A stretch of 64,000 nt of DNA. Origin: Pseudomonadota bacterium. GTDB lineage: Bacteria; Pseudomonadota; Alphaproteobacteria; Acetobacterales; Acetobacteraceae. The notes under the pieces are model-generated. The model was not told the origin of the DNA. It saw only the letters and a program-made list of their open reading frames with translations, and ran no database searches. A program made the translations under genes and the position numbers. The stretch is taken from assembly GCA_021851785.1 (NCBI GenBank), contig JAJZBV010000001.1, positions 206,325-270,324 of the forward strand, in the 5' to 3' direction. Below, one piece after another: positions 1 to 64,000 of the stretch (its first letter is position 1; every line of letters begins with the position of its first letter).

Positions 1-1
1 C

Positions 2-1972
2 GTGTTCGACATCGAGGTCGACGCCGCCGATCCCGAGCGTTTCTGCGAGGTCGTCGCGGCGCTGGAGCCGACCTTCGGGGCGATCAATCTCGAGGACATC
101 AAGGCGCCGGAGTGTTTCGAGATCGAGGCGAAGCTCCGCGCGCGGATGGGCATTCCGGTTTTTCATGACGACCAGCACGGCACCGCGATCACCGTCGCCG
201 CCGCCATCCGCAACGGGCTGCTGTTGCAAGGAAAACACCTCGCCGAGGTCAGGCTGGTGACCTCCGGGGCGGGCGCCGCGGCGCTCGCCTGTGTCGATCT
301 CCTGGTCGAGATGGGGCTTCGGGTGGACAACGTGACGCTCACCGACAAGGATGGCGTGGTCCATGCCGGGCGAGAAGGCATGCTCCCCAACATGGCCCGC
401 TACGCGCATCCGACCGATGCGCGGCGGCTCGCCGACGTGCTTCCGGGCGCGGATATTTTTCTCGGCCTCTCTGCGCCGCGTGTTCTGCGCCCGGAATGGC
501 TCGGCCTGCTTGCGCCGAAGCCGCTGATCCTGGCGCTCGCCAATCCCGAGCCGGAAATCGCCCCCGACGCGGTGCGCGCCGCCCGCCCGGATGCCGTCAT
601 CGCCACCGGGCGCAGCGATTATCCCAACCAGGTCAACAACGTGCTGTGCTTTCCGTTCATTTTTCGTGGCGCCCTCGATGTCGGGGCGAGCACGATCAAC
701 GAGGCGATGAAGCTCGCCGCGGCCGAGGCGATGGCGGAGCTGGCCCGGATCGAGGCGAGCGAGGTGGTCGCGGCGGCCTATGGCGGCGTGGCGCCGGTGT
801 TCGGGCCCGACTACATCATCCCCAAACCCTTCGATCCGCGCCTCATCCTCCAGATCGCCCCGGCGGTGGCGCGGGCGGCGATGGCAAGCGGCGTCGCGCG
901 CCGGCCGATCGCCGATTTCGACGCCTATCGCCGCGATCTCGAGCGCTTCGTGTTCCGCTCCGGCCAGCTCATGCGCCCGGTCTTCGAAGCGGCGCGCAAG
1001 GCACCGAAACGCATCGTCTATGCCGAGGGCGAGGATGAGCGGGTGTTGCGCGCGGCGCAGATGGCGCTCGATGAGCGGATCGCGCGGCCGGTGCTGCTCG
1101 GCCGGCGCGACATCATCGCCGCGCGGGTGCGCGAGATGGGGCTGCGCATGGATCTCGCCGGCGAGGTGCGGGTGATCGATCCCGAGCAGGACAGCGAGAC
1201 GATTTCGCCGCTGATCGCGCCCTATCAATGCCTGGTCGGGCGGCGCGGCGTGCCGCCGGCGGCGGCGGCGCGCCGGATGCGCAACCGCACCAGCGTCGTC
1301 GCCGCCATGCTGCTCGCGACCGGCGCCGTCGAGGCCGCGATCGTCGGTGGCTCGGGCGATTGGTGGCAGCACATGAAATATGTCCTCCCGATCATCCCCG
1401 CCCGCGCCGAGGTTTCCCGGGTCTACGCGCTCTCCTGCATCATCCTGCCGACCGGCGTCTTGTTCCTGTGCGATACCCACCTCAATATCGACCCGAGCGC
1501 CGAGCAGATCGCCGAGATGACCGCGCTCGCCGCGCGCGCGGTCGCCGGCTTCGGTCTCGCCCCGAAGGCGGCGCTGTTGTCGCATTCCGGTTTCGGCGCC
1601 TCGAACACGCCGTCGGCGCGCAAGATGCGGGCGGCGCTCGCGCTGATCCGGGCCCAGGATCCGGCCCTCGAGATCGATGGCGAAATGCATGCGGATGCCG
1701 CCCTCAGCGCCGCCATCCGTGAGCGCGCGGTGCCCGACAGCCGGCTTTCCGGCACCGCCAATCTCCTGGTGATGCCCAATCTCGATGCCGCCAATATCGC
1801 CTTCAACCTGCTCAAGGCGGCGGCCGACGGGCTCGTCGTCGGCCCGCTCTTGCTGGGCATGAGCAAGCCCGTGCATGTTCTGGTGCCGAGCGTCACCGCG
1901 CGCGGCATCGTCAATATCAGCGCCATCGTCGCCGCCGAGGTCGAGGATGCGGCCATCATTCCGCCGAAATGA
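2..1972 (+). CDS. maeB: NADP-dependent malic enzyme with C-terminal phosphotransacetylase-like domain (5' truncated by window)
   Basis: Malic enzyme motifs ([17 protein letters not shown]) followed by PTA-like domain; ORF open at window start. Confidence 0.93.
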
Positions 1973-2014
1973 TCGGGGACAAATCCCCGATCGGCGAGGG
2001 AAGGAAACAGTGAT

Positions 2015-2887
2015 TTGAAACCATTGCGCAAAGCCGTCCTGCCGGTCGCCGGCCTTGGCACCCGCTTCCTGCCGGCGACCAAGGCGACCGCCAAGGAAAT
2101 GCTGCCGGTGGTGGACAAGCCCTTGATCCAATACGCGATCGAGGAGGCGCGCGCCGCCGGGATCGAGCAATTCTGCCTGATCACCGGCCGCGGCAAGACC
2201 GCGATCGTCGAGCATTTCGATATCGCCTTCGAACTCGAGGCGGTGTTGCGCGAGCGCGGCAAGACCGAGGCGCTGGCGCTTCTGGAGGGCACGCAACTCG
2301 AACCCGGCGCCATCGTCACCGTCCGCCAGCAGGAGCCGCTCGGCCTCGGCCACGCGATCTGGTGCGCGCGCGCCTTCATCGGCGAGGATCCGTTCGCCAT
2401 CCTCCTCCCCGATGACCTCATCCTCGGCGAGACCCCCTGCGTCGCCCAGCTCGCCGCCGTCTATCGCGAGACCGGCGGCAATGTCGTCGCGGTGCAGGAC
2501 GTGCCGCGGGCGCAAACCAGCCGCTATGGCATCCTCGCCATCGGCGCCGATGACGGGCGCCTCGCCGAGGTCAAGGGGTTGGTCGAGAAACCGGCGCCCG
2601 AGAACGCGCCCTCGACGCTCTCGATCATCGGCCGCTACGTGCTGCGCGCCGAGGTCATCGGCCATCTCTCGCGCTTCGAGCGCGGCGCCGGCGGCGAGGT
2701 GCAGCTCACCGACGCGATGGCCAAGATGATCGGCGATCTGCCCTTCCACGGCCTCCGCTTCGAGGGCCGGCGCTTCGATTGCGGCGACAAGGTCGGGTTT
2801 CTCGAAGCCCAGATCGCCTTTGCCTTGAAACGCCCCGATCTCGCGCCGATGGTGCGCGACTTCCTCCGCTATTATCGCGACGCCTGA
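2015..2887 (+). CDS. galU: UTP--glucose-1-phosphate uridylyltransferase
   Basis: [35 protein letters not shown] signature. Confidence 0.96.
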
Positions 2888-2906
2888 CCGGAACGAGGAC
2901 GCCCCG

Positions 2907-4316
2907 ATGAGTTTCTCCCACCGCTTCGACCCGAGCATCCTCCGCGAATACGACATTCGCGGCATCGTCGGCAAAACCCTGACCGAGGCCGATGCGTATG
3001 CGATCGGACGGGTGTTCGGCGGTATCGTCGCGCGCGCCGGCGGCACCCGCGTCGCCGTCGGCTATGACGGGCGGCTGTCCTCGCCGGCGCTGGAAGCCGC
3101 TCTCGTCAAGGGCCTGATGGCGAGCGGGATGGCGGTTTTGCGCATCGGGCTCGGCCCGACGCCGATGCTCTATTTCGCCGCGACCACGCTTGCGACCGAT
3201 GGCGCGGTGATGGTCACCGGCAGCCACAACCCGCCGGATTACAACGGCTTCAAGATGATGCTCGGCAAAAAACCGTTTTTCGGGCGCGCGATCACCGCTC
3301 TCGGCGAGATGGCCGCGCGCGGCGACGCCGTGCCCGAAGCCGCCGGACGCGAAACCGCCGAGGATATTCGCGCGGCCTACATCGCCCGACTGCTCGCCGA
3401 TTACGATGGTGGGGCGCGTGCGCTGACCGTGGTCTGGGATCCGGGCAACGGCGCCGCCGGCGCGGTGCTCGATCAACTCGTCGCCGGCCTGCCGGGGACG
3501 CATACGGTGATCAATGGCGAAGTGGACGGAAATTTCCCCGCCCACCACCCGGACCCGACGGTGCCCGCCAATCTCCGCCAGCTCATCGCCGCGGTGCATG
3601 GCCAAAAAGCCGATCTCGGCATCGCCTTCGACGGCGATGCCGATCGCGTCGGGATCGTCGATGACCAGGGCGAAATCCTGTTCGGCGACCAGATCATGGT
3701 GCTGCTCGCCCGCGACGTGCTGCGCGCCCGGCCGGGTGCGACCATCATCGCCGATGTCAAGGCGAGCCAGGTGCTGTTCGACGAGATCGCCAAGGCCGGC
3801 GGCGCGCCCTTGATGTGGAAAACCGGGCACAGCCTGATCAAGGCCAAGATGGCCGAGACCGGGGCGCCGCTCGCCGGCGAGATGTCCGGGCATATCTTCT
3901 TCGCCGATCGCTGGTACGGGTTTGACGACGCGCTTTATGCCGCTTTGCGTCTGCTCGGCATCGTCGCGCGCATGACCGGCCGGCTCTCCGAGGCCCGCGC
4001 CGCCCTCCCCGCGCTCGCTTCAACCCCGGAACTGCGCTTCGATTGCGAGGAGACGCGCAAATTCGCGATCGTCGCCGAGGTCGCCGCGCGTCTCCGCGAA
4101 GCCGGCGCCAAGGTGAACGACACCGATGGTGTGCGGGTGCAAACCGAGGATGGCTGGTGGCTGCTCCGCGCCTCCAACACCCAGGCGGTGCTGGTCGCGC
4201 GCGCCGAGGCGAAGGATCAGGCCGGGCTCGAGCGCCTCAAGGCGGCGATCGCCGGCCAGCTCGCGCAATCCGGCCTCGCCGCGCCGGATTTTTCGGGAAG
4301 CCACGCCGGGCATTGA
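2907..4316 (+). CDS. Phosphomannomutase/phosphoglucomutase
   Basis: [11 protein letters not shown] active-site serine loop; DGDADR metal motif; GEMSGH. Confidence 0.95.
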
Positions 4317-4326
4317 GAAGAAACTG

Positions 4327-4434
4327 GTTCTTTTTTGTAAAACAGAACCAAAAACTTTTACCCCCAGGGCAGTGCCGCAGGCCCTGCCCAACGGGAAGAA
4401 AGTCTTTTTGCTTCTTTTTCTTCAGAAAAAGAAG
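4327..4434. repeat. Family A/B composite: A hairpin (+), B hairpin, A hairpin (-)
   Basis: GTTC...GAAC 4327-4348; GGGCAGTGCCGCAGGCCCTGCCC 4367-4389; CTTCTTTTTCTTCAGAAAAAGAAG 4411-4434. Confidence 0.9.
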
Positions 4435-4443
4435 ATTCTTCCC

Positions 4444-5178
4444 TTACCCCGCCCCGCCGCCGCCCGGCGCCGGTTTCCGATGGAATGTCACCACCAGAAC
4501 GTCGCGATGGGAGGCCATGCCGGCATCCACGGGGGCCACCGGGGTGACGCCGTGATAGACGCGGGGGTCATCGACCAGGGCGGCATCGAGCGGGGCGGCG
4601 AGGGTGAAGCTCCCGAGCGGCTTGCCCTCGAGGTCATGGATGCTGGTCTCGCCGCGCTCGATGTTCTCGCGCCCGATCATCAGGACGAGAACGTAATCGA
4701 CCCCGTCGCGATGCAGCCCTTCCGGGGTCGGCTTGCCGGGCGCGCCGGCGCGGGCCTCGATGCGGAACTGATGCGCCTCGATATGCCAGGCGACATCGGC
4801 GCACAAAGCCTCGAAGAGGGCGCGGCAGAAGCGGAGGATGGTCGTGAAGCTCGCGCTCGCGGCGATCTCGTCCTGGACCGGCGCGAACCAGCGCGCGATG
4901 CCGCCATTGAGGGGATTATAGTCGCGTGACTGGTAATGCGGCTGATGCGCCGCGCGCCGGATCGCCGGGTCGCCGGGATCGGCGGTGAACACCGCGAAGC
5001 GGCGTTTGCGGTAGCGGCCGCCATCGGCCATGTAGGTGTCGCGGCCGAGATCGTTCCAGCTTGCGGCGAACCCCGCCCAATCATCGAGGGTGCCGTGGCG
5101 CGCGAGTTCGGCCCGCATCGCTAGCGCCGGGACGAAGGCGAAGCCGCGCGCGGCGATCGCGCGCGGCAACTCACTCAT
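4444..5178 (-). CDS. 2OG-Fe dioxygenase family protein (2OG-Fe_Oxy_2 / amino-acid dioxygenase-like)
   Basis: HRDGVD and YHGVTPV iron-ligand motifs. Confidence 0.8.
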   Translation of the reverse strand: MSELPRAIAARGFAFVPALAMRAELARHGTLDDWAGFAASWNDLGRDTYMADGGRYRKRRFAVFTADPGDPAIRRAAHQPHYQSRDYNPLNGGIARWFAPVQDEIAASASFTTILRFCRALFEALCADVAWHIEAHQFRIEARAGAPGKPTPEGLHRDGVDYVLVLMIGRENIERGETSIHDLEGKPLGSFTLAAPLDAALVDDPRVYHGVTPVAPVDAGMASHRDVLVVTFHRKPAPGGGGAG

Positions 5179-7610
5179 TGCGCCGCTTCCCGCCGCGATG
5201 GCGCGGCTTGCGCCGGCGCCTCCTGGCCGGGCGGGGTCAGCAGCACCACCGTCTGGGTCGGATTGGCGATCTCGATGCCGAGTTCCTCGAAGCGTTTTTT
5301 CATGCGCCGGTGGAATTCGCGCTGCACCCCCCAGCGGGCGCTGTCGGTGCAGACGATCTGGCCGGCGATGGTCACGACGGCGCCCTCGATCTTGTCCACG
5401 CCCCAGAGTTGCAGATCGCTCAGCATGCCGCGCTGATAGGCGGGATCCTTGCGCATCCCGGCCGCGACCTCGCGCAGCGCCTCGCCGACGCGATCGGTGT
5501 CCTCCTTATAGGCGACGCTGACGCTGACGGCGGCGTTGCCGAGGCCGCGATTGCTGTTATTGACCGTGGTCACGGCGCTGAAGGGAATGATATGCACCGA
5601 GCCGTCGCCGGCGCGCAGACGAATGGTGCGCACCGAAAGCGCCTCGACCGAGCCCGAAACCCCGGCCAGCGTCACCCAGTCGCCGACCTGCATCGCGTTT
5701 TCGAGCAGCAGGAAGACGCCGGTGATCAGATCCTGCACCAGTTTTTGTGACCCAAACCCGATGGCGACGCCGACGATGCCGGCGCCGGCGAGCAAGGGCG
5801 CGATGTTGACGCCGACCTCCGACAGCGCGACCGGCCCGGCGATCAGGAACAGGACCACCGCGAGGGCGGCGCGGATCATCGGCAAAAGCGTCCGCATCCG
5901 GCTCGCCCGCGCCGCGTGGCCCTGGCTCGTGAGGCGCGCGACCTGGCGGAGAATCAGCTCATTGACCCCCTCCCACACCACGAGCACGAGAAACAGCACC
6001 AAGGCGATGGTGACCAGCGCCGAGATCACCCGTTCGCCGAGCGCGCCATCGCTGAACCAGTCGAAGGCGCCGAAGCCCCAGGCCTGCAAAAGCAACACCA
6101 GGATCGTCGCGGTGATGATCCCGGAGACGATGGCGCGCAGCAGCCGGTAATAGCTCCGCGCCCGCGCCGAGATGCTGACCAGCCCCGGCACCACCTCGAG
6201 CCCGGCGATCGGCTCGGCGCCGACATGAAACATGCGGTCGAGGGCGCCGAGCAGCACCTGCCGCGCCGCCCGCCCGGCGATGAGAACGACCACGCTCAGC
6301 GCGCCGATCTTGAGCAGCATCCGGTAGCCGTCCGGCACGCCGAGCGCCCAGACCAGCCACAGGCCGAGGATGGCGATGATCGCGACATGATGCCAAAGCC
6401 GCGCCGCCCGCTGCCGCGCCAGCGCGATCGCGCCGCCATCCTCCTTGCTCGGCGCGATCCAGCCGGCGACCAGCCGGCGGTTCTTGAACACCACCACCAC
6501 CAGCATGACGTGGACGATGAGGGCGATGATCTTGAGCAGCGCGTCATGGGCGTCCGCGTCGAGGCCGAAGACGAGGCCGACCTCGGCCAGCGCGTAGCCG
6601 AAGATGCTGACCGCGACCAGCCGCCGTACCCAGCGGGTGATCGCCAGCGCCGCCGCGTCGTCGAGCCCGAACACCCGCATCCCGGGGTTATCCGGCGAGA
6701 TCAGCGAACGCACCGCCGCCATCACCACCTGCACCGTGACGAAGGCATCGACCACCGCCAGGATCACCACCTGCGTCGAGGCGCGACCGGCGAGCGGCGT
6801 GCTGAGCAGGCCATAGACGAAGCCGAGCAGGATCAGGGATGGCACCAGTTCGAGCAGGAACCGGAACAGGACGAAGGGCAGCCGCGAGAGCGCGATCGCG
6901 ATCACCGGCGCGCCGGCCGCCGGCGGCGCCGGCGCGAGCGGCTCATCGGAGGTTGCCGGTTCGGTCTCGGACGGCGCTGCCGCGGGGCCGCCGTCGGGGG
7001 TGGGGGTCATCGCCTCGGCGCCGCCGCCGACCATCGCCTCCAGGCTGCGCCGCGGCCGGCGCAAGGCGCGTTCGGCGAGGATATCGGCGACCAGCCCGAT
7101 CGCGAGGATCAGGACGAGACGCCAGAGGGCGGCGAAGAAGCGTGCCTGGGCATAGGGATCGGTCGCGGTGTCGCGCAGCCAGTCGCCGATCGCCTGAAAA
7201 TCGGTCACCGCCTGGACGCTTTGGACGACCCGCTTCGAGCCCGTCTGCAACCGGTGCGAGGCATCGACCAGGATCTGCGCGCCGAGGCTGTTCGGCGCCA
7301 GCGGCAGACGGAGCGGGGTCGTCGCCGCCGCGACCGGCGCCGGTGGCGGCAGATGCGCCTCACCCGAGGCGGCCGCGAGGGCGCGGAGGGCGGCGATCAG
7401 CTTCGCCCGCTTCTCGGGATCCTGAAGATCGGCGATCAATTCCCGCGCGGTCTGCCGATCGAGCCCCGGCGTGGCGAGCCCTGGCGCGGCGAGCCCCGGC
7501 GCGGCGGCCGGCGCCGGCGGCGGTTGCGCGCCGGCACGCCAGGGGCCGGCGCAAAGCAGAAACAAAGCGAGAAACAGCGCGCGTCGCATGATCTTTCCGA
7601 CCATAGCCAC
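5175..7610 (-). CDS. Mechanosensitive ion channel (MscS/MscK-like) with large N-terminal region
   Basis: GIVGVAIGFGSQKLVQDLITGVFLLLENAMQVGDWV MscS core; many TM segments; signal peptide. Confidence 0.9.
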   Translation of the reverse strand: MAMVGKIMRRALFLALFLLCAGPWRAGAQPPPAPAAAPGLAAPGLATPGLDRQTARELIADLQDPEKRAKLIAALRALAAASGEAHLPPPAPVAAATTPLRLPLAPNSLGAQILVDASHRLQTGSKRVVQSVQAVTDFQAIGDWLRDTATDPYAQARFFAALWRLVLILAIGLVADILAERALRRPRRSLEAMVGGGAEAMTPTPDGGPAAAPSETEPATSDEPLAPAPPAAGAPVIAIALSRLPFVLFRFLLELVPSLILLGFVYGLLSTPLAGRASTQVVILAVVDAFVTVQVVMAAVRSLISPDNPGMRVFGLDDAAALAITRWVRRLVAVSIFGYALAEVGLVFGLDADAHDALLKIIALIVHVMLVVVVFKNRRLVAGWIAPSKEDGGAIALARQRAARLWHHVAIIAILGLWLVWALGVPDGYRMLLKIGALSVVVLIAGRAARQVLLGALDRMFHVGAEPIAGLEVVPGLVSISARARSYYRLLRAIVSGIITATILVLLLQAWGFGAFDWFSDGALGERVISALVTIALVLFLVLVVWEGVNELILRQVARLTSQGHAARASRMRTLLPMIRAALAVVLFLIAGPVALSEVGVNIAPLLAGAGIVGVAIGFGSQKLVQDLITGVFLLLENAMQVGDWVTLAGVSGSVEALSVRTIRLRAGDGSVHIIPFSAVTTVNNSNRGLGNAAVSVSVAYKEDTDRVGEALREVAAGMRKDPAYQRGMLSDLQLWGVDKIEGAVVTIAGQIVCTDSARWGVQREFHRRMKKRFEELGIEIANPTQTVVLLTPPGQEAPAQAAPSRREAAQ

Positions 7611-7694
7611 GGAGCAGTGTCAACGCCCGGCGCAAGGCGACCTTTTTCTGCCGCGGGGGGTGCGCGCGGCCCCCCGGCGCGCTATGTCGCGAGG

Positions 7695-7886
7695 ATGCGA
7701 AGCTTGCTGTCGTTCTTTCTGATCCTCGTCATGGCCGGCGTGCTCAGCGTCCTCGTGCTCGGGATCGTGGGGGTCGCGCGCGGCGGCGATCCGCGCCGCT
7801 CCAACCGCCTGATGCGCTGGCGGGTGATCTTGCAGGCGGCGGCGCTTCTGCTGCTCGCCCTGCTGCTCAGCCTCGGGCGCTCGTGA
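7695..7886 (+). CDS. Small twin-transmembrane protein (HIG1-like)
   Basis: 63 aa, two hydrophobic segments separated by [15 protein letters not shown]; start internal to ORF 5916..7886. Confidence 0.75.
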
Positions 7887-7956
7887 GGCGAAACGCTTCG
7901 CGAACCGCCGCCGGCGCGGGTTTGACAGGCACCAAAGCCGCTGCCTAATTTCGTCC

Positions 7957-8004
7957 GGGCATTTCAGGGCCCGGGTATTTCAGGGCCCGGGCATTTCAAG
8001 GAAC
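7957..8004. repeat. 3 x 16-bp tandem repeat upstream of etfB
   Basis: GGGCATTTCAGGGCCC / GGGTATTTCAGGGCCC / GGGCATTTCAAGGAAC. Confidence 0.85.
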
Positions 8005-8013
8005 GCAACGCCG

Positions 8014-8763
8014 ATGAAGCTTCTCGTCCCCGTCAAACGGGTAGTCGATTACAACGTCAAGGTGCGGGTGCGGAGCGATGGCGGCGGCGTCGAGACCGCC
8101 GGCGTCAAGATGTCGATGAACCCGTTCGACGAAATCGCCGTCGAAGAGGCCATCCGTCTCAAGGAAAAAGGCCTCGCCGAGGAGATCATCGCGGTCTCCC
8201 TAGGCGTCGCCGCCTGCGCCGAGACCCTCCGCACGGCGCTGGCGATGGGCGCCGATCGCGGCATCCTGGTCGAGACCGACGCCGAGCTACAGCCGCTGGC
8301 GGTCGCGAAACTCCTCAAGGCGATCGTTGCCAAGGAAGAGCCGAAGCTCGTCATCCTCGGCAAGCAGGCGATCGATGACGACATGAACGCGACCGGGCAG
8401 ATGCTCGCCGCCCTCCTCGGCTGGCCGCAAGGCACCTTCGCCAGCCGCCTTCTGATCGAGGACGGGCGCGCCTTGGTCACGCGCGAGGTCGATGGCGGGC
8501 TGGAGACCGTCTCGCTCGCCCTCCCCGCGATCGTCACCACCGATCTCCGCCTCAACGAGCCGCGCTACGCGAGTCTCCCCAACATCATGAAAGCGCGCAA
8601 GAAACCGATCGAGACGCTGACCCCGGCGGCGCTCGGCGTCGACCCCGCGCCGCGTTTGACGGTTCTCAAGACCACCGAGCCGCCGCGCCGCCAGGCCGGC
8701 GTCAGGGTCGGCTCGGTCGCGGAACTGGTGGACAAGCTGAAAAACGAAGCCAAGGTGATCTGA
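8014..8763 (+). CDS. etfB: Electron transfer flavoprotein beta subunit
   Basis: [19 protein letters not shown]...; adjacent etfA. Confidence 0.96.
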
Positions 8764-8765
8764 CC

Positions 8766-9704
8766 ATGACCGCACTCGTCCTTCTCGAACATGACGGCCG
8801 GACGATCAAGCAGCCGGCGCGGAGCGCGGTCGCCGCCGCGCGAAAGCTCGGCGAGGTGCATGTCCTCGTCGCCGGCGAGGGGATCGGCGCGGTCGCCGAG
8901 GCGGCGGCGAAGCTGCCGGGGGTTGCGAAAGTCATCGCCGCCGATGCGCCGGCCTACGCCCATGGCCTCGCCGAGCCGCTCGCCGATCTCCTGGTCGCCC
9001 TCGCCCCCGGCTATACGCATCTCCTCGCGGCGGCGACGGCGAGCGGCAAGAACGTCATGCCCCGGGTTGCCGCTCTCCTCGACGTGCAGCCGATCAGCGA
9101 TATCTCGGCGGTGGTGGACGCCGACACCTTCGTCCGCCCGATCTATGCCGGCAACGCGCTGGCGACGGTGAAATCCGCGGACGCGAAAAAAGTGATCACC
9201 GTGCGCGCGACCGGCTTCGATCCGGTGGCGGCGGATGGCGGGTCAGCGCCGATCGCGCCGGCCCCGGCGATTTCCACCCCTGAGATCTCGCGCTTCGTCT
9301 CGGCCGAGCTGTCCAAAAGCGAGCGGCCGGAGCTGACCGCGGCGCGGATCATCATCTCCGGCGGGCGCGGGATGCAGAGTGGCGAGAATTTCCACCTGCT
9401 CGATGCCATCGCCGATAAGCTGCACGCCGCCGTCGGCGCCTCGCGCGCCGCCGTCGATGCCGGGTTCGTCCCCAACGACTATCAGGTCGGCCAGACCGGC
9501 AAGATCGTCGCCCCCGAGCTTTACGTCGCGGTCGGGATTTCCGGCGCCATCCAGCACCTCGCCGGCATGAAGGACAGCAAGGTCATCGTCGCCATCAACA
9601 AGGATGAGGAAGCGCCGATCTTCCAGGTCGCCGATTACGGGCTGGTCGCCGATCTGTTCAAGGCGCTGCCGGAACTGTCCCTGGCCCTGGAGAACCTGTC
9701 ATGA
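8766..9704 (+). CDS. etfA: Electron transfer flavoprotein alpha subunit
   Basis: [10 protein letters not shown]...[41 protein letters not shown]. Confidence 0.96.
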
Positions 9705-10633
9705 GCATCGGCCTCACCGGGATCGGCGGCGGCGCGAGCGAGCCCGCGGTCGCCATTCCGCCGATCCGCAAGATCGGCGTCGTCGGCGCCGGGCTGATGG
9801 GCAACGGCATCAGCCATGTCGCCGCCGTCGCCGGCCTCGACGTGGTGATGATGGACGCGAAGTCCGAGGCCCTGACCCGCGCCATGGAGACGATCGCGCG
9901 CAACCTCGACCGCCAGATCAAATCCGGCCAGATCACCGCCGACGACAAAGCCGAGGCGCTCGCGCGCATCAAGACCGCCGGCGATTTTTCCGGCTTCGGC
10001 GATTGCGACCTGGTGATCGAGGCGACCAGCGAGAAGGAGGAGCTGAAACGCTCGGTCTATGCCGCCCTCACCCCCCATCTCCGGCCCGATTGCCTGATCG
10101 CCTCCAACACCTCCTCGATCTCGATCACGAGGCTCGGCGCCAGCACCGATCGGCCGGAAAAATTCATCGGCATGCATTTCATGAACCCGGTGCCGGTGAT
10201 GAAGCTGGTCGAGATCATCCGCGGCATCGCGACCGACGAGCCGACCTTCCGCGCCATCTGCGCCTTGGCCGAAAAACTCGGCAAGACGATCGCGGTGGCC
10301 GAGGATTTCCCGGCCTTCATCGTCAACCGCATCCTGGTGCCGATGATCAACGAGGCGGTCTATGCCCTCTATGAGGGCGTCGCCTCGGTCGCGGCGATCG
10401 ATACCGCCCTCCGCCTCGGCGCCAATCATCGCATGGGGCCGCTGGAATTGGCCGATTTCATCGGGCTCGACACCTGTCTCGCGATCATGCAGGTGCTCTA
10501 CGAGGGGCTCGCGGACAGCAAATACCGCCCTTGCCCGCTCCTGGTGAAATATGTCGAGGCCGGCTGGCTCGGCCGCAAGACCGGGCGCGGCTTTTACGAC
10601 TACACCCAGACCCCGCCGCGCCCGACCCGCTGA
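9701..10633 (+). CDS. 3-hydroxybutyryl-CoA dehydrogenase
   Basis: [33 protein letters not shown]; overlaps etfA stop. Confidence 0.94.
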
Positions 10634-10773
10634 GTTCGTCCGACGCGCCGCCCGCGACGAAGTTAAAAATCATGTTAATCATCGCGTTAGCGGTTCCGTA
10701 AGAATTTTACAGGCATATCGGGGGAGGAGTTATTCCGTTTCCGCCCCGCGCCGGGCAAGCCAGAGGGTGACGA

Positions 10774-12564
10774 GTGCTCGCCGCGAGCGATGAAGCAGGG
10801 CGTCTGGCAGCGTTACGGCAGCTCAGTCTGCTGGATACGGCACCCAGCGACGAATTCGATCGCATCACCCTGCTCGCCGCGCGCTGCCTGGCCGCGCCGA
10901 TGGCGATGATCACGCTGATCGATCAAGACCGGCAATGGGTGAAATCCCGCCACGGCCTGGATTTGACCGAAACCCCGCGCGCCGCCTCGTTTTGCGACCA
11001 TACCATCCGCGGCGACGAGGGCCTGGTGATCGCCGATGCCAGCGAGGATCCCCGGTTTCGTGGCAATCCGCTGGTCGACGGCGCGCCGCATATCCGCTTT
11101 TACGCCGGCGCGCCGCTGATCACCCGCGACCGCTACGCGATCGGCGCGATCTGCGTGCTCGACCAGAAGCCACGCACGATCACCGCCGCCGAGCGCCACA
11201 CCCTCGAAATCCTCGCCGCCCAAGTGATGGTGCTCATCGAACTCCGCCACTCCTCGGGCCGCCTGCACCCGACCAGCCGGCTTCCGAACGCGATCCAGTT
11301 CGACGAGGATCTCGCCGATCTCACCCGCCGGCAGCGGGGCCAGAGCCGGCTTTTCGTGATGCTCGACATCGCCGATCCGGATCATCTGCCGACCCATATC
11401 AACCTCCTCGGCCCGCGCTGGGAGCGCGATTTGCCGGCGGCGATGATCCGCGGCATCCGCGCCGCGTTCGGGGAAGACTTCCCGATCTATCACCCGCTCT
11501 CGCTCCGTTTCGGCTTTCTGCTCGACCCGTCGGTGACCACCGGCTGGCAGGAAAAGCTCGACCAGATGGCCGCCCATCTCCGCCGGCCGATCAACGAGAC
11601 TTTGCCCGTCGCCCTGTTTCCGAGCATCGGGGTGGTGCCGTTCCGGCTCGGCGATTTCATGGACAAGGCGCTGCTGCAGCGCGGGGTTCTCGCCGCGCAC
11701 GAGGCGCGGGCGGTCGGGCGGGTGCTGACCACGGCGCGCGGCCAAAGTGCCACCGACGACTGGCACGATGCGCATATGCTGCTCGGCGAACTCCGCCGCG
11801 CCCTCGATGTGCCCGGCCAGTTGACGCTCGCCTTTCAGCCGCGCCTCGATTTCCGGAGCGGCGCCTGCCGCGCGGTCGAGGCGCTGATCCGCTGGAACCA
11901 CCCGACGCTCGGCCCGGTCTCGCCCGGCGAATTCATCCCGCTCGTCGAAAACACCGCGCTGATGACCGACCTCACCTACTGGGTCATGGACGCCGCCATG
12001 CGCCAGATCGCCGAGTTTCACGAACAAGGGCTGTCGCTTCGCGTGTCGATCAATGTCTCGGCCGGGGATTTGCAGAACAGCGACATCGTCGGCCGCATCA
12101 CCGCGCTGCTCCGCCGCTACCGCCTGCCCGCCGATGCGATCGAACTCGAATTCACCGAAAGCAGCCTGCTTCCCAACCGCACCGTCGTGCACCAGCAATT
12201 GCGCGCGATCCGTGATCTCGGCGTCGAGATCGCGATCGATGATTTCGGCACCGGCTACAGCAATCTCGCCTATCTCAAATCCATGCCGGCCACCGTGGTC
12301 AAGCTCGATCAATCCTTCATCCGCGTCCTCGCGACCAGCGCGCGCGATCGCGCGATCGTCAAGGCGGCCATCCTGATGGCCCATGAACTCGGCTACCGCG
12401 TCGTCGCCGAGGGGGTGGAAACGGCGGAAATCTGCGCCATGGTCGCCGGCTGGAGCTGTGACGAGGGCCAGGGCTACCACATCGGCCGGCCGATGGACGC
12501 GGAAACCCTGGCGCTCTGGCTCGCCGATCGGGAACTGCCGCCGGTCGCGGTGTCGCTGCCGTGA
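10774..12564 (+). CDS. GAF - degenerate GGDEF - EAL phosphodiesterase
   Basis: N-terminal GAF (LAAPMAMITLIDQDRQWVKSRHGL), C-terminal EAL (VEALIRWNHP, IDDFGTGYSNLAYLKSMP). Confidence 0.88.
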   Translation: MLAASDEAGRLAALRQLSLLDTAPSDEFDRITLLAARCLAAPMAMITLIDQDRQWVKSRHGLDLTETPRAASFCDHTIRGDEGLVIADASEDPRFRGNPLVDGAPHIRFYAGAPLITRDRYAIGAICVLDQKPRTITAAERHTLEILAAQVMVLIELRHSSGRLHPTSRLPNAIQFDEDLADLTRRQRGQSRLFVMLDIADPDHLPTHINLLGPRWERDLPAAMIRGIRAAFGEDFPIYHPLSLRFGFLLDPSVTTGWQEKLDQMAAHLRRPINETLPVALFPSIGVVPFRLGDFMDKALLQRGVLAAHEARAVGRVLTTARGQSATDDWHDAHMLLGELRRALDVPGQLTLAFQPRLDFRSGACRAVEALIRWNHPTLGPVSPGEFIPLVENTALMTDLTYWVMDAAMRQIAEFHEQGLSLRVSINVSAGDLQNSDIVGRITALLRRYRLPADAIELEFTESSLLPNRTVVHQQLRAIRDLGVEIAIDDFGTGYSNLAYLKSMPATVVKLDQSFIRVLATSARDRAIVKAAILMAHELGYRVVAEGVETAEICAMVAGWSCDEGQGYHIGRPMDAETLALWLADRELPPVAVSLP

Positions 12565-12652
12565 TCCCGCCGCGGCCGCCCCAGGCGACACATGGCGGAA
12601 TAGCAGCCATGCGATCAGCGCAATGGCATATCATCACCCCTGTGCGAGACTA

Positions 12653-12667
12653 TGCTGCAATGCAGCA
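12653..12667. promoter_or_regulatory. Putative PhaR operator, perfect inverted repeat TGCTGCA-A-TGCAGCA
   Basis: Contains CTGC-N3-GCAG about 50 bp upstream of PHB depolymerase ATG. Confidence 0.55.
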
Positions 12668-12715
12668 AACCCCGCCCCATATGACGAAAGCCACCCCCAA
12701 GGAAAGGCGGGTCAT

Positions 12716-13726
12716 ATGTTTTCGCCATCGTTTTCGCAGCCTGTCTCCCCGCCACGCCTTGCGCTCGCGCGCCTTCGCCGTGGCGTGTGGCGGCGCTGGC
12801 GGACCGGGGTCGGGCGTTTCCTGATGCCCTGGGACGGACCGGCCGAGAGCGGATGGCTCGACGTCGCGGAATTCGGCTCCAACCCCGGGCGCCTTGCGAT
12901 GCGCGTCTTTCGCCCGGCATCGGCGATGCTGCCCGGCGCGCCATTGGTGATGGTGCTGCATGGCTGCGGCCAGGGGGCGGGGGAGTTCGCCGCGAGCGGC
13001 GGCTGGATCGAGGCCGCGACCCGGCATGGCTGGGTGCTGCTGTTGCCCGAACAGGCCATCACCAACAACCATGCGCGCTGTTTCTCCTGGTATAATCATG
13101 GCGATACCCATCGCGGCCGGGGCGAGGTGCTGTCGCTCCGGCAAATGATCCAGGTCGCGCTGCGGCGCTTTCGCTGCGACCCGGAGCGGGTCTTCGTCGC
13201 CGGGCTTTCGGCCGGGGGCGCGATGGCGGCGGCGCTGCTGGCCGCCTATCCCGAGACCTTCGCCGCCGGCGCGGTCATCGCCGGGCTTCCGGTCGGCTGC
13301 GCGAGCAATGCCGGCGAGGCATTCCTGCGCATGCATGACGCCGGGCCGACGAAGATGACGCCGGCGAGCTGGGCGACGCTGATCACCACCCAACTCGGCC
13401 ATAAGGGGCGCTGGCCGCGGCTTTCCATCTGGCATGGCGAGGCCGATCGGGTGGTCGATCCCGGCAATGGCGAGAATCTCGTCCGGCAATGGACGGCGCT
13501 GCACGGGCTCGATGTCGCGGCGGCGGCGGAAGACCAGGTCTCTCCCGGGGTCACCCGCCGGACCTGGGGGAATGACGCGGCGCCGATGGTGGAAGCCTGG
13601 TCGATCGCCGGCCTCGATCACGGGTTCCCGGTCGGCGAAGACGCGGCGCGCCGCCGCCCGGCCTCGCAATGGGTGCTCGGCGCCGAGGTCGATGCGACGG
13701 ACGCGATCGCCCGCTTCTGGCACTGA
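12716..13726 (+). CDS. PHB depolymerase family extracellular esterase
   Basis: LVMVLHGCGQGAGEFA; GLSAGGAMAAALLAAYPE lipase box; start internal to ORF 12383..13726. Confidence 0.88.
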   Translation: MFSPSFSQPVSPPRLALARLRRGVWRRWRTGVGRFLMPWDGPAESGWLDVAEFGSNPGRLAMRVFRPASAMLPGAPLVMVLHGCGQGAGEFAASGGWIEAATRHGWVLLLPEQAITNNHARCFSWYNHGDTHRGRGEVLSLRQMIQVALRRFRCDPERVFVAGLSAGGAMAAALLAAYPETFAAGAVIAGLPVGCASNAGEAFLRMHDAGPTKMTPASWATLITTQLGHKGRWPRLSIWHGEADRVVDPGNGENLVRQWTALHGLDVAAAAEDQVSPGVTRRTWGNDAAPMVEAWSIAGLDHGFPVGEDAARRRPASQWVLGAEVDATDAIARFWH

Positions 13727-13744
13727 CGGATTTCGGCCGCCGGC

Positions 13745-13936
13745 TCAGTCCGCCGTTGCGGAGGGGGATGGCGCCCTCGGGTCTTGCCGGGCGCGGCTTT
13801 GCGCCTTGCGCTTGCCGAGATTGGCGCGCAGGGCCTCGGCTTCCTTGGCCAGCCGCGCCGCCCGCGCGGCCTCCGCCTCCGCCCCCTGACACGGCGGTTT
13901 GCGGTCTTTTGCGGCGCGCGGGGCGGATGGCGGCAT
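13745..13936 (-). CDS. Small charged hypothetical protein
   Basis: 63 aa Ala/Arg/Glu-rich ORF; not assigned to a family. Confidence 0.35.
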   Translation of the reverse strand: MPPSAPRAAKDRKPPCQGAEAEAARAARLAKEAEALRANLGKRKAQSRARQDPRAPSPSATAD

Positions 13937-13943
13937 GGACTTA

Positions 13944-14153
13944 GGGCTTGTTGAGAAATAAATGCGTCATTTTCACGATCTCCGGAAAACGCGGGGCAGA
14001 GTCATCCTTTAGGCCGGGGGGTTCACCCCTGGACCCGCGCAAAGGCGGAGCCTTTGCAATCCTTTCCGGGATGCGGGTCTGGGGCCGCTGGCCCCAGCTT
14101 GTCCAGGGCAGCGCCCTGGCGTTGGCTTGATGCGATACAGTCTCCACAAGCCC
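13944..14153. mobile_element. Non-coding MITE, IS5-superfamily-like, flanked by TTA duplication
   Basis: TIRs GGGCTTGTTGAGA / TCTCCACAAGCCC (12/13 complementary), TTA at 13941-13943 and 14154-14156, no transposase. Confidence 0.7.
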
Positions 14154-14323
14154 TTAGACAACTCGCTCGCGGCGGCGCCGTCAATATCGCCGCCGCGCCG
14201 GCCCGCGGCGACAACAGAAAAGCCCGGGATCCGCAAAGATCCCAGGCTTTTCATCGCCGCCTTTTCCCGCTCGCCTGGAACGCCGGGAAGGAGAGCGTTC
14301 CGCGGGAGCGGTGGGGAGGATGA

Positions 14324-14842
14324 TCAGGCGGTTTTGGTGAATTTGTCAGCCGCCAGCGTCACGCGGGCGAGCAGCGGCGCCGTCGCCTGCTCGGCGAGCT
14401 TGAAGGAGGCATCGGTGAAGCGGCCGGCTTCGGCGACCGTCTTCTCGAAGCTGGTGCGGGCGAGGTTGGATTGAAGATCGACGGCATCCTTAAGCGACTT
14501 GACGCCGCTCAGCGCCTTGAACAGCCCGACCGTCTCCTCGAACTGCGCCTGCGCCGAGGCCGCGAACTGCTTCGAGAGATCCTGCACGCCGGCCGCCCAG
14601 ATCTGGCTCGACTTCACCAGCGCCTCGACATTGCCCTGACCGAAGGTCACGAAATCTTCGGTCGCCTTGATTGCCTTGTCCATCTGTTCCTTCATGGGAA
14701 ACTCCATCACCGTTGTTTTTCCCTGCTTCGTCGGAGCAGCCGGGATCACTGCTTGCGTCGGCGCGGCGGCAACAGGCTCACCATGAGCCCCGCTCGCCGC
14801 GTCTCTCGCGGCCGATGCGACCGCGACTGCCTTGGGTTTCAT
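14324..14842 (-). CDS. Phasin family protein
   Basis: MKEQMDKAIKATEDFVTFGQGNVEALVKSSQIWAAGVQDLSKQ; start set internal to the over-extended ORF 14324..16546. Confidence 0.9.
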   Translation of the reverse strand: MKPKAVAVASAARDAASGAHGEPVAAAPTQAVIPAAPTKQGKTTVMEFPMKEQMDKAIKATEDFVTFGQGNVEALVKSSQIWAAGVQDLSKQFAASAQAQFEETVGLFKALSGVKSLKDAVDLQSNLARTSFEKTVAEAGRFTDASFKLAEQATAPLLARVTLAADKFTKTA

Positions 14843-14971
14843 CGCCACGTTGCATCTCCATTGACGTCTGCGGCAGGCGAGCGGGCCCGGAGCCATCCTC
14901 GGGAAACCGGTTCGCCTTGGCTGCGCCCTCGCAAGCCTGTTTCGCTGGCGCGGACCTGCCGGCGACCCGGC

Positions 14972-14992
14972 TTTGCTGCACTGCAACAAAGC
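14972..14992. promoter_or_regulatory. Putative PhaR-type operator upstream of phasin
   Basis: CTTTGCTGCACTGCAACAAAG near-perfect palindrome containing CTGC-N3-GCA. Confidence 0.5.
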
Positions 14993-15181
14993 GGATATAA
15001 ATCGGCCGATAGCCGCGGTCAAGTGAATTTTGTGCGCCGCAATAAAAAGTGAGCCGCCGCGCGATTTCACGACGTTTTCCGCAAGACCTGAAAATCGTTC
15101 CTTAACTCCTTCAAATGCAGAATGAATCCTGAGGTTTCCGCCTGGACAGGAAAGCGTTCCGGCCGCTACATTCGCGGTGGC

Positions 15182-16381
15182 ATGACAATAGGGAAGACGG
15201 GGATGGCGTTTTTGGTGGGTATGTCGGCCGGGGAGGGTCGCGATCGCGAAAGACGCGGCGTTGAGGCGCCGCGCGTCGCCGCCCTGTTCATGCTTTTGGC
15301 GCTGGTGCTGCTTCCCTTCGCCGCCCGCGCCCAGATCGGCTCCGACCGCTACAGCGCGATGGTGATCGACGCGGCTTCCGGCCATGTGCTCTACGCCGCC
15401 AATCCCGATGCCGCGCGCTATCCGGCGAGCCTCACCAAGATCATGACCCTCTATCTCACCTTCGAGGCGCTTCGCGACCGGCGGATCACGCTTCAGGACC
15501 GGGTGCCGGTCTCGGCCCATGCCGCGTCGCAGGAGCCGTCCAAACTCGATCTCCGCCCCGGAACCCGCCTCACCGTCGAACAGGCGATCCTCGCCCTGGT
15601 CACCAAATCCGCCAATGACGCCGCCGCCGCCCTCGGCGAGACGCTCGGCGGCTCGGAGGCGCGTTTCGCCCAGATGATGACGCTCCGCGCCCGCGCCCTC
15701 GGCATGTCGCATACCACCTTCCGCAACGCCTCCGGCCTTCCCGATCCCGAGCAGGTCACCACCGCCCGCGACCTCGCCATCCTCGCCCGCCACATCATTC
15801 AGGACTACCCCGATCAGTACCGGTATTTCAGCGTCCCCGGCTTCGTCTTTCATGGCCGCATGATCCCCAATCACGACCATATGCTCACCAGCTATGAAGG
15901 GGCGGACGGGCTCAAGACCGGCTATACCGAGGCCGCCGGGCATAATCTCGTCACCAGCGCGGTGCGTGGCGACGCCAGGCTGATCGGCGTGGTGCTCGGC
16001 GCCGGCTCCAATCCGGAGCGCGATCAGCACATGGCGGCGATTCTCGATCAAGGCTTTACCAGCCTCGGCGTGCCGGGGAGCGGGGCCCTGTTCGCCCGCG
16101 CCGATGGCACGAAAGCCGGAGGCACGAAATGGGGCCTGATCACGACCGCCCATGCCGCGACGCTGCCGCCGGCGCTCCGCCGCCCGGGTGGCGCCCCGCC
16201 GACCCGGCTCGCGGCCGCCTCGCGCTGGCACAAGAAGCACGCCCGCCTCGTGCATGCCGCGTCGGCCCATCTCTCGCCGCACCACAAACCCGCGTCCCAC
16301 GCGACGAGCCATGCCGGGACGTCTCCGCCGGGCCATGCCCGCGCCCAGAAGCCGCTGCCGCTGCCGCCGACGCTCACCTGA
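15182..16381 (+). CDS. D-alanyl-D-alanine carboxypeptidase (peptidase S11)
   Basis: PASLTKIMT SxxK motif, KSANDAA SxN motif, DGLKTGYT KTG motif. Confidence 0.93.
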   Translation: MTIGKTGMAFLVGMSAGEGRDRERRGVEAPRVAALFMLLALVLLPFAARAQIGSDRYSAMVIDAASGHVLYAANPDAARYPASLTKIMTLYLTFEALRDRRITLQDRVPVSAHAASQEPSKLDLRPGTRLTVEQAILALVTKSANDAAAALGETLGGSEARFAQMMTLRARALGMSHTTFRNASGLPDPEQVTTARDLAILARHIIQDYPDQYRYFSVPGFVFHGRMIPNHDHMLTSYEGADGLKTGYTEAAGHNLVTSAVRGDARLIGVVLGAGSNPERDQHMAAILDQGFTSLGVPGSGALFARADGTKAGGTKWGLITTAHAATLPPALRRPGGAPPTRLAAASRWHKKHARLVHAASAHLSPHHKPASHATSHAGTSPPGHARAQKPLPLPPTLT

Positions 16382-16514
16382 CCCGGCGCGGCGCCACCCC
16401 GACGTTTTTTTACCGCGCGTAAACCCTTGCGCCGTCCCGCCGGGTTGCGCATCTTTCCTGGTGGAGCGGATGGCGCGGTGTGATCGTGTCAGGCGAGGAG
16501 AGGGGTGAGAAACT

Positions 16515-17324
16515 ATGGACGGCGGAGCCGATGCCCGGCGCATCACCCTGTATCAGGAGGCCGATTTCGCCGGCCTGCGCGCGGCTGGGCGGCTTGCCGC
16601 CGAAACCCTCGACATGATCACCCCGCATGTCCGCCCGGGGATCAGCACCGGCGAACTCGACACAATCTGCCATGAATTCATCCTCGCCCATGGCGCGGTG
16701 CCGGCGCCGCTCAATTACCGCGGCTTTCCGAAGTCGATCTGCACCTCGATCAACCACGTCGTCTGCCACGGCATTCCCGGCGAGCGCCGCCTCGACGAGG
16801 GTGACATCGTCAATATCGATGTCACCGTCATCCTCGACGGGTGGCATGGCGATACCAGCCGCATGTATGTCGCAGGCGAGCCCTCGACCCGCGCCCGGAT
16901 GCTGATCGATGCCACCCACGAGGCGCTGCGGCACGGCATCGCGGCGGTCAAGCCCGGGGCGACGCTCGGCGATGTCGGCTTTGCCATCCAAAGCTTCGTC
17001 GAGGGCAAGCGTTTCAGCGTGGTGCGCGATTTCTGTGGTCACGGCATCGGCCGGCGTTTCCACGAGCCGCCCAATATCCTCCATTTCGGCCGCCGCGGCG
17101 AGGGGATCACGCTTCGCCCCGGCATGGTGTTCACCATCGAGCCGATGGTCAATGCCGGCCGCCCGGAAGTGAAAATCCTCGATGACGGCTGGACCGCCGT
17201 CACCCGCGATCGCAGCTTGTCCGCGCAGTTCGAGCACATGCTCGGCGTCACCGAGGGAGGGTGCGAGATTTTTACCCTGTCCCCCGCCGGTTACGAGAAA
17301 CCGCCTTACGCCCTCCCCGGCTGA
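16515..17324 (+). CDS. map: Type I methionine aminopeptidase
   Basis: PLNYRGFPKSICTSINHVVCHGIP; GHGIGRRFHEPPNI. Confidence 0.96.
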   Translation: MDGGADARRITLYQEADFAGLRAAGRLAAETLDMITPHVRPGISTGELDTICHEFILAHGAVPAPLNYRGFPKSICTSINHVVCHGIPGERRLDEGDIVNIDVTVILDGWHGDTSRMYVAGEPSTRARMLIDATHEALRHGIAAVKPGATLGDVGFAIQSFVEGKRFSVVRDFCGHGIGRRFHEPPNILHFGRRGEGITLRPGMVFTIEPMVNAGRPEVKILDDGWTAVTRDRSLSAQFEHMLGVTEGGCEIFTLSPAGYEKPPYALPG

Positions 17325-18058
17325 GCGGCCGCTTGCCCGCGCTCCCGCCTCCCGATCTGTTCCAAGGCGCGCCGCCGCCGCCCAAGCCTGCTGGCGCCGA
17401 GGGGCATCGGGCGCGGATGCGCGCGCGTCTCCTCGCCGCCGGGCCGGAAGCGCTCGCCGATCACGAATTGCTGGAAATGGTGCTGTTCACCGCCCTGCCC
17501 CGGCGCGACACCAAGGCGATCGCCAAGGCCCTGCTGGCGCGTTTCGGAAGCTTCGCCGGCGCCATCGCCGCCCCCCTCCCCGATCTCCGCGCGATCGAGG
17601 GCCTCGGCGAGGCCGGCGCCGCGGCGCTGAAAACCGTCCAGGCGGCGGCGCTTCGCCTCGCCCGCACCGAGATTTTGGATCGCCCGCTGCTCGATAACTG
17701 GGAGCGGCTGATCGGCTATCTCAACGCCGCGCTCGCGCGCGAGCGGGTGGAGCAGTTCCGGGTGCTGTTCCTCGATGCCCGCAACCATCTGCTCGCCGAC
17801 GAGGTGCAGGCGCGCGGCACCGTCAACCACACCCCGGTCTATCCCCGCGAAGTGGTGAAGCGGGCGCTGGAACTGCACGCCGCGGCGATCATCCTGGTCC
17901 ACAACCACCCGAGCGGCGATCCGACGCCGTCGCGCGAGGACATCACGATGACCGCGGAGACCCGCAAGGCCGCCGACGCGCTCGCGATCGTGCTGCACGA
18001 CCATATCATCATCGGCAATGGCCGCTGGACCAGCTTGCGCGAAAAGAAGCTATTGTAA
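17261..18058 (+). CDS. radC: RadC family JAB-domain protein (start uncertain)
   Basis: EVVKRALELHAAAIILVHNHPSGDPTPSREDI; true start is probably downstream of the map stop. Confidence 0.9.
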   Translation: MRDFYPVPRRLRETALRPPRLSGRLPALPPPDLFQGAPPPPKPAGAEGHRARMRARLLAAGPEALADHELLEMVLFTALPRRDTKAIAKALLARFGSFAGAIAAPLPDLRAIEGLGEAGAAALKTVQAAALRLARTEILDRPLLDNWERLIGYLNAALARERVEQFRVLFLDARNHLLADEVQARGTVNHTPVYPREVVKRALELHAAAIILVHNHPSGDPTPSREDITMTAETRKAADALAIVLHDHIIIGNGRWTSLREKKLL

Positions 18059-18065
18059 CGAGATT

Positions 18066-18089
18066 CTTCTTTTTCTGAAGAAAAAGAAG
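18066..18089 (+). repeat. Family A hairpin (CTTC/GAAG variant) after radC
   Basis: CTTCTTTTTCTGAAGAAAAAGAAG, exact reverse complement of 4411-4434. Confidence 0.9.
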
Positions 18090-18134
18090 CAAAAAGACTT
18101 TTGTCTCGTTTGCTCGGAGCGGGCCGTTTATGTC

Positions 18135-18899
18135 TTATTTCGGCGCGAGCAGGGTGATGCCGTAATGGCTGTAGATCCGGGCGATGGTGCCATCGGCGGC
18201 CAGGCTCGCCAGCGCCGCGTCGATCGCGGCGCGAAGATCGGCGTCGGGTTTCACCATGCCGACCGAGACGTTCCAGGCAAGGCCGGGATCGCGCTCGTCG
18301 AGTCCGATGATCTGGAGGGGGTGATCGGGGTGGTGGAGATTGTAATACCCGACCGCCGCCGGGGTCACCATCACCGCATCGACCTCGTGATTGGCGAGGC
18401 CGTCGAGCGCATCGTCCTCGAAGCCGAACACCGAGATCCCGACATGGCGCTCGCCGAGCGCCATGGCCGCCGTCGAGCCGACCAGGACACCGACCTTGGT
18501 TTCGGAATTGAGCCCGGCGAGGGATGAGATTTTGCTTCCCGCCGGAACCACGAGCGCCGCGCCGGTACGATAATAGGGCTTCGAGGTCTTGAGATTCGAT
18601 TCCTCCTGCGCCTCATGGTCATCGATGGTGTCGAGCATGATGTCGCAATTGGCGGCGCGGATCTGAAAGCCGGTGACCACCCAATCGGGCTCCATGGCAA
18701 CCCCGATCCTGGTCGCGATGGCGCGCGCCAACTCGATCTGAAAGCCCGGCGGGTCGCCGGCTTTGCTGGAGAAGGGCAGCGCGTTGGGATGGGCGCAGAG
18801 GCCGAGCACACCGCGGGCGCGGATGGCATCGAGCGAGCGCGCCTCGGCGTGGCTGGCGAAAACGGCGAGCAGCGCCGCGGCGACGAACAATTTTCTCAT
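18135..18899 (-). CDS. Quinoprotein dehydrogenase-associated periplasmic substrate-binding protein (MoxJ/XoxJ-like)
   Basis: SBP_bac_3-type fold; third gene of operon with cytochrome c and PQQ dehydrogenase. Confidence 0.82.
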   Translation of the reverse strand: MRKLFVAAALLAVFASHAEARSLDAIRARGVLGLCAHPNALPFSSKAGDPPGFQIELARAIATRIGVAMEPDWVVTGFQIRAANCDIMLDTIDDHEAQEESNLKTSKPYYRTGAALVVPAGSKISSLAGLNSETKVGVLVGSTAAMALGERHVGISVFGFEDDALDGLANHEVDAVMVTPAAVGYYNLHHPDHPLQIIGLDERDPGLAWNVSVGMVKPDADLRAAIDAALASLAADGTIARIYSHYGITLLAPK

Positions 18900-19237
18900 G
18901 GCTGCTCCGGTTTCAAGGCGCGGATATAGTGAATGATCTTGTCGATATCGGCGTCGTTGAACGTGCTGCCGAAGGCCGGCATGGCGCCTTCCTTGCCGTG
19001 CTCGATACGATAGCGAATGAAATCGTCACTGCGCTTGGTGTTCATCAATTGTGGCCCCTTGCCGGCGACCCGCCCGCCATCACTATGGCACCAGCCGCAG
19101 GTAGTGGCAAAGAGCTGATTGACATCCAGATGCGAGGTTTGACCGGCCGGAGTGCCGGGCGCGGGCTGCGCCATCGCGGGCAGGGCCGAGGCCAGCGAAC
19201 CCCCGACGACGGCAAGGCACAGATTGCGAAATTTCAT
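18896..19237 (-). CDS. c-type cytochrome
   Basis: Signal peptide, CGWCH haem site, distal MPAFG Met ligand. Confidence 0.9.
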   Translation of the reverse strand: MKFRNLCLAVVGGSLASALPAMAQPAPGTPAGQTSHLDVNQLFATTCGWCHSDGGRVAGKGPQLMNTKRSDDFIRYRIEHGKEGAMPAFGSTFNDADIDKIIHYIRALKPEQP

Positions 19238-19306
19238 CGGTCTGACAAGATTTCCAAAAAATAACCGGCGAGGGGGTCGCCCTCGCCGGTTCCGATTGAT
19301 CAGAGA

Positions 19307-21049
19307 CTACTTCGAAAGGCTATAGACGACCAGCGCGCCGTCATCGCGCGGCATGCTTTTATAGACGCCGCCGAAGGTCGGGGCGTAGTCATCGCTCGCC
19401 ATGCCGCCGAAGCCGGCGACGACGGCGACATATTGCTTGCCATGCGCGGCGTAGCTGATGATGCCGCCCTGATGGCCGGTGCCATCGCCGTGGTTCCACA
19501 ATTCCTTGCCGGTCGTCGCGTCATAGGCGTGAACGGTGCCGCGGGTATCGGGGACGAAAACGAGATCGCCGCCGGTGGAGAGGACGCTGGCGAGCGGCGG
19601 CTCGGGGAAGCGAACTTCCCATTTGGTCTGCCCGGTGATCGGATCGCGGGCATCGAGATGGCCGTAGATCGGGCCGCTGGGCGGCGGCGCGATGGTGAAA
19701 TTGGCGCCGATATTGAGCTGCACCTGCGGCTCGGTCACTGGCGTCGTCTTCACGATATCGAGATGCATGCACCATTCATTGCCGATCTTGTAGTAGAGCC
19801 CGGTCTTCGGGTCATAGGAGCCCGAATTCCAGCTCACCCCGCCGGAAATATGCGGGCAGAGCAATTCGGCCTGCTTGCCGGCGGTCATGTCACGCCGGCC
19901 GATCAGTTCGCCGGTCTTGGGATCGATCGATTTCACGTAGTTGATGTTGTGCGAGATCGGCCAGACGTTTTTCACGTTGGCGCTGCGGTCATAGACGAAA
20001 ATATAGCCGCCCTTGTTGGGATGGACGACGTATTTCTGACCGCCGCGGTCGATCATCAGGAATTCGCCGACGGCGCTGTCGAAATCCCACACGTCGTGGG
20101 GATTTTCCTGGTGGAAGAATTTCAGCTTGCCGGTCGCGGCGTCGAGGCCGAGCACCGAGCTGATATAGAGATTGGTGCCAGGACGGGCGCCGGTGTGCAT
20201 CCAATCGGGGCCGGACCAGTCATAGAGCGGCGCGCCGTTGGAGGTGCCCCACCAGATGGTGTTGGTTTCGGCGTCATAGCCACCCGGCATCCAGCCGCCG
20301 CCGCCGCCGACCCGCCAGGAATCATTGCCCCAGGTCTTCTTGGTCTCCTCGGTCGGGGCGATGGTATTGAAATCCCAGCGCGGCTTGCCGGTTGTCGCGT
20401 CGACCGCGTAGATCTTGCCGCGCACCGGCCACTCGCCGCCTTGCGAGCCGATCACCACCTCGCCATTGACATAGAGCGGCGCGCCGGTGAAGCCGATGGT
20501 GAGCTTCTGGCTGTCGATCAGCTTGGTATCCCAAACCGGCTTGCCGGTTTTCATGTCGAGGGCGATCAGCCGGCCATCGACGGTGCCGACGAACACCTTG
20601 CCCTCGCCCAGCGCGACGCCGCGGTTATAGGGCGAATGGGTCTGGCGGGCGACCAGCGCGTCGTCGAGTTCGGGGAAATAGGACCACAGAACCTGCCCGC
20701 TCGCCCCGTCGATCGCGAACACCCGGCTATAGGAGCCCGAGTAGTAAAGAATGCCGTCGGCGACCAGCGGCATGGATTGCAGGCCGCGTGTCGAATGGCC
20801 GGGAATGTGGATCCAGGCGACCGAAAGATCCTTGACGTTCTTGGCATTGATCTGGGTCAACCCGCTATAGTGATAGGAGTTGTAGGATCCGTGGTAGGTG
20901 AGCCAGTCATTGGGGTTATTGGCTTCGATACGCTTGCTGTCGATCGTCTGCGCCATCGCGGTCGAGGCGGCCAATGCCGTCCCCATCGCGACGGCGAGCG
21001 AGAGCGCGGTCTTGCGCTGTTTTCCGTTCATCGAGACTTCCTCCCTCAT
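19307..21049 (-). CDS. PQQ-dependent methanol/ethanol-family dehydrogenase with D-x-D motif
   Basis: Beta-propeller tryptophan docking repeats; NPHDVWDFDSAVGEF; signal peptide. Confidence 0.92.
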   Translation of the reverse strand: MREEVSMNGKQRKTALSLAVAMGTALAASTAMAQTIDSKRIEANNPNDWLTYHGSYNSYHYSGLTQINAKNVKDLSVAWIHIPGHSTRGLQSMPLVADGILYYSGSYSRVFAIDGASGQVLWSYFPELDDALVARQTHSPYNRGVALGEGKVFVGTVDGRLIALDMKTGKPVWDTKLIDSQKLTIGFTGAPLYVNGEVVIGSQGGEWPVRGKIYAVDATTGKPRWDFNTIAPTEETKKTWGNDSWRVGGGGGWMPGGYDAETNTIWWGTSNGAPLYDWSGPDWMHTGARPGTNLYISSVLGLDAATGKLKFFHQENPHDVWDFDSAVGEFLMIDRGGQKYVVHPNKGGYIFVYDRSANVKNVWPISHNINYVKSIDPKTGELIGRRDMTAGKQAELLCPHISGGVSWNSGSYDPKTGLYYKIGNEWCMHLDIVKTTPVTEPQVQLNIGANFTIAPPPSGPIYGHLDARDPITGQTKWEVRFPEPPLASVLSTGGDLVFVPDTRGTVHAYDATTGKELWNHGDGTGHQGGIISYAAHGKQYVAVVAGFGGMASDDYAPTFGGVYKSMPRDDGALVVYSLSK

Positions 21050-21109
21050 CGGTTAAAAACGTAACGCAGAACTTTTTCCGTTTCCGCGCCAAACATGCCT
21101 GATATCCGT

Positions 21110-21138
21110 GGACGTGATCAATAGCGCGCGGACGTGAT
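21110..21138. promoter_or_regulatory. Direct repeat GGACGTGAT x2, 20 bp apart, upstream of PQQ dehydrogenase
   Basis: Exact 9-mers at 21110-21118 and 21130-21138. Confidence 0.4.
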
Positions 21139-21241
21139 GGCCGCTTGCCGAACCATCTCCCCATCGCCGCGCGCAAAGCAAGCCTGAGCGCTGGGTCGGA
21201 GGTTGATCGCCGTGGTATATAACACGACCATGTGATCCCTG

Positions 21242-21877
21242 TCACGGGGGAGAGATTAAAGCAGCTCCGTCCGTGGTTTCGCCGAGCCAGTCCTGCCGCA
21301 GATGCTGGCGGAGGAAGCCGAGAAGAGGCAATAGCGGCAGGCCGAGGACGCTGAAATAATCGCCCTCGACGGCCTCGAACAATTGCGCCCCCGGTCCTTC
21401 GAGACGATAGGCGCCGACCGAGGACAATACCCGCGTGCCTTCCACGGCGAGATAGGCCGCGATCGCCGCCTCCGGGAGCGGGCGCATACGAAGGCGCGGC
21501 CGCGCGACGTGGCGCCACAGCACGGCGCCGCCGCGCCAGCAGACGACCGCGCTCACCAGCTCATGCCACCCCCCGGCGAGGCGGCGCAACTGCGCGCCGG
21601 CGGCGGCGAGATCCTCGGGTTTGTCGAACCATTCCTGGTTCTGGACCAGGATCTGATCGGCGCCGATCACCAGCGCCTCGGGTCTCGTTCGTGCCGCCCG
21701 CCGCACCTTCATCTCGGCCAGCAGCAGCGCGGTCTCGGCGGCATCGCCGTTCTCGGCCCGCGCCGCCGCCTTGATCGCCGCCTCGTCGATCGCCGCCGGC
21801 ACCGCGATGACGGAAAGCCCGGCGCCCGCAAGCAAGGCAAGACGGATCGCCGAGCCACTGGCGAGAACCAGCGTCAC
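21242..21877 (-). CDS. maf: Maf-family nucleotide pyrophosphatase
   Basis: [54 protein letters not shown]. Confidence 0.94.
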
Positions 21878-22758
21878 TTCGCGCCGCCGGTTGCGGCTTC
21901 CTCGCCGCTCTCGGCGGGTTTACGCGGCCGGCGGGCGTGCCATTCCTCCATGCGCTGCAACACCGCCGCCGCCGTCTCCTCGATCGAACGGCGGGTGACA
22001 TCGATCACCGGCCAGCCTTGCCGGGCGCAGAGCCGCCGCGCCCACAGCAGCTCCGTCTTCACCGCCCCCTCGTCGACATATTCGGTCGCATCATGCCGGG
22101 CCAGACCCGGGGCGCCGATCAGACGCAGGCGATGCCGCCTGATCTCGATCAGGGCCTGCGCCTCGATGGTCAGCCCGATGATCGGGCAGGACAAATCCTT
22201 CAGCACCGGCGGCACCGGCAGATTGGGGACGAGCGGCACGTTCGCCGCCTTGACGCCGCGATTGGCGAGATAGAAGGCGGTCGGCGTCTTCGAGCTGCGC
22301 GACACACCGACGAGACAGACATCCGCCTCGACGATGCCGGCCTCGGCCTGGCCGTCGTCATGGGCGAGAACATAATGCATGGCATCGATGCGGCGAAAAT
22401 AATCGGCGTCCAGAACATATTGCCGCCCCGGCCGCGCCGTCGCCACCTCGCCGATCTGCTCCTGCAGCACGGCGATCACCGGATCGAGAACATTGACCAC
22501 GCTGACCCCCAGGCGCTCGCAAAACACCTCCAGTTCATGGCGGAGCGCGCGATCGACCAGCGTCGACAGGATCGGCCCCGGCTCGGACTCGATCCCCTCC
22601 AAGACGCGGTGCAATTGCAGACGCGAGCGGATCAGCGACCAGCGATGATAGACGATCGCGACATGCTCGAACTGGGCGACCGTCGCCCGGGCGACGGAGT
22701 TGAGGGTCTCGCCGGTGGCGTCCGAGACGAGATGGAGGTTCATGCGCTGGTTGGTCAT
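21874..22758 (-). CDS. ppsR: Pyruvate,water dikinase / PPDK regulatory protein (DUF299)
   Basis: [46 protein letters not shown]. Confidence 0.93.
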
Positions 22759-22764
22759 GGGAGC

Positions 22765-23067
22765 GAGGATAGCGGGGATAAGCGGGAAAAACATCCGCCT
22801 CGGTTGGCGTGCCTGTGAACAGCGGGGATAAATGCACACGGCCAGGGACGCTGTGCAAACCCGCCGTGAATTTTTTATCCCGCTCCGGATGGATGAAAAA
22901 TAATATTATTTTTCAACGAATTAAAAATCCGCTCTGCTGTGGACAAGACCGCGAGGAAGAGCGGCTCTGGTGGGTACCCCGTCATCCACAGGGTTCATCT
23001 AACCCCCATATTTTCTTTTATCTCTCTTCTCTTTAAGGGAAGAGCGAAGTGATGAGAGGATGGCAGT
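22765..23067. other. Putative chromosomal replication origin (oriC)
   Basis: ppsR(RP001)-hemE intergenic; AT-rich core; 22-bp palindrome; DnaA-box-like sites 22938-22946 and 22982-22990; divergent flanking genes. Confidence 0.65.
22894..22915. repeat. Perfect 22-bp AT palindrome in candidate oriC
   Basis: TGAAAAATAATATTATTTTTCA. Confidence 0.95.
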
Positions 23068-24102
23068 GTGGCGAAGAAGCTGGTCTCGGTCCTGCGTGGG
23101 ACACCGTCCTGGCCGCCGCCGCTCTGGCTGATGCGTCAGGCCGGACGGTACCTTCCGGAATATCGCGCCCTTCGTGCCCGCGCCGGTGACTTCATCACGC
23201 TCTGCACGACGCCGGATCTCGCCGTCGAGGCGACCCTCCAGCCGGTGCGGCGGTTCGGCATGGATGGCGCCATCCTGTTCAGCGACATCCTGATCCTGCC
23301 CTGGGCGCTCGGCTATGGGCTTCGTTTTGCCGAGGGCGAGGGGCCGGTGCTGCCGCGCTTGCAGCCCGAGGACATCGCCCGCCTCGATCTCGACCGGCTT
23401 GAGCCCGCGCTCGCGCCGGTGCAGGAGGCGATCGCGCGCCTTCGCGTCGGGCTGGATGGCGATGCGGCGCTGATCGGTTTCGCCGGGGCGCCGTTCACCG
23501 TCGCCTGTTACATGATCGAGGGCGGCGGGTCGAAGGATCACGCGCGAACGCGCGCCATGGCTTATCGTCAGCCGCGGGATTTCGAGCATTTGCTCGCGGT
23601 GCTGACCGAGGCGACGATCACGAGCTTGAGCCTCCAGATCGCCGCCGGCGCGGAAGCGGTGATGCTGTTCGATAGCTGGGCCGGTGTTCTCTCGCCGAGC
23701 CTGTTCCGCCGGTTCGTGGCCAACCCGGCGGCGCGGATCAAAGCCGCCCTTGGCGAGCGTTTTCCGGAGATTCCGGTGATCGGGTTTCCGCGTCTCGCCG
23801 GCGGGCTGCTCGGGGTCTATGCCGAAATCAGCGGTGTCGACGCGGTCGGGATGGATACCGCGACCGATCCCGCGCTCACCGCCGCCCTGGTCGCGGCGCC
23901 GGTCGCGCTGCAAGGCAATCTCGACCCGGTGGCGCTGCTCGCCGGAGGGGCTGCGATGACGGCGGAGGTCGCGCGTATCCTCGGCGCGCTGCGCGGGCGC
24001 GCCCATGTCTTCAATCTCGGCCATGGTATCCTGCCGGAAACGCCGCCGGCCCATGTCGCCGAACTCATCGCCCTGGTGCGTGGCGCCGGCGAGGCCGCTT
24101 GA
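23068..24102 (+). CDS. hemE: Uroporphyrinogen decarboxylase
   Basis: PPPLWLMRQAGRYLPEYRALRA; GTG start. Confidence 0.96.
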   Translation: MAKKLVSVLRGTPSWPPPLWLMRQAGRYLPEYRALRARAGDFITLCTTPDLAVEATLQPVRRFGMDGAILFSDILILPWALGYGLRFAEGEGPVLPRLQPEDIARLDLDRLEPALAPVQEAIARLRVGLDGDAALIGFAGAPFTVACYMIEGGGSKDHARTRAMAYRQPRDFEHLLAVLTEATITSLSLQIAAGAEAVMLFDSWAGVLSPSLFRRFVANPAARIKAALGERFPEIPVIGFPRLAGGLLGVYAEISGVDAVGMDTATDPALTAALVAAPVALQGNLDPVALLAGGAAMTAEVARILGALRGRAHVFNLGHGILPETPPAHVAELIALVRGAGEAA

Positions 24103-24134
24103 CGTTGTCCGGCGCGGCATTACCTGAGCGCGGC

Positions 24135-25208
24135 ATGTCCGATGCCAGCGCCTTTCCTCGCACCGCCCCCCGCACCGCTATCGTCCTGTTCAATCTCGGC
24201 GGGCCCGACCGGCCGGAGGCGATCCGGCCGTTTTTGAAAAATCTCTTCACCGATCCCGCGATCCTCCGCGTCCCTTTTTTTATTCGCCCGTTTCTCGCCC
24301 GCTGGATCGCGCGGGCACGGCTCGCGCCGGCGCGCGCGAACTACGCGCTCCTCGGCGGCAAATCGCCGCTTCTGGAGCTGACCGAAGGTCAGGCGGCGGC
24401 ACTTCAGGGGCAGTTTCCAGACCCGGCGCGGGTGTTCATCGCCATGCGCTACTGGCATCCGTTCAGCGCCGAGACCGCCCGCCTCGTTGCCGCCTGGAAG
24501 CCGGATCGGGTGCTGCTCCTCCCGCTCTATCCGCAATTTTCCACGACCACCACGGCAAGCTCGCTCGCCGCCTGGCGCGAGGCGGCGGCGCGCGAAGGGT
24601 TGGCCGCGCCGGTGACCACGCTCTGCTGCTGGCCGGACGACCCGGGCTATATCGCCGCGACCGCCGCCTTGGTCCGAAAAACGCTGGCCGAGGCGCGCGC
24701 CCGGCTCGCGCCGGCGACGCCGCTTCGTCTGCTATTTTCGGCGCATGGCCTGCCGGCAGTGATCATCGCCGGTGGCGATCCCTATCAGGCCGAGGTGGAG
24801 GCGACGGCAAGCGCCGTCGTGGCCTCTCTCGGTGAGTCCGATCTCGACTGGCGGGTCTGCTATCAATCTCGCGCCACGCCGCAAAAATGGCTGGAGCCGA
24901 GCACCGAGGCCGAGATCGCGCGCGCCGGACGCGACGGCGTCGCTCTCGTCGTCGCGCCGATCGCCTTCGTCTCGGATCATTCCGAGACCCTGGTCGAACT
25001 CGATATCGACTATGCCGAGGTCGCGAAAAACCATCATGTGCCGGGGTATTTCCGCGTCCCGGCGCAAAACGACGACCCCGGCTTCATCGCCGCCCTCGCA
25101 GGCCTCGCGCGCCGGGCGCTGGCGCGGGGCCCGGGGCTATGCAGCCATCAGGGCGGCCGGGTCTGCGCCCGCGCCCATCGCGGCTGCCCCTTCGGAGACC
25201 GTTCATGA
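24135..25208 (+). CDS. hemH: Ferrochelatase
   Basis: VLFNLGGPDRPEAIRPFLKNLFTDP; LLFSAHGLP. Confidence 0.95.
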   Translation: MSDASAFPRTAPRTAIVLFNLGGPDRPEAIRPFLKNLFTDPAILRVPFFIRPFLARWIARARLAPARANYALLGGKSPLLELTEGQAAALQGQFPDPARVFIAMRYWHPFSAETARLVAAWKPDRVLLLPLYPQFSTTTTASSLAAWREAAAREGLAAPVTTLCCWPDDPGYIAATAALVRKTLAEARARLAPATPLRLLFSAHGLPAVIIAGGDPYQAEVEATASAVVASLGESDLDWRVCYQSRATPQKWLEPSTEAEIARAGRDGVALVVAPIAFVSDHSETLVELDIDYAEVAKNHHVPGYFRVPAQNDDPGFIAALAGLARRALARGPGLCSHQGGRVCARAHRGCPFGDRS

Positions 25209-25654
25209 CGCTCGGGTTTCTTGCGCCGTTCTATCACTGGATCAAGGCGTTCCACGTGATGTCGGTGATCGCCTGGATGGCCGGGATGTTCTATCTGCCG
25301 CGGCTCTATGTCTATCATTGCGCGGCTTCCCCGGGATCGGCGGCCTCCGAACAGTTCAAGGTGATGGAGCGGCGGCTCCTGAAACAGATCATCAACCCGG
25401 CGATGATCGCGACCTGGAGTTTCGGCATTCTTCTCGTGCTCACCCCGGGCGTGATCGACTGGCATGCCGGCTGGTGGCACGTGAAACTGCTCGCGGTGCT
25501 GCTGCTGTCGGGGTTTCATGGCGCGCTGTCACGCTGGCGGCGGGATTTCCTCGCGGACCGCAATCGCCATAGCGCCAAATTCTATCGGATCGCCAATGAG
25601 ATTCCGACGGTTCTGATGATGATCGTGGTGATCATGGTCATCGTCCGGCCGTAA
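25205..25654 (+). CDS. hemJ: Protoporphyrinogen oxidase HemJ
   Basis: YHWIKAFHVMSVIAWMAGMFYLPRLYVYH; 149 aa, 4 TM; start overlaps hemH stop. Confidence 0.93.
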   Translation: MTLGFLAPFYHWIKAFHVMSVIAWMAGMFYLPRLYVYHCAASPGSAASEQFKVMERRLLKQIINPAMIATWSFGILLVLTPGVIDWHAGWWHVKLLAVLLLSGFHGALSRWRRDFLADRNRHSAKFYRIANEIPTVLMMIVVIMVIVRP

Positions 25655-25726
25655 GCGGCGGCGCGGGGACCGGATCTCGCTTTATTTTGTTGTGCCGGGC
25701 TTTGCCCAGCGCGGGCCGGCGGTGGC

Positions 25727-26581
25727 ATGCTGGGCGGAAAGGGGACCGGGGCGAAAAGGAGACTGGACGGGATGGTTTTGCGGCGACGGGAATTGATCAT
25801 GCTGGGCGCGGGGCTGGTGGCGCCGGCCCCGGTTTTCGCCGCGACCGCCGCCAAGACCGCGCCGGCCCCACCGCCGGGCGCCGATCTGCCGGTGCCGGCC
25901 AGCGGCGGTCTCCGCTTTCGCATCATGCGCAACGGCAATGTCATCGGCACCCATGGCCTGACTTTCACCCAGAAAGGCCGCACCGATCAGCCGCCGCCCG
26001 CCGCCGCGTCTTCCCCTGGGGGCGCCAAGCCCGCTCCCACGCCCGCGAAGCCGCCGCCGGTGCTCGGCCCGCTCACCGTTAAGGTGGTCATCGATATCGC
26101 GGTCAAGCTCGGGCCGATCCCGCTCTACCGCTACAACAACGAGAGCACCGAGATCTGGGACGGCGACATTTTGTCCAGCTTCAACTCGAAAACCAACGAT
26201 AACGGGGTCCACACCAAGGTCATGGCGCATCACGACGGCGGCAAGCTGTGGGTCGAGACGATCAAGGAGAAATACGCCGCCCCCGAGGGCGCGATCGTCA
26301 CCACCTACTGGAATCCGCGAACCCTGAGCGCGCTGCTGATCGACAATATCGACGGCAAGCTGCTCCACGCCAAGATTGCCCAACTCGGCCCGGAAACCAT
26401 CCCGGCGGCCAATGGCGATCGCATCGAGGCGATGCATTACGCCGCGAGCGGCGACCTCAACGTCCATCTCTGGTATGCTGAGGACAAGCCCAAACCCGGC
26501 GAGACGCCGGCGCCGAAACACTGGGTCGGCCTCGCCCTGACCGGCTCGGACGGCTCGCACATCACCTATGAGATGCTCTAG
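25727..26581 (+). CDS. DUF6134-like secreted/exported protein
   Basis: Tat-like leader (RRRELIMLGAGLVAPAP), beta-rich domain (FRIMRNGNVIGTHGLTF). Confidence 0.65.
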   Translation: MLGGKGTGAKRRLDGMVLRRRELIMLGAGLVAPAPVFAATAAKTAPAPPPGADLPVPASGGLRFRIMRNGNVIGTHGLTFTQKGRTDQPPPAAASSPGGAKPAPTPAKPPPVLGPLTVKVVIDIAVKLGPIPLYRYNNESTEIWDGDILSSFNSKTNDNGVHTKVMAHHDGGKLWVETIKEKYAAPEGAIVTTYWNPRTLSALLIDNIDGKLLHAKIAQLGPETIPAANGDRIEAMHYAASGDLNVHLWYAEDKPKPGETPAPKHWVGLALTGSDGSHITYEML

Positions 26582-27370
26582 ATGGCCGATCGGGCGCCGC
26601 GGCCGGCACGGCCGGAAGACGGGATCGCCTGGATCACCGGTGCCTCGTCGGGGATCGGGTGGGAACTCGCGCGGCGGCTGCTCGACGAGGGCTGGACGGT
26701 CGCGCTGACCGCCCGGCGCGAGGCGGAATTGCAGGCGCTGGCGCATCGTTATCCCGCCGATCGTGCCCTCGTCATCGCCGCCGATGTCACCGACACCGCC
26801 GCCATGGCCGCGGCACAGGCCCGGATCGAGGCCGAAACCGGCCGGCCGGTCGCGCTCGCGATCGCCAATGCCGGCGCCGGGGCGCGCATGGGGATGGCGG
26901 ATTTCGACGCCGCCCTCTTCCGCCGCCTGATCGAGGTGAACGTGCTCGGCGCCGCCAATATGCTCGCCGCCGTCCTCCCCGGGATGCGGGCGCGTCAATG
27001 CGGCCAGATCGCCGTCGTCGCGTCCGTCGCCGGCTATCTCGGCCTCCCGCGGGCCAGCGCCTATGGCGCGAGCAAGGCGGCGCTCATTCATATGGCGAGT
27101 TCGCTCCGCTTCGAGGGAAGGCAAACCGGCATTCTGGTTCAGGTGATCAATCCCGGCTTCGTCGCGACCCCGATGACGGCGGCGAATTCGGCGCCGAAGC
27201 CGTTCCTGCTCAGCACCGAGGCGGCGGCGGCGCGGATTCAGCGCGGGCTCGCCGGCACCGGCTTCGAGATCGCCTTTCCGGGGCCGATCGTCTGGCTGCT
27301 GAAAGCGGCGCGTCTCTTGCCCTGGCGGCTATTTTTCGCGCTCGGCGGCCTCGCCCGAAGGCGGGGGTGA
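26582..27370 (+). CDS. SDR family NAD(P)-dependent oxidoreductase
   Basis: WITGASSGIGWELARRL; YGASKAAL. Confidence 0.93.
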   Translation: MADRAPRPARPEDGIAWITGASSGIGWELARRLLDEGWTVALTARREAELQALAHRYPADRALVIAADVTDTAAMAAAQARIEAETGRPVALAIANAGAGARMGMADFDAALFRRLIEVNVLGAANMLAAVLPGMRARQCGQIAVVASVAGYLGLPRASAYGASKAALIHMASSLRFEGRQTGILVQVINPGFVATPMTAANSAPKPFLLSTEAAAARIQRGLAGTGFEIAFPGPIVWLLKAARLLPWRLFFALGGLARRRG

Positions 27371-28591
27371 CGCGACCCTCGCGAAGTGAGCGGCGATGCG
27401 CTCGGCGAGCTTGCCGGCGACCTCCTCCTTGCCCATGCGTGGCCAGGCCTCCGCGCCGTCGCCGGTGATCAGCAGCACCGCGTTCTCGGCGCCGCCCATG
27501 ATGCCGGTCGCCGGCGAGACGTCGTTGGCGACGATCCAGTCACAGCCCTTGCGCTGACGTTTGGCGCTGGCGTTCTCGGTGAGATGCTCGGTCTCGGCGG
27601 CAAACCCGATGACCAGGCGCGGCCGCCGCGGCCCGGGGGCGGCGATCTCGGCGAGGATGTCGGGGTTGGCGACGAGTTCGAGGATGGGCGGCGCGCCGGA
27701 CGCGGTTTTCTTGATTTTCTCGCCGCCGGCCTGGGCGACACGCCAATCCGCGACCGCCGCCGCGAAGACCGCGATGTCGGCCGGCAGCGCCGCGAGCGTC
27801 GCTTCCCGCATTTCGGCCGCGGTCTCGACATGGCGGACGGTGATCCCGGGCGGATCGGGGAGGGTGACCGGACCGCTCACCAGCGTCACCCGCGCGCCGA
27901 GCGCGGCGAGGGCGGCGGCGATGGCGTGGCCTTGGCGGCCGGAGCTGCGATTGGCGATATAGCGCACCGGGTCGATCGGCTCCTGCGTCGGCCCGCTGGT
28001 GACGATGGCGTGGCGCCCAGTGAGCGGCCCAGTGAGCGGGCCTTCGGGCGCGAGCAAGGCGGCGATCGCGGCCAATATCGCCGCCGGCTCGGCGAGACGC
28101 CCGGGGCCGAATTCGTGGCACGCCATCTCGCCCACCTCCGGCCCGACGACGAACACGCCGCGCGCGCGGAGGCTCGCCAGGTTCGCGACCGTCGCCGGGT
28201 GCTGCCACATGCGCACATTCATCGCCGGCGCGACCAGCGCCTTCTTGTCGGTCGCGAGCAGCAGGGTGGTTGCGAGATCGTCGGCGAGACCGGCCGCCAT
28301 CCGCGCCAGGATATGGGCGGTCGCCGGGGCGACGACCACGAGATCGGCGGCGCGCGAGAGCTGGATATGGCCGATCTCGGCCTCGTCGGTGAGCGAAAAG
28401 AGATCTTGAAAAACGGCGTTTTCGGCCAGGGTCTGGACGGCGAGGGGGGTTATGAATTCCGCCCCGGCGCGCGTTAAAACCGGAGTCACCGCGCAGCCCG
28501 CGGCGCGTAGCAGGCGGATCAGTTCCAAAGCCTTATAGGCGGCGATGCCGCCCGAGATGATCAGCAGAACCCGTTTGCCGGCGAGCGTCAT
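27329..28591 (-). CDS. coaBC: Phosphopantothenoylcysteine decarboxylase / phosphopantothenate-cysteine ligase
   Basis: GKRVLLIISGGIAAYKALELIRLL; PAMNVRMWQHPAT; SGPTQEPIDPVRYIANRSSGRQG. Confidence 0.95.
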   Translation of the reverse strand: MTLAGKRVLLIISGGIAAYKALELIRLLRAAGCAVTPVLTRAGAEFITPLAVQTLAENAVFQDLFSLTDEAEIGHIQLSRAADLVVVAPATAHILARMAAGLADDLATTLLLATDKKALVAPAMNVRMWQHPATVANLASLRARGVFVVGPEVGEMACHEFGPGRLAEPAAILAAIAALLAPEGPLTGPLTGRHAIVTSGPTQEPIDPVRYIANRSSGRQGHAIAAALAALGARVTLVSGPVTLPDPPGITVRHVETAAEMREATLAALPADIAVFAAAVADWRVAQAGGEKIKKTASGAPPILELVANPDILAEIAAPGPRRPRLVIGFAAETEHLTENASAKRQRKGCDWIVANDVSPATGIMGGAENAVLLITGDGAEAWPRMGKEEVAGKLAERIAAHFARVASPPPSGEAAEREK

Positions 28592-29343
28592 CAGAGCCGC
28601 CAGCCGGAATGGATGGCGACGATCCCGCCCGAGAGGTTGCGCACACGAACGCGCGCGAACCCGGCGTCACGCATCATCTCGGCCAGCGTTTCCTGATCGG
28701 GGAAGGTGCGGATGCTTTCGGCGAGGTATTGATAGCTCTCGGCATCATGGGCGATGGCGCGGCCGAGGCGCGGGAGAACCGCGAAGGACCAGGCGTCATA
28801 GAGCGGGACCAGGGCGGCCACCCGCACGCGGCTGAATTCGAGGCAGAAAAACCGCCCGCCGGGGCGGAGCACGCGCCGCGCCTCGGCGAGGACCGCGTCC
28901 TTGTTCGTGCAGTTGCGGAGGCCAAAGGCGATCGCGACACGCTCCACCGCGCGATCGGGCAGCGGCAGCGCCTCAGCATCGGCGATGAGAAAATCGAGCC
29001 CGCGCGCGATCCCGCGCGCCCGCGCCCGCCCGCGCGCCACCGCCAGCATCGCCGGGTTGATATCGGAGAGGATCGCCCGCCCGCCGCCGGCCCTGAGCCA
29101 GCCGAAGCTGATATCGCCGGTGCCGCCGGCGAGATCGAGCAGGGTCTCGCCGGCGCTTGGTGCGAGGGCATCGATGAAAATCCGCTTCCAGGCGCGATGC
29201 GCCCCGAGCGACATCAGATCGTTCATCAGGTCATAGCGCGGGGCGACGCTTTCGAACACGGCGCGCACCATCGGCTTCTTCGCCGCGCGCGCGACGGTGC
29301 GGAAGCCGAAATCGGTGGTCTCTGGTGTCGGGCTGTTGCTCAT
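28591..29343 (-). CDS. ubiE: Ubiquinone/menaquinone biosynthesis C-methyltransferase
   Basis: VAPRYDLMNDLMSLGAHRAWKR; LDLAGGTGDISF. Confidence 0.95.
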   Translation of the reverse strand: MSNSPTPETTDFGFRTVARAAKKPMVRAVFESVAPRYDLMNDLMSLGAHRAWKRIFIDALAPSAGETLLDLAGGTGDISFGWLRAGGGRAILSDINPAMLAVARGRARARGIARGLDFLIADAEALPLPDRAVERVAIAFGLRNCTNKDAVLAEARRVLRPGGRFFCLEFSRVRVAALVPLYDAWSFAVLPRLGRAIAHDAESYQYLAESIRTFPDQETLAEMMRDAGFARVRVRNLSGGIVAIHSGWRL

Positions 29344-29373
29344 GATGGGTTTCCTATAGCCTGAAATGCAATC

Positions 29374-30216
29374 ATGCCGGAACTCCCCGAAGTCGAGACG
29401 GTGATGCGCGGAATGGCGGGGCGGCTGCTCGGCCAGGTGATCGCGCACGCGGAGCTTCGCCGCGCCGATCTCCGCCGCGCCGTGCCGCCCGATCTCGCGC
29501 GGGTCGTCACCGGGGCGCGGGTGATCGGCTTCCGGCGCCGCGCGAAATACATTCTCATGCGGCTCGCCGGCGGGCAAAGCGTGCTCTGGCATCTCGGCAT
29601 GTCGGGCCGCATCGTGCTGTCCCCGCCGGGGACGAACGCGCCGGAGCCGGCGCATTGCCATCTGGTTTTGGTGACCGAGGCGGGGTGGCGGGTCGGCTTT
29701 ATCGATCCGCGCCGTTTCGGCCTCGTCGATCTCGTCCCGAGCGCGGCGGAGGAGGCGCATCCGCTGCTCGCCGGGCTCGGGCCGGAGCCGCTCGAGGACG
29801 GGTTCACCCCGGCCCGGCTCGCAGCAAGCCTCGCCTTGCGGCGAAGCCCGATCAAAACGGTGCTGCTCGATCAGCGGGTGGTCGCCGGGCTCGGCAATAT
29901 CTATGTCGCGGAGGCGCTGTTTCGCGCACGTCTCCATCCCGCGCGCCCGGCCGGCGAGATCCCGCGCGGAGGCGTCGCGCGGCTGGTCGCGGCGATCAGG
30001 GAGACGCTCGGCGAGGCGATCGCCGCCGGGGGCTCCTCCTTGCGCGATTACGTCCGGCCGGAGGGCGAACTCGGCTATTTCCAGCACGCCTGGCGGGTTT
30101 ATGGCCGCGCCGGCGCGCCGTGCCCGGACTGCCCCGGCGCGGCGCGCTGCGCCGGCGTGCGGCGCTTCGTGCAAGCGGGGCGAAGTTCGTTCTATTGTCC
30201 GCGGAGGCAACGCTGA
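29374..30216 (+). CDS. mutM: Formamidopyrimidine-DNA glycosylase
   Basis: [14 protein letters not shown]-terminal zinc finger [30 protein letters not shown]. Confidence 0.96.
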
Positions 30217-30236
30217 TCGAACAGGGAGACATCGCC

Positions 30237-31034
30237 ATGGCGCCGGAAATGATCGAGGTCGAAACCACGGGGCGGACGGGCCTCATCCGCCTCAACCGCC
30301 CGCAGGCGCTGAATGCGCTGTGCGATCAGTTGATGGACGAACTCGGGGCGCAATTGCTGGCGTTCGATGCCGACCCATTGATCGCGGCGATCATTCTCAC
30401 CGGCTCGGAAAAAGCCTTTGCCGCCGGCGCCGACATCAAGGAGATGCTGCCGCGCCGCTATCCGGACGTGCTGCGCGAGGATTTCATCGCCCCGTGGGAG
30501 ATCGTCACCACGGTGACAAAGCCGGTGATCGCCGCCGTCGCCGGCTTCGCGCTCGGCGGCGGGTGTGAACTCGCGATGATGTGCGATATCATTCTCGCCG
30601 CCGAGAGCGCGAAATTCGGCCAGCCGGAGATCAATCTCGGGGTCATCCCCGGCGCCGGCGGGACACAGCGCCTGACGCGCGCGATCGGCAAGGCCAAAGC
30701 GATGGAGATGATCCTGACCGGGCGGATGATGGACGCCCATGAGGCCGAGCGCGCCAATCTCGTCGCCCGCGTGGTTCCCGCCGCCGCGCTGATGGGCGAG
30801 GCGCTGAAGCTCGCCGAGAAAATGGCGACGCTCTCGCCGGTTTCGCTCGCGGTCGCGAAACAGGCGGTCAACCGGGCGTTCGAGACCACGCTCGGCGAGG
30901 GGGTGCGGGTGGAGCGCTCGCTGTTCCTGCCGCTGTTCGGCACGGAGGATCAGCGCGAGGGCATGGCGGCCTTCGCCGAGAAGAGAAAGCCGCGGTTTTC
31001 CGGCTGGGGCGGCGGAGACCCTGGCGCCGCTTGA
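30237..31034 (+). CDS. Enoyl-CoA hydratase
   Basis: [33 protein letters not shown]; start internal to ORF 29655..31034. Confidence 0.94.
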
Positions 31035-31139
31035 CAGGCCCGCCGGCGCTTTCTAGAAGGCGCTTCCTGGCTCGAAGGGGCATGCGCCCGTTCGGGGGTG
31101 TCCGGGTTAGTGTTCGCTTATCGATGGTGATGAGGGCCC

Positions 31140-31409
31140 ATGGCCAATACCGCTTCGGCGCGCAAGCGCATCCGCCAGACGGCACGCCGCACCGAGCGTA
31201 ATCGCGCCCGGAAATCGCGCGTGCGGACCTTCATCGGCAAGGTCGAGGCGGCGATCGCTGGCGGCAACAAGGATGAGGCCGCGACCGCGCTCCGTCTCGC
31301 CGAGCCGGAGATGCAGCGCGCCGCCGGCAAGGGCGTGCTGCCGAAGAACACCGCCTCGCGCAAGATCTCGCGGCTGGCCGCGCGCATCAAGGCGCTTTCG
31401 CTTTCGTGA
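31140..31409 (+). CDS. rpsT: 30S ribosomal protein S20
   Basis: [32 protein letters not shown]. Confidence 0.97.
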
Positions 31410-31479
31410 AAATTTCGCGCCCGCGGTCTTGACGACAGCGGGTCGCGCGGCTGAAAATGACAAATCCGTGTCAGTGTGA

Positions 31480-31518
31480 CGGCACGGAGAAGATTTTCCG
31501 CGACCAATTTCCGTGCCG
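31480..31518. repeat. 9-bp perfect inverted repeat in rpsT-dnaA intergenic region
   Basis: CGGCACGGA (31480-31488) / TCCGTGCCG (31510-31518). Confidence 0.8.
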
Positions 31519-31743
31519 CATACACTCGCCGTAAAAGTAAAAACACTTGCTCAGCAAGGGCGGGTAAGTCATTTTTTTGCTGTTTGATAGTCATTCCGCT
31601 CCATTTGCCCTAATTTTTTTGCGGCCACTTTCTTGGTTGCTTCTGTCGAACCTTCGGTCTAGTGTCCGCCCTTCTCAATTCTGTCTATGGACGACGGTTT
31701 GTTGGCGCACCCCGCCAGGGTTGCGGCGCGAGAGACGTAATAG

Positions 31744-33360
31744 GTGGTTTTGGGCTGTCTCCACGGTCCCCGAGCGAATGACGGGGCTGTGCTGGGGGGG
31801 GCGTTTGAGGTGGGCGAAGCAGTGTCAGGCAATAGCGGCATGGATCGGGAGCGCAACCTTGCCGCGGCTTTTGCCGGCGGTTTCGAAGCGCTGGAGGGCG
31901 CGGACAAGGCCGCGGCAACCGAGGCGCCGGTTGGCGCCGGGGTCGGTGCCGAGCTGGCCGGGCAGTGGAGCCGGGTGCGCGGCCGGCTCCAGGCCGATGT
32001 CGGCGAGGTCGAATACCGTTCCTGGCTCCGCCAGATGGTGCTCGCCGGGTGTGACGGCGACGAGGTCACCATTCTCCTGCCGACGCGCTTTCTCCGTGAC
32101 TGGGTGCGCCGCCATTATGGCGAGCGTCTGGTGCTGTTGTGGCAGACGGAGAACCCGGCGGTGCGCCGGGTCGATATGCGCGCCGGCACGCTGGGCGCCC
32201 GCGCGGCGCCGGCGGGCGGTGGTTTTGCCGAAAGCCTGGCGAGCCCGCCGCGCTCTCCCGCGCCGCCGGCGGCCAAATCGGTCGCCCCGGCCACTTCCCC
32301 GGCCGGCGCCGCGCCGGAACGTCCGGCGACCGATACCTCCGGCCTCGACAAGCGCTTCGATTTCGACAATTTCGTCGTCGGCAAGCCCAATGAATTCGCC
32401 TATGCCTGTGCCCGGCGGGTGGCCGAGCATCCGGCGATGCCGGGCTTCAACCCGCTTTTTCTTTATGGCGGGGTCGGCCTCGGCAAAACCCATCTGATGC
32501 ACGCCATCGCCTGGGATCTGATCGGCCGCGGCGGCGGGCGGGTTTCGGTCGCTTATATGTCGGCGGAAAAATTCATGTATCGCTTCATCGCCGCGATCCG
32601 CAGCCAGGCGACGATGGAGTTCAAGGAGCAGTTGCGCGGCGCCGACGTGCTGATGATCGACGATCTCCAGTTCCTGATCGGCAAGGACAACACCCAGGAA
32701 GAATTCTTCCACACCTTCAACGCCCTGGTCGATGCCGGCAAGCAGATCGTGGTGTCGGCCGACAAATCCCCCTCCGACCTCTCGGGGTTGGAGGATCGTC
32801 TGCGCACCAGGCTCGGCTGCGGCATGGTGGCCGACCTCCATGCCACCACCTTCGAGCTGCGGCTTTCCATTCTGGAGGCGAAGGCGAGCCGCGCCGGGGT
32901 TGCGGTTCCGGCCAAGGTCTTGGATTTCCTCGCCCATAAGATCACCACCAATGTCCGGGAACTGGAGGGCGCGCTCAACCGGCTGATCGCCCACGCCAAT
33001 CTGTTCGGCCGGCCGATCACCCTCGAGACCACCCAGGAAGTCCTGCACGATATCCTCAAGGCGCATGACCGCCGCATCACCATCGAGGAGATCCAGCGCA
33101 AGGTTTCCGAGCATTGGAACATCCGCCTGACCGACATGTCCTCGGCGCGGCGGGCCCGCAATGTCGCCCGTCCGCGCCAGGTCGCGATGTATTTGGCAAA
33201 GCAGCTCACCAGCCGCAGCCTGCCCGAGATCGGCCGTAAATTCGGCAATCGCGATCACACCACGGTGATGCATGCGGTGGCGCGGGTGAGCGAGCTGATG
33301 GAACGCGACGCCGCTTTCGCCGAGGATGTCGAATTGCTGCGCCGGATGCTGGAGTCCTAA
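31744..33360 (+). CDS. dnaA: Chromosomal replication initiator DnaA (start uncertain; GTG at 31822 is an alternative)
   Basis: FLYGGVGLGKTHLMHAIA; DDLQFL; ARQVAMYLAKQLTSRSLPEIGRKFGNRDHTTVMHA. Confidence 0.96.
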   Translation: MVLGCLHGPRANDGAVLGGAFEVGEAVSGNSGMDRERNLAAAFAGGFEALEGADKAAATEAPVGAGVGAELAGQWSRVRGRLQADVGEVEYRSWLRQMVLAGCDGDEVTILLPTRFLRDWVRRHYGERLVLLWQTENPAVRRVDMRAGTLGARAAPAGGGFAESLASPPRSPAPPAAKSVAPATSPAGAAPERPATDTSGLDKRFDFDNFVVGKPNEFAYACARRVAEHPAMPGFNPLFLYGGVGLGKTHLMHAIAWDLIGRGGGRVSVAYMSAEKFMYRFIAAIRSQATMEFKEQLRGADVLMIDDLQFLIGKDNTQEEFFHTFNALVDAGKQIVVSADKSPSDLSGLEDRLRTRLGCGMVADLHATTFELRLSILEAKASRAGVAVPAKVLDFLAHKITTNVRELEGALNRLIAHANLFGRPITLETTQEVLHDILKAHDRRITIEEIQRKVSEHWNIRLTDMSSARRARNVARPRQVAMYLAKQLTSRSLPEIGRKFGNRDHTTVMHAVARVSELMERDAAFAEDVELLRRMLES

Positions 33361-33381
33361 ACTTTCTTCCTTGATGCGGGT

Positions 33382-33422
33382 CCGGGGGCGCTGCCCCCGG
33401 CGGGTCCAGGGCAGCGCCCTGG
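33382..33422. repeat. GC-rich double hairpin (family C) between convergent dnaA and PhaC-like gene
   Basis: CCGGGGGC-GCT-GCCCCCGG and CCAGGGC-AGC-GCCCTGG. Confidence 0.85.
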
Positions 33423-33429
33423 CCTTTTT

Positions 33430-34650
33430 TTAGTCTTTCCTGCCACACACCCGCCGCAGCCAGGCGAGGAGTGGCCGCCAGAGCACGGTTTCCGCGCTGG
33501 TGCCGGCGATCATGCCGATATGGCCGGCTTGCGGCTCGATCAGGGTGGCTTCGGGGATGAGGGTCGCGAGCGGGCGGGCGCTGGCCGGTGGCACCAGACG
33601 GTCGCGGGCGGGCGCGGCGACGAGGCAGGGCAGGCGGAGCGCGCCCGGGTCGACGGGAAGCCCGGCGACGAGCCAGGCGCCTTGCTGCGGCGTGTTGTCC
33701 CCATACCAGCCGGCGAGGGTTTCGCGCGCCACCGGTTCGGCGAGCGGCACGCCGTCGTTCAGCCAGTCCTCGAGGGCGACGAAGCGGCGGGCGCGCGGGG
33801 ATAGCGGGTCGAGGGCCGCGAAAGCGCGGTATTTCGCGCCGACGCCGAAGGGATCGACGAGGGCGAACAGGGTTTGCAGCCAGTCGATCGGCAGGCTGTG
33901 GCCGAGGGCGAAGGCCGGCTCCATGAGCGGCAGCAGGCGGGCGAGGGCGCCGGCGCGGGCGGGATCGTCGGCGTGGAAATCCCACGGCGTTGCGAGCAGA
34001 GCGAGGGCGCGCAAGCGATCCGGCTGGCGGAGGGCCGCGGCGAGGGCGAGCAGGCCGCCCATGCAGTAGCCGGCGAGGATGGGCTTGTCGGCGAGCGTTC
34101 CGATCGCGCGTTCCAGCCGCCCGGCGACGTAGTCGGTGAGGGTGAAGCGCCGCTCGCGCGCGCCGGGCCAGCCCCAATCGAGCAGCAGCGGGTGGAAGCC
34201 GGCGGCGGCGAGGAAGCGGAGCAGCGAGGCGCCCTCGTCGAGATCGAGGATATGGCCGCGATTGACGAGGCTCGGGACGAAGAGGATGGGCGGTCCCTCG
34301 CCGCCGTAATCGAGGAGGCGGGTTTCGCCTTCGCGCCAGATCGCCGGCGGGTCGGGGAGGGTGCGGCGCCAGGGATGGCGGCGGTAGGCGGCGATGCCGG
34401 CGATGAGGGCGCGATCCTCGGCGAGGGTGGCGGCGAGGACGGCGCGGGCAAAGGCGTCAGGAGCGCCGCTTGCGGAGGCGAGGCGGGCGAGTTCGGGATT
34501 GCGGCGCGGGTTCCAGCCGGGCCAGGCGCCGCTCGAGGGCGACAAGCCGGCGATGGAGACGCTCGATTTCAGCATCGCGAGGGTCAGGTGGAGCAGCAGC
34601 GGCCGCGGCCCGCGGCGGCTGAGCGGTGCCGGCGCCGTGTTCTGGCTCAT
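33430..34650 (-). CDS. PhaC-like alpha/beta hydrolase (5' end uncertain)
   Basis: PILFVPSLVNRGHILDL; LAGYCMGGLLALAAAL lipase-like box with Cys; C-terminal QAGHIGMIAG. Confidence 0.82.
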   Translation of the reverse strand: MSQNTAPAPLSRRGPRPLLLHLTLAMLKSSVSIAGLSPSSGAWPGWNPRRNPELARLASASGAPDAFARAVLAATLAEDRALIAGIAAYRRHPWRRTLPDPPAIWREGETRLLDYGGEGPPILFVPSLVNRGHILDLDEGASLLRFLAAAGFHPLLLDWGWPGARERRFTLTDYVAGRLERAIGTLADKPILAGYCMGGLLALAAALRQPDRLRALALLATPWDFHADDPARAGALARLLPLMEPAFALGHSLPIDWLQTLFALVDPFGVGAKYRAFAALDPLSPRARRFVALEDWLNDGVPLAEPVARETLAGWYGDNTPQQGAWLVAGLPVDPGALRLPCLVAAPARDRLVPPASARPLATLIPEATLIEPQAGHIGMIAGTSAETVLWRPLLAWLRRVCGRKD

Positions 34651-34942
34651 GAGGCGGCCCCGCTTCGTGCCCACCGGGCGGTTCCGACCGTGGTGGCCCT
34701 GGCCGTGGTGGCCCTGGCCGGGGCATCGCCTGGATGGCGCCCGCCATCATGCCGGCCCAGAGGGCGGCGAGGGTCTGCCAGGTGTCCTGCGTCTCGCGGT
34801 CGGTGATGAGGGCGGTGATTTCGCTTTGCCAAAGCGTGATCCAGTCTTGCGCGAGGGCGGCGAGATCGGGCGCGCCGGCCGTGGCTTCGCTCGGCGGGTC
34901 TTCCCCGCCGGGCGGCGTGCCGGACGCTCTGGCGGTGCTCAT
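34457..34942 (-). CDS. Hypothetical protein with C-terminal coiled coil, possibly PHB-associated
   Basis: DWITLWQSEITALITDRETQDTWQTLAALWAGMMAG ... DAEIERLHRRLVALERRLARLE; overlaps the PhaC-like ORF. Confidence 0.55.
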   Translation of the reverse strand: MSTARASGTPPGGEDPPSEATAGAPDLAALAQDWITLWQSEITALITDRETQDTWQTLAALWAGMMAGAIQAMPRPGPPRPGPPRSEPPGGHEAGPPHEPEHGAGTAQPPRAAAAAAPPDPRDAEIERLHRRLVALERRLARLEPAPQSRTRPPRLRKRRS

Positions 34943-35065
34943 GCCTCATCCATTTTCCGTCTTCGCCTCGTCATCCGGTTTCTCGCCGCGGAGAGAAAAT
35001 TTGCCTCCCTTCACGGAGGCGGGCAGAGTGCGGGATATAACGCGCCGCAACATAGGGAACGATCG

Positions 35066-35737
35066 ATGTCAGAGCCAGAGCCGCCGCGCCGCGCCGCGCC
35101 GCCAGCCGCCTCCCCCCTTGTGATCAAGAAATACGCCAATCGGCGCCTCTACAATACCGAAAGTTCGAGCTACATCACGCTCGACACGCTCGCCGACATG
35201 GTGCGCGCGGGGCGGGATTTCGTGGTCTATGACGCCAAGACCGGCGACGACATCACCCGCGGCGTGCTCACCCAGATCATCGTCGATGAGGAAAACAAGG
35301 GCCGGGCGCTGCTGCCGACCGGGTTTCTGCGTCAGCTCATCGGGCTTTATGGCGAGGGTTTGCAGGGGCTTCTGCCGAGCTACCTCGAGCAGGCGATGGC
35401 GAGCTTCGCCGAGCAGCAGCAGCAGATGCGCCGGGCGATGCAACAGACGGTGGGCAGCCTGTTCCCCGGGGTCGAGGAGATGAGCCGGCGCAATCTCGCG
35501 ATGATGGAGCAGGCGATGAGTTTTTTCTCGCCGTTCCAGAAGGCGCGGGAGTCACGGGCCGGCTCGGCCGAGGAAACCGCCGAGCGCGAGCACGAAATCG
35601 CGGTGCTGCAGGCCGAGATCGCGGCGCTGCGGGCGGAGCTGGCCCGCCGCGGGGCGGGCGTGACCGCAAAGACGCCCGAGGCACCATCATCGGCGCCGCA
35701 ACCTGGGGGTGAAAAATCCGCCGGCAAACCCGGCTGA
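35066..35737 (+). CDS. phaR: Polyhydroxyalkanoate synthesis repressor
   Basis: VIKKYANRRLYNTESSSYITLDTLADMVRAGRDFVVYDAKTGDDITRGVLTQII. Confidence 0.96.
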   Translation: MSEPEPPRRAAPPAASPLVIKKYANRRLYNTESSSYITLDTLADMVRAGRDFVVYDAKTGDDITRGVLTQIIVDEENKGRALLPTGFLRQLIGLYGEGLQGLLPSYLEQAMASFAEQQQQMRRAMQQTVGSLFPGVEEMSRRNLAMMEQAMSFFSPFQKARESRAGSAEETAEREHEIAVLQAEIAALRAELARRGAGVTAKTPEAPSSAPQPGGEKSAGKPG

Positions 35738-35925
35738 ATGGCGGATTTCGGGGGGGAAACCACGGCGGCGGAACGATAAGGCGTTAATATATCGTTTTTC
35801 CTTTGACGATCTTTCGGAAAAGTGCCACATTCGCGCATGGAGAGACGGTCGCAGGGCATGACCCCGTGACCAGAAGGTGTGAGAATCCGCAGTTTTCCTC
35901 GTTTTCGATCGTCTCGGAGGCCGCC

Positions 35926-36429
35926 ATGTCCAACCATGAAGCAATCCCCCCCCGCTACGACGCGGCAGAGGACGAAAGCGAGGGATCGCTGGCGCTGGAC
36001 CGGCTGCACGCGGCTGGTTTCGGGGACGCGGCGCCGCGGGAAAGCCGGCCCGCCGGCCGCGCCAGCCTCGCCGACCGCCATGTCGGCGCGCGCATCCGCG
36101 AACGCCGCACCATGCTCGGCCTCTCGCAGCAGCAGCTCGCCCAGATGATCGGCGTCACCTACCAGCAGGCGCATAAATACGAACGCGGCTTCAACCGCAT
36201 CTCGGCCGGCCGGCTCTATGACATCGCGGGGGTGCTCGGGGTGCCGATCGCGTGGTTTTTCGAGGGGCTGGCGCCGGACGAGGAAGCCCAGGCGGCGACC
36301 CCGCGCCAGCGCATGTGCCTGGAACTCGCCCGCAATTTCGCCGCGATCGACAATCTCAAGCACCAGGAAGCGCTGAGCAACATGGCCCGCGCGCTCGCCG
36401 CCCAATCGGCCGCGATGCACGGGCGCTGA
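35926..36429 (+). CDS. XRE-family helix-turn-helix regulator
   Basis: VGARIRERRTMLGLSQQQLAQMIGVTYQQAHKYERGFNRISAGRLYDIA. Confidence 0.93.
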   Translation: MSNHEAIPPRYDAAEDESEGSLALDRLHAAGFGDAAPRESRPAGRASLADRHVGARIRERRTMLGLSQQQLAQMIGVTYQQAHKYERGFNRISAGRLYDIAGVLGVPIAWFFEGLAPDEEAQAATPRQRMCLELARNFAAIDNLKHQEALSNMARALAAQSAAMHGR

Positions 36430-36498
36430 CCCCCGCCAGCCGCCGCGCCCCCTCCGGCCAAACCGGAAGAATGACCGGGGCGTCATCGGGGCGGGGCG

Positions 36499-37572
36499 TC
36501 ACACCTGGTCGTAATCGAGCGTAACCTCGGGGCTGCGCGGCTGGGCCTGGCAGGTGAGGACGAAACCGGCCGCCAGTTCCCACGCCTCCAGCGAATAATT
36601 CACCGCCATATCGGCCTCGCCGGCGACCAGCCGCGCCCGGCACGAGCAGCACATGCCGCCGCGGCAGGCGTAAGGGAGATCGAGCCCGGCGCGCAGGCCG
36701 GCCGCGAGCACGCTCTCGCCGGCGGCGACCGGGATCAAATGGCGGCCGCCGTCGATGATCACCGTCGCCCGGCACGCGGACGCGATAGCGGCGGACGCTG
36801 CCGCGGGTGACGGCGGCGGAGGGGCGCCCGTCGAGAAGCGCTCGCGGCGGAGGCGCGCCTCGGGCATCCCTGCGGCCAGCAGCGCCGCCGTCACCGTCTC
36901 CGCCATCGCCGTCGGGCCGCAGATCAGGGCATGATCGATGGCCGCGGCGGGGATGGCGTGGCGGAGCAGGCGGGCGATCTTCTCGGCGTCCAGCCGGCCA
37001 TGGAGGAGATCGAGATCCTGGTGCTCACGCGACAGGATCGGAAAGAACGCGAAGCGGCCGGGAGCGCGGTTCTTGAGAGCGAACAATGCGTCGCGAAACA
37101 TCATCTCGGCGCCGCTCGGGGCGCCGTAGGCCAAAAAAAACCGGCTTTCGGGTTCTTGCGCCAAAATCGCGCGCAATTGCGAGAGGATCGGGGTGATGCC
37201 CGAGCCGGCGGCGAAAGCGGCGAAAACGCGCCTCGCGCCGGGCTCGGGGGCGAGGCCGAAACGGCCCGCCGGTGTCGCCACCTCGATCTCATCCCCGGCG
37301 GCAAGGCTTGTATTGGCCAGCGTCGAGAAAACCCCACCCGGCACCTGCTTCACGGCGATGCGGAGTTCGCGGTCGCCGGGCGCGCTGCAAATCGAATAGG
37401 AGCGCCGGATCTCGGCGCCATCCACGACGAGGCGGAGCGTCAGATACTGCCCCGGCGTGAAGCGGAACGCTTCCCGCAGCGCCGGCGGGACGGCAAAGGC
37501 GAGCGAAACCGCGGATGGCGTCTCGCGCCGCACCTCGCGAAGCGCCAGGCGATGGAAGGCGCGGCGGGTCAT
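36499..37572 (-). CDS. paaE: Phenylacetyl-CoA epoxygenase reductase subunit
   Basis: FNR-type reductase plus C-terminal 2Fe-2S ferredoxin (CRGGMCCSCRARLVAGEADM); paa operon. Confidence 0.92.
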   Translation of the reverse strand: MTRRAFHRLALREVRRETPSAVSLAFAVPPALREAFRFTPGQYLTLRLVVDGAEIRRSYSICSAPGDRELRIAVKQVPGGVFSTLANTSLAAGDEIEVATPAGRFGLAPEPGARRVFAAFAAGSGITPILSQLRAILAQEPESRFFLAYGAPSGAEMMFRDALFALKNRAPGRFAFFPILSREHQDLDLLHGRLDAEKIARLLRHAIPAAAIDHALICGPTAMAETVTAALLAAGMPEARLRRERFSTGAPPPPSPAAASAAIASACRATVIIDGGRHLIPVAAGESVLAAGLRAGLDLPYACRGGMCCSCRARLVAGEADMAVNYSLEAWELAAGFVLTCQAQPRSPEVTLDYDQV

Positions 37573-37720
37573 ACCAGCCGCCGGCGACGTTGACCCATGA
37601 CGTGTGGGTCAACATCGGCTGGTATCGAGTCATATTCCGCGCGCCGCCGCCGGCCAACCCGGCGCGCATTCCAGCCGGTCGGATGGTCGGAAGAGTCGGC
37701 CATTCGACCGGCTGGTATCA
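37571..37720. repeat. Composite inverted-repeat element between paaE and paaD
   Basis: ATACCAGCCG(37571)/CGGCTGGTAT(37616), GTTGACCCA(37589)/TGGGTCAAC(37605), CCAGCCGGTCG(37671)/CGACCGGCTGG(37705). Confidence 0.8.
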
Positions 37721-38176
37721 GTGGCATTTGAACGCATCGAAGGGTTCGCGGCAGGCGGTGCAGCGCCATAGCGCCTTGCACGCCGCCGCGCCGAACGCGG
37801 AGAGCAACTCGGTCGCCGGGGATGCACAGCGCGGGCAAGACGGCGCCCGTGGCGAGGGTGGCGCGATCCCGGCCGCGGCGAGCTTCCGCCGGCCTTCCTC
37901 GCTCAGCCAATCCGTCGTCCAGGCCGGGGCGAGCACGGTTCGCACCCGCACCGAGGCGATCCCGGCCGCATCCAGGGCACGGTGGATAGCGGCGGTGATT
38001 TCCACCATCGCCGGGCAGCCGGAATAGGTCGGGGTGATCGAGACCTCGACCCCGTCCCCGTCGCGCTCGACGCCGCGCAGAATGCCGAGATCGGCGATCG
38101 TGAGAAACGGCAGTTCGGGATCCGAGACCCGCGCCAGCGCCGCCCGCGCCCGTGCCGCGAGATCCGCGCCGCTCAC
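37718..38176 (-). CDS. paaD: Phenylacetyl-CoA epoxidase subunit PaaD
   Basis: DUF59-type N-terminus VSDPELPFLTIADLGILR; C-terminal zinc motif CPRCASPATELLSAFGAAACKALWRCTAC. Confidence 0.92.
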   Translation of the reverse strand: MSGADLAARARAALARVSDPELPFLTIADLGILRGVERDGDGVEVSITPTYSGCPAMVEITAAIHRALDAAGIASVRVRTVLAPAWTTDWLSEEGRRKLAAAGIAPPSPRAPSCPRCASPATELLSAFGAAACKALWRCTACREPFDAFKCH

Positions 38177-38982
38177 CACCGCACTCCCGGATGGCTGCGG
38201 GCGAGATGCTGCATGGTGGCGAGCAGATGGCCGAGATGTTCGGAATGCCGCCCCGCGCGTCCGCCGCTCGGCGCCCATTCCCCGCCCGGGCGGGTGAGAT
38301 TGGCTTCGGCGAAAACCCGCGCGATGGTCGCCTCCCAGCGCGGGCGCAGCGCCGCCGGATCGATCACCGTGCCGGCGTCACTCAGCGCCGCCTCGCCGGC
38401 ATCGGCGAGAAACATCTCGCCGGTGAACGGCCAGAGCGTATCGAGCGCCACGGCGAGACGGCGATGGCTTTCCTCCGTGCCGTCGCCAAGGCGGATCACC
38501 CAGCCGGCGGCGTGGCGGAGATGATAGGCCATCTCCTTCTCGGCCTTGGCGGCGATGGCGGCGAGTGTGGCATCGCCGGCGACGACCATCGCCCGCCAAT
38601 AGGGATCGGCGAAGGCGGCATAGAGGAAATGGCGCAGCATCGTCATCGCGAAATCGCCGTTCGGCTGTTCGACGAGGAGGAGATTGTGGAATTGCGGCGG
38701 GTCGCGGAAATAAGCGAAATCGCCCTCGCCATGCCCGGCCCCCTCGATTGCGCCGGCATACTCATAGAGCAGCCGCGCCTGGCCGATCAGATCGAGGGCG
38801 AGATTGGCGAGCGCCAGCTCCTCCTCCAGGAGCGGCGCGTGTCCGGTCCATTCCGAGAGGCGATGGCCGAGGATCAGCGCGTCATCGGCGCGGGCGAGGA
38901 CGTGGGAGAGAAGCGGCGTCTCCGCCAGGGTGAGGGCGCTACCCACCTTCCCGCCCACCGCCTGCTCACATATGCCCGACAT
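38173..38982 (-). CDS. paaC: Phenylacetyl-CoA epoxidase subunit PaaC
   Basis: ADDALILGHRLSEWTGHAPLLEEELALANLALDLIGQAR. Confidence 0.94.
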   Translation of the reverse strand: MSGICEQAVGGKVGSALTLAETPLLSHVLARADDALILGHRLSEWTGHAPLLEEELALANLALDLIGQARLLYEYAGAIEGAGHGEGDFAYFRDPPQFHNLLLVEQPNGDFAMTMLRHFLYAAFADPYWRAMVVAGDATLAAIAAKAEKEMAYHLRHAAGWVIRLGDGTEESHRRLAVALDTLWPFTGEMFLADAGEAALSDAGTVIDPAALRPRWEATIARVFAEANLTRPGGEWAPSGGRAGRHSEHLGHLLATMQHLARSHPGVRW

Positions 38983-39253
38983 CCTCGGGCACCTCGTAAA
39001 ATGTCGGATGACGATAAATTTTCGACCCGGTCGGCTCGAACAGCATCCCCGCCTCGTCGGGGTCGGAGGCGATGATGGCGGCGGCCGGCACCACCCAGAG
39101 CGAGGCCGCCTCGCCGCGGCGGGTGAAAAGATCGCGTGCCGCCTGTAGCGCCATTTCGGCATCGGCGGCGTGGAGCGAGCCGGCATGGCGATGGGCGAGC
39201 CCGTTGCGGCTGCGGATGAACACCTCCCAAAGCGGCGAAAGATCCGCGCTCAT
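38966..39253 (-). CDS. paaB: Phenylacetyl-CoA epoxidase subunit PaaB
   Basis: [34 protein letters not shown]. Confidence 0.95.
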
Positions 39254-40236
39254 GCCGCTCGTGCCTTCGCCGCGCGCCGCTTTTCGGCGTGCGCGCGGGC
39301 GGCCTCCCTCACCCAGCCGCCCTCGTCATGGGCGCGGCGCCGCGCCTCCAGGCGTTCCCGATTGCACGGGCCGTTTCCGGCGAGCACCGCCTCGAACTCC
39401 GCCCAGTCGATCGGGCCGGCGCGCCAATGGCCGGTTTCGGGATCGAAGGCGAGCGCCGGGTCGGGGAGGGTGAGGCCGAGGAATTGCGCCTGCGGCACCG
39501 TCGCGTCGAGGAATTTCTGACGCAGTTCGTCGTTGGAGAAACGCTTGATCTTCCAGCGCGCAGAGTGCTGGCTGTGGCGGCTTTGCGCGTCCGGCGGGCC
39601 GAACATCATCAAAACCGGCCACCACCAGCGATCGAGCGCGTCCTGCGCCATCGCCTTCTGTGCCGCGGTGCCGCGGCAGAGGGTCAGCATGATCTCGAAG
39701 CCCTGGCGCTGGTGAAAACTCTCCTCCTTGCAGATCCGGATCATCGCCCGGGCGTAAGGACCATAGGAGCAGCGGCAGAGCGGGATCTGGTTCATGATCG
39801 CGGCGCCATCGACCAGCCAGCCGATGGCGCCGATATCCGCCCAGGTGAGCGTCGGGTAGTTGAAAATCGAGGAATATTTCGCGGCCCCGGCCAGCAGTTG
39901 ATCGACCAGCGTCTCACGCGCGACGCCGAGCGTCTCGGCGGCGGCGTAGAGATAAAGCCCGTGCCCGCCCTCGTCCTGGACCTTGGCGAGCAGTGCCGCC
40001 TTGCGCCGGAGCGAGGGCGCGCGGGTGATCCAGTTGCCCTCCGGCAGCATGCCGACGATTTCGGAATGCGCGTGCTGGCTGATCTGGCGGATCAGGGTGC
40101 GGCGATAGGCCTCGGGCATGAAATCCTGGGGCTCGATACGCTGTTCGGCGTCGATCCGCGCCTGAAACCGCGCCGCCGCGGCCGTGTCCGCAGGCTTGCT
40201 TTGCGCCTCGGCGGTGTCCAAAGCCTGGGTATACAT
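39250..40236 (-). CDS. paaA: Phenylacetyl-CoA epoxidase subunit PaaA
   Basis: [61 protein letters not shown]. Confidence 0.96.
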
Positions 40237-40285
40237 CGGCGCAGCCCTCGGACCATGGGGTCAGTGCCGCAAGATATATAACAGA

Positions 40286-40303
40286 ATATCGTTTTTCAAC
40301 GAT
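40286..40303. promoter_or_regulatory. Palindromic operator candidate upstream of paaA
   Basis: ATATCGTTTTTCAACGAT with ATCGTT/AACGAT arms. Confidence 0.4.
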
Positions 40304-40313
40304 TTTCCGTAAT

Positions 40314-41186
40314 TCATTCGTCGCGCGCCAGGAGCAGCGCCGCGAGGCGCGCGAATTCCGCGACGCTCAGGGTTTCGGCGCGGCGGGTCGGATCGATCCC
40401 GGCGGCGGCCAGCAGCGCCTCACCGCCGAGCGGCGCGAGCGCGCGGCGCAGCATCTTGCGGCGCTGGCCGAACGCGGCGGCACTGACCCGCTCGAGCGCG
40501 GCGCGGAGCGCTGGCGGCGGCTGGCTCGGATGCGGGCGCAGCACAACCACCGCCGAGGCGACGGCGGGCGGCGGGGTGAACGCCGCCGGCGGGAGACGCA
40601 AGACCAGATCGGTCGCGCAGAGGAACTGCGCCAGCACCGCGAGCCGGCCATAAGCGGGGCTGTCCGGCGGCGCGCAAATCCGTTCCGCGACCTCGAGCTG
40701 AAACATCAGCACCAGGCGCTCGAAGGCGCCGGCCGCGCGCAGCCAGGAGATCAGCAAGGGGGTCGCGATATTATAGGGAAGATTGGCGACGATCGCGCGC
40801 GGCGCCGGCGTGAGCGCCGGATAGTCGAGGCCGAGCGCGTCCGCCTCGATCACCGCGAGCCGCGCCCCGGCGGCGGGCTGCAATTCGGCCAGCGCCGCGA
40901 TCGCGCGGCGGTCGATCTCGATCGCGGTGACGCTGGCGGCTGGGCTTGCGAGCAAGGCGCGGGTGAGCCCGCCCGGTCCCGGGCCGATTTCGATCACATG
41001 CACGCCGGCGAGCGGCGCGGCGGCGGCGGCGATGCGGGCGGTGAGGTTGAGATCGAGCAGAAAATGCTGGCCCAACGCCTTGCGCGCCGCCAGGCCATGG
41101 CGGGCGATGACGTCGCGCAACGGCTCGGAGCGGGCAGTGCCGCAGGCGCCGCCCAACGGGGAAAAAGTTTTTGGTTCTTTTTCCAA
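40314..41186 (-). CDS. rsmA: 16S rRNA dimethyladenosine transferase (true start probably about 41120-41130)
   Basis: RKALGQHFLLDLNLTARIA; VIEIGPGPGGLTRALL; ANLPYNIATPLL. Confidence 0.95.
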   Translation of the reverse strand: MEKEPKTFSPLGGACGTARSEPLRDVIARHGLAARKALGQHFLLDLNLTARIAAAAAPLAGVHVIEIGPGPGGLTRALLASPAASVTAIEIDRRAIAALAELQPAAGARLAVIEADALGLDYPALTPAPRAIVANLPYNIATPLLISWLRAAGAFERLVLMFQLEVAERICAPPDSPAYGRLAVLAQFLCATDLVLRLPPAAFTPPPAVASAVVVLRPHPSQPPPALRAALERVSAAAFGQRRKMLRRALAPLGGEALLAAAGIDPTRRAETLSVAEFARLAALLLARDE

Positions 41187-41193
41187 AAAGAAC
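41132..41193 (-). repeat. Family B plus A hairpins after surA
   Basis: GGGCAGTGCCGCAGGCGCCGCCC and GTTCTTTTTCCAAAAAGAAC. Confidence 0.88.
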
Positions 41194-41211
41194 AGCTTTC
41201 TCGTTATTCTC

Positions 41212-42612
41212 TCAAACCCCTCCGATGCGCTGGTCGATCGAGGCGCGGCGGTGGAGATCGCGCATCATCTGGCGCGAGATCAGTTCGACGCGCTGGCTGA
41301 AGAGCTGGTTCATCACCTCTTCCTTGGACGGCATGCCGAGATTGCGCTCCTCGCGCGCGCAGACGATGACCACCATGATGCCTTCCTGGGTCACCAGGGG
41401 TTCGCTCGGCTTGTTCTCGGTGAGTTTGCCGAGAAGGGTGCGGAGTTCCGGCGGATTGATGGCTTCGAGGCGGACATCGACCGGGTCGGGCCGCGGCGGA
41501 TTGCCGGCCGCCTTGTCGGCCGCCGCCATGGCGTCGCAGCTATGCACCGTGGTCGAGATCTGTTTGGCCCGCAGCAGCATGTCGTGCTGCTGCTGGGTCG
41601 GGTTCTGGGGGTCGAGCGGGGTCGCGAATTTCAGGAACACTTGGCGGATCTTGAGCAGGGTCGCGGGGTCGTTGCCGATCTGGCGCTTGGCGAGCAGGGT
41701 GACGATGGAGAGCCCGCCGGCGACCGGCACCGGGTTGCTGATCGCGCCCGGCGGCATCTCGGTGACCAGGTGGGCGACCGGGGATTCGAGCTGGTTGGGC
41801 CGCACCCAGCCGAGATCGCCGCCCTGCAAGGCGGTCTGGCTCTGGCTGAACTGCGCCGCGACGACGGCGAACGGCGCGCCATTGCGCAATTGCTGGATCA
41901 CGGTTTCGGCGAAACGCTGGGTATCGGCGGCGCGCGCCGGCTCGTCGATGGGGAGGAAAATCTCCGCGACATGATATTCCATCTGGCCGGTCTCGGCCTT
42001 GATCATGTGCAATTGCTCGTTGACGTCCTGCTCGGTGACGCGGTCGGCGACGCCGATCTGTTCGCGCAAAACGCGCGACCAGCCGAGCTGCACGCGGGTC
42101 TGGTCGTAAAGCGTGTGGATCTCGGCGCCATCGGAGGCAAGCCGGCGCGCCAGCGTCCCCGGCGGCATGTTGTTGCGCTTTTCGAGATTGCCGATGGTCT
42201 CGGCGATGTCCTTATCGGTGACGGCGATCTTGCGCCGCTGCACCTCCTGCAGGCGGAGCCGCTCATCGATCAGCTCGCGCACCACCTGCGGCGTCAGCCG
42301 GTCGAGCACCTCGCGGGTGACGGGAAGCCCGCTGGAGAGGGCGAACAGGCGGCGGCGGTTATCGACGTCCTGGGCGCTGATGACATCGCCGTTGACGACC
42401 GCGACGATGCGCGATTCCTGCTCGGGATCGATGATATCGCCCGCCGCCTCGTGCTTGGCGGGCGGCCTGGCGGCGGGGGCATTCGCGTTGCCGGGGGCGG
42501 TCGCCTGGGCGAGCAGCATCTCGGCGCGGAGCGGGCTGGCGGCGAGCAACAGGGCCGCGAACACCAGCGGGAACAGGAAGCGGGGCAGGGTTTTCCTCCA
42601 GATCGGCGGCAT
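41212..42612 (-). CDS. surA: Periplasmic peptidylprolyl isomerase / chaperone SurA
   Basis: SurA N domain (RIVAVVNGDVISAQDVDNR) plus parvulin domain (QGGDLGWVRPNQL); next to lptD. Confidence 0.92.
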   Translation of the reverse strand: MPPIWRKTLPRFLFPLVFAALLLAASPLRAEMLLAQATAPGNANAPAARPPAKHEAAGDIIDPEQESRIVAVVNGDVISAQDVDNRRRLFALSSGLPVTREVLDRLTPQVVRELIDERLRLQEVQRRKIAVTDKDIAETIGNLEKRNNMPPGTLARRLASDGAEIHTLYDQTRVQLGWSRVLREQIGVADRVTEQDVNEQLHMIKAETGQMEYHVAEIFLPIDEPARAADTQRFAETVIQQLRNGAPFAVVAAQFSQSQTALQGGDLGWVRPNQLESPVAHLVTEMPPGAISNPVPVAGGLSIVTLLAKRQIGNDPATLLKIRQVFLKFATPLDPQNPTQQQHDMLLRAKQISTTVHSCDAMAAADKAAGNPPRPDPVDVRLEAINPPELRTLLGKLTENKPSEPLVTQEGIMVVIVCAREERNLGMPSKEEVMNQLFSQRVELISRQMMRDLHRRASIDQRIGGV

Positions 42613-42671
42613 CGGCGGAACCTTACCTCACCACGGCATCGCTCGGCCAGCGGGATGCGCAATACGCCATA

Positions 42672-44939
42672 CTACATCAGCGGGACGCCGAATTGTCCCA
42701 GCGTCTTGAAGGTCATGTTGACGGTCAAGGCCTGGACATTGCTGATGCCGTTATAGTTCGTGAACAGGTCGAAGTAGTTCAACGCAATGATGAAGCAATC
42801 ATCCTCATAGCCGCCATCGAGGCCGTAGGCGACCAATTGGTTGAGCTGCATGTTGCGCTGGATATAGCCACCGACCCGCCAGTTGCCAAATTTCGTCTGC
42901 AACCCGGCCAGAACCTCGTTGCGCGGGAAATTGAGCGACTGATAAGGGGCGTAGGATGGCGCCGGGATGGTCGGCAACTGATTATAGAAATAGAAGGGGT
43001 CGAGGTTGCTGTAGATATAGCCGAAATCGACGCGGAAATTCGGCGGCCCGAAGGTGAGCCTGGTGTCGTTGAACTCGGTCTGACCGGTGTCGTGGTTGAG
43101 GCGGAAGCGATAGGTGACGTTGAGCCAATCGGCGGGTTCGTAGTAAGCACGACCGACGATGTCGGAAATATTGCCGCCGAGCCCGGTCCCCGGCCCCCAG
43201 AGCGCATATTCCGTCTGTGTGCGATAGGATTGGCCGATCAGCGCATCGAAGACGTGGCTGCCGTCGAACCACGCGAAATGCATGCCGAGATCGGCACGCG
43301 AGCCGCCACCCAGGCGGTCGATGCCGGGCAGGCGGTTGATCGAGAACAGATTGGCGTCGGTGAACATCTGATCGAGACTGTCCTCGTTGGGGATGAGATA
43401 GGGCGAGGTGAAGCCGTAGCCGTTGGGGCGGATGACGAACTGGGTGATCGGCTCCAGCACCGTCGTCGCATCGCCGTCGCTCCGCGAGAACGGCCAGTTC
43501 AGCCGCGCCGCCACCACCGGCTCGCCCTGGGCGACATTGGCATGGGTATAGCGGCTGAAATTCGGGATCTGGTTGAGGCTCTGGGCCTGATAGCCGGCGG
43601 AATAGAAGCGGGTGAGGAAATTCCATTCCTGCCCGAGCGGTCCCGTCTCCGGCAGATTATAGGAGAGGGTGCCATTGACGCGCTGGGTATTGGTGCCGAT
43701 GAAGCGCAAAACATTGAAGCCGCCGCCATTGAAAGTAACATACCCGCCGAGGGAATCCGGGTTTCCGACATAATCATAAAGATAGCGCGGCATGACATAG
43801 GGCAGCTCCTTGTTGTTCACGATATTGAGGAGGCCCTCGTAGAACTGGGTATCGAGGCGGGAATAGGCGCCCTGACCGAAGCCCTCAAGATAAGTCGTGC
43901 TGGAAAGCACATCGTTACCATAGCCGGAGATGAAGAAATCGCGCATGTAATTGGCGGAACTGGCCTCGTTGATATTGAAGCCGTAGCGCCAGTTTTCATT
44001 ATAGGTGAAATCGCCGGAGCCGAAGAACAGCCCCTGCATCGCGTTTTCGTCATAGGCGATGGCGGTTTCGAGCTTGATCTGGCCGTTATTGAATTTCTGC
44101 CGGTACAGCGTGTCGAGCTGAGGGTCCATGCCGCTGTCGATCCAGGGCGTTATCGTGATGTCCGAGTAATTATTGATGACGTAGTAATAGGGCAGCGCGA
44201 AGAAGCTGCCGATGAAGGTGTTGGAGCCGGCGTCCGGGGCGAGGAAACCGCTTTCGCGCTTCACCGAACTGTCGGCGGTGGAAAAATAGGGCATGTAGAA
44301 AATCGGCACGCCGAGCAGTTCCACCGTCGCGTCCTGGAACTCCATCCGCTTGGCCTGAAGATCATCCACCGCCGAGTAGGCGTCGATCTGCCAGACCGGC
44401 GGCTTGGTGGGATCGTCCTTGCAGAGCGTGCAGGCCGAGTAGACCATCCGGCTCAGCTCGTTGTACTGGCCGTCGGTGCGCCGCGCGCCGTTGGCGGCGA
44501 TGCGGGTGTTTTCCTCCAAGAGCATGCGCATGCCGCGCAGCACCGCCTCGCGCATCCCTTGCGTCAGCTCGGCGTAATCGGCGAACAACACCTCGCCATC
44601 GGGCTCCAGCAGCACGACATGGCCGGAGGCGGCGACGACATTGGTGTTGCGGTCGAAGACGATCTTGTCGGCGCGCAGCACGTGGTCGTTCTGCCAGGCC
44701 TCGACATGGCCGGTCGCGGTGACGATGCTGGCGTCGCGGTTATAGACGATCTGATCGGCGGTGAAGGACACCGCCTCGTTCGGCTTGATCGGCTCCTTGT
44801 TCAGGCTGGTGCCGTATTGCGGCTTGGCGAACGGGGTGAAGCCGGGGATGGTGGTCTGCGCGAAGGCGCTTGTCGCGAACGTGATCGCGATCGCGCCCGC
44901 AAGGGTGGCGAGGAGACCCCCCCGGGCCCGGCGCGGCAT
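42672..44939 (-). CDS. lptD: LPS-assembly protein LptD
   Basis: OstA-like N-domain (YNRDASIVTATGHVEAWQNDHVLRADKIVFDRNTNVV) plus beta-barrel; operon with surA. Confidence 0.94.
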   Translation of the reverse strand: MPRRARGGLLATLAGAIAITFATSAFAQTTIPGFTPFAKPQYGTSLNKEPIKPNEAVSFTADQIVYNRDASIVTATGHVEAWQNDHVLRADKIVFDRNTNVVAASGHVVLLEPDGEVLFADYAELTQGMREAVLRGMRMLLEENTRIAANGARRTDGQYNELSRMVYSACTLCKDDPTKPPVWQIDAYSAVDDLQAKRMEFQDATVELLGVPIFYMPYFSTADSSVKRESGFLAPDAGSNTFIGSFFALPYYYVINNYSDITITPWIDSGMDPQLDTLYRQKFNNGQIKLETAIAYDENAMQGLFFGSGDFTYNENWRYGFNINEASSANYMRDFFISGYGNDVLSSTTYLEGFGQGAYSRLDTQFYEGLLNIVNNKELPYVMPRYLYDYVGNPDSLGGYVTFNGGGFNVLRFIGTNTQRVNGTLSYNLPETGPLGQEWNFLTRFYSAGYQAQSLNQIPNFSRYTHANVAQGEPVVAARLNWPFSRSDGDATTVLEPITQFVIRPNGYGFTSPYLIPNEDSLDQMFTDANLFSINRLPGIDRLGGGSRADLGMHFAWFDGSHVFDALIGQSYRTQTEYALWGPGTGLGGNISDIVGRAYYEPADWLNVTYRFRLNHDTGQTEFNDTRLTFGPPNFRVDFGYIYSNLDPFYFYNQLPTIPAPSYAPYQSLNFPRNEVLAGLQTKFGNWRVGGYIQRNMQLNQLVAYGLDGGYEDDCFIIALNYFDLFTNYNGISNVQALTVNMTFKTLGQFGVPLM

Positions 44940-44942
44940 CGC

Positions 44943-46055
44943 TCAGCCGTCTTCCAGATGAAGCAGAAGCGCGATCGCCAGCATCAGCCCCGCCGCCGCC
45001 GGCGCCCAGGCGGCGAGGACGATCGGCAGCGCGCCGGAGCCGCCGAATTCCTCGGCGACCTTGGAGATCAGGAACAGCGCGAAGCCGGCGGAGACGCCAC
45101 TCCCGATCATCCGCGCGGTGCCGCCGCGCCGCGCCGGGCGCATCGAGAACCCGGCCGCGACCAGCGTCATCGTCGCCGCCAGGACCGGCAGCGCGAGCAG
45201 GCTTTGAAAGCGCAGCCGGTGGCGGATCGCGGAAAACCCGGAGCGTTCCAGGAGTGCGATGAAATCCGGCAGCTTCCAGAACGAGAGCGTGTCCGGCGAG
45301 GCGAAACTCTCCTCGACGCGCGCAACGGTGAGATCGGTCGGCAACAGGATCGTCCCCGCCGGATCGGGCGGCCGGTCGGCGGAGATCACCCGCGCCTCCT
45401 CCAGCCGCCAACTGCCGCGATCGAGCACCGCGCGCCGCGCCTCGATGCGCTGCAAAAGCTGGTCATGCGGCGCCAGGCGAAAAACGCTGACCTCATTGAC
45501 CGAGAGCACGCGGCGGGCGAGCGCCACCTGCTCGGCGTGGATGATCGAAACGCCGTCCGAGACCAGGGCGTGGTCGGATTGGCGCAGCCAGAGCTGGCCG
45601 CCGGCGAGCGAAAGCGGCCCGCCGGTCGCGGTGAGATAGGTGTTGTCGAGCGCTTCGGCGCGGGCCAGCATCACCGCCGAAAGCGGCGTCACCGCGGCGG
45701 TCGCGGCGGCGCCGAGCAGGATCGCGCACAATACCGGGCCGGCGAGGAACTGCCACGCCGAAAGCCCGGTCGCCCGCGCGACGATCAGCTCGGAGGAGCG
45801 GGTCAGGCGCCAGAACGCCGAGATCCCGCCGAGCAGCACCGCGAACGGCAGGATCTGCATCGCCTCCCAGGGGAGACGGAGTGCTGCGATCTCGGAGACG
45901 ATGGCAAAGGTCGCCTGCGGGCGGGTCGCGGCGCGGCGCAGGAGTTCGATGAAATCGAACAGGGCGACGAGCCCGGAGAGCGCCGCGACCATGGTGAGGA
46001 CGGCGAAGATGAAAACCCGCGAGACATAGCGGAGGAAGGTCGCGGCGACGATCAT
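44943..46055 (-). CDS. lptG: LPS export permease LptG
   Basis: YjgP/YjgQ family; follows lptF. Confidence 0.93.
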   Translation of the reverse strand: MIVAATFLRYVSRVFIFAVLTMVAALSGLVALFDFIELLRRAATRPQATFAIVSEIAALRLPWEAMQILPFAVLLGGISAFWRLTRSSELIVARATGLSAWQFLAGPVLCAILLGAAATAAVTPLSAVMLARAEALDNTYLTATGGPLSLAGGQLWLRQSDHALVSDGVSIIHAEQVALARRVLSVNEVSVFRLAPHDQLLQRIEARRAVLDRGSWRLEEARVISADRPPDPAGTILLPTDLTVARVEESFASPDTLSFWKLPDFIALLERSGFSAIRHRLRFQSLLALPVLAATMTLVAAGFSMRPARRGGTARMIGSGVSAGFALFLISKVAEEFGGSGALPIVLAAWAPAAAGLMLAIALLLHLEDG

Positions 46056-47191
46056 GCCGCCGCGCCGGGGGCGAGGGTGACAAGGCGGCCGAGGCGGAGT
46101 TCGGGCACGAACAGCATCCAGGCGCAGACCACGCCGGGGGCGATGGCATGCACCCAGATCAGCGGGATCAGCGCCGGCACGCGCGCCGCGAGATTGGCGA
46201 TCATCAGGCCGAGGGCGAGCAGCCCGACGACGACGAGCACGGCGAGGAAGGGCCGCAGAAGCCCGCCATGGCGCTGAAACGCGCCGCGCAGCACGGCGAC
46301 CAGGGCAACGAAGGCGAAGGAGGCGGCGGTGAGCGGCGCGGTGAGGCGGCGATGCGCCTCAACGATGAATTTCGACCTATCATGCGCCGCGACCACCGCC
46401 GGGTCGGGATGCAGCAATTCGCCGAGCGACATCTCGGTCGCGTCGCGGAAGCGCTGCGCGGTCGATTTGTTGGAGGTCAGATCGATGACGTTCTGCGCGA
46501 AGGTGAGGATGTTGAGCCGCCCGGTCTGATGGTCGATCTCCTGGCGGGTGCCGTCGAGGAGCAAGACGCGGGGGGCGTCGGTGGAGGGGAGGAAGCGGCC
46601 GCGGCGGGCGAGAATCGTCGCATGCGCGTTCTTCTGGCGCGCGTCATCGATCATCACCCCGTGCAGCGTGCCGTCCGAATCGCGCTTGCGGACATAGACC
46701 GTCATGTCGTCGGAGACCTGGGTGAACACCCCGTCCTGGAGCATGAACGCGGCCATGCGGTTGCGGATGCGGAACTGTTCCTCGCGGAACGCCGCCGAGG
46801 CCGAGGGCACCACCCAGACATCGAGGACGAAGCAGGTGGCGACCGCGATCATCGCCAGCATCATCGCCGGGCGGGCGAGGGCGTAAGAGGAAAGGCCGGC
46901 GGCGCGCATCACCGTCAGCTCGCGGTCGCTCGCCAGGCGCTGATAGGTGAACTGCACCACGACATAGGTGGTGATCGGCAGGATGACGGCGACGAAGCTC
47001 GGGATCAGGAGACCGGTGAGCTGGAGGAACACCACCAGCGAGAGGCCGCGATTGACCACGAGATCGATGAACCGGAGCGACTGGGTGAGCCAGATCAGCG
47101 CGACCAGCCCGCCAGTGGAGGCCAGCAGCCCGGCCAGGAGCTGGCCCAGCAGGTAGCGGTCGATCTGGCCAAGTCGGAGCGCGGAGAGCAT
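46052..47191 (-). CDS. lptF: LPS export permease LptF
   Basis: IDRYLLGQLLAGLLASTGGLVALIWLTQSLRFIDLVVNRGLSL. Confidence 0.93.
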   Translation of the reverse strand: MLSALRLGQIDRYLLGQLLAGLLASTGGLVALIWLTQSLRFIDLVVNRGLSLVVFLQLTGLLIPSFVAVILPITTYVVVQFTYQRLASDRELTVMRAAGLSSYALARPAMMLAMIAVATCFVLDVWVVPSASAAFREEQFRIRNRMAAFMLQDGVFTQVSDDMTVYVRKRDSDGTLHGVMIDDARQKNAHATILARRGRFLPSTDAPRVLLLDGTRQEIDHQTGRLNILTFAQNVIDLTSNKSTAQRFRDATEMSLGELLHPDPAVVAAHDRSKFIVEAHRRLTAPLTAASFAFVALVAVLRGAFQRHGGLLRPFLAVLVVVGLLALGLMIANLAARVPALIPLIWVHAIAPGVVCAWMLFVPELRLGRLVTLAPGAAA

Positions 47192-47330
47192 GGCGGCCTG
47201 CTTTGCGTCGTCCCAGATGCAGCCAGCGGATTGGCGGTTGGCGGTTTCTGGGCCAGAACCACGGCGAAAGCAACCGCCGAGCGCGCCCGCGGCGCATTTT
47301 CATGCCGGCCGATGCGCTCCAGCCACATCG

Positions 47331-48746
47331 CTACGGGAAAATCTTACCCGCGTTCAGCAGCCCGTGCGGGTCGAACGCCGTCTTGAGCGCGCGCATGAGG
47401 TCGAGTTCGACCCCGCCCCGCCAGTCCGGCATCAGGTAGGTCTTGAGCCGGCCGACGCCGTGCTCGGCCGAGAAACTGCCGCCGAGGCGCCGCACGACGC
47501 CGAGCACGGCGTCCATCACCGCGTGGTCCTGGGCCAGGAAATCGGCCTCCGCCATGGTCTCGGGCGGGCGCAGGTTGAAGTGGATATTGCCGTCGCCGAG
47601 ATGGCCGAAGGCGACGACGCGGATGCCCGGCATGAGGGCGCGGCAGGCCGCCGGCGCCGCGCGCAGGAATTCCGGCACCAGCGAGACCGGCACCGAGACG
47701 TCGTTCTTGATGCTGGCGCCGGCGCGTTTTTGCGCCTCCGCGTGCTCTTCCCGCAGCCGCCAGATCGCCCGCGCCTGCGCCTCGCTCGCGGCGAGCGTCG
47801 CATCGCGCACCTCGCCCGCCGCCATCGCTTGCGCGATCATTTCCTCCACGTCCTCGGTAAAACCGGCCTCGGCGCGGGACGAGGCGAATTCGACCAAGGC
47901 GTAATGCTCGGCGGCGGCGGCGAGAGGAAGTTGCGTGTCCGGAATGTGCTGGAGCACCAGCTCCATGCCGTGCCCGCCCATGTATTCGAAGGCGACGAGC
48001 GCCGCCTGGTCGCGGCGCTGGCAGCGGGTGAGAAGCGAGAGCGCCGCCTCCGCGCTCGGCAAGGCCGCGAACGCGACCACGCGCTGGCGCGGCGCCGGCA
48101 CCAGCTTGAGCACGGCGGCGGTGATGATGCCGAGCGTGCCCTCGGCGCCGAGGAAAATCTGGCGCAGGCAATAGCCGGTATTGTCCTTGCGCAGCCGTCT
48201 GAGCCCCTCCCACACCCGGCCATCGGCCAGCACCACTTCGAGGCCGAGCACGAGGTCGCGCGCATTGCCGTAGCGGAGCGTCATATTGCCGCCGGCATTG
48301 GTCGAAAGCACGCCGCCGATCGTCGCACTCCCCTCTGACGCGATCGAGAGCGGCAACTGGCACCCGGCCGCCGCCGCCGCGTCCTGCGCCGCCTTGACCG
48401 TCGCCCCGGCCTCGATGGTGAGCGTGAGATCGACCGGATCGATGGCGCGCACACGATTGAGCCGGGACAGAGCGAGCACCACCTCGCCGCCGCTCGCCGA
48501 CGGCGTCGCGCCGCCGACCATGCTGGTATTGCCGCCCTGGGGCACGATGCCGAGGCCGGCGCCAGCGCAGATCCCGACGGCCGCGGCGAGTTCGGCGGTA
48601 TTCGCCGGGCGGAGGACGGCGCGCGGCCGGCCGCGATAGAGACGCCGCCAATCCTCGGCATAGGGCGCGATATCGGCGGGGGCGGTGATCAGCCCGCGCG
48701 GCCCGAGGAGATCGGCCAGGGCGGCCAGCGGCTCGGCGGAACTCAT
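47331..48746 (-). CDS. FAD-linked oxidase (D-2-hydroxyacid dehydrogenase / GlcD-like)
   Basis: GIVPQGGNTSMVGGATP; C-terminal SAEHGVGRLKT. Confidence 0.92.
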   Translation of the reverse strand: MSSAEPLAALADLLGPRGLITAPADIAPYAEDWRRLYRGRPRAVLRPANTAELAAAVGICAGAGLGIVPQGGNTSMVGGATPSASGGEVVLALSRLNRVRAIDPVDLTLTIEAGATVKAAQDAAAAAGCQLPLSIASEGSATIGGVLSTNAGGNMTLRYGNARDLVLGLEVVLADGRVWEGLRRLRKDNTGYCLRQIFLGAEGTLGIITAAVLKLVPAPRQRVVAFAALPSAEAALSLLTRCQRRDQAALVAFEYMGGHGMELVLQHIPDTQLPLAAAAEHYALVEFASSRAEAGFTEDVEEMIAQAMAAGEVRDATLAASEAQARAIWRLREEHAEAQKRAGASIKNDVSVPVSLVPEFLRAAPAACRALMPGIRVVAFGHLGDGNIHFNLRPPETMAEADFLAQDHAVMDAVLGVVRRLGGSFSAEHGVGRLKTYLMPDWRGGVELDLMRALKTAFDPHGLLNAGKIFP

Positions 48747-49690
48747 GCCGAGTGCTGCCCCGCCTTGTGGGCTGCGAGCGCCATCAGCCGCCGGTCGCGC
48801 CAGGCCTGGCGGGCGGGCTGTTCGGCGAGCGGCAAGGCGGCGCGGCGTGGCGCATCGAGCCGGGCGACGAGGTCGGGCGTCAGATCACAGGGCGTCATCT
48901 CGTTTGCCACTTGCGCATAGAGCGTGCCGTAGCGGGCGACGTAATCGGCGAGCCCGCCGGGGGCGTTGAGGTCGATGGTCTCGAACGGCCCCATGAACGA
49001 CCAGCGCAGACCCAGCCCGTGCTTGATGGTGGCGTCGAGATCCTCCTCGCTCACCACCCCGTCGCGCACCAGCCGGAAGGCCTCGCCGAGCAGCGCCATT
49101 TGCAGCCGGTTGAGGACGAAGCCGGTGACCTCCTTGTTCACCGTCGCCGGCACCTGCCCGGCGGCCTCCATCAGCGCCCGCGCCCGCGCGACCACGGCGG
49201 GGTCGGTCCACGGCGCCGGGCAAAGCTCGACCACCGGCACGAGATAGGGCGGGTTGACCGGATGGGCGACGAGGCAACGCCCGCGCCCGGCGAGATTGCC
49301 GGTGAACTGGCTCGCCGGGATGCCCGAGGTTGAACTCGCGAGGATGGCGTCGGGGGCGGCGAGGCGGTCCATCTCGGCGAACAGATCGGCCTTGTCCTCG
49401 ACCCGCTCGGGGCCGTTTTCCTGGACGTATTCGGCGCCGGCGAGCGCTTCGGCGAGGCTCGGCGCGAGGGTGAGGCGCGACAGCACGACCTCCGGCGGAT
49501 CGGCGAGCAGGCCGGCGGCGGCGAGTTCGGGCAGCCGCTCGGCGATGAAGCCGCGCGCCGCCGCAAGCGCGCCCGGCGCCGCGTCCCAGAGGGCTGTGGC
49601 GAAACCGGCGCGGGCGAAGACGATCGCCCAGGAGCGCCCGATCAGCCCCGCCCCGATCACCGCGACCCGGGTTTCGGTTTTTTCGTCCAT
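48743..49690 (-). CDS. 3-hydroxyacyl-CoA / L-carnitine dehydrogenase family protein
   Basis: VAVIGAGLIGRSWAIVFARAG; VAHPVNPPYLVPVVELCPA; GFVLNRLQMALLGEA. Confidence 0.88.
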   Translation of the reverse strand: MDEKTETRVAVIGAGLIGRSWAIVFARAGFATALWDAAPGALAAARGFIAERLPELAAAGLLADPPEVVLSRLTLAPSLAEALAGAEYVQENGPERVEDKADLFAEMDRLAAPDAILASSTSGIPASQFTGNLAGRGRCLVAHPVNPPYLVPVVELCPAPWTDPAVVARARALMEAAGQVPATVNKEVTGFVLNRLQMALLGEAFRLVRDGVVSEEDLDATIKHGLGLRWSFMGPFETIDLNAPGGLADYVARYGTLYAQVANEMTPCDLTPDLVARLDAPRRAALPLAEQPARQAWRDRRLMALAAHKAGQHSA

Positions 49691-49761
49691 CGCTTGCCAG
49701 CCCTCTCCACCCGGTTCACCGTGCCGGCACCTACCGGCAACCGAGAGGGAGAGGAAACCCG

Positions 49762-50763
49762 ATGACGCCATTGGTCAAGATCGCGGTGCTCGATGACTGG
49801 CAGGGCATCGCCCGCGCGAGCGCCGATTGGCGAGCGTTGGACGCCCGCGCGACGGTCGAATTTTTTCACGCGCCTTTCGCCACCGAGGACGAGGCGGCGA
49901 GCCGGCTCGCGTCCTACGACATCCTGCTCCCGATGCGCGAGCGGACGGCGTTTCCGGCCTCGCTGATCGCGCGTCTTTCGTGCCTCAAGCTGATCGCGAT
50001 GACCGGGCCGCGCGCCGGAACCCTCGATCTCGCCGCCTGCACCAAGGCCGGCATCCTGGTGTGCAATACCGGCAGCGACAGCTCCGGCGCGGCGACGGCG
50101 GAACTCGCGCTCAGTCTCCTCCTCGCCGCCGCCCGCTTTGTGCCGGCCGGGGATGCCTCGATCCGCGCCGGGCGGTTCCAGGAGGGGATCGGGCTCGGCC
50201 AGACGCTCGCGGGCGCGACCCTCGGCATCATCGGGCTCGGGCGGATCGGGGCGCGCATGGCCGGCTACGGCCGCGCGCTCGGCATGCGCGTGCTCGCCTG
50301 GAGCGCCAATCTGACCCCCGAGCGCGCCGCCGCCGCCGGCGCGGACTACGCGACGAAAGAGGCGCTGCTCGACGCCGCCGACGCGGTCAGCCTCCATCTC
50401 GTGCTCTCCGCCCGCAGCCGGGGAGTGCTCGGCGCCGCCGACCTCGCGCGCCTGAAACCGGGGGCGATCGTCGTCAACACCGCCCGCGGCCCGCTGATCG
50501 AGGAGGCGGCGCTGGTCGCGGCGCTCCGCGAGGGACGCATCAGGGCCGGGCTCGATGTTTTCGATACCGAGCCGCTGCCGCCCGGCCACCCGCTCCGCAC
50601 CGCGCCGAACACCGTGCTCACGCCGCATCTCGGCTTCGGGACGGACGCGATCTTCCGCCAGTTCTACGGCGAGGCGGTGGAAAACATCCTCGCCTTCCTC
50701 GACGGCGCGCCGATCCGCGTGGTCAATCCCGAGGCGCGGGACGGAGCAAAGGGGCAAACATAA
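49762..50763 (+). CDS. D-2-hydroxyacid dehydrogenase family protein
   Basis: LGIIGLGRIGARMAGYGRALGMRVLAW; PGAIVVNTARGPLIEEAALVAAL. Confidence 0.93.
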   Translation: MTPLVKIAVLDDWQGIARASADWRALDARATVEFFHAPFATEDEAASRLASYDILLPMRERTAFPASLIARLSCLKLIAMTGPRAGTLDLAACTKAGILVCNTGSDSSGAATAELALSLLLAAARFVPAGDASIRAGRFQEGIGLGQTLAGATLGIIGLGRIGARMAGYGRALGMRVLAWSANLTPERAAAAGADYATKEALLDAADAVSLHLVLSARSRGVLGAADLARLKPGAIVVNTARGPLIEEAALVAALREGRIRAGLDVFDTEPLPPGHPLRTAPNTVLTPHLGFGTDAIFRQFYGEAVENILAFLDGAPIRVVNPEARDGAKGQT

Positions 50764-50776
50764 AACGGGAAGAAAA

Positions 50777-50841
50777 GTTCTTTTTTGAAAAAAAGAACCA
50801 AAAAACTTTTGTCTGTGCATCAGCGCCTGCGGCGCTGATGC
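50777..50841 (+). repeat. Family A plus B-like hairpins after D-2-hydroxyacid dehydrogenase
   Basis: GTTCTTTTTTGAAAAAAAGAAC and GCATCAGCGCCTGCGGCGCTGATGC. Confidence 0.9.
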
Positions 50842-50922
50842 GCCGAGACGTCGCCCGCTTGACGGCGGAGATGCGGCGTTCTCCCATGCCGGCAACCGAG
50901 ACCGATTTAAAGGAGGAAAACG

Positions 50923-51996
50923 ATGCGCGCCTGGGCCGTGGTTGCCAACGGGGCACCGCTCAAGGAAATGGAGTTCCCGACCCCGGAGCCGAAAGGCACC
51001 GAGGTTCTCCTGGAGACGACGCATTGCGGCGTCTGCCATTCCGATCTCCATATCTGGGAAGGCTATTACGATCTCGGCGGCGGCAAGCGGATGTCGCTCA
51101 CCGATCGCGGCGTCGTGCTGCCGCTCGCCATGGGCCACGAAATCGTCGGCCGGGTGCTCAAGCTCGGGCCGGACGCCAAGGGCGTGAAGCCGGGCGATCT
51201 CCGCATCGTCTACCCCTGGGTCGGCTGCGGCACCTGCGCTGCCTGCCTCGGCGATGAGGACAATATGTGTCTCAAGCCGAAAAGCCTCGGCGTCTATCAG
51301 AACGGCGGCTACGCAACCCACGTGCTGGCGCCGCATCCGCGCCATCTCGTCGATCCCGGCACCCTCGATCCGGCGGTCGCCGCGACCTATGCCTGCTCCG
51401 GGATCACCGTCTATTCCGCGATCCAGAAGGTGTTGCCCTTGCCGGCCGAGGAGCCGGTGGTGGTCATCGGCGCCGGCGGGCTCGGGATGAACGCGATCGA
51501 GATCCTGAAGGCGCTCGGGCACAAGAATATCGTCGTCGTCGATGTCAGCGCCGAGAAACGTGAAGCCGCCGCGCGCGAGGGCGCGCGCCAGACCATCGAC
51601 GGCAATGGCGCCGGTAATGGCGAGGGCGTCGCCAAGCGCATCATCGAGGCGTGCGGCGGGCCGGTCGCGGCGGTGATCGACCTCGTCAACGGCGCGGCGA
51701 CGGCACGGTTCGCCTTCGATGCCCTGCGCAAGGGCGGCAAGCTGGTGCAGGTCGGGCTTTTCGGCGGCGAACTCGCGCTGCCGCTGCCCTTGATGCCGAT
51801 CCGCGCGCTCACCGTGCAGGGGAGCTATGTCGGCACCGTCAAGGATCTCCGCGCGCTGGTGCAGCTCGCGCAGTCCGGCGCCGTCAAGCCGCTGCCGGTG
51901 ACCATGGTTGCCCAGCGCGACGCCAACGAGGCCTTGATGCGGCTCCGCGACGGCAAGGTGACGGGGCGCCTCGTGCTCCGGGCGGAGGCGGCGTGA
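50923..51996 (+). CDS. Zinc-dependent alcohol dehydrogenase
   Basis: THCGVCHSDLHIWEG; GHEIVGRV; structural zinc CGTCAACLGDEDNMC. Confidence 0.94.
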   Translation: MRAWAVVANGAPLKEMEFPTPEPKGTEVLLETTHCGVCHSDLHIWEGYYDLGGGKRMSLTDRGVVLPLAMGHEIVGRVLKLGPDAKGVKPGDLRIVYPWVGCGTCAACLGDEDNMCLKPKSLGVYQNGGYATHVLAPHPRHLVDPGTLDPAVAATYACSGITVYSAIQKVLPLPAEEPVVVIGAGGLGMNAIEILKALGHKNIVVVDVSAEKREAAAREGARQTIDGNGAGNGEGVAKRIIEACGGPVAAVIDLVNGAATARFAFDALRKGGKLVQVGLFGGELALPLPLMPIRALTVQGSYVGTVKDLRALVQLAQSGAVKPLPVTMVAQRDANEALMRLRDGKVTGRLVLRAEAA

Positions 51997-53006
51997 TGAG
52001 CAAGCGCCAGGTCGTCATTCTCCGCCGCCGCCCGGTGGGCGCGCCGACGGCGGATATTTTCGCGATCGAGGAAGACGCCATCCCCGAACCCGCCGAGGGC
52101 CAGGTGCTGACGCGGACGATTTTCCTCTCGATCGACCCCTATATGCGCGGGCGGCTTTCGGATGCGAAATCCTACGCGGCACCCGTGCCGATCGGCGGGA
52201 TGATGGAGGGCGAGACGGTCGGCGAGGTGATCGCCTCGCGCGATCCCGGCTTCGCGCCGGGCGATGTCGTCGTCGGGCCGCGCGGCTGGGCGTCGCATCT
52301 GGTCTCGGCGGCGAAATTCCTGGTCAAGCTGCCGCGGAACGGGGCGCCGCTGTCCAACTATCTCGGGGTGCTCGGCATGCCCGGCACCACCGCCTATTCC
52401 GGGATGACCGATATCGGCCAGCCGAAAGCCGGCGAGACGGTGGTGATCTCGGCCGCCTCGGGCGCCGTCGGCGCGGTCGCCGGCCAGCTCGCCAAGCGCG
52501 CCGGGGCGCGCGTCGTGGGCGTCGCCGGCGGGGCGGAGAAATGCCTGTTCGTGCAGGAGACGCTGGGCTTCGATGAATGCATCGATCATCGCGCGCTCGA
52601 TCTCAAGGCGGCGCTGACTGACGCCTGCCCGAACGGGATCGATGTCTATTTCGAGAATGTCGGCGGCGAGTTGCAGCGCCTGGTCTTCCCCCGGCTCAAC
52701 GCCTTCGGCCGGGTGGTGATGTGCGGCATGGTCGCCGAATACAACGACACCGAGCCCCGTCCGGGTCCGAATCTCATGATGGTGGTGCGCAACCGGCTGC
52801 GCATTCAGGGCCTGATCGTCTCCGACAAGCCCGAACGTTTCGCCGAATGGCGGGCGCTGGCGACGCCCTGGGTGCGCGATGGCAGCCTGAAATACCGGGA
52901 AGACATCGTCGATGGGCTGGAAAACGCCCCGGACGCCCTGATCGGCATTCTCGGCGGCCGCAATTTCGGCAAGCTCCTGGTCCGGGTCGGCGCCGATCCG
53001 GCGTAA
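51996..53006 (+). CDS. NADP-dependent oxidoreductase (MDR, prostaglandin reductase-like)
   Basis: FLSIDPYMRGRLSDAKSYAAPVPIG; VISAASGAVGAVAGQLAKRAGARVVGVAGG. Confidence 0.93.
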   Translation: MSKRQVVILRRRPVGAPTADIFAIEEDAIPEPAEGQVLTRTIFLSIDPYMRGRLSDAKSYAAPVPIGGMMEGETVGEVIASRDPGFAPGDVVVGPRGWASHLVSAAKFLVKLPRNGAPLSNYLGVLGMPGTTAYSGMTDIGQPKAGETVVISAASGAVGAVAGQLAKRAGARVVGVAGGAEKCLFVQETLGFDECIDHRALDLKAALTDACPNGIDVYFENVGGELQRLVFPRLNAFGRVVMCGMVAEYNDTEPRPGPNLMMVVRNRLRIQGLIVSDKPERFAEWRALATPWVRDGSLKYREDIVDGLENAPDALIGILGGRNFGKLLVRVGADPA

Positions 53007-53029
53007 AGGCCAGCCGCTTATCGCGGAGT

Positions 53030-53096
53030 GGGCAGTGCTTGCGGCACTGCCCACCAGACAAAAGTCTTTTTGCTTCTTTTTCTTCAGAAAAAGAAG
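53030..53096 (-). repeat. Family B plus A hairpins between oxidoreductase and aminotransferase genes
   Basis: GGGCAGTGCTTGCGGCACTGCCC and CTTCTTTTTCTTCAGAAAAAGAAG. Confidence 0.9.
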
Positions 53097-53215
53097 GCTC
53101 TTACCGGATCGCCCTTCTCGCGCGCCGATGAAAAAACCTTCTCGCAGGAAACAGGGGAATTCATTGGCGGCGGCGCGCAAGGCGCGGCAGGATGCGGCGC
53201 CAAAGGAACCCGATC

Positions 53216-54412
53216 ATGAGCGAAAGCGATAACCACCCCCCGCCTGACCCGCCCCAAGGGCGGCATTTCCTGCAAATCCCCGGCCCCACCAACGTCCCCG
53301 AGCGCGTGCTGCGTGCCATCGACCGCCCGACCATCGACCATCGCGGCCCGGAATTCGCCGCCCTCGCCCGCCGCGTGCTCGACAATCTGCGCCCGGTTTT
53401 CGGGACCGGGGCGCCGGTGGTCATCTACCCCGCCTCCGGCACCGGGGCGTGGGAGGCGGCGCTGGTCAACACCCTCTCGCCCGGCGACCGTGTGCTGATG
53501 ATCCGCACCGGCTGGTTCGCGACGCTGTGGAAGGAGATGGCCGAGCGTCTCGGCCTCTCGCCCCTGGTCTTCGATACCGATTGGCGCCGCGGCGCCGATC
53601 CGACGCTGATCGGCGAGACGCTGGCCGCCGATCGCGGCCATGAGATCAAGGCGGTCTGCATCGTCCATAACGAAACCTCGACCGGCTGCCGGAGCGACAT
53701 CCAATCCATCCGCGAGGCGATGGACAGCGCCCGGCACCCCGCCCTGCTGCTCGTCGATACCATCTCCTCGCTCGGCTCGATGGAGTATCGCCACGATGAT
53801 TGGGGGGTCGATGTCACCATCGCCGGCTCGCAGAAGGGGTTGATGCTGCCGCCCGGCCTCTCCTTCAACGCGATCAGCCCGAAGGCGCTCGCGGCCGCCG
53901 AGCGCGCGCGTCTGGCCCGCAGCTATTGGGACTGGCGCCCGATGCTGGCCGCCAATGAGCGCGGCTTTTTCCCCTACACGCCGGCGACCAACCTGCTCTA
54001 CGGGCTCGATGCCGCGCTCGCGATGCTGCTCGGGACCGGGCTCGATGCGGTCTTCGCCCGCCACGCCCGCCATGCCGAGGCGACCCGGCACGCGGTCCGC
54101 GCCTGGGGGCTCGAAATCCAGTGCGCCGACCCGCGCCACTATTCCGCGAGCTTGACCGCTGTCCGCCTGCCCGAGGGCGAAAGCGCCGATCGTCTCCGCG
54201 CCCTCATTCTGGCGCGCTTCAACATGAGCCTCGGCAACGGCCTCGGCCCGCTCGCCGATCGCGTCTTTCGCATCGGCCATCTCGGCCATTTCGGCGATCT
54301 CGACCTGATCGGAACCCTCGGCGGGGTGGAAATGGGCCTCGCTGGCGCCGGCATCCCCTTCCGCGCCGGCGGCGTCCAGGCGGCGCTCGACTTCCTGGCG
54401 CTGCCGGGGTGA
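53216..54412 (+). CDS. Alanine/serine-glyoxylate aminotransferase
   Basis: IPGPTNVPERVLRAIDRPTIDHRGPEF; AGSQKGLMLPPGLSF PLP lysine. Confidence 0.93.
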   Translation: MSESDNHPPPDPPQGRHFLQIPGPTNVPERVLRAIDRPTIDHRGPEFAALARRVLDNLRPVFGTGAPVVIYPASGTGAWEAALVNTLSPGDRVLMIRTGWFATLWKEMAERLGLSPLVFDTDWRRGADPTLIGETLAADRGHEIKAVCIVHNETSTGCRSDIQSIREAMDSARHPALLLVDTISSLGSMEYRHDDWGVDVTIAGSQKGLMLPPGLSFNAISPKALAAAERARLARSYWDWRPMLAANERGFFPYTPATNLLYGLDAALAMLLGTGLDAVFARHARHAEATRHAVRAWGLEIQCADPRHYSASLTAVRLPEGESADRLRALILARFNMSLGNGLGPLADRVFRIGHLGHFGDLDLIGTLGGVEMGLAGAGIPFRAGGVQAALDFLALPG

Positions 54413-54429
54413 GATAGAGATGAGGACTC

Positions 54430-54492
54430 GTTCTTTTTTGCAAAAAAGAACCAAAAAACGTTTGTCCGTTGGGCAGTGCCTGCGGCACTGCC
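54430..54492 (+). repeat. Family A plus B hairpins after aminotransferase
   Basis: GTTCTTTTTTGCAAAAAAGAAC (perfect palindrome) and GGGCAGTGCCTGCGGCACTGCC. Confidence 0.9.
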
Positions 54493-54513
54493 GCGCAAAG
54501 AGAGGGATCACAC

Positions 54514-55209
54514 ATGATCGAAGTCTGGACCTGGCCGACCCCGAACGGCCATAAAGTGCATATCATGCTGGAGGAGGTCGGCCTTCCCTATAAAGTGGTG
54601 CCGGTGAATATCGGCCAGGGGGAGCAGTTCAGGCCGGAATTCCTCGCGATCACCCCCAATCATCGCATTCCCGCGATCGTCGACCCCGCGGGGCCCGGTG
54701 GCAAGCGCTTCAGCTTGTTCGAATCCGGCGCGATCCTGATCTATCTCGCCGAGAAGACCGGGAAATTGATCCCCGCCGATCCGGCTTCACGTTACACTTG
54801 TCTTCAGTGGCTGATGTTCCAGATGGGCGGGGTCGGGCCGATGTTCGGCCAGTACAACCATTTCGCCGCCTACGCCCCGGAAAAAATCCCCTACGCCATC
54901 GAGCGCTACACCAACGAGGTCAAACGCCTGCACCGGGTGCTCGATCAGCGTCTCGGCGAAAGCGAGTATCTCGCCGGGGCGGACTACTCGATCGCCGATA
55001 TCGCGACCTTCCCCTGGGTGCGCAATCCGGCGCGGCGCGGCATCGACCTCGCCGATTACCCCCATGTCCGCCGCTGGCACGACGCGATCGCCGCCCGCCC
55101 GGCGGTGATGCGCGGCGTCGAGGTCTTGAGCGAGAACCAGCGCCGTGGCGCGATGACCGACCAGGAGCGGGAAAATCTGTTTGGAGTGAAGCAGTTCGGC
55201 GCGCGCTGA
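54514..55209 (+). CDS. Glutathione S-transferase family protein
   Basis: WTWPTPNGHKVHIMLEEVGLPYKVVPVNI; FESGAILIYLAEKTGKLIP. Confidence 0.93.
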   Translation: MIEVWTWPTPNGHKVHIMLEEVGLPYKVVPVNIGQGEQFRPEFLAITPNHRIPAIVDPAGPGGKRFSLFESGAILIYLAEKTGKLIPADPASRYTCLQWLMFQMGGVGPMFGQYNHFAAYAPEKIPYAIERYTNEVKRLHRVLDQRLGESEYLAGADYSIADIATFPWVRNPARRGIDLADYPHVRRWHDAIAARPAVMRGVEVLSENQRRGAMTDQERENLFGVKQFGAR

Positions 55210-55264
55210 GGCGGCGATCTCCTGCTCGATATCGCGCGCACCCGGCGTGAGGGCTGAGACGCGC

Positions 55265-56308
55265 TTACCGCGCGCGCGGCCGGGCGCGGCGGCGAAGGGC
55301 GCCGAGGGCCGCGACCCCGAAGCCAAGCAGGCCGAGCGTCGCCGGCTCGGGGACATTGGTGCCGCCGCTGCCGACCAGGGGCGCGATGTCATCGAGCGAA
55401 GTGATGAAAAAATTGTTCGAAACGAAATCTTGCGACGACCCGATGAGGCCGGTATTGGCGTAGTCGATGAACACCAAATTGCCCGTGTTATCGGCCCAGT
55501 AGAGCTGACCATTGCCGGTGACGGCGCCTTGGTCGAGTTCCTGACCCGGCGAGAGCGCGAGCGTCGAGAGAACCGCGCCGGTGGTGCTGATCTGCGCCAG
55601 CGTATCCCCGCCGGCGAGGATCAGATCCCCGGTGAACGGGTCATAGACCATGCCGTGCGCGTAAGGAACATTGGTGAGCAGCGCCGTGGTGACGCCGGTG
55701 GCGAGATTGATGGTGCCGAAATTCCCCAACCCGCTATTGGTGCCATCGGTGTAAAACGCCGTGCCGGCGGCTTGCCCGGGCGCGAAGGTGATATGCGTCA
55801 CCTCACTGTTGGCGCCTGACACCGAAATCACATTCGGCGCGCCGCCGGTCGGGTTGAGCGGCACCTCGGTGATCGTCGCGGCGCCGCCTTCGCTGCCGCC
55901 GCCCCAGACATGATTGCCGTTGGGGCCGACGGTGATCTCAAAGGTGTTCATCCCGGCGTTGAGCGTCGTGTAACTCCCATTCGTCGGGTTCACCTGGTAG
56001 ATGCTGCCGGTGTTTTGGCCGCCCACCAGCAGTTGGCTGTTATTGGGGTTTTCGACGATGCCGTCCGCCCCCGGCGTCTGTGCGATTCCGGTCGGCGCGG
56101 TGACGGTGAACGTGCCGTTGCCGGCATTGCCGTCGCCAGCATAGGTCGCGGTGGATTTCCAGATATTTTCACCGCTGGCGAAGGTGGTAAAATACAGAGT
56201 ATCGGTAACGGCGCCGGCCCAGGCTGGGGACGCCGCCAGATCGGCCATCAGCATTGCCGTCGTGGCGAGAAGGGTATACGTGCCTGCCGATCGGACGCCG
56301 CTCCACAT
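55265..56308 (-). CDS. PEP-CTERM sorting-domain exported protein
   Basis: Signal peptide; C-terminal VPEPATLGLLGFGVAALGALRRRARPRAR. Confidence 0.88.
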   Translation of the reverse strand: MWSGVRSAGTYTLLATTAMLMADLAASPAWAGAVTDTLYFTTFASGENIWKSTATYAGDGNAGNGTFTVTAPTGIAQTPGADGIVENPNNSQLLVGGQNTGSIYQVNPTNGSYTTLNAGMNTFEITVGPNGNHVWGGGSEGGAATITEVPLNPTGGAPNVISVSGANSEVTHITFAPGQAAGTAFYTDGTNSGLGNFGTINLATGVTTALLTNVPYAHGMVYDPFTGDLILAGGDTLAQISTTGAVLSTLALSPGQELDQGAVTGNGQLYWADNTGNLVFIDYANTGLIGSSQDFVSNNFFITSLDDIAPLVGSGGTNVPEPATLGLLGFGVAALGALRRRARPRAR

Positions 56309-56423
56309 GGCGAGTTCTCCTTAGATTGGGAACCGTGATATTAACGAATGATTAACATATTTGCGGCGCGCCGCTCAAGCTGTTTTTATAGTGCAACTCG
56401 GCAGACGAAGGGGTGCTGAGGCG

Positions 56424-56690
56424 ATGAAGGCCCGCGCGTTCTGGACCGTTGCCGCCGGACGCGGCGAGATTCGCGCCGAAGACCTGCCCGCGCCAGCGGT
56501 TCCGCTGGGCAAGGATTTCCACGCGCGCCGCCTTCGCCTCACCGTCTGCGACCACGTCATGATCACGCCTTCCGTCCGGGCCGGGCGCCATCTCGCCGGG
56601 CGCAAGGTTCTGCTGCGCGAAAGCCCGCGCGCATACGCTGCCTTCGAGAGCCCGGTCGCGGCCGAGGGCGGCGCCGAGGGCGCGGCATGA
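56424..56690 (+). pseudogene. Possible remnant/fusion of zinc alcohol dehydrogenase N-terminus
   Basis: MKARAFWTVAAGRGEIRAEDLPAP resembles Zn-ADH start, then abrupt loss of family sequence; 88 aa. Confidence 0.4.
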
Positions 56691-57727
56691 GCCTGATCGC
56701 GCTTTTTGTCCCGGCGCCCTGGGCGCGGCTCTCCGGCGGCTATGCCTATGACCGCCGGATGGTCGTGGGCCTCCGCCGCGCCGGGCACGATGTTTCGGTG
56801 ATCGCGCTCGCCGGGCGCCACCCGCTCGCCGATCAGGCGGCCGAGGAAGACGCCGGGCGCGGGCTCGCACCCCTCGCGCCGGAGGTGATCCCGGTGATCG
56901 ACGGCCTCGCGCTGCCCGCCTTCGCCCCCCATCTCGCCGCCATCACTGGCCGCGCGATCGGCCTCATCCACCACCCGGCCGCGCTCGAGACCGGGTTTTC
57001 CGAGGCCGACCGCGCCGATCTCCGCGCCCTCGAATGCCGCCTGCTGCCGCGCCTCAAAGCGGTCATCGCGACCAGCCCGGAAACCGCGTCCCGGCTGGAA
57101 AAAGAATTCGGCGTCGCTCCCGCCCGCCTTCGCGTCGTGACGCCGGGCACCGATCCGGCGCCGCGGAGCATGGGCTCCGGCGGGCCGGGCGCCGCCATCC
57201 TCTCGGTCGGCGCCCTCATCCCGCGCAAGGGCCATGACGTGCTGCTGCGCGCGCTGGCGCCGCTGTTCGATCTCGATTTTTCCCTCACCATCGCCGGCGA
57301 GGCGAACAGCGACCCCGCTTATGCCGCGACCCTCCGCGATCTCGCCGGCGAACTCGGGATCGCGGCAAAAGTGACCTTCGCCGGCGAGGTCGATGACCGG
57401 ACGCTGGACCGCCTCTGGCGGGGCGCCGATCTCTTCGCGCTCGCAACCCACTGGGAGGGGTATGGCATGGCGGTCGCCGAGGCGCTGGCGCGCGGCCTCC
57501 CGGCCGCAATCTGCACCGGCGGCGCGGCCGCGGCCTTGGTTCCCGAAAACGCCGGAATCTTCGCCCCTCCCGGCGATCACGAGCAACTCTCGAAGGCGCT
57601 GCGGCGGTTGATTTTCGATGTCGAACTCCGCGCCGAGATGGCCGAAAACGCCTGGCGCGCGGGGCAGACCCTGCCCGGCTGGGAGGCCGAGATCGCCGCG
57701 TTCGCCGAAGCGCTCGGGGCAGGATAA
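56687..57727 (+). CDS. Glycosyltransferase family 4
   Basis: ILSVGALIPRKGHDVLLRAL; ALATHWEGYGMAVAEALARGLPAA. Confidence 0.94.
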   Translation: MSLIALFVPAPWARLSGGYAYDRRMVVGLRRAGHDVSVIALAGRHPLADQAAEEDAGRGLAPLAPEVIPVIDGLALPAFAPHLAAITGRAIGLIHHPAALETGFSEADRADLRALECRLLPRLKAVIATSPETASRLEKEFGVAPARLRVVTPGTDPAPRSMGSGGPGAAILSVGALIPRKGHDVLLRALAPLFDLDFSLTIAGEANSDPAYAATLRDLAGELGIAAKVTFAGEVDDRTLDRLWRGADLFALATHWEGYGMAVAEALARGLPAAICTGGAAAALVPENAGIFAPPGDHEQLSKALRRLIFDVELRAEMAENAWRAGQTLPGWEAEIAAFAEALGAG

Positions 57728-57733
57728 GAAGGC

Positions 57734-57773
57734 GAGGGCTCCGCCCTGGACCCGCCGGGGGCAGCGCCCCCGG
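57734..57773. repeat. GC-rich double hairpin (family C)
   Basis: GAGGGCTCCGCCCTGG and CCGGGGGC-AGC-GCCCCCGG. Confidence 0.85.
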
Positions 57774-57793
57774 ACCCGCCATGGGAGAAAAAA

Positions 57794-59095
57794 ATGCCGC
57801 TGCTCGGCTGTATCGCGGATGATTTCACGGGGGCGACCGATCTCGCCGCCATGCTGGTCGAAAACGGCATGCGCACCGTGCAACTCATCGGGGTTCCGCA
57901 AGCGGACCAGCCACTCCCCGAGGCCGATGCCCTGGTGATCGCGCTGAAATCGCGGACCGCGCCGGTGGCCGAGGCCGTCGCCGCCAGCCGCGCCGCGCTT
58001 GCCGCCCTCACCCGCGCCGGCTGCCGGCGGTTCTTCTTCAAATACTGCTCGACCTTCGACAGCACCGACGCAGGCAATATCGGTCCCGTCGCCGATGCGC
58101 TCCTCGCCGATCTCGGCGCCGGCTTCGCCCTCGCCTGCCCCGCCTTCCCGGCCAATGCGCGCAGCGTCTATCAGGGCCATCTTTTCGTCGGAAGCCGGCT
58201 TCTCAATGAAAGCGGGATGGAAAACCATCCGCTGACGCCGATGCGGGACGCCGATCTGGTCCGCGTGCTCGCGCGTCAAACCAGCGGCGAAGTCGGCCTC
58301 GTCCCCTACGCCGTGGTCGAGGAGGGGGCGGAGGCGATCCGGGCGGCGATGGCGACGCTCGCGCGCGAGGGCAGGCGCTACGCCATCGTCGATGCGGTGA
58401 ATGAACGCCATCTCCGCGCGATCGGCGCGGCGGCGGCGGAACATGAGCTGATCACCGGCGGCTCCGGCGTCGCGATGGGCTTGCCGGCGAATTTCCGCAG
58501 GCAAGGGCGCCTCCCCGAGCGCGCCGATCCGGCGGCGCTCGCGGACGTGCCGGGCCTTCCCGCGATCCTCGCCGGCTCCTGCTCGCGCGCGACGCTCGGC
58601 CAGATCGCCCATGCCCGGGCGCATCTGCCGGTCTTCGATCTCGACCCGCAGGCGCACCCCGATGCCGCGTCCCTCGCCGGCGCGGCACTCGCCTGGGCGA
58701 AGGATCATCTCGGCGCCCGCCCGGTGCTGATCGCCGCCTCCGCCCCGCCCGAGCGCGTCGCCGCCTTGCAGGCCAGGCTCGGGCGCGACCCGATGGGGCG
58801 GGATCTGGCCGGGGCGCTGATCGAGGCGGCGCTGGCCGAGATCGCCGAGGGATTACGCGACCTCGGGGTGCGGCGCCTGGTGGTTGCCGGCGGTGAGACC
58901 TCGGGGGCGGTGGTCTCGCGGCTCGGCGTCCGCGCCCTGCGGATCGGCGTGCAAATCGACCCCGGCGTGCCCTGGACCCGCGCCGAGGGCGACGGCCCCT
59001 CTCTGCTGCTCGCCCTGAAATCCGGCAATTTCGGCGCCCCGGATTTCTTCCTCAAGGCGTTTGCGACGCTTCCCGAGGCGAAGGCAAGCGTTTGA
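57794..59095 (+). CDS. otnK: Four-carbon acid sugar kinase family protein (OtnK-like, DUF1537)
   Basis: LGCIADDFTGATDLAAMLVENGMRTVQLIGVP; KYCSTFDSTDAGNIGPV; AGGETSGAVV. Confidence 0.93.
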   Translation: MPLLGCIADDFTGATDLAAMLVENGMRTVQLIGVPQADQPLPEADALVIALKSRTAPVAEAVAASRAALAALTRAGCRRFFFKYCSTFDSTDAGNIGPVADALLADLGAGFALACPAFPANARSVYQGHLFVGSRLLNESGMENHPLTPMRDADLVRVLARQTSGEVGLVPYAVVEEGAEAIRAAMATLAREGRRYAIVDAVNERHLRAIGAAAAEHELITGGSGVAMGLPANFRRQGRLPERADPAALADVPGLPAILAGSCSRATLGQIAHARAHLPVFDLDPQAHPDAASLAGAALAWAKDHLGARPVLIAASAPPERVAALQARLGRDPMGRDLAGALIEAALAEIAEGLRDLGVRRLVVAGGETSGAVVSRLGVRALRIGVQIDPGVPWTRAEGDGPSLLLALKSGNFGAPDFFLKAFATLPEAKASV

Positions 59096-59107
59096 AAAAA
59101 TGGGAGT

Positions 59108-59129
59108 GTTCTTTTTTGAAAAAAAGAAC
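59108..59129 (+). repeat. Family A hairpin after otnK-like gene
   Basis: GTTCTTTTTTGAAAAAAAGAACCAAAAAACTTTT. Confidence 0.88.
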
Positions 59130-59165
59130 CAAAAAACTTTTCACTCTTCGGTCGTGCCGGCGGCT

Positions 59166-59429
59166 TTATGCCGCGTCCGGCAGGGGATGCGCGGGGCGGG
59201 TTTGATCTCCGAGGCCGGCGAGGAGGCCGGCGATGGAAATATCCTCGTCGAGTTTATCCCAATGCACGCCACGCGGGCTGATCTCGAAGGCCATGCGCTC
59301 TTCCGGGCGGGCGCGCAGCAGCCGGGGAAACCATGCCAGTGGCACGCCGAGAACGCGGCCATCCCGCAAGGTGACCCAGAGGGAATCGTCATCGAACCGG
59401 ACGGCAACGGCCTCAGGCGAAGAATTCAT
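59166..59429 (-). CDS. DUF2442 domain protein
   Basis: FDDDSLWVTLRDGRVLGVPLAWFPRLLRA. Confidence 0.88.
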   Translation of the reverse strand: MNSSPEAVAVRFDDDSLWVTLRDGRVLGVPLAWFPRLLRARPEERMAFEISPRGVHWDKLDEDISIAGLLAGLGDQTRPAHPLPDAA

Positions 59430-59655
59430 CCCACTTCCTCATGATCAGGTTCCTGTTGGCCTCGATCATCGCCACCAAGGCGCGCTGAGTTCGGGCGTCG
59501 AAACCCTCATTATACGCGATCCTGATCTCGGGCGTGAGCCAAAATTTTGCTTCCCTGTCACCCGCGCGGACATGAACATGCAAGGATTCCCGCGGATTGC
59601 CTTCATTGGCATAGAAAAAGAACTTGAACCCGCTCTGGCGGAAAATCACCGGCAT
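59413..59655 (-). CDS. DUF4160 domain protein
   Basis: FKFFFYANEGNPRESLHVHVRAGDREAKFWL. Confidence 0.9.
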   Translation of the reverse strand: MPVIFRQSGFKFFFYANEGNPRESLHVHVRAGDREAKFWLTPEIRIAYNEGFDARTQRALVAMIEANRNLIMRKWDEFFA

Positions 59656-59944
59656 GGCATGACCGCCGCTGGCGGGAGGAGGAAGGCGGACATTCCGGTT
59701 TCATCGAGCATGGAGACCTCCTTGGCTATCGGGAGCCGCCTTTATCGCGATTGCGCACTGCTCCCGCACCCCTTCATTTTGAGTAGTAATTTACTCAGGA
59801 ATGCGGCGGCGCGAGAAGGCGGGCCATTTTGTGCTTGCGCGGGGCGGCGATACCGGCCTTAAGCTTGCGCCCGGCGTCGTCGAATGGCGGCCCCGTCGCG
59901 GGCGCCTCGACGGGCGGGAAATCTCAGCACAAGGACCAAGGGAC

Positions 59945-60085
59945 ATGGGCAAGGGCGACAAACAGCGCGGCAACCGCGAGGCCAAGAAGCCGAAGGCGAA
60001 CAAGAAGGTCGCGCCGGTGAGTTCGACGTTCCTGAAACCGCGGCCGGAGGCTCCGAAACCGGGCGCCAAGCCGGCGCCGAAATAG
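59945..60085 (+). CDS. Small Lys/Pro-rich protein
   Basis: MGKGDKQRGNREAKKPKANKKVAPVSSTFLKPRPEAPKPGAKPAPK. Confidence 0.6.
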   Translation: MGKGDKQRGNREAKKPKANKKVAPVSSTFLKPRPEAPKPGAKPAPK

Positions 60086-60153
60086 GCGGGGCGGCGAAAC
60101 CGGAGTGTTCATAACCCCCGGCCCGACCACCCGCACCTCGGCGCCCGATGGGA

Positions 60154-61233
60154 TCAGGCCGCTTGTTTGCCAGGGAAGACGATGGCGATGAACCGGGTAA
60201 TTCCGCGCCGCCATGCGTTTTTCCGCCGCTCCGTCACGGAGGCGACAACGAACACCAGGGCCAGGGTTCCGCCCAGAATGACGGCCCGCGTGGCGGCGGC
60301 GGTGGGCGGCCAGGGAACGACGGTGGTGAGGAACTGGCTGATCGGCAAATGGAGAAGGTAAAGCGTGAAGGTGGCGCCGGCGAGCCAGCGGATCGGCCGC
60401 GCGAAGGGAGCAAGCAGTGGACCGAGCCAATCGGCGGCGGCATGGAACCCGATCAGGTTGATGGCGAAGAGAAAGGCCACGAGGAAATCCTGTGGCAATT
60501 CCTCCCGCCGGAGGGCGGCGAAAAGTGGCGTCATCCAGCGCCCATTATCCTGCGCCCAGAGTTCATAGCCGATCCATAGCGCCAGCGAGCCGGCCCAGAG
60601 CGCCAAGCCGCCGGCGCAGGTGATCTTTCGGCGCGCGCAGACATTGTATGCCGCGACGCCGAACAGCCAAAGCGGCAGCATCGAGACGATTTTGGGACCG
60701 ACGAATATCAGCAACCCGCCGAGGGCCAGCCAACGCCATTTGCCGGCGTGGAAAAGAAACACACCGAAAATGACATAGTACCAAACCTCGTAGCCCAGCG
60801 ACCAATAGGGAAGATCGGAGCCGGGATCCGCATGCAAGAACCAGATTTGATTGAGGAAGGTAAGGCAGAGAAGATAGGAGAGGGGTTGGCCGGTGCTTTC
60901 ATATCCCCAGCGCGCGCTGTAATAATCGGGGTGGATATGGTGGCCGATACTGTCGAGGACAAAGGTCGCGGCCAAGGCCGGCAGCGCCACCGAATAGATA
61001 CGGGCGGCGCGGCTTATCCCATAGGCGTGGGCGGTGGTTTCCCGCTGATCGGTCGCGTAGCGGATCACGAAGCCGGAAAGGACGAAGAACACCGTCACGG
61101 CGTGAGACATGTAAGGGCCGAATTGCCAGAACAGCCCGCCGGTGAACCGCTGGCCGGACACATGCCCGCCGAAAACGACGAGCGCCGCGATGAAACGCGC
61201 CAAGTCGAGATAGAGCGAGGTTGCGCGATTCAT
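60154..61233 (-). CDS. Acyltransferase 3 (OafA/YrhL) family protein
   Basis: LDLARFIAALVVFGGH; FFVLSGFVIRY; multiple TM. Confidence 0.92.
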   Translation of the reverse strand: MNRATSLYLDLARFIAALVVFGGHVSGQRFTGGLFWQFGPYMSHAVTVFFVLSGFVIRYATDQRETTAHAYGISRAARIYSVALPALAATFVLDSIGHHIHPDYYSARWGYESTGQPLSYLLCLTFLNQIWFLHADPGSDLPYWSLGYEVWYYVIFGVFLFHAGKWRWLALGGLLIFVGPKIVSMLPLWLFGVAAYNVCARRKITCAGGLALWAGSLALWIGYELWAQDNGRWMTPLFAALRREELPQDFLVAFLFAINLIGFHAAADWLGPLLAPFARPIRWLAGATFTLYLLHLPISQFLTTVVPWPPTAAATRAVILGGTLALVFVVASVTERRKNAWRRGITRFIAIVFPGKQAA

Positions 61234-61338
61234 CGCGGCACTTTCATACGAGAGCTGATGGTAAAAACGCGAACCAATCTCGCGAGGTCTTAATATCATT
61301 TTTTTGCGCATTGCGCGGCGGAATTTGCATGACGCGCG

Positions 61339-62004
61339 TTACCTACGCCGAAGGCGGGCGCGAAAACCGAATTGGAGATGCCCGATATCACGCGCGCCTC
61401 CCAATGATATTGCCCGAGAAATGACGTAAAAAACCAAATAGGCAAGTTTCCACTTCGACAGGCCAAACTCGATTTTGCCATTGATACCTTGAAATTTTTC
61501 AATTTCAAATCCCGATTGTTTCAGAGCGCGGCGCAGACTTTTCTCGGTAAAAAAACGGAAATGTGTGCGATCCAACGTGCCCCACTCCGTATATTCCCAG
61601 TCTTTTACGATCAGGAGATGGAAAATATTTTTATAATGTCTGACATTAGGAATCGAGCCGACCAAAGCCGCGTCTTCGGTCATATATTCCCGTATTTCTT
61701 TTAGAAATTTCTCATGATCCTCCATATGCTCTATCACATCATTACATATAACAAGATCAAAATAATTTTTTGGTAAATCAGCTTTTACTATATCAAAAGT
61801 CCCTATCAAAATCTTATCGAAAACATTTTTTGCAATGTTTGCGGCCTTGCTATCAGGCTCAATCCCCCATTTTTCTCCAGAGCATTTTATATTTTTAGAG
61901 AATGACCCTTCTCCACAACCAATCTCCAATATCATAGAAATTTCTTGCGGAAGAAATTGAATAATTTCTTTGCGAGATTGATTTCTGTAGCTTTCTTTGG
62001 GCAT
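61339..62004 (-). CDS. Class I SAM-dependent methyltransferase
   Basis: ILEIGCGEGSFSKN; FDLVICNDVIEHMEDHEKFLKEIREYM. Confidence 0.92.
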   Translation of the reverse strand: MPKESYRNQSRKEIIQFLPQEISMILEIGCGEGSFSKNIKCSGEKWGIEPDSKAANIAKNVFDKILIGTFDIVKADLPKNYFDLVICNDVIEHMEDHEKFLKEIREYMTEDAALVGSIPNVRHYKNIFHLLIVKDWEYTEWGTLDRTHFRFFTEKSLRRALKQSGFEIEKFQGINGKIEFGLSKWKLAYLVFYVISRAISLGGARDIGHLQFGFRARLRRR

Positions 62005-62022
62005 GAATTCCTCGCTGTTTAG

Positions 62023-63123
62023 CTAGAAGTTTTTAATAGTTTCTCGTATTTTTATTAAATAACTATCGCCAGATTTTAAATCTGGCTCCAGGTGATTACC
62101 TTCCGCCCATTCGTTCCATGATTTTAACATAATGATCTTTCTGTCGTCTGGATTTTTTTGAACGGACTCGATGGCGTCTTCTAGCGCCATTTTGAATAAT
62201 TCAGGTGATGAATTTTTAAGAACGAAGCCGTTTTTGCCGGATCTTGGTGTATTATCCCACGCATGAGTGACGCAAGGATAATATTTTTCGGCTATGTCGT
62301 TATATTTTTTTTGTGCGCGAAGCCATTTTTCATACGATTCAATGGTGGGCAGGCCACGCGCCCGCTCAAATTTGTTTTTTAGCCACTTTAATGGTTCTCG
62401 TGGTGAACCCCATGGCCGCAATGCCCAATTAGGTGGTGGTGAGATGGCGTCAAATCCATGACCAAGAGGATTCCATCGGCCGATACCTGACACAGAAACA
62501 AAATGAATGCCTGTCAAACCGGCTTTGATGGCCATATTCTGCCAAAGCTCTATTGTTCTCCGAGGTTCTGGAAGTTTACTCGCTTCATATATAAAAAAAA
62601 TAGGTTTATTATCAACTTTGATATATCTCTCATCAAGAAATGCTGGGAGCAGTGTCGCAAAATGGCGTTGGTGATCGGAGATGCCCGGGTAAGTTTGTTC
62701 GATTAAAATTCTATTGGGCGCTCCATGCCAAACTCCGGTCCAGGTTTGATTGGCCCAACACAAACAAAAGGGGAAATCTGGTTGTTTTGACTGAAGAACC
62801 TCATTAAAGGGTCTTTCAAGAACGCGTTTTCCTGCAAACCAATAATGATAATAACAAAATCCATAAACCCCGTATTCGCGAGCCATTTCCGCCTGAGCGG
62901 CCCGTGTTTCTGGAACGCGTAAGTCATAAAACCCGAGATCAGCGGGCACGTGTGGCTGATAATGGCCACGAAACATGGGTTTTGCTTTTGCCGTATTCGT
63001 CCATTCGGTGAACCCCTTCCCCCACCAAGCATCATTTTCTGGAATTGGATGAAACTGAGGCAAATAATATGCAATCGCCTTTATTTCTGGGGACATGGGG
63101 GATGCTCTCAAATTTTGATTCAA
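62023..63123 (-). CDS. Glycoside hydrolase family 99-like / WbsX-type protein
   Basis: KAIAYYLPQFHPIPENDAWWGKGFTEWTNTAKAKPMFRGHYQPHVPADLGFYDLR. Confidence 0.93.
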   Translation of the reverse strand: MNQNLRASPMSPEIKAIAYYLPQFHPIPENDAWWGKGFTEWTNTAKAKPMFRGHYQPHVPADLGFYDLRVPETRAAQAEMAREYGVYGFCYYHYWFAGKRVLERPFNEVLQSKQPDFPFCLCWANQTWTGVWHGAPNRILIEQTYPGISDHQRHFATLLPAFLDERYIKVDNKPIFFIYEASKLPEPRRTIELWQNMAIKAGLTGIHFVSVSGIGRWNPLGHGFDAISPPPNWALRPWGSPREPLKWLKNKFERARGLPTIESYEKWLRAQKKYNDIAEKYYPCVTHAWDNTPRSGKNGFVLKNSSPELFKMALEDAIESVQKNPDDRKIIMLKSWNEWAEGNHLEPDLKSGDSYLIKIRETIKNF

Positions 63124-63260
63124 TGAAGTATAATCAAATGAAGCGGGTGGAACAAGAGATTTGGAATTCAGGAAGCAGAATTACCGACTTTTTGCCATCC
63201 CCGCCGCAAGCCGCCTTCCCCCGCCCGCGCCGGCGGCGAGGGCCGGGGGAAAGTTTTTTG

Positions 63261-63281
63261 GTTCTTTTTTCTAAAAAGAAC
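63261..63281 (-). repeat. Family A hairpin after terminal acyltransferase gene
   Basis: AAAGTTTTTTGGTTCTTTTTTCTAAAAAGAAC. Confidence 0.88.
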
Positions 63282-63292
63282 TTTCCTTCCGC

Positions 63293-64000
63293 TCATTCGC
63301 TTCCCCCCATCGCCAGGGCGGCGCGGCGGGAGCGGCGGGCCTGGATCAGGTGGCGGCCGAGGGCGATCATCGGGCGTTCGATGGTGTGATAGGTGCAGAA
63401 CGCGCCGAGGCAGGTGGCGCCGGTGACGGCGATCCAGCCGGCGGCGTAGGCCAGGATGGCCGCGACCCCGCTGGTCTGGGTGTGGAACAGCTGCGGAAAC
63501 CGCCCGGGAAGAAGCTCGATCGCTGCGTAGTGGAGGAGATAGGCGCTGAAGCTGATTTTGCCCGCCCAAGCCGCCACCGGGTTGACGAAGAGGTTTTTCG
63601 GCGCGGCGCGCGACAGGGCGAGGACGAAGAGGGCGAGCGGCAGGGCGGCGGCCTGTGCCGTGCCGAGGGTCCAGGCGGTTTCTCCCGCCCATTGCGGAAA
63701 AGACGACCAGGAGAGCGCGAAGAACGCCACCAACGCCGCCGCCGCGAGCGCGCTCGCGCGTCGCGCCGGGATGATGTGCTGGGCCGGGCGGAGGAGGAAG
63801 AACACCACCGTGCCGAGGGCGAAAATCGGCAATTGGTTAGGGAACCAGAAATAGAGGATGTCTTCCACCGCGCGCGTCGAATAGGCGCTGCCCCAGAGAA
63901 GGAATCCCGCCCGGTTGGCGAGGATGGCGAGGATCAGCGCGCCGAGCGTGAACAAAACCGCCCGCCGGAGCGTCGTGATCAGCCCGGCGATGAGCGGGAA
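63293..64000 (-). CDS. Acyltransferase 3 family protein (5' end outside window)
   Basis: Repeated TM segments; ILYFWFPNQLPIFALGTVVFFLL; ORF runs off the window edge. Confidence 0.82.
   Translation of the reverse strand, partial: FPLIAGLITTLRRAVLFTLGALILAILANRAGFLLWGSAYSTRAVEDILYFWFPNQLPIFALGTVVFFLLRPAQHIIPARRASALAAAALVAFFALSWSSFPQWAGETAWTLGTAQAAALPLALFVLALSRAAPKNLFVNPVAAWAGKISFSAYLLHYAAIELLPGRFPQLFHTQTSGVAAILAYAAGWIAVTGATCLGAFCTYHTIERPMIALGRHLIQARRSRRAALAMGGSE

Follow-up and report, generated by a model that had tools for sequence, protein, structure and literature searches.

The replication origin of Caulobacter crescentus, Cori, occupies an AT-rich gap of 300-400 bp flanked by hemE and CC0001 (COG1806), and it carries a few moderate DnaA boxes alongside a weak TCCCC-type class (cf. 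G-boxes and W-boxes; PMC1914354, PMC4285127, PMC4468827). The Rickettsia prowazekii origin is flanked by hemE and RP001 (PMC1914354). Likewise, oriC of Sphingopyxis and Sphingomonadaceae has been called beside hemE on the basis of DnaA-box conservation and a presumed unwinding element, and the authors argued for moving a DoriC entry to hemE (PMC4741004).

Here, we describe a locus with these flanking genes in a 64-kb stretch of DNA, the window (G000:C35:206325-270324), from a 3.16-Mb assembly of 66 contigs (G000) whose nearest relatives are MAGs and whose nearest named relatives are Acetobacteraceae. The host is an acid-loving member of the acetic-acid-bacteria family. A sequence-only reading had placed a probable chromosomal origin between an RP001-type gene (ppsR) and hemE, and Pfam searches bore out the identities of both genes. 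Module conservation, strand polarity, and the positions of dif and parS all support that placement. Judged from these sequence comparisons, the 309-bp ppsR-hemE gap is very probably the chromosome replication origin, of the known hemE-linked type. The features of the locus are as follows.

21874-22758, minus strand: ppsR (COG1806/DUF299, Kinase-PPPase; RP001/CC0001 homologue; Pfam PF03618, 2.5e-83), left flank of the candidate origin
22759-23067: candidate oriC, the ppsR-hemE intergenic region (309 bp, 50% GC)
22764-22781, minus strand: weak head-to-tail DnaA boxes CTATCCTCG (22764-22772) and TTATCCCCG (22773-22781), a block conserved in the family
22823-22831, minus strand: third weak DnaA box TTATCCCCG, 50 bp from the second weak box
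22894-22915: 22-bp AT-only palindrome with 11-bp arms, species-specific, overlapping a loose CtrA-like TTWW-N7-TTWW at 22910-22924
22938-22946, minus strand: DnaA box A, TTGTCCACA; cTGTGGAnAA is kept across the family
22972-22980: 9-bp block GGGTACCCC, one base before box B, single copy in the window, conserved in the family
22982-22990, plus strand: DnaA box B, TCATCCACA, followed by a conserved GG; conserved as ATCCACAGG
23010-23037: AT-rich pyrimidine tract ATTTTCTTTTATCTCTCTTCTCTTTAAG, about 20-50 bp past box B and before hemE; candidate duplex-unwinding element
23068-24102, plus strand: hemE (URO-D; Pfam PF01208, 1.6e-111), right flank of the candidate origin
31744-33360, plus strand: dnaA (Pfam, 1.3e-62), 8.7 kb from the candidate origin

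The compositional and motif claims of the earlier reading held when recomputed. The gap is AT-rich (50% GC versus about 67% around it), being among the 3.6% of 303-bp stretches with the lowest GC on the 270-kb contig; the palindrome, TGAAAAATAATATTATTTTTCA, is perfect; and boxes A and B are present in opposite orientation, each with one mismatch, with no perfect DnaA box in the gap. More specifically, these two boxes form the sole pair less than 300 bp apart among 13 one-mismatch DnaA boxes in about 264 kb of the contig. Since roughly 0.2 such pairs would be expected by chance (a rough estimate), the pair is only suggestive in a single genome. The repeat AGCGGGGATAA occurs at 22771 and 22821, spaced by 50 bp, has no other match in the window even when one mismatch is allowed, and reads as TTATCCCCG from the opposite strand.

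The genes also diverge from the gap as had been described, with the left side on the minus strand down to 18135 and the right side mostly on the plus strand. Beyond the leftward run lies a radC-like plus-strand gene (17261-18058), and the right side includes two minus-strand genes, coaBC-like and ubiE-like, from 27329 to about 29300 (all three names taken from translations). Plasmid matches were absent, and no tRNA or Rfam matches were found inside the 64-kb window. Just left of the gap is a PQQ-dependent dehydrogenase-like gene (19307-21049; Pfam PQQ, 1.4e-66), accompanied by genes for a cytochrome c and a substrate-binding protein. At the far end of the window, positions 61001-63000 have 43-46% GC inside a 67% GC genome and include methyltransferase-like (61339-62004) and WbsX-like (62023-63123) genes between acyltransferase-like genes (names from translations); this region is probably a horizontally acquired polysaccharide cluster.

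Conservation of the gap in Acetobacteraceae

Divergent ppsR and hemE are neighbors in about 60 relatives, covering most of Acetobacteraceae, with a gap usually of 285-340 bp. The aligned gaps share GGATAgCGGGGATAA beside ppsR, a second CGGGGATAA, cTGTGGAnAA, and GGGTACCCCGtnATCCACAGG. An inverted TGTGGA/TCCACA pair at fixed spacing (45-49 bp between the TGTGGA and TCCACA starts; boxes A and B are about 44 bp apart) was present in 32 of the 69 distinct relatives with ppsR in the locus and was absent from all 100 shuffled sets. On the ppsR side, the positions of the weak boxes are occupied in relatives by closer DnaA boxes, such as TTATCCACA, TTATCCCCA, and TTATCCTCA, arranged head to tail at 9-bp intervals, a further box following 50 bp away; 83% of relatives, versus 3% of shuffled sequences, had a DnaA box with ≤2 mismatches in the first 30 bp. 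GGATA repeats are spaced by 9 bp in relatives, and the 50-bp GGATA spacing was seen 17 times. On the hemE side, the pyrimidine tract is nearly identical in five of six genus members, and the lowest family-wide GC (0.29-0.30) lies at +30 to +50 from box B, away from the palindrome.

With 0-1 mismatches allowed, the core motif TACCCCNTNATCCACAGG has no more than one copy in any genome, and every copy sits a short way upstream of hemE; in G000, the copy in the gap is the only one at this threshold. The motif lies about 60-200 bp 5' of hemE in G000, G001, G003, G005, G018, G046, G065, G111, G145, and G205, and it stays at hemE in G018, G046, and G065, where no ppsR was found. Four further genomes (G064, G206, G207, and G267) gave no core module match, being too diverged. 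A stricter two-box pattern, CTGTGGA-N36-48-ATCCACAGG, was confined to this genus among nine genomes.

Chromosome-wide markers of the probable origin

The earlier reading had suggested a GC-skew check. On the contig itself, cumulative skew reaches its minimum at 19 kb, the low near the gap being a local one only, and AIMS show no separation (111:102 left, 27:21 right). With 66 contigs and weak skew, G000 cannot settle the matter by skew, so that for this genome the claim depends on the module, on parS, and on synteny with G001. The check was run in closed relatives, where it came out for hemE. Four chromosomes have hemE and dnaA separated by 0.6-1.3 Mb along the circle, and in these the switch in KOPS/AIMS polarity and in GC skew falls at hemE rather than at dnaA. 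For the four chromosomes combined, Fisher p values for a switch at hemE were 3e-6 (GGGNAGGG), 4e-6 (AIMS set), and 4e-5 (GC skew), versus 0.36, 0.14, and 0.37, respectively, for a switch at dnaA. The oriented octamers were the set reported for A. pasteurianus (PMC3751514) or GGGNAGGG, and polarity was sampled in stretches every 170-220 kb. Since this gives a resolution of about 100-200 kb, the assignment of the origin to the exact gap rests on the module. In the closed same-genus chromosome G001, the skew boundary lies in the region that holds hemE and dnaA (half-circle test, p < 0.0005 for hemE). In G046, strong GC skew switches at hemE (1.72-1.88 Mb), and octamer polarity has its peak 0.4-0.5 Mb away from that gene, at 2.23-2.39 Mb.

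The dif-like sequence ATAANNTATATTATG lies opposite hemE, at 0.466-0.498 of the chromosome, in 9 of 11 closed chromosomes; the outliers are G046 (arc 0.38) and G232 (arc 0.20), the latter perhaps a rearranged chromosome or assembly. In contrast, the distance between dnaA and dif is random in closed chromosomes (mean 0.25, p 0.49). A first dif pattern gave many chance matches in AT-richer genomes, and the refined pattern was derived from the element common to G000, G001, G111, and G221. A candidate genus dif site, CGTATAATTTATATTATGGAAA, is single copy at G000:C45:197447-197465 and G001:C1:2053252; the G000 site is thus on contig C45 and not on the window contig, C35.

All 15 closed chromosomes carry parS-like TGTTTCACGTGAAACA sites at a distance of 8-102 kb from hemE and of up to 1.7 Mb from dnaA. 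The window's own contig carries a parS-like pair at C35:176206 and 176252 (176206-176267), 53 kb left of the gap and outside the window; its 46-bp spacing recurs in equal-spacing pairs in G001, G003, and G005. Polarity, dif, and parS are three markers independent of the gap sequence, and in closed relatives the polarity switch, the dif antipode, and the parS cluster coincide at hemE with the single-copy module.

Alternative readings and the position of dnaA

An origin at dnaA (about 31.4-33.4 kb of the window), as in many bacteria, would leave the gap merely a divergent promoter. This reading draws on the oriC annotations near dnaA in A. pasteurianus 386B (PMC3751514) and A. cerevisiae KSO5 (PMC13209655), and skew cannot separate the two sites in this genus, because dnaA and hemE lie close together, just 8.7 kb apart here and about 35 kb apart in G001. 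Elsewhere the distance is 55 kb, 0.6 Mb, 0.9 Mb, and more, which makes the two hypotheses separable, and in relatives with distant dnaA it is hemE that polarity, dif, and parS follow; in G046, dnaA lies 17 kb from a dif-like site. Moreover, no DnaA box with ≤1 mismatch was found around dnaA (30800-34000). We therefore regard an origin at dnaA as highly improbable. Slightly less remote, and still very unlikely, is that the gap is a ppsR/hemE divergent promoter whose DnaA boxes serve transcriptional control, with the true origin elsewhere within about 100 kb. DnaA can act as a transcription factor, the flanking genes do diverge, and the polarity and parS data resolve to 10-200 kb only. Against this, the module is single copy and remains with hemE where ppsR is lost or moved, no sigma-70-like promoter was found in a scan limited to that type, and in Caulobacter the origin has been defined by experiment as the hemE/COG1806 gap (PMC1914354).

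A further reading makes the palindrome at 22894-22915 the element that matters most, acting as a cruciform or in the manner of a terminator, and its perfect 11-bp arms and folding better than shuffles (z -2.2) speak for this. However, its arms are AT-rich, it is absent at the aligned position in same-genus relatives, intact in none of those sampled, and without a family consensus. We rejected it as a core element, since it is unconserved even within the genus, and its being the main element is the least credible of these readings. The anatomy given by the earlier reading stands as regards the motifs it listed, and the conserved AT-rich stretch is 23010-23037 rather than the palindrome. The reading we prefer remains that of a replication origin in the ppsR-hemE gap.

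The position of dnaA merits description in its own right. In the ppsR-less G046, G018, G065, and G050, as well as in G205, dnaA lies 0.37-0.50 of the chromosome from hemE (the G050 distance was worked out by hand), and its distance to a dif-like site is within 0.5% of the chromosome in G046 and 5.5% in G205; dnaA thus seems to be close to the terminus in these relatives. We take these five as acetic-acid bacteria because the named ppsR-less hemE loci are largely from Acetobacter, Bombella, and kin. For A. cerevisiae KSO5, the published oriC coincides with dnaA, lies at the GC-skew maximum, and is separated by only 51 kb from the dif site called by the same authors (PMC13209655). Such a location suits a terminus more than an origin, and, from the published positions, this oriC probably sits at the terminus. 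With dnaA scattered in the family and near the terminus in some acetic-acid bacteria, dnaA-based oriC calls there are doubtful, and such annotations are likely wrong in relatives with dnaA near the terminus.

Proposed initiation and comparison with described origins

Partly from the anatomy of the gap, we infer how DnaA binding, assembly order, unwinding, and initiation might proceed in this species. DnaA would occupy the inverted near-consensus boxes first (22938-22946 and 22982-22990) and would then bind cooperatively to the weak TTATCCCCG-type boxes that lie head to tail near ppsR. The resulting complex would open the pyrimidine tract after box B (23010-23037), where the helicase would be loaded, and two forks would diverge, one passing left through ppsR and the other right through hemE in the direction of dnaA.

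Within the family, the origin keeps to hemE and dnaA wanders as far as the opposite chromosome end. Hence dnaA, the usual gene for locating origins, is unsafe as an origin marker in Acetobacteraceae; the module offers a sequence-level marker for the whole family, MAGs included, without the need for closed genomes. Tentatively, and with the odds somewhat against it, Acetobacteraceae origins may form a subtype of their own, having a fixed single-copy module in which GGGTACCCC adjoins the key DnaA box and may be bound by a novel regulator replacing CtrA/IHF, the module having stayed at hemE while dnaA moved, in acetic-acid bacteria next to the terminus. If so, dnaA beside the terminus would have the lowest gene dose, and dnaA-based oriC annotations in acetic-acid bacteria would mark the terminus.

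Compared with Caulobacter Cori, the gap has no strict CtrA site (TTAA-N7-TTAA), the loose match at 22910-22924 being the single one, and no IHF consensus site (WATCANNNNTTR-type), so that it lacks the full CtrA sites and IHF site of a CtrA/IHF-controlled Cori. Most other alphaproteobacterial origins reportedly show no CtrA sites (PMC4468827), and the lack of strict ones here is thus no argument against an origin. Its moderate boxes are TTGTCCACA and TCATCCACA rather than TGATCCACA, and it has the conserved GGGTACCCC block. BUS-type origins combine a DnaA box, a GC spacer, and DnaA-trios, with at least three NAN trios on the unwound strand ≤16 bp from the box (PMC8287927); here, as checked by eye only, box B runs into GGG and the conserved AT-rich tract follows 20-47 bp on, without a clear conserved trio run. 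The R. prowazekii origin is likened to this locus by its flanking genes; Rickettsia gaps, unlike this one, are over 80% AT. The Sphingopyxis/Sphingomonadaceae origins resemble it in their hemE position, in having conserved DnaA boxes, and in a putative unwinding element, but are from another family and are predictions only. The weak ppsR-side boxes resemble the TCCCCA W-boxes of Caulobacter (PMC4285127); together with GGGTACCCC and the pyrimidine tract, they are targets for studying the control of an alphaproteobacterial origin without evident CtrA/IHF sites. By its location between hemE and the COG1806 gene, an AT content above the genome average, a DnaA-box cluster beyond chance, and, in closed relatives, a shift in skew and polarity at the site with dif opposite and parS near, the gap, as a candidate origin, belongs to the hemE-linked alphaproteobacterial oriC class, as in Caulobacter and Rickettsia.
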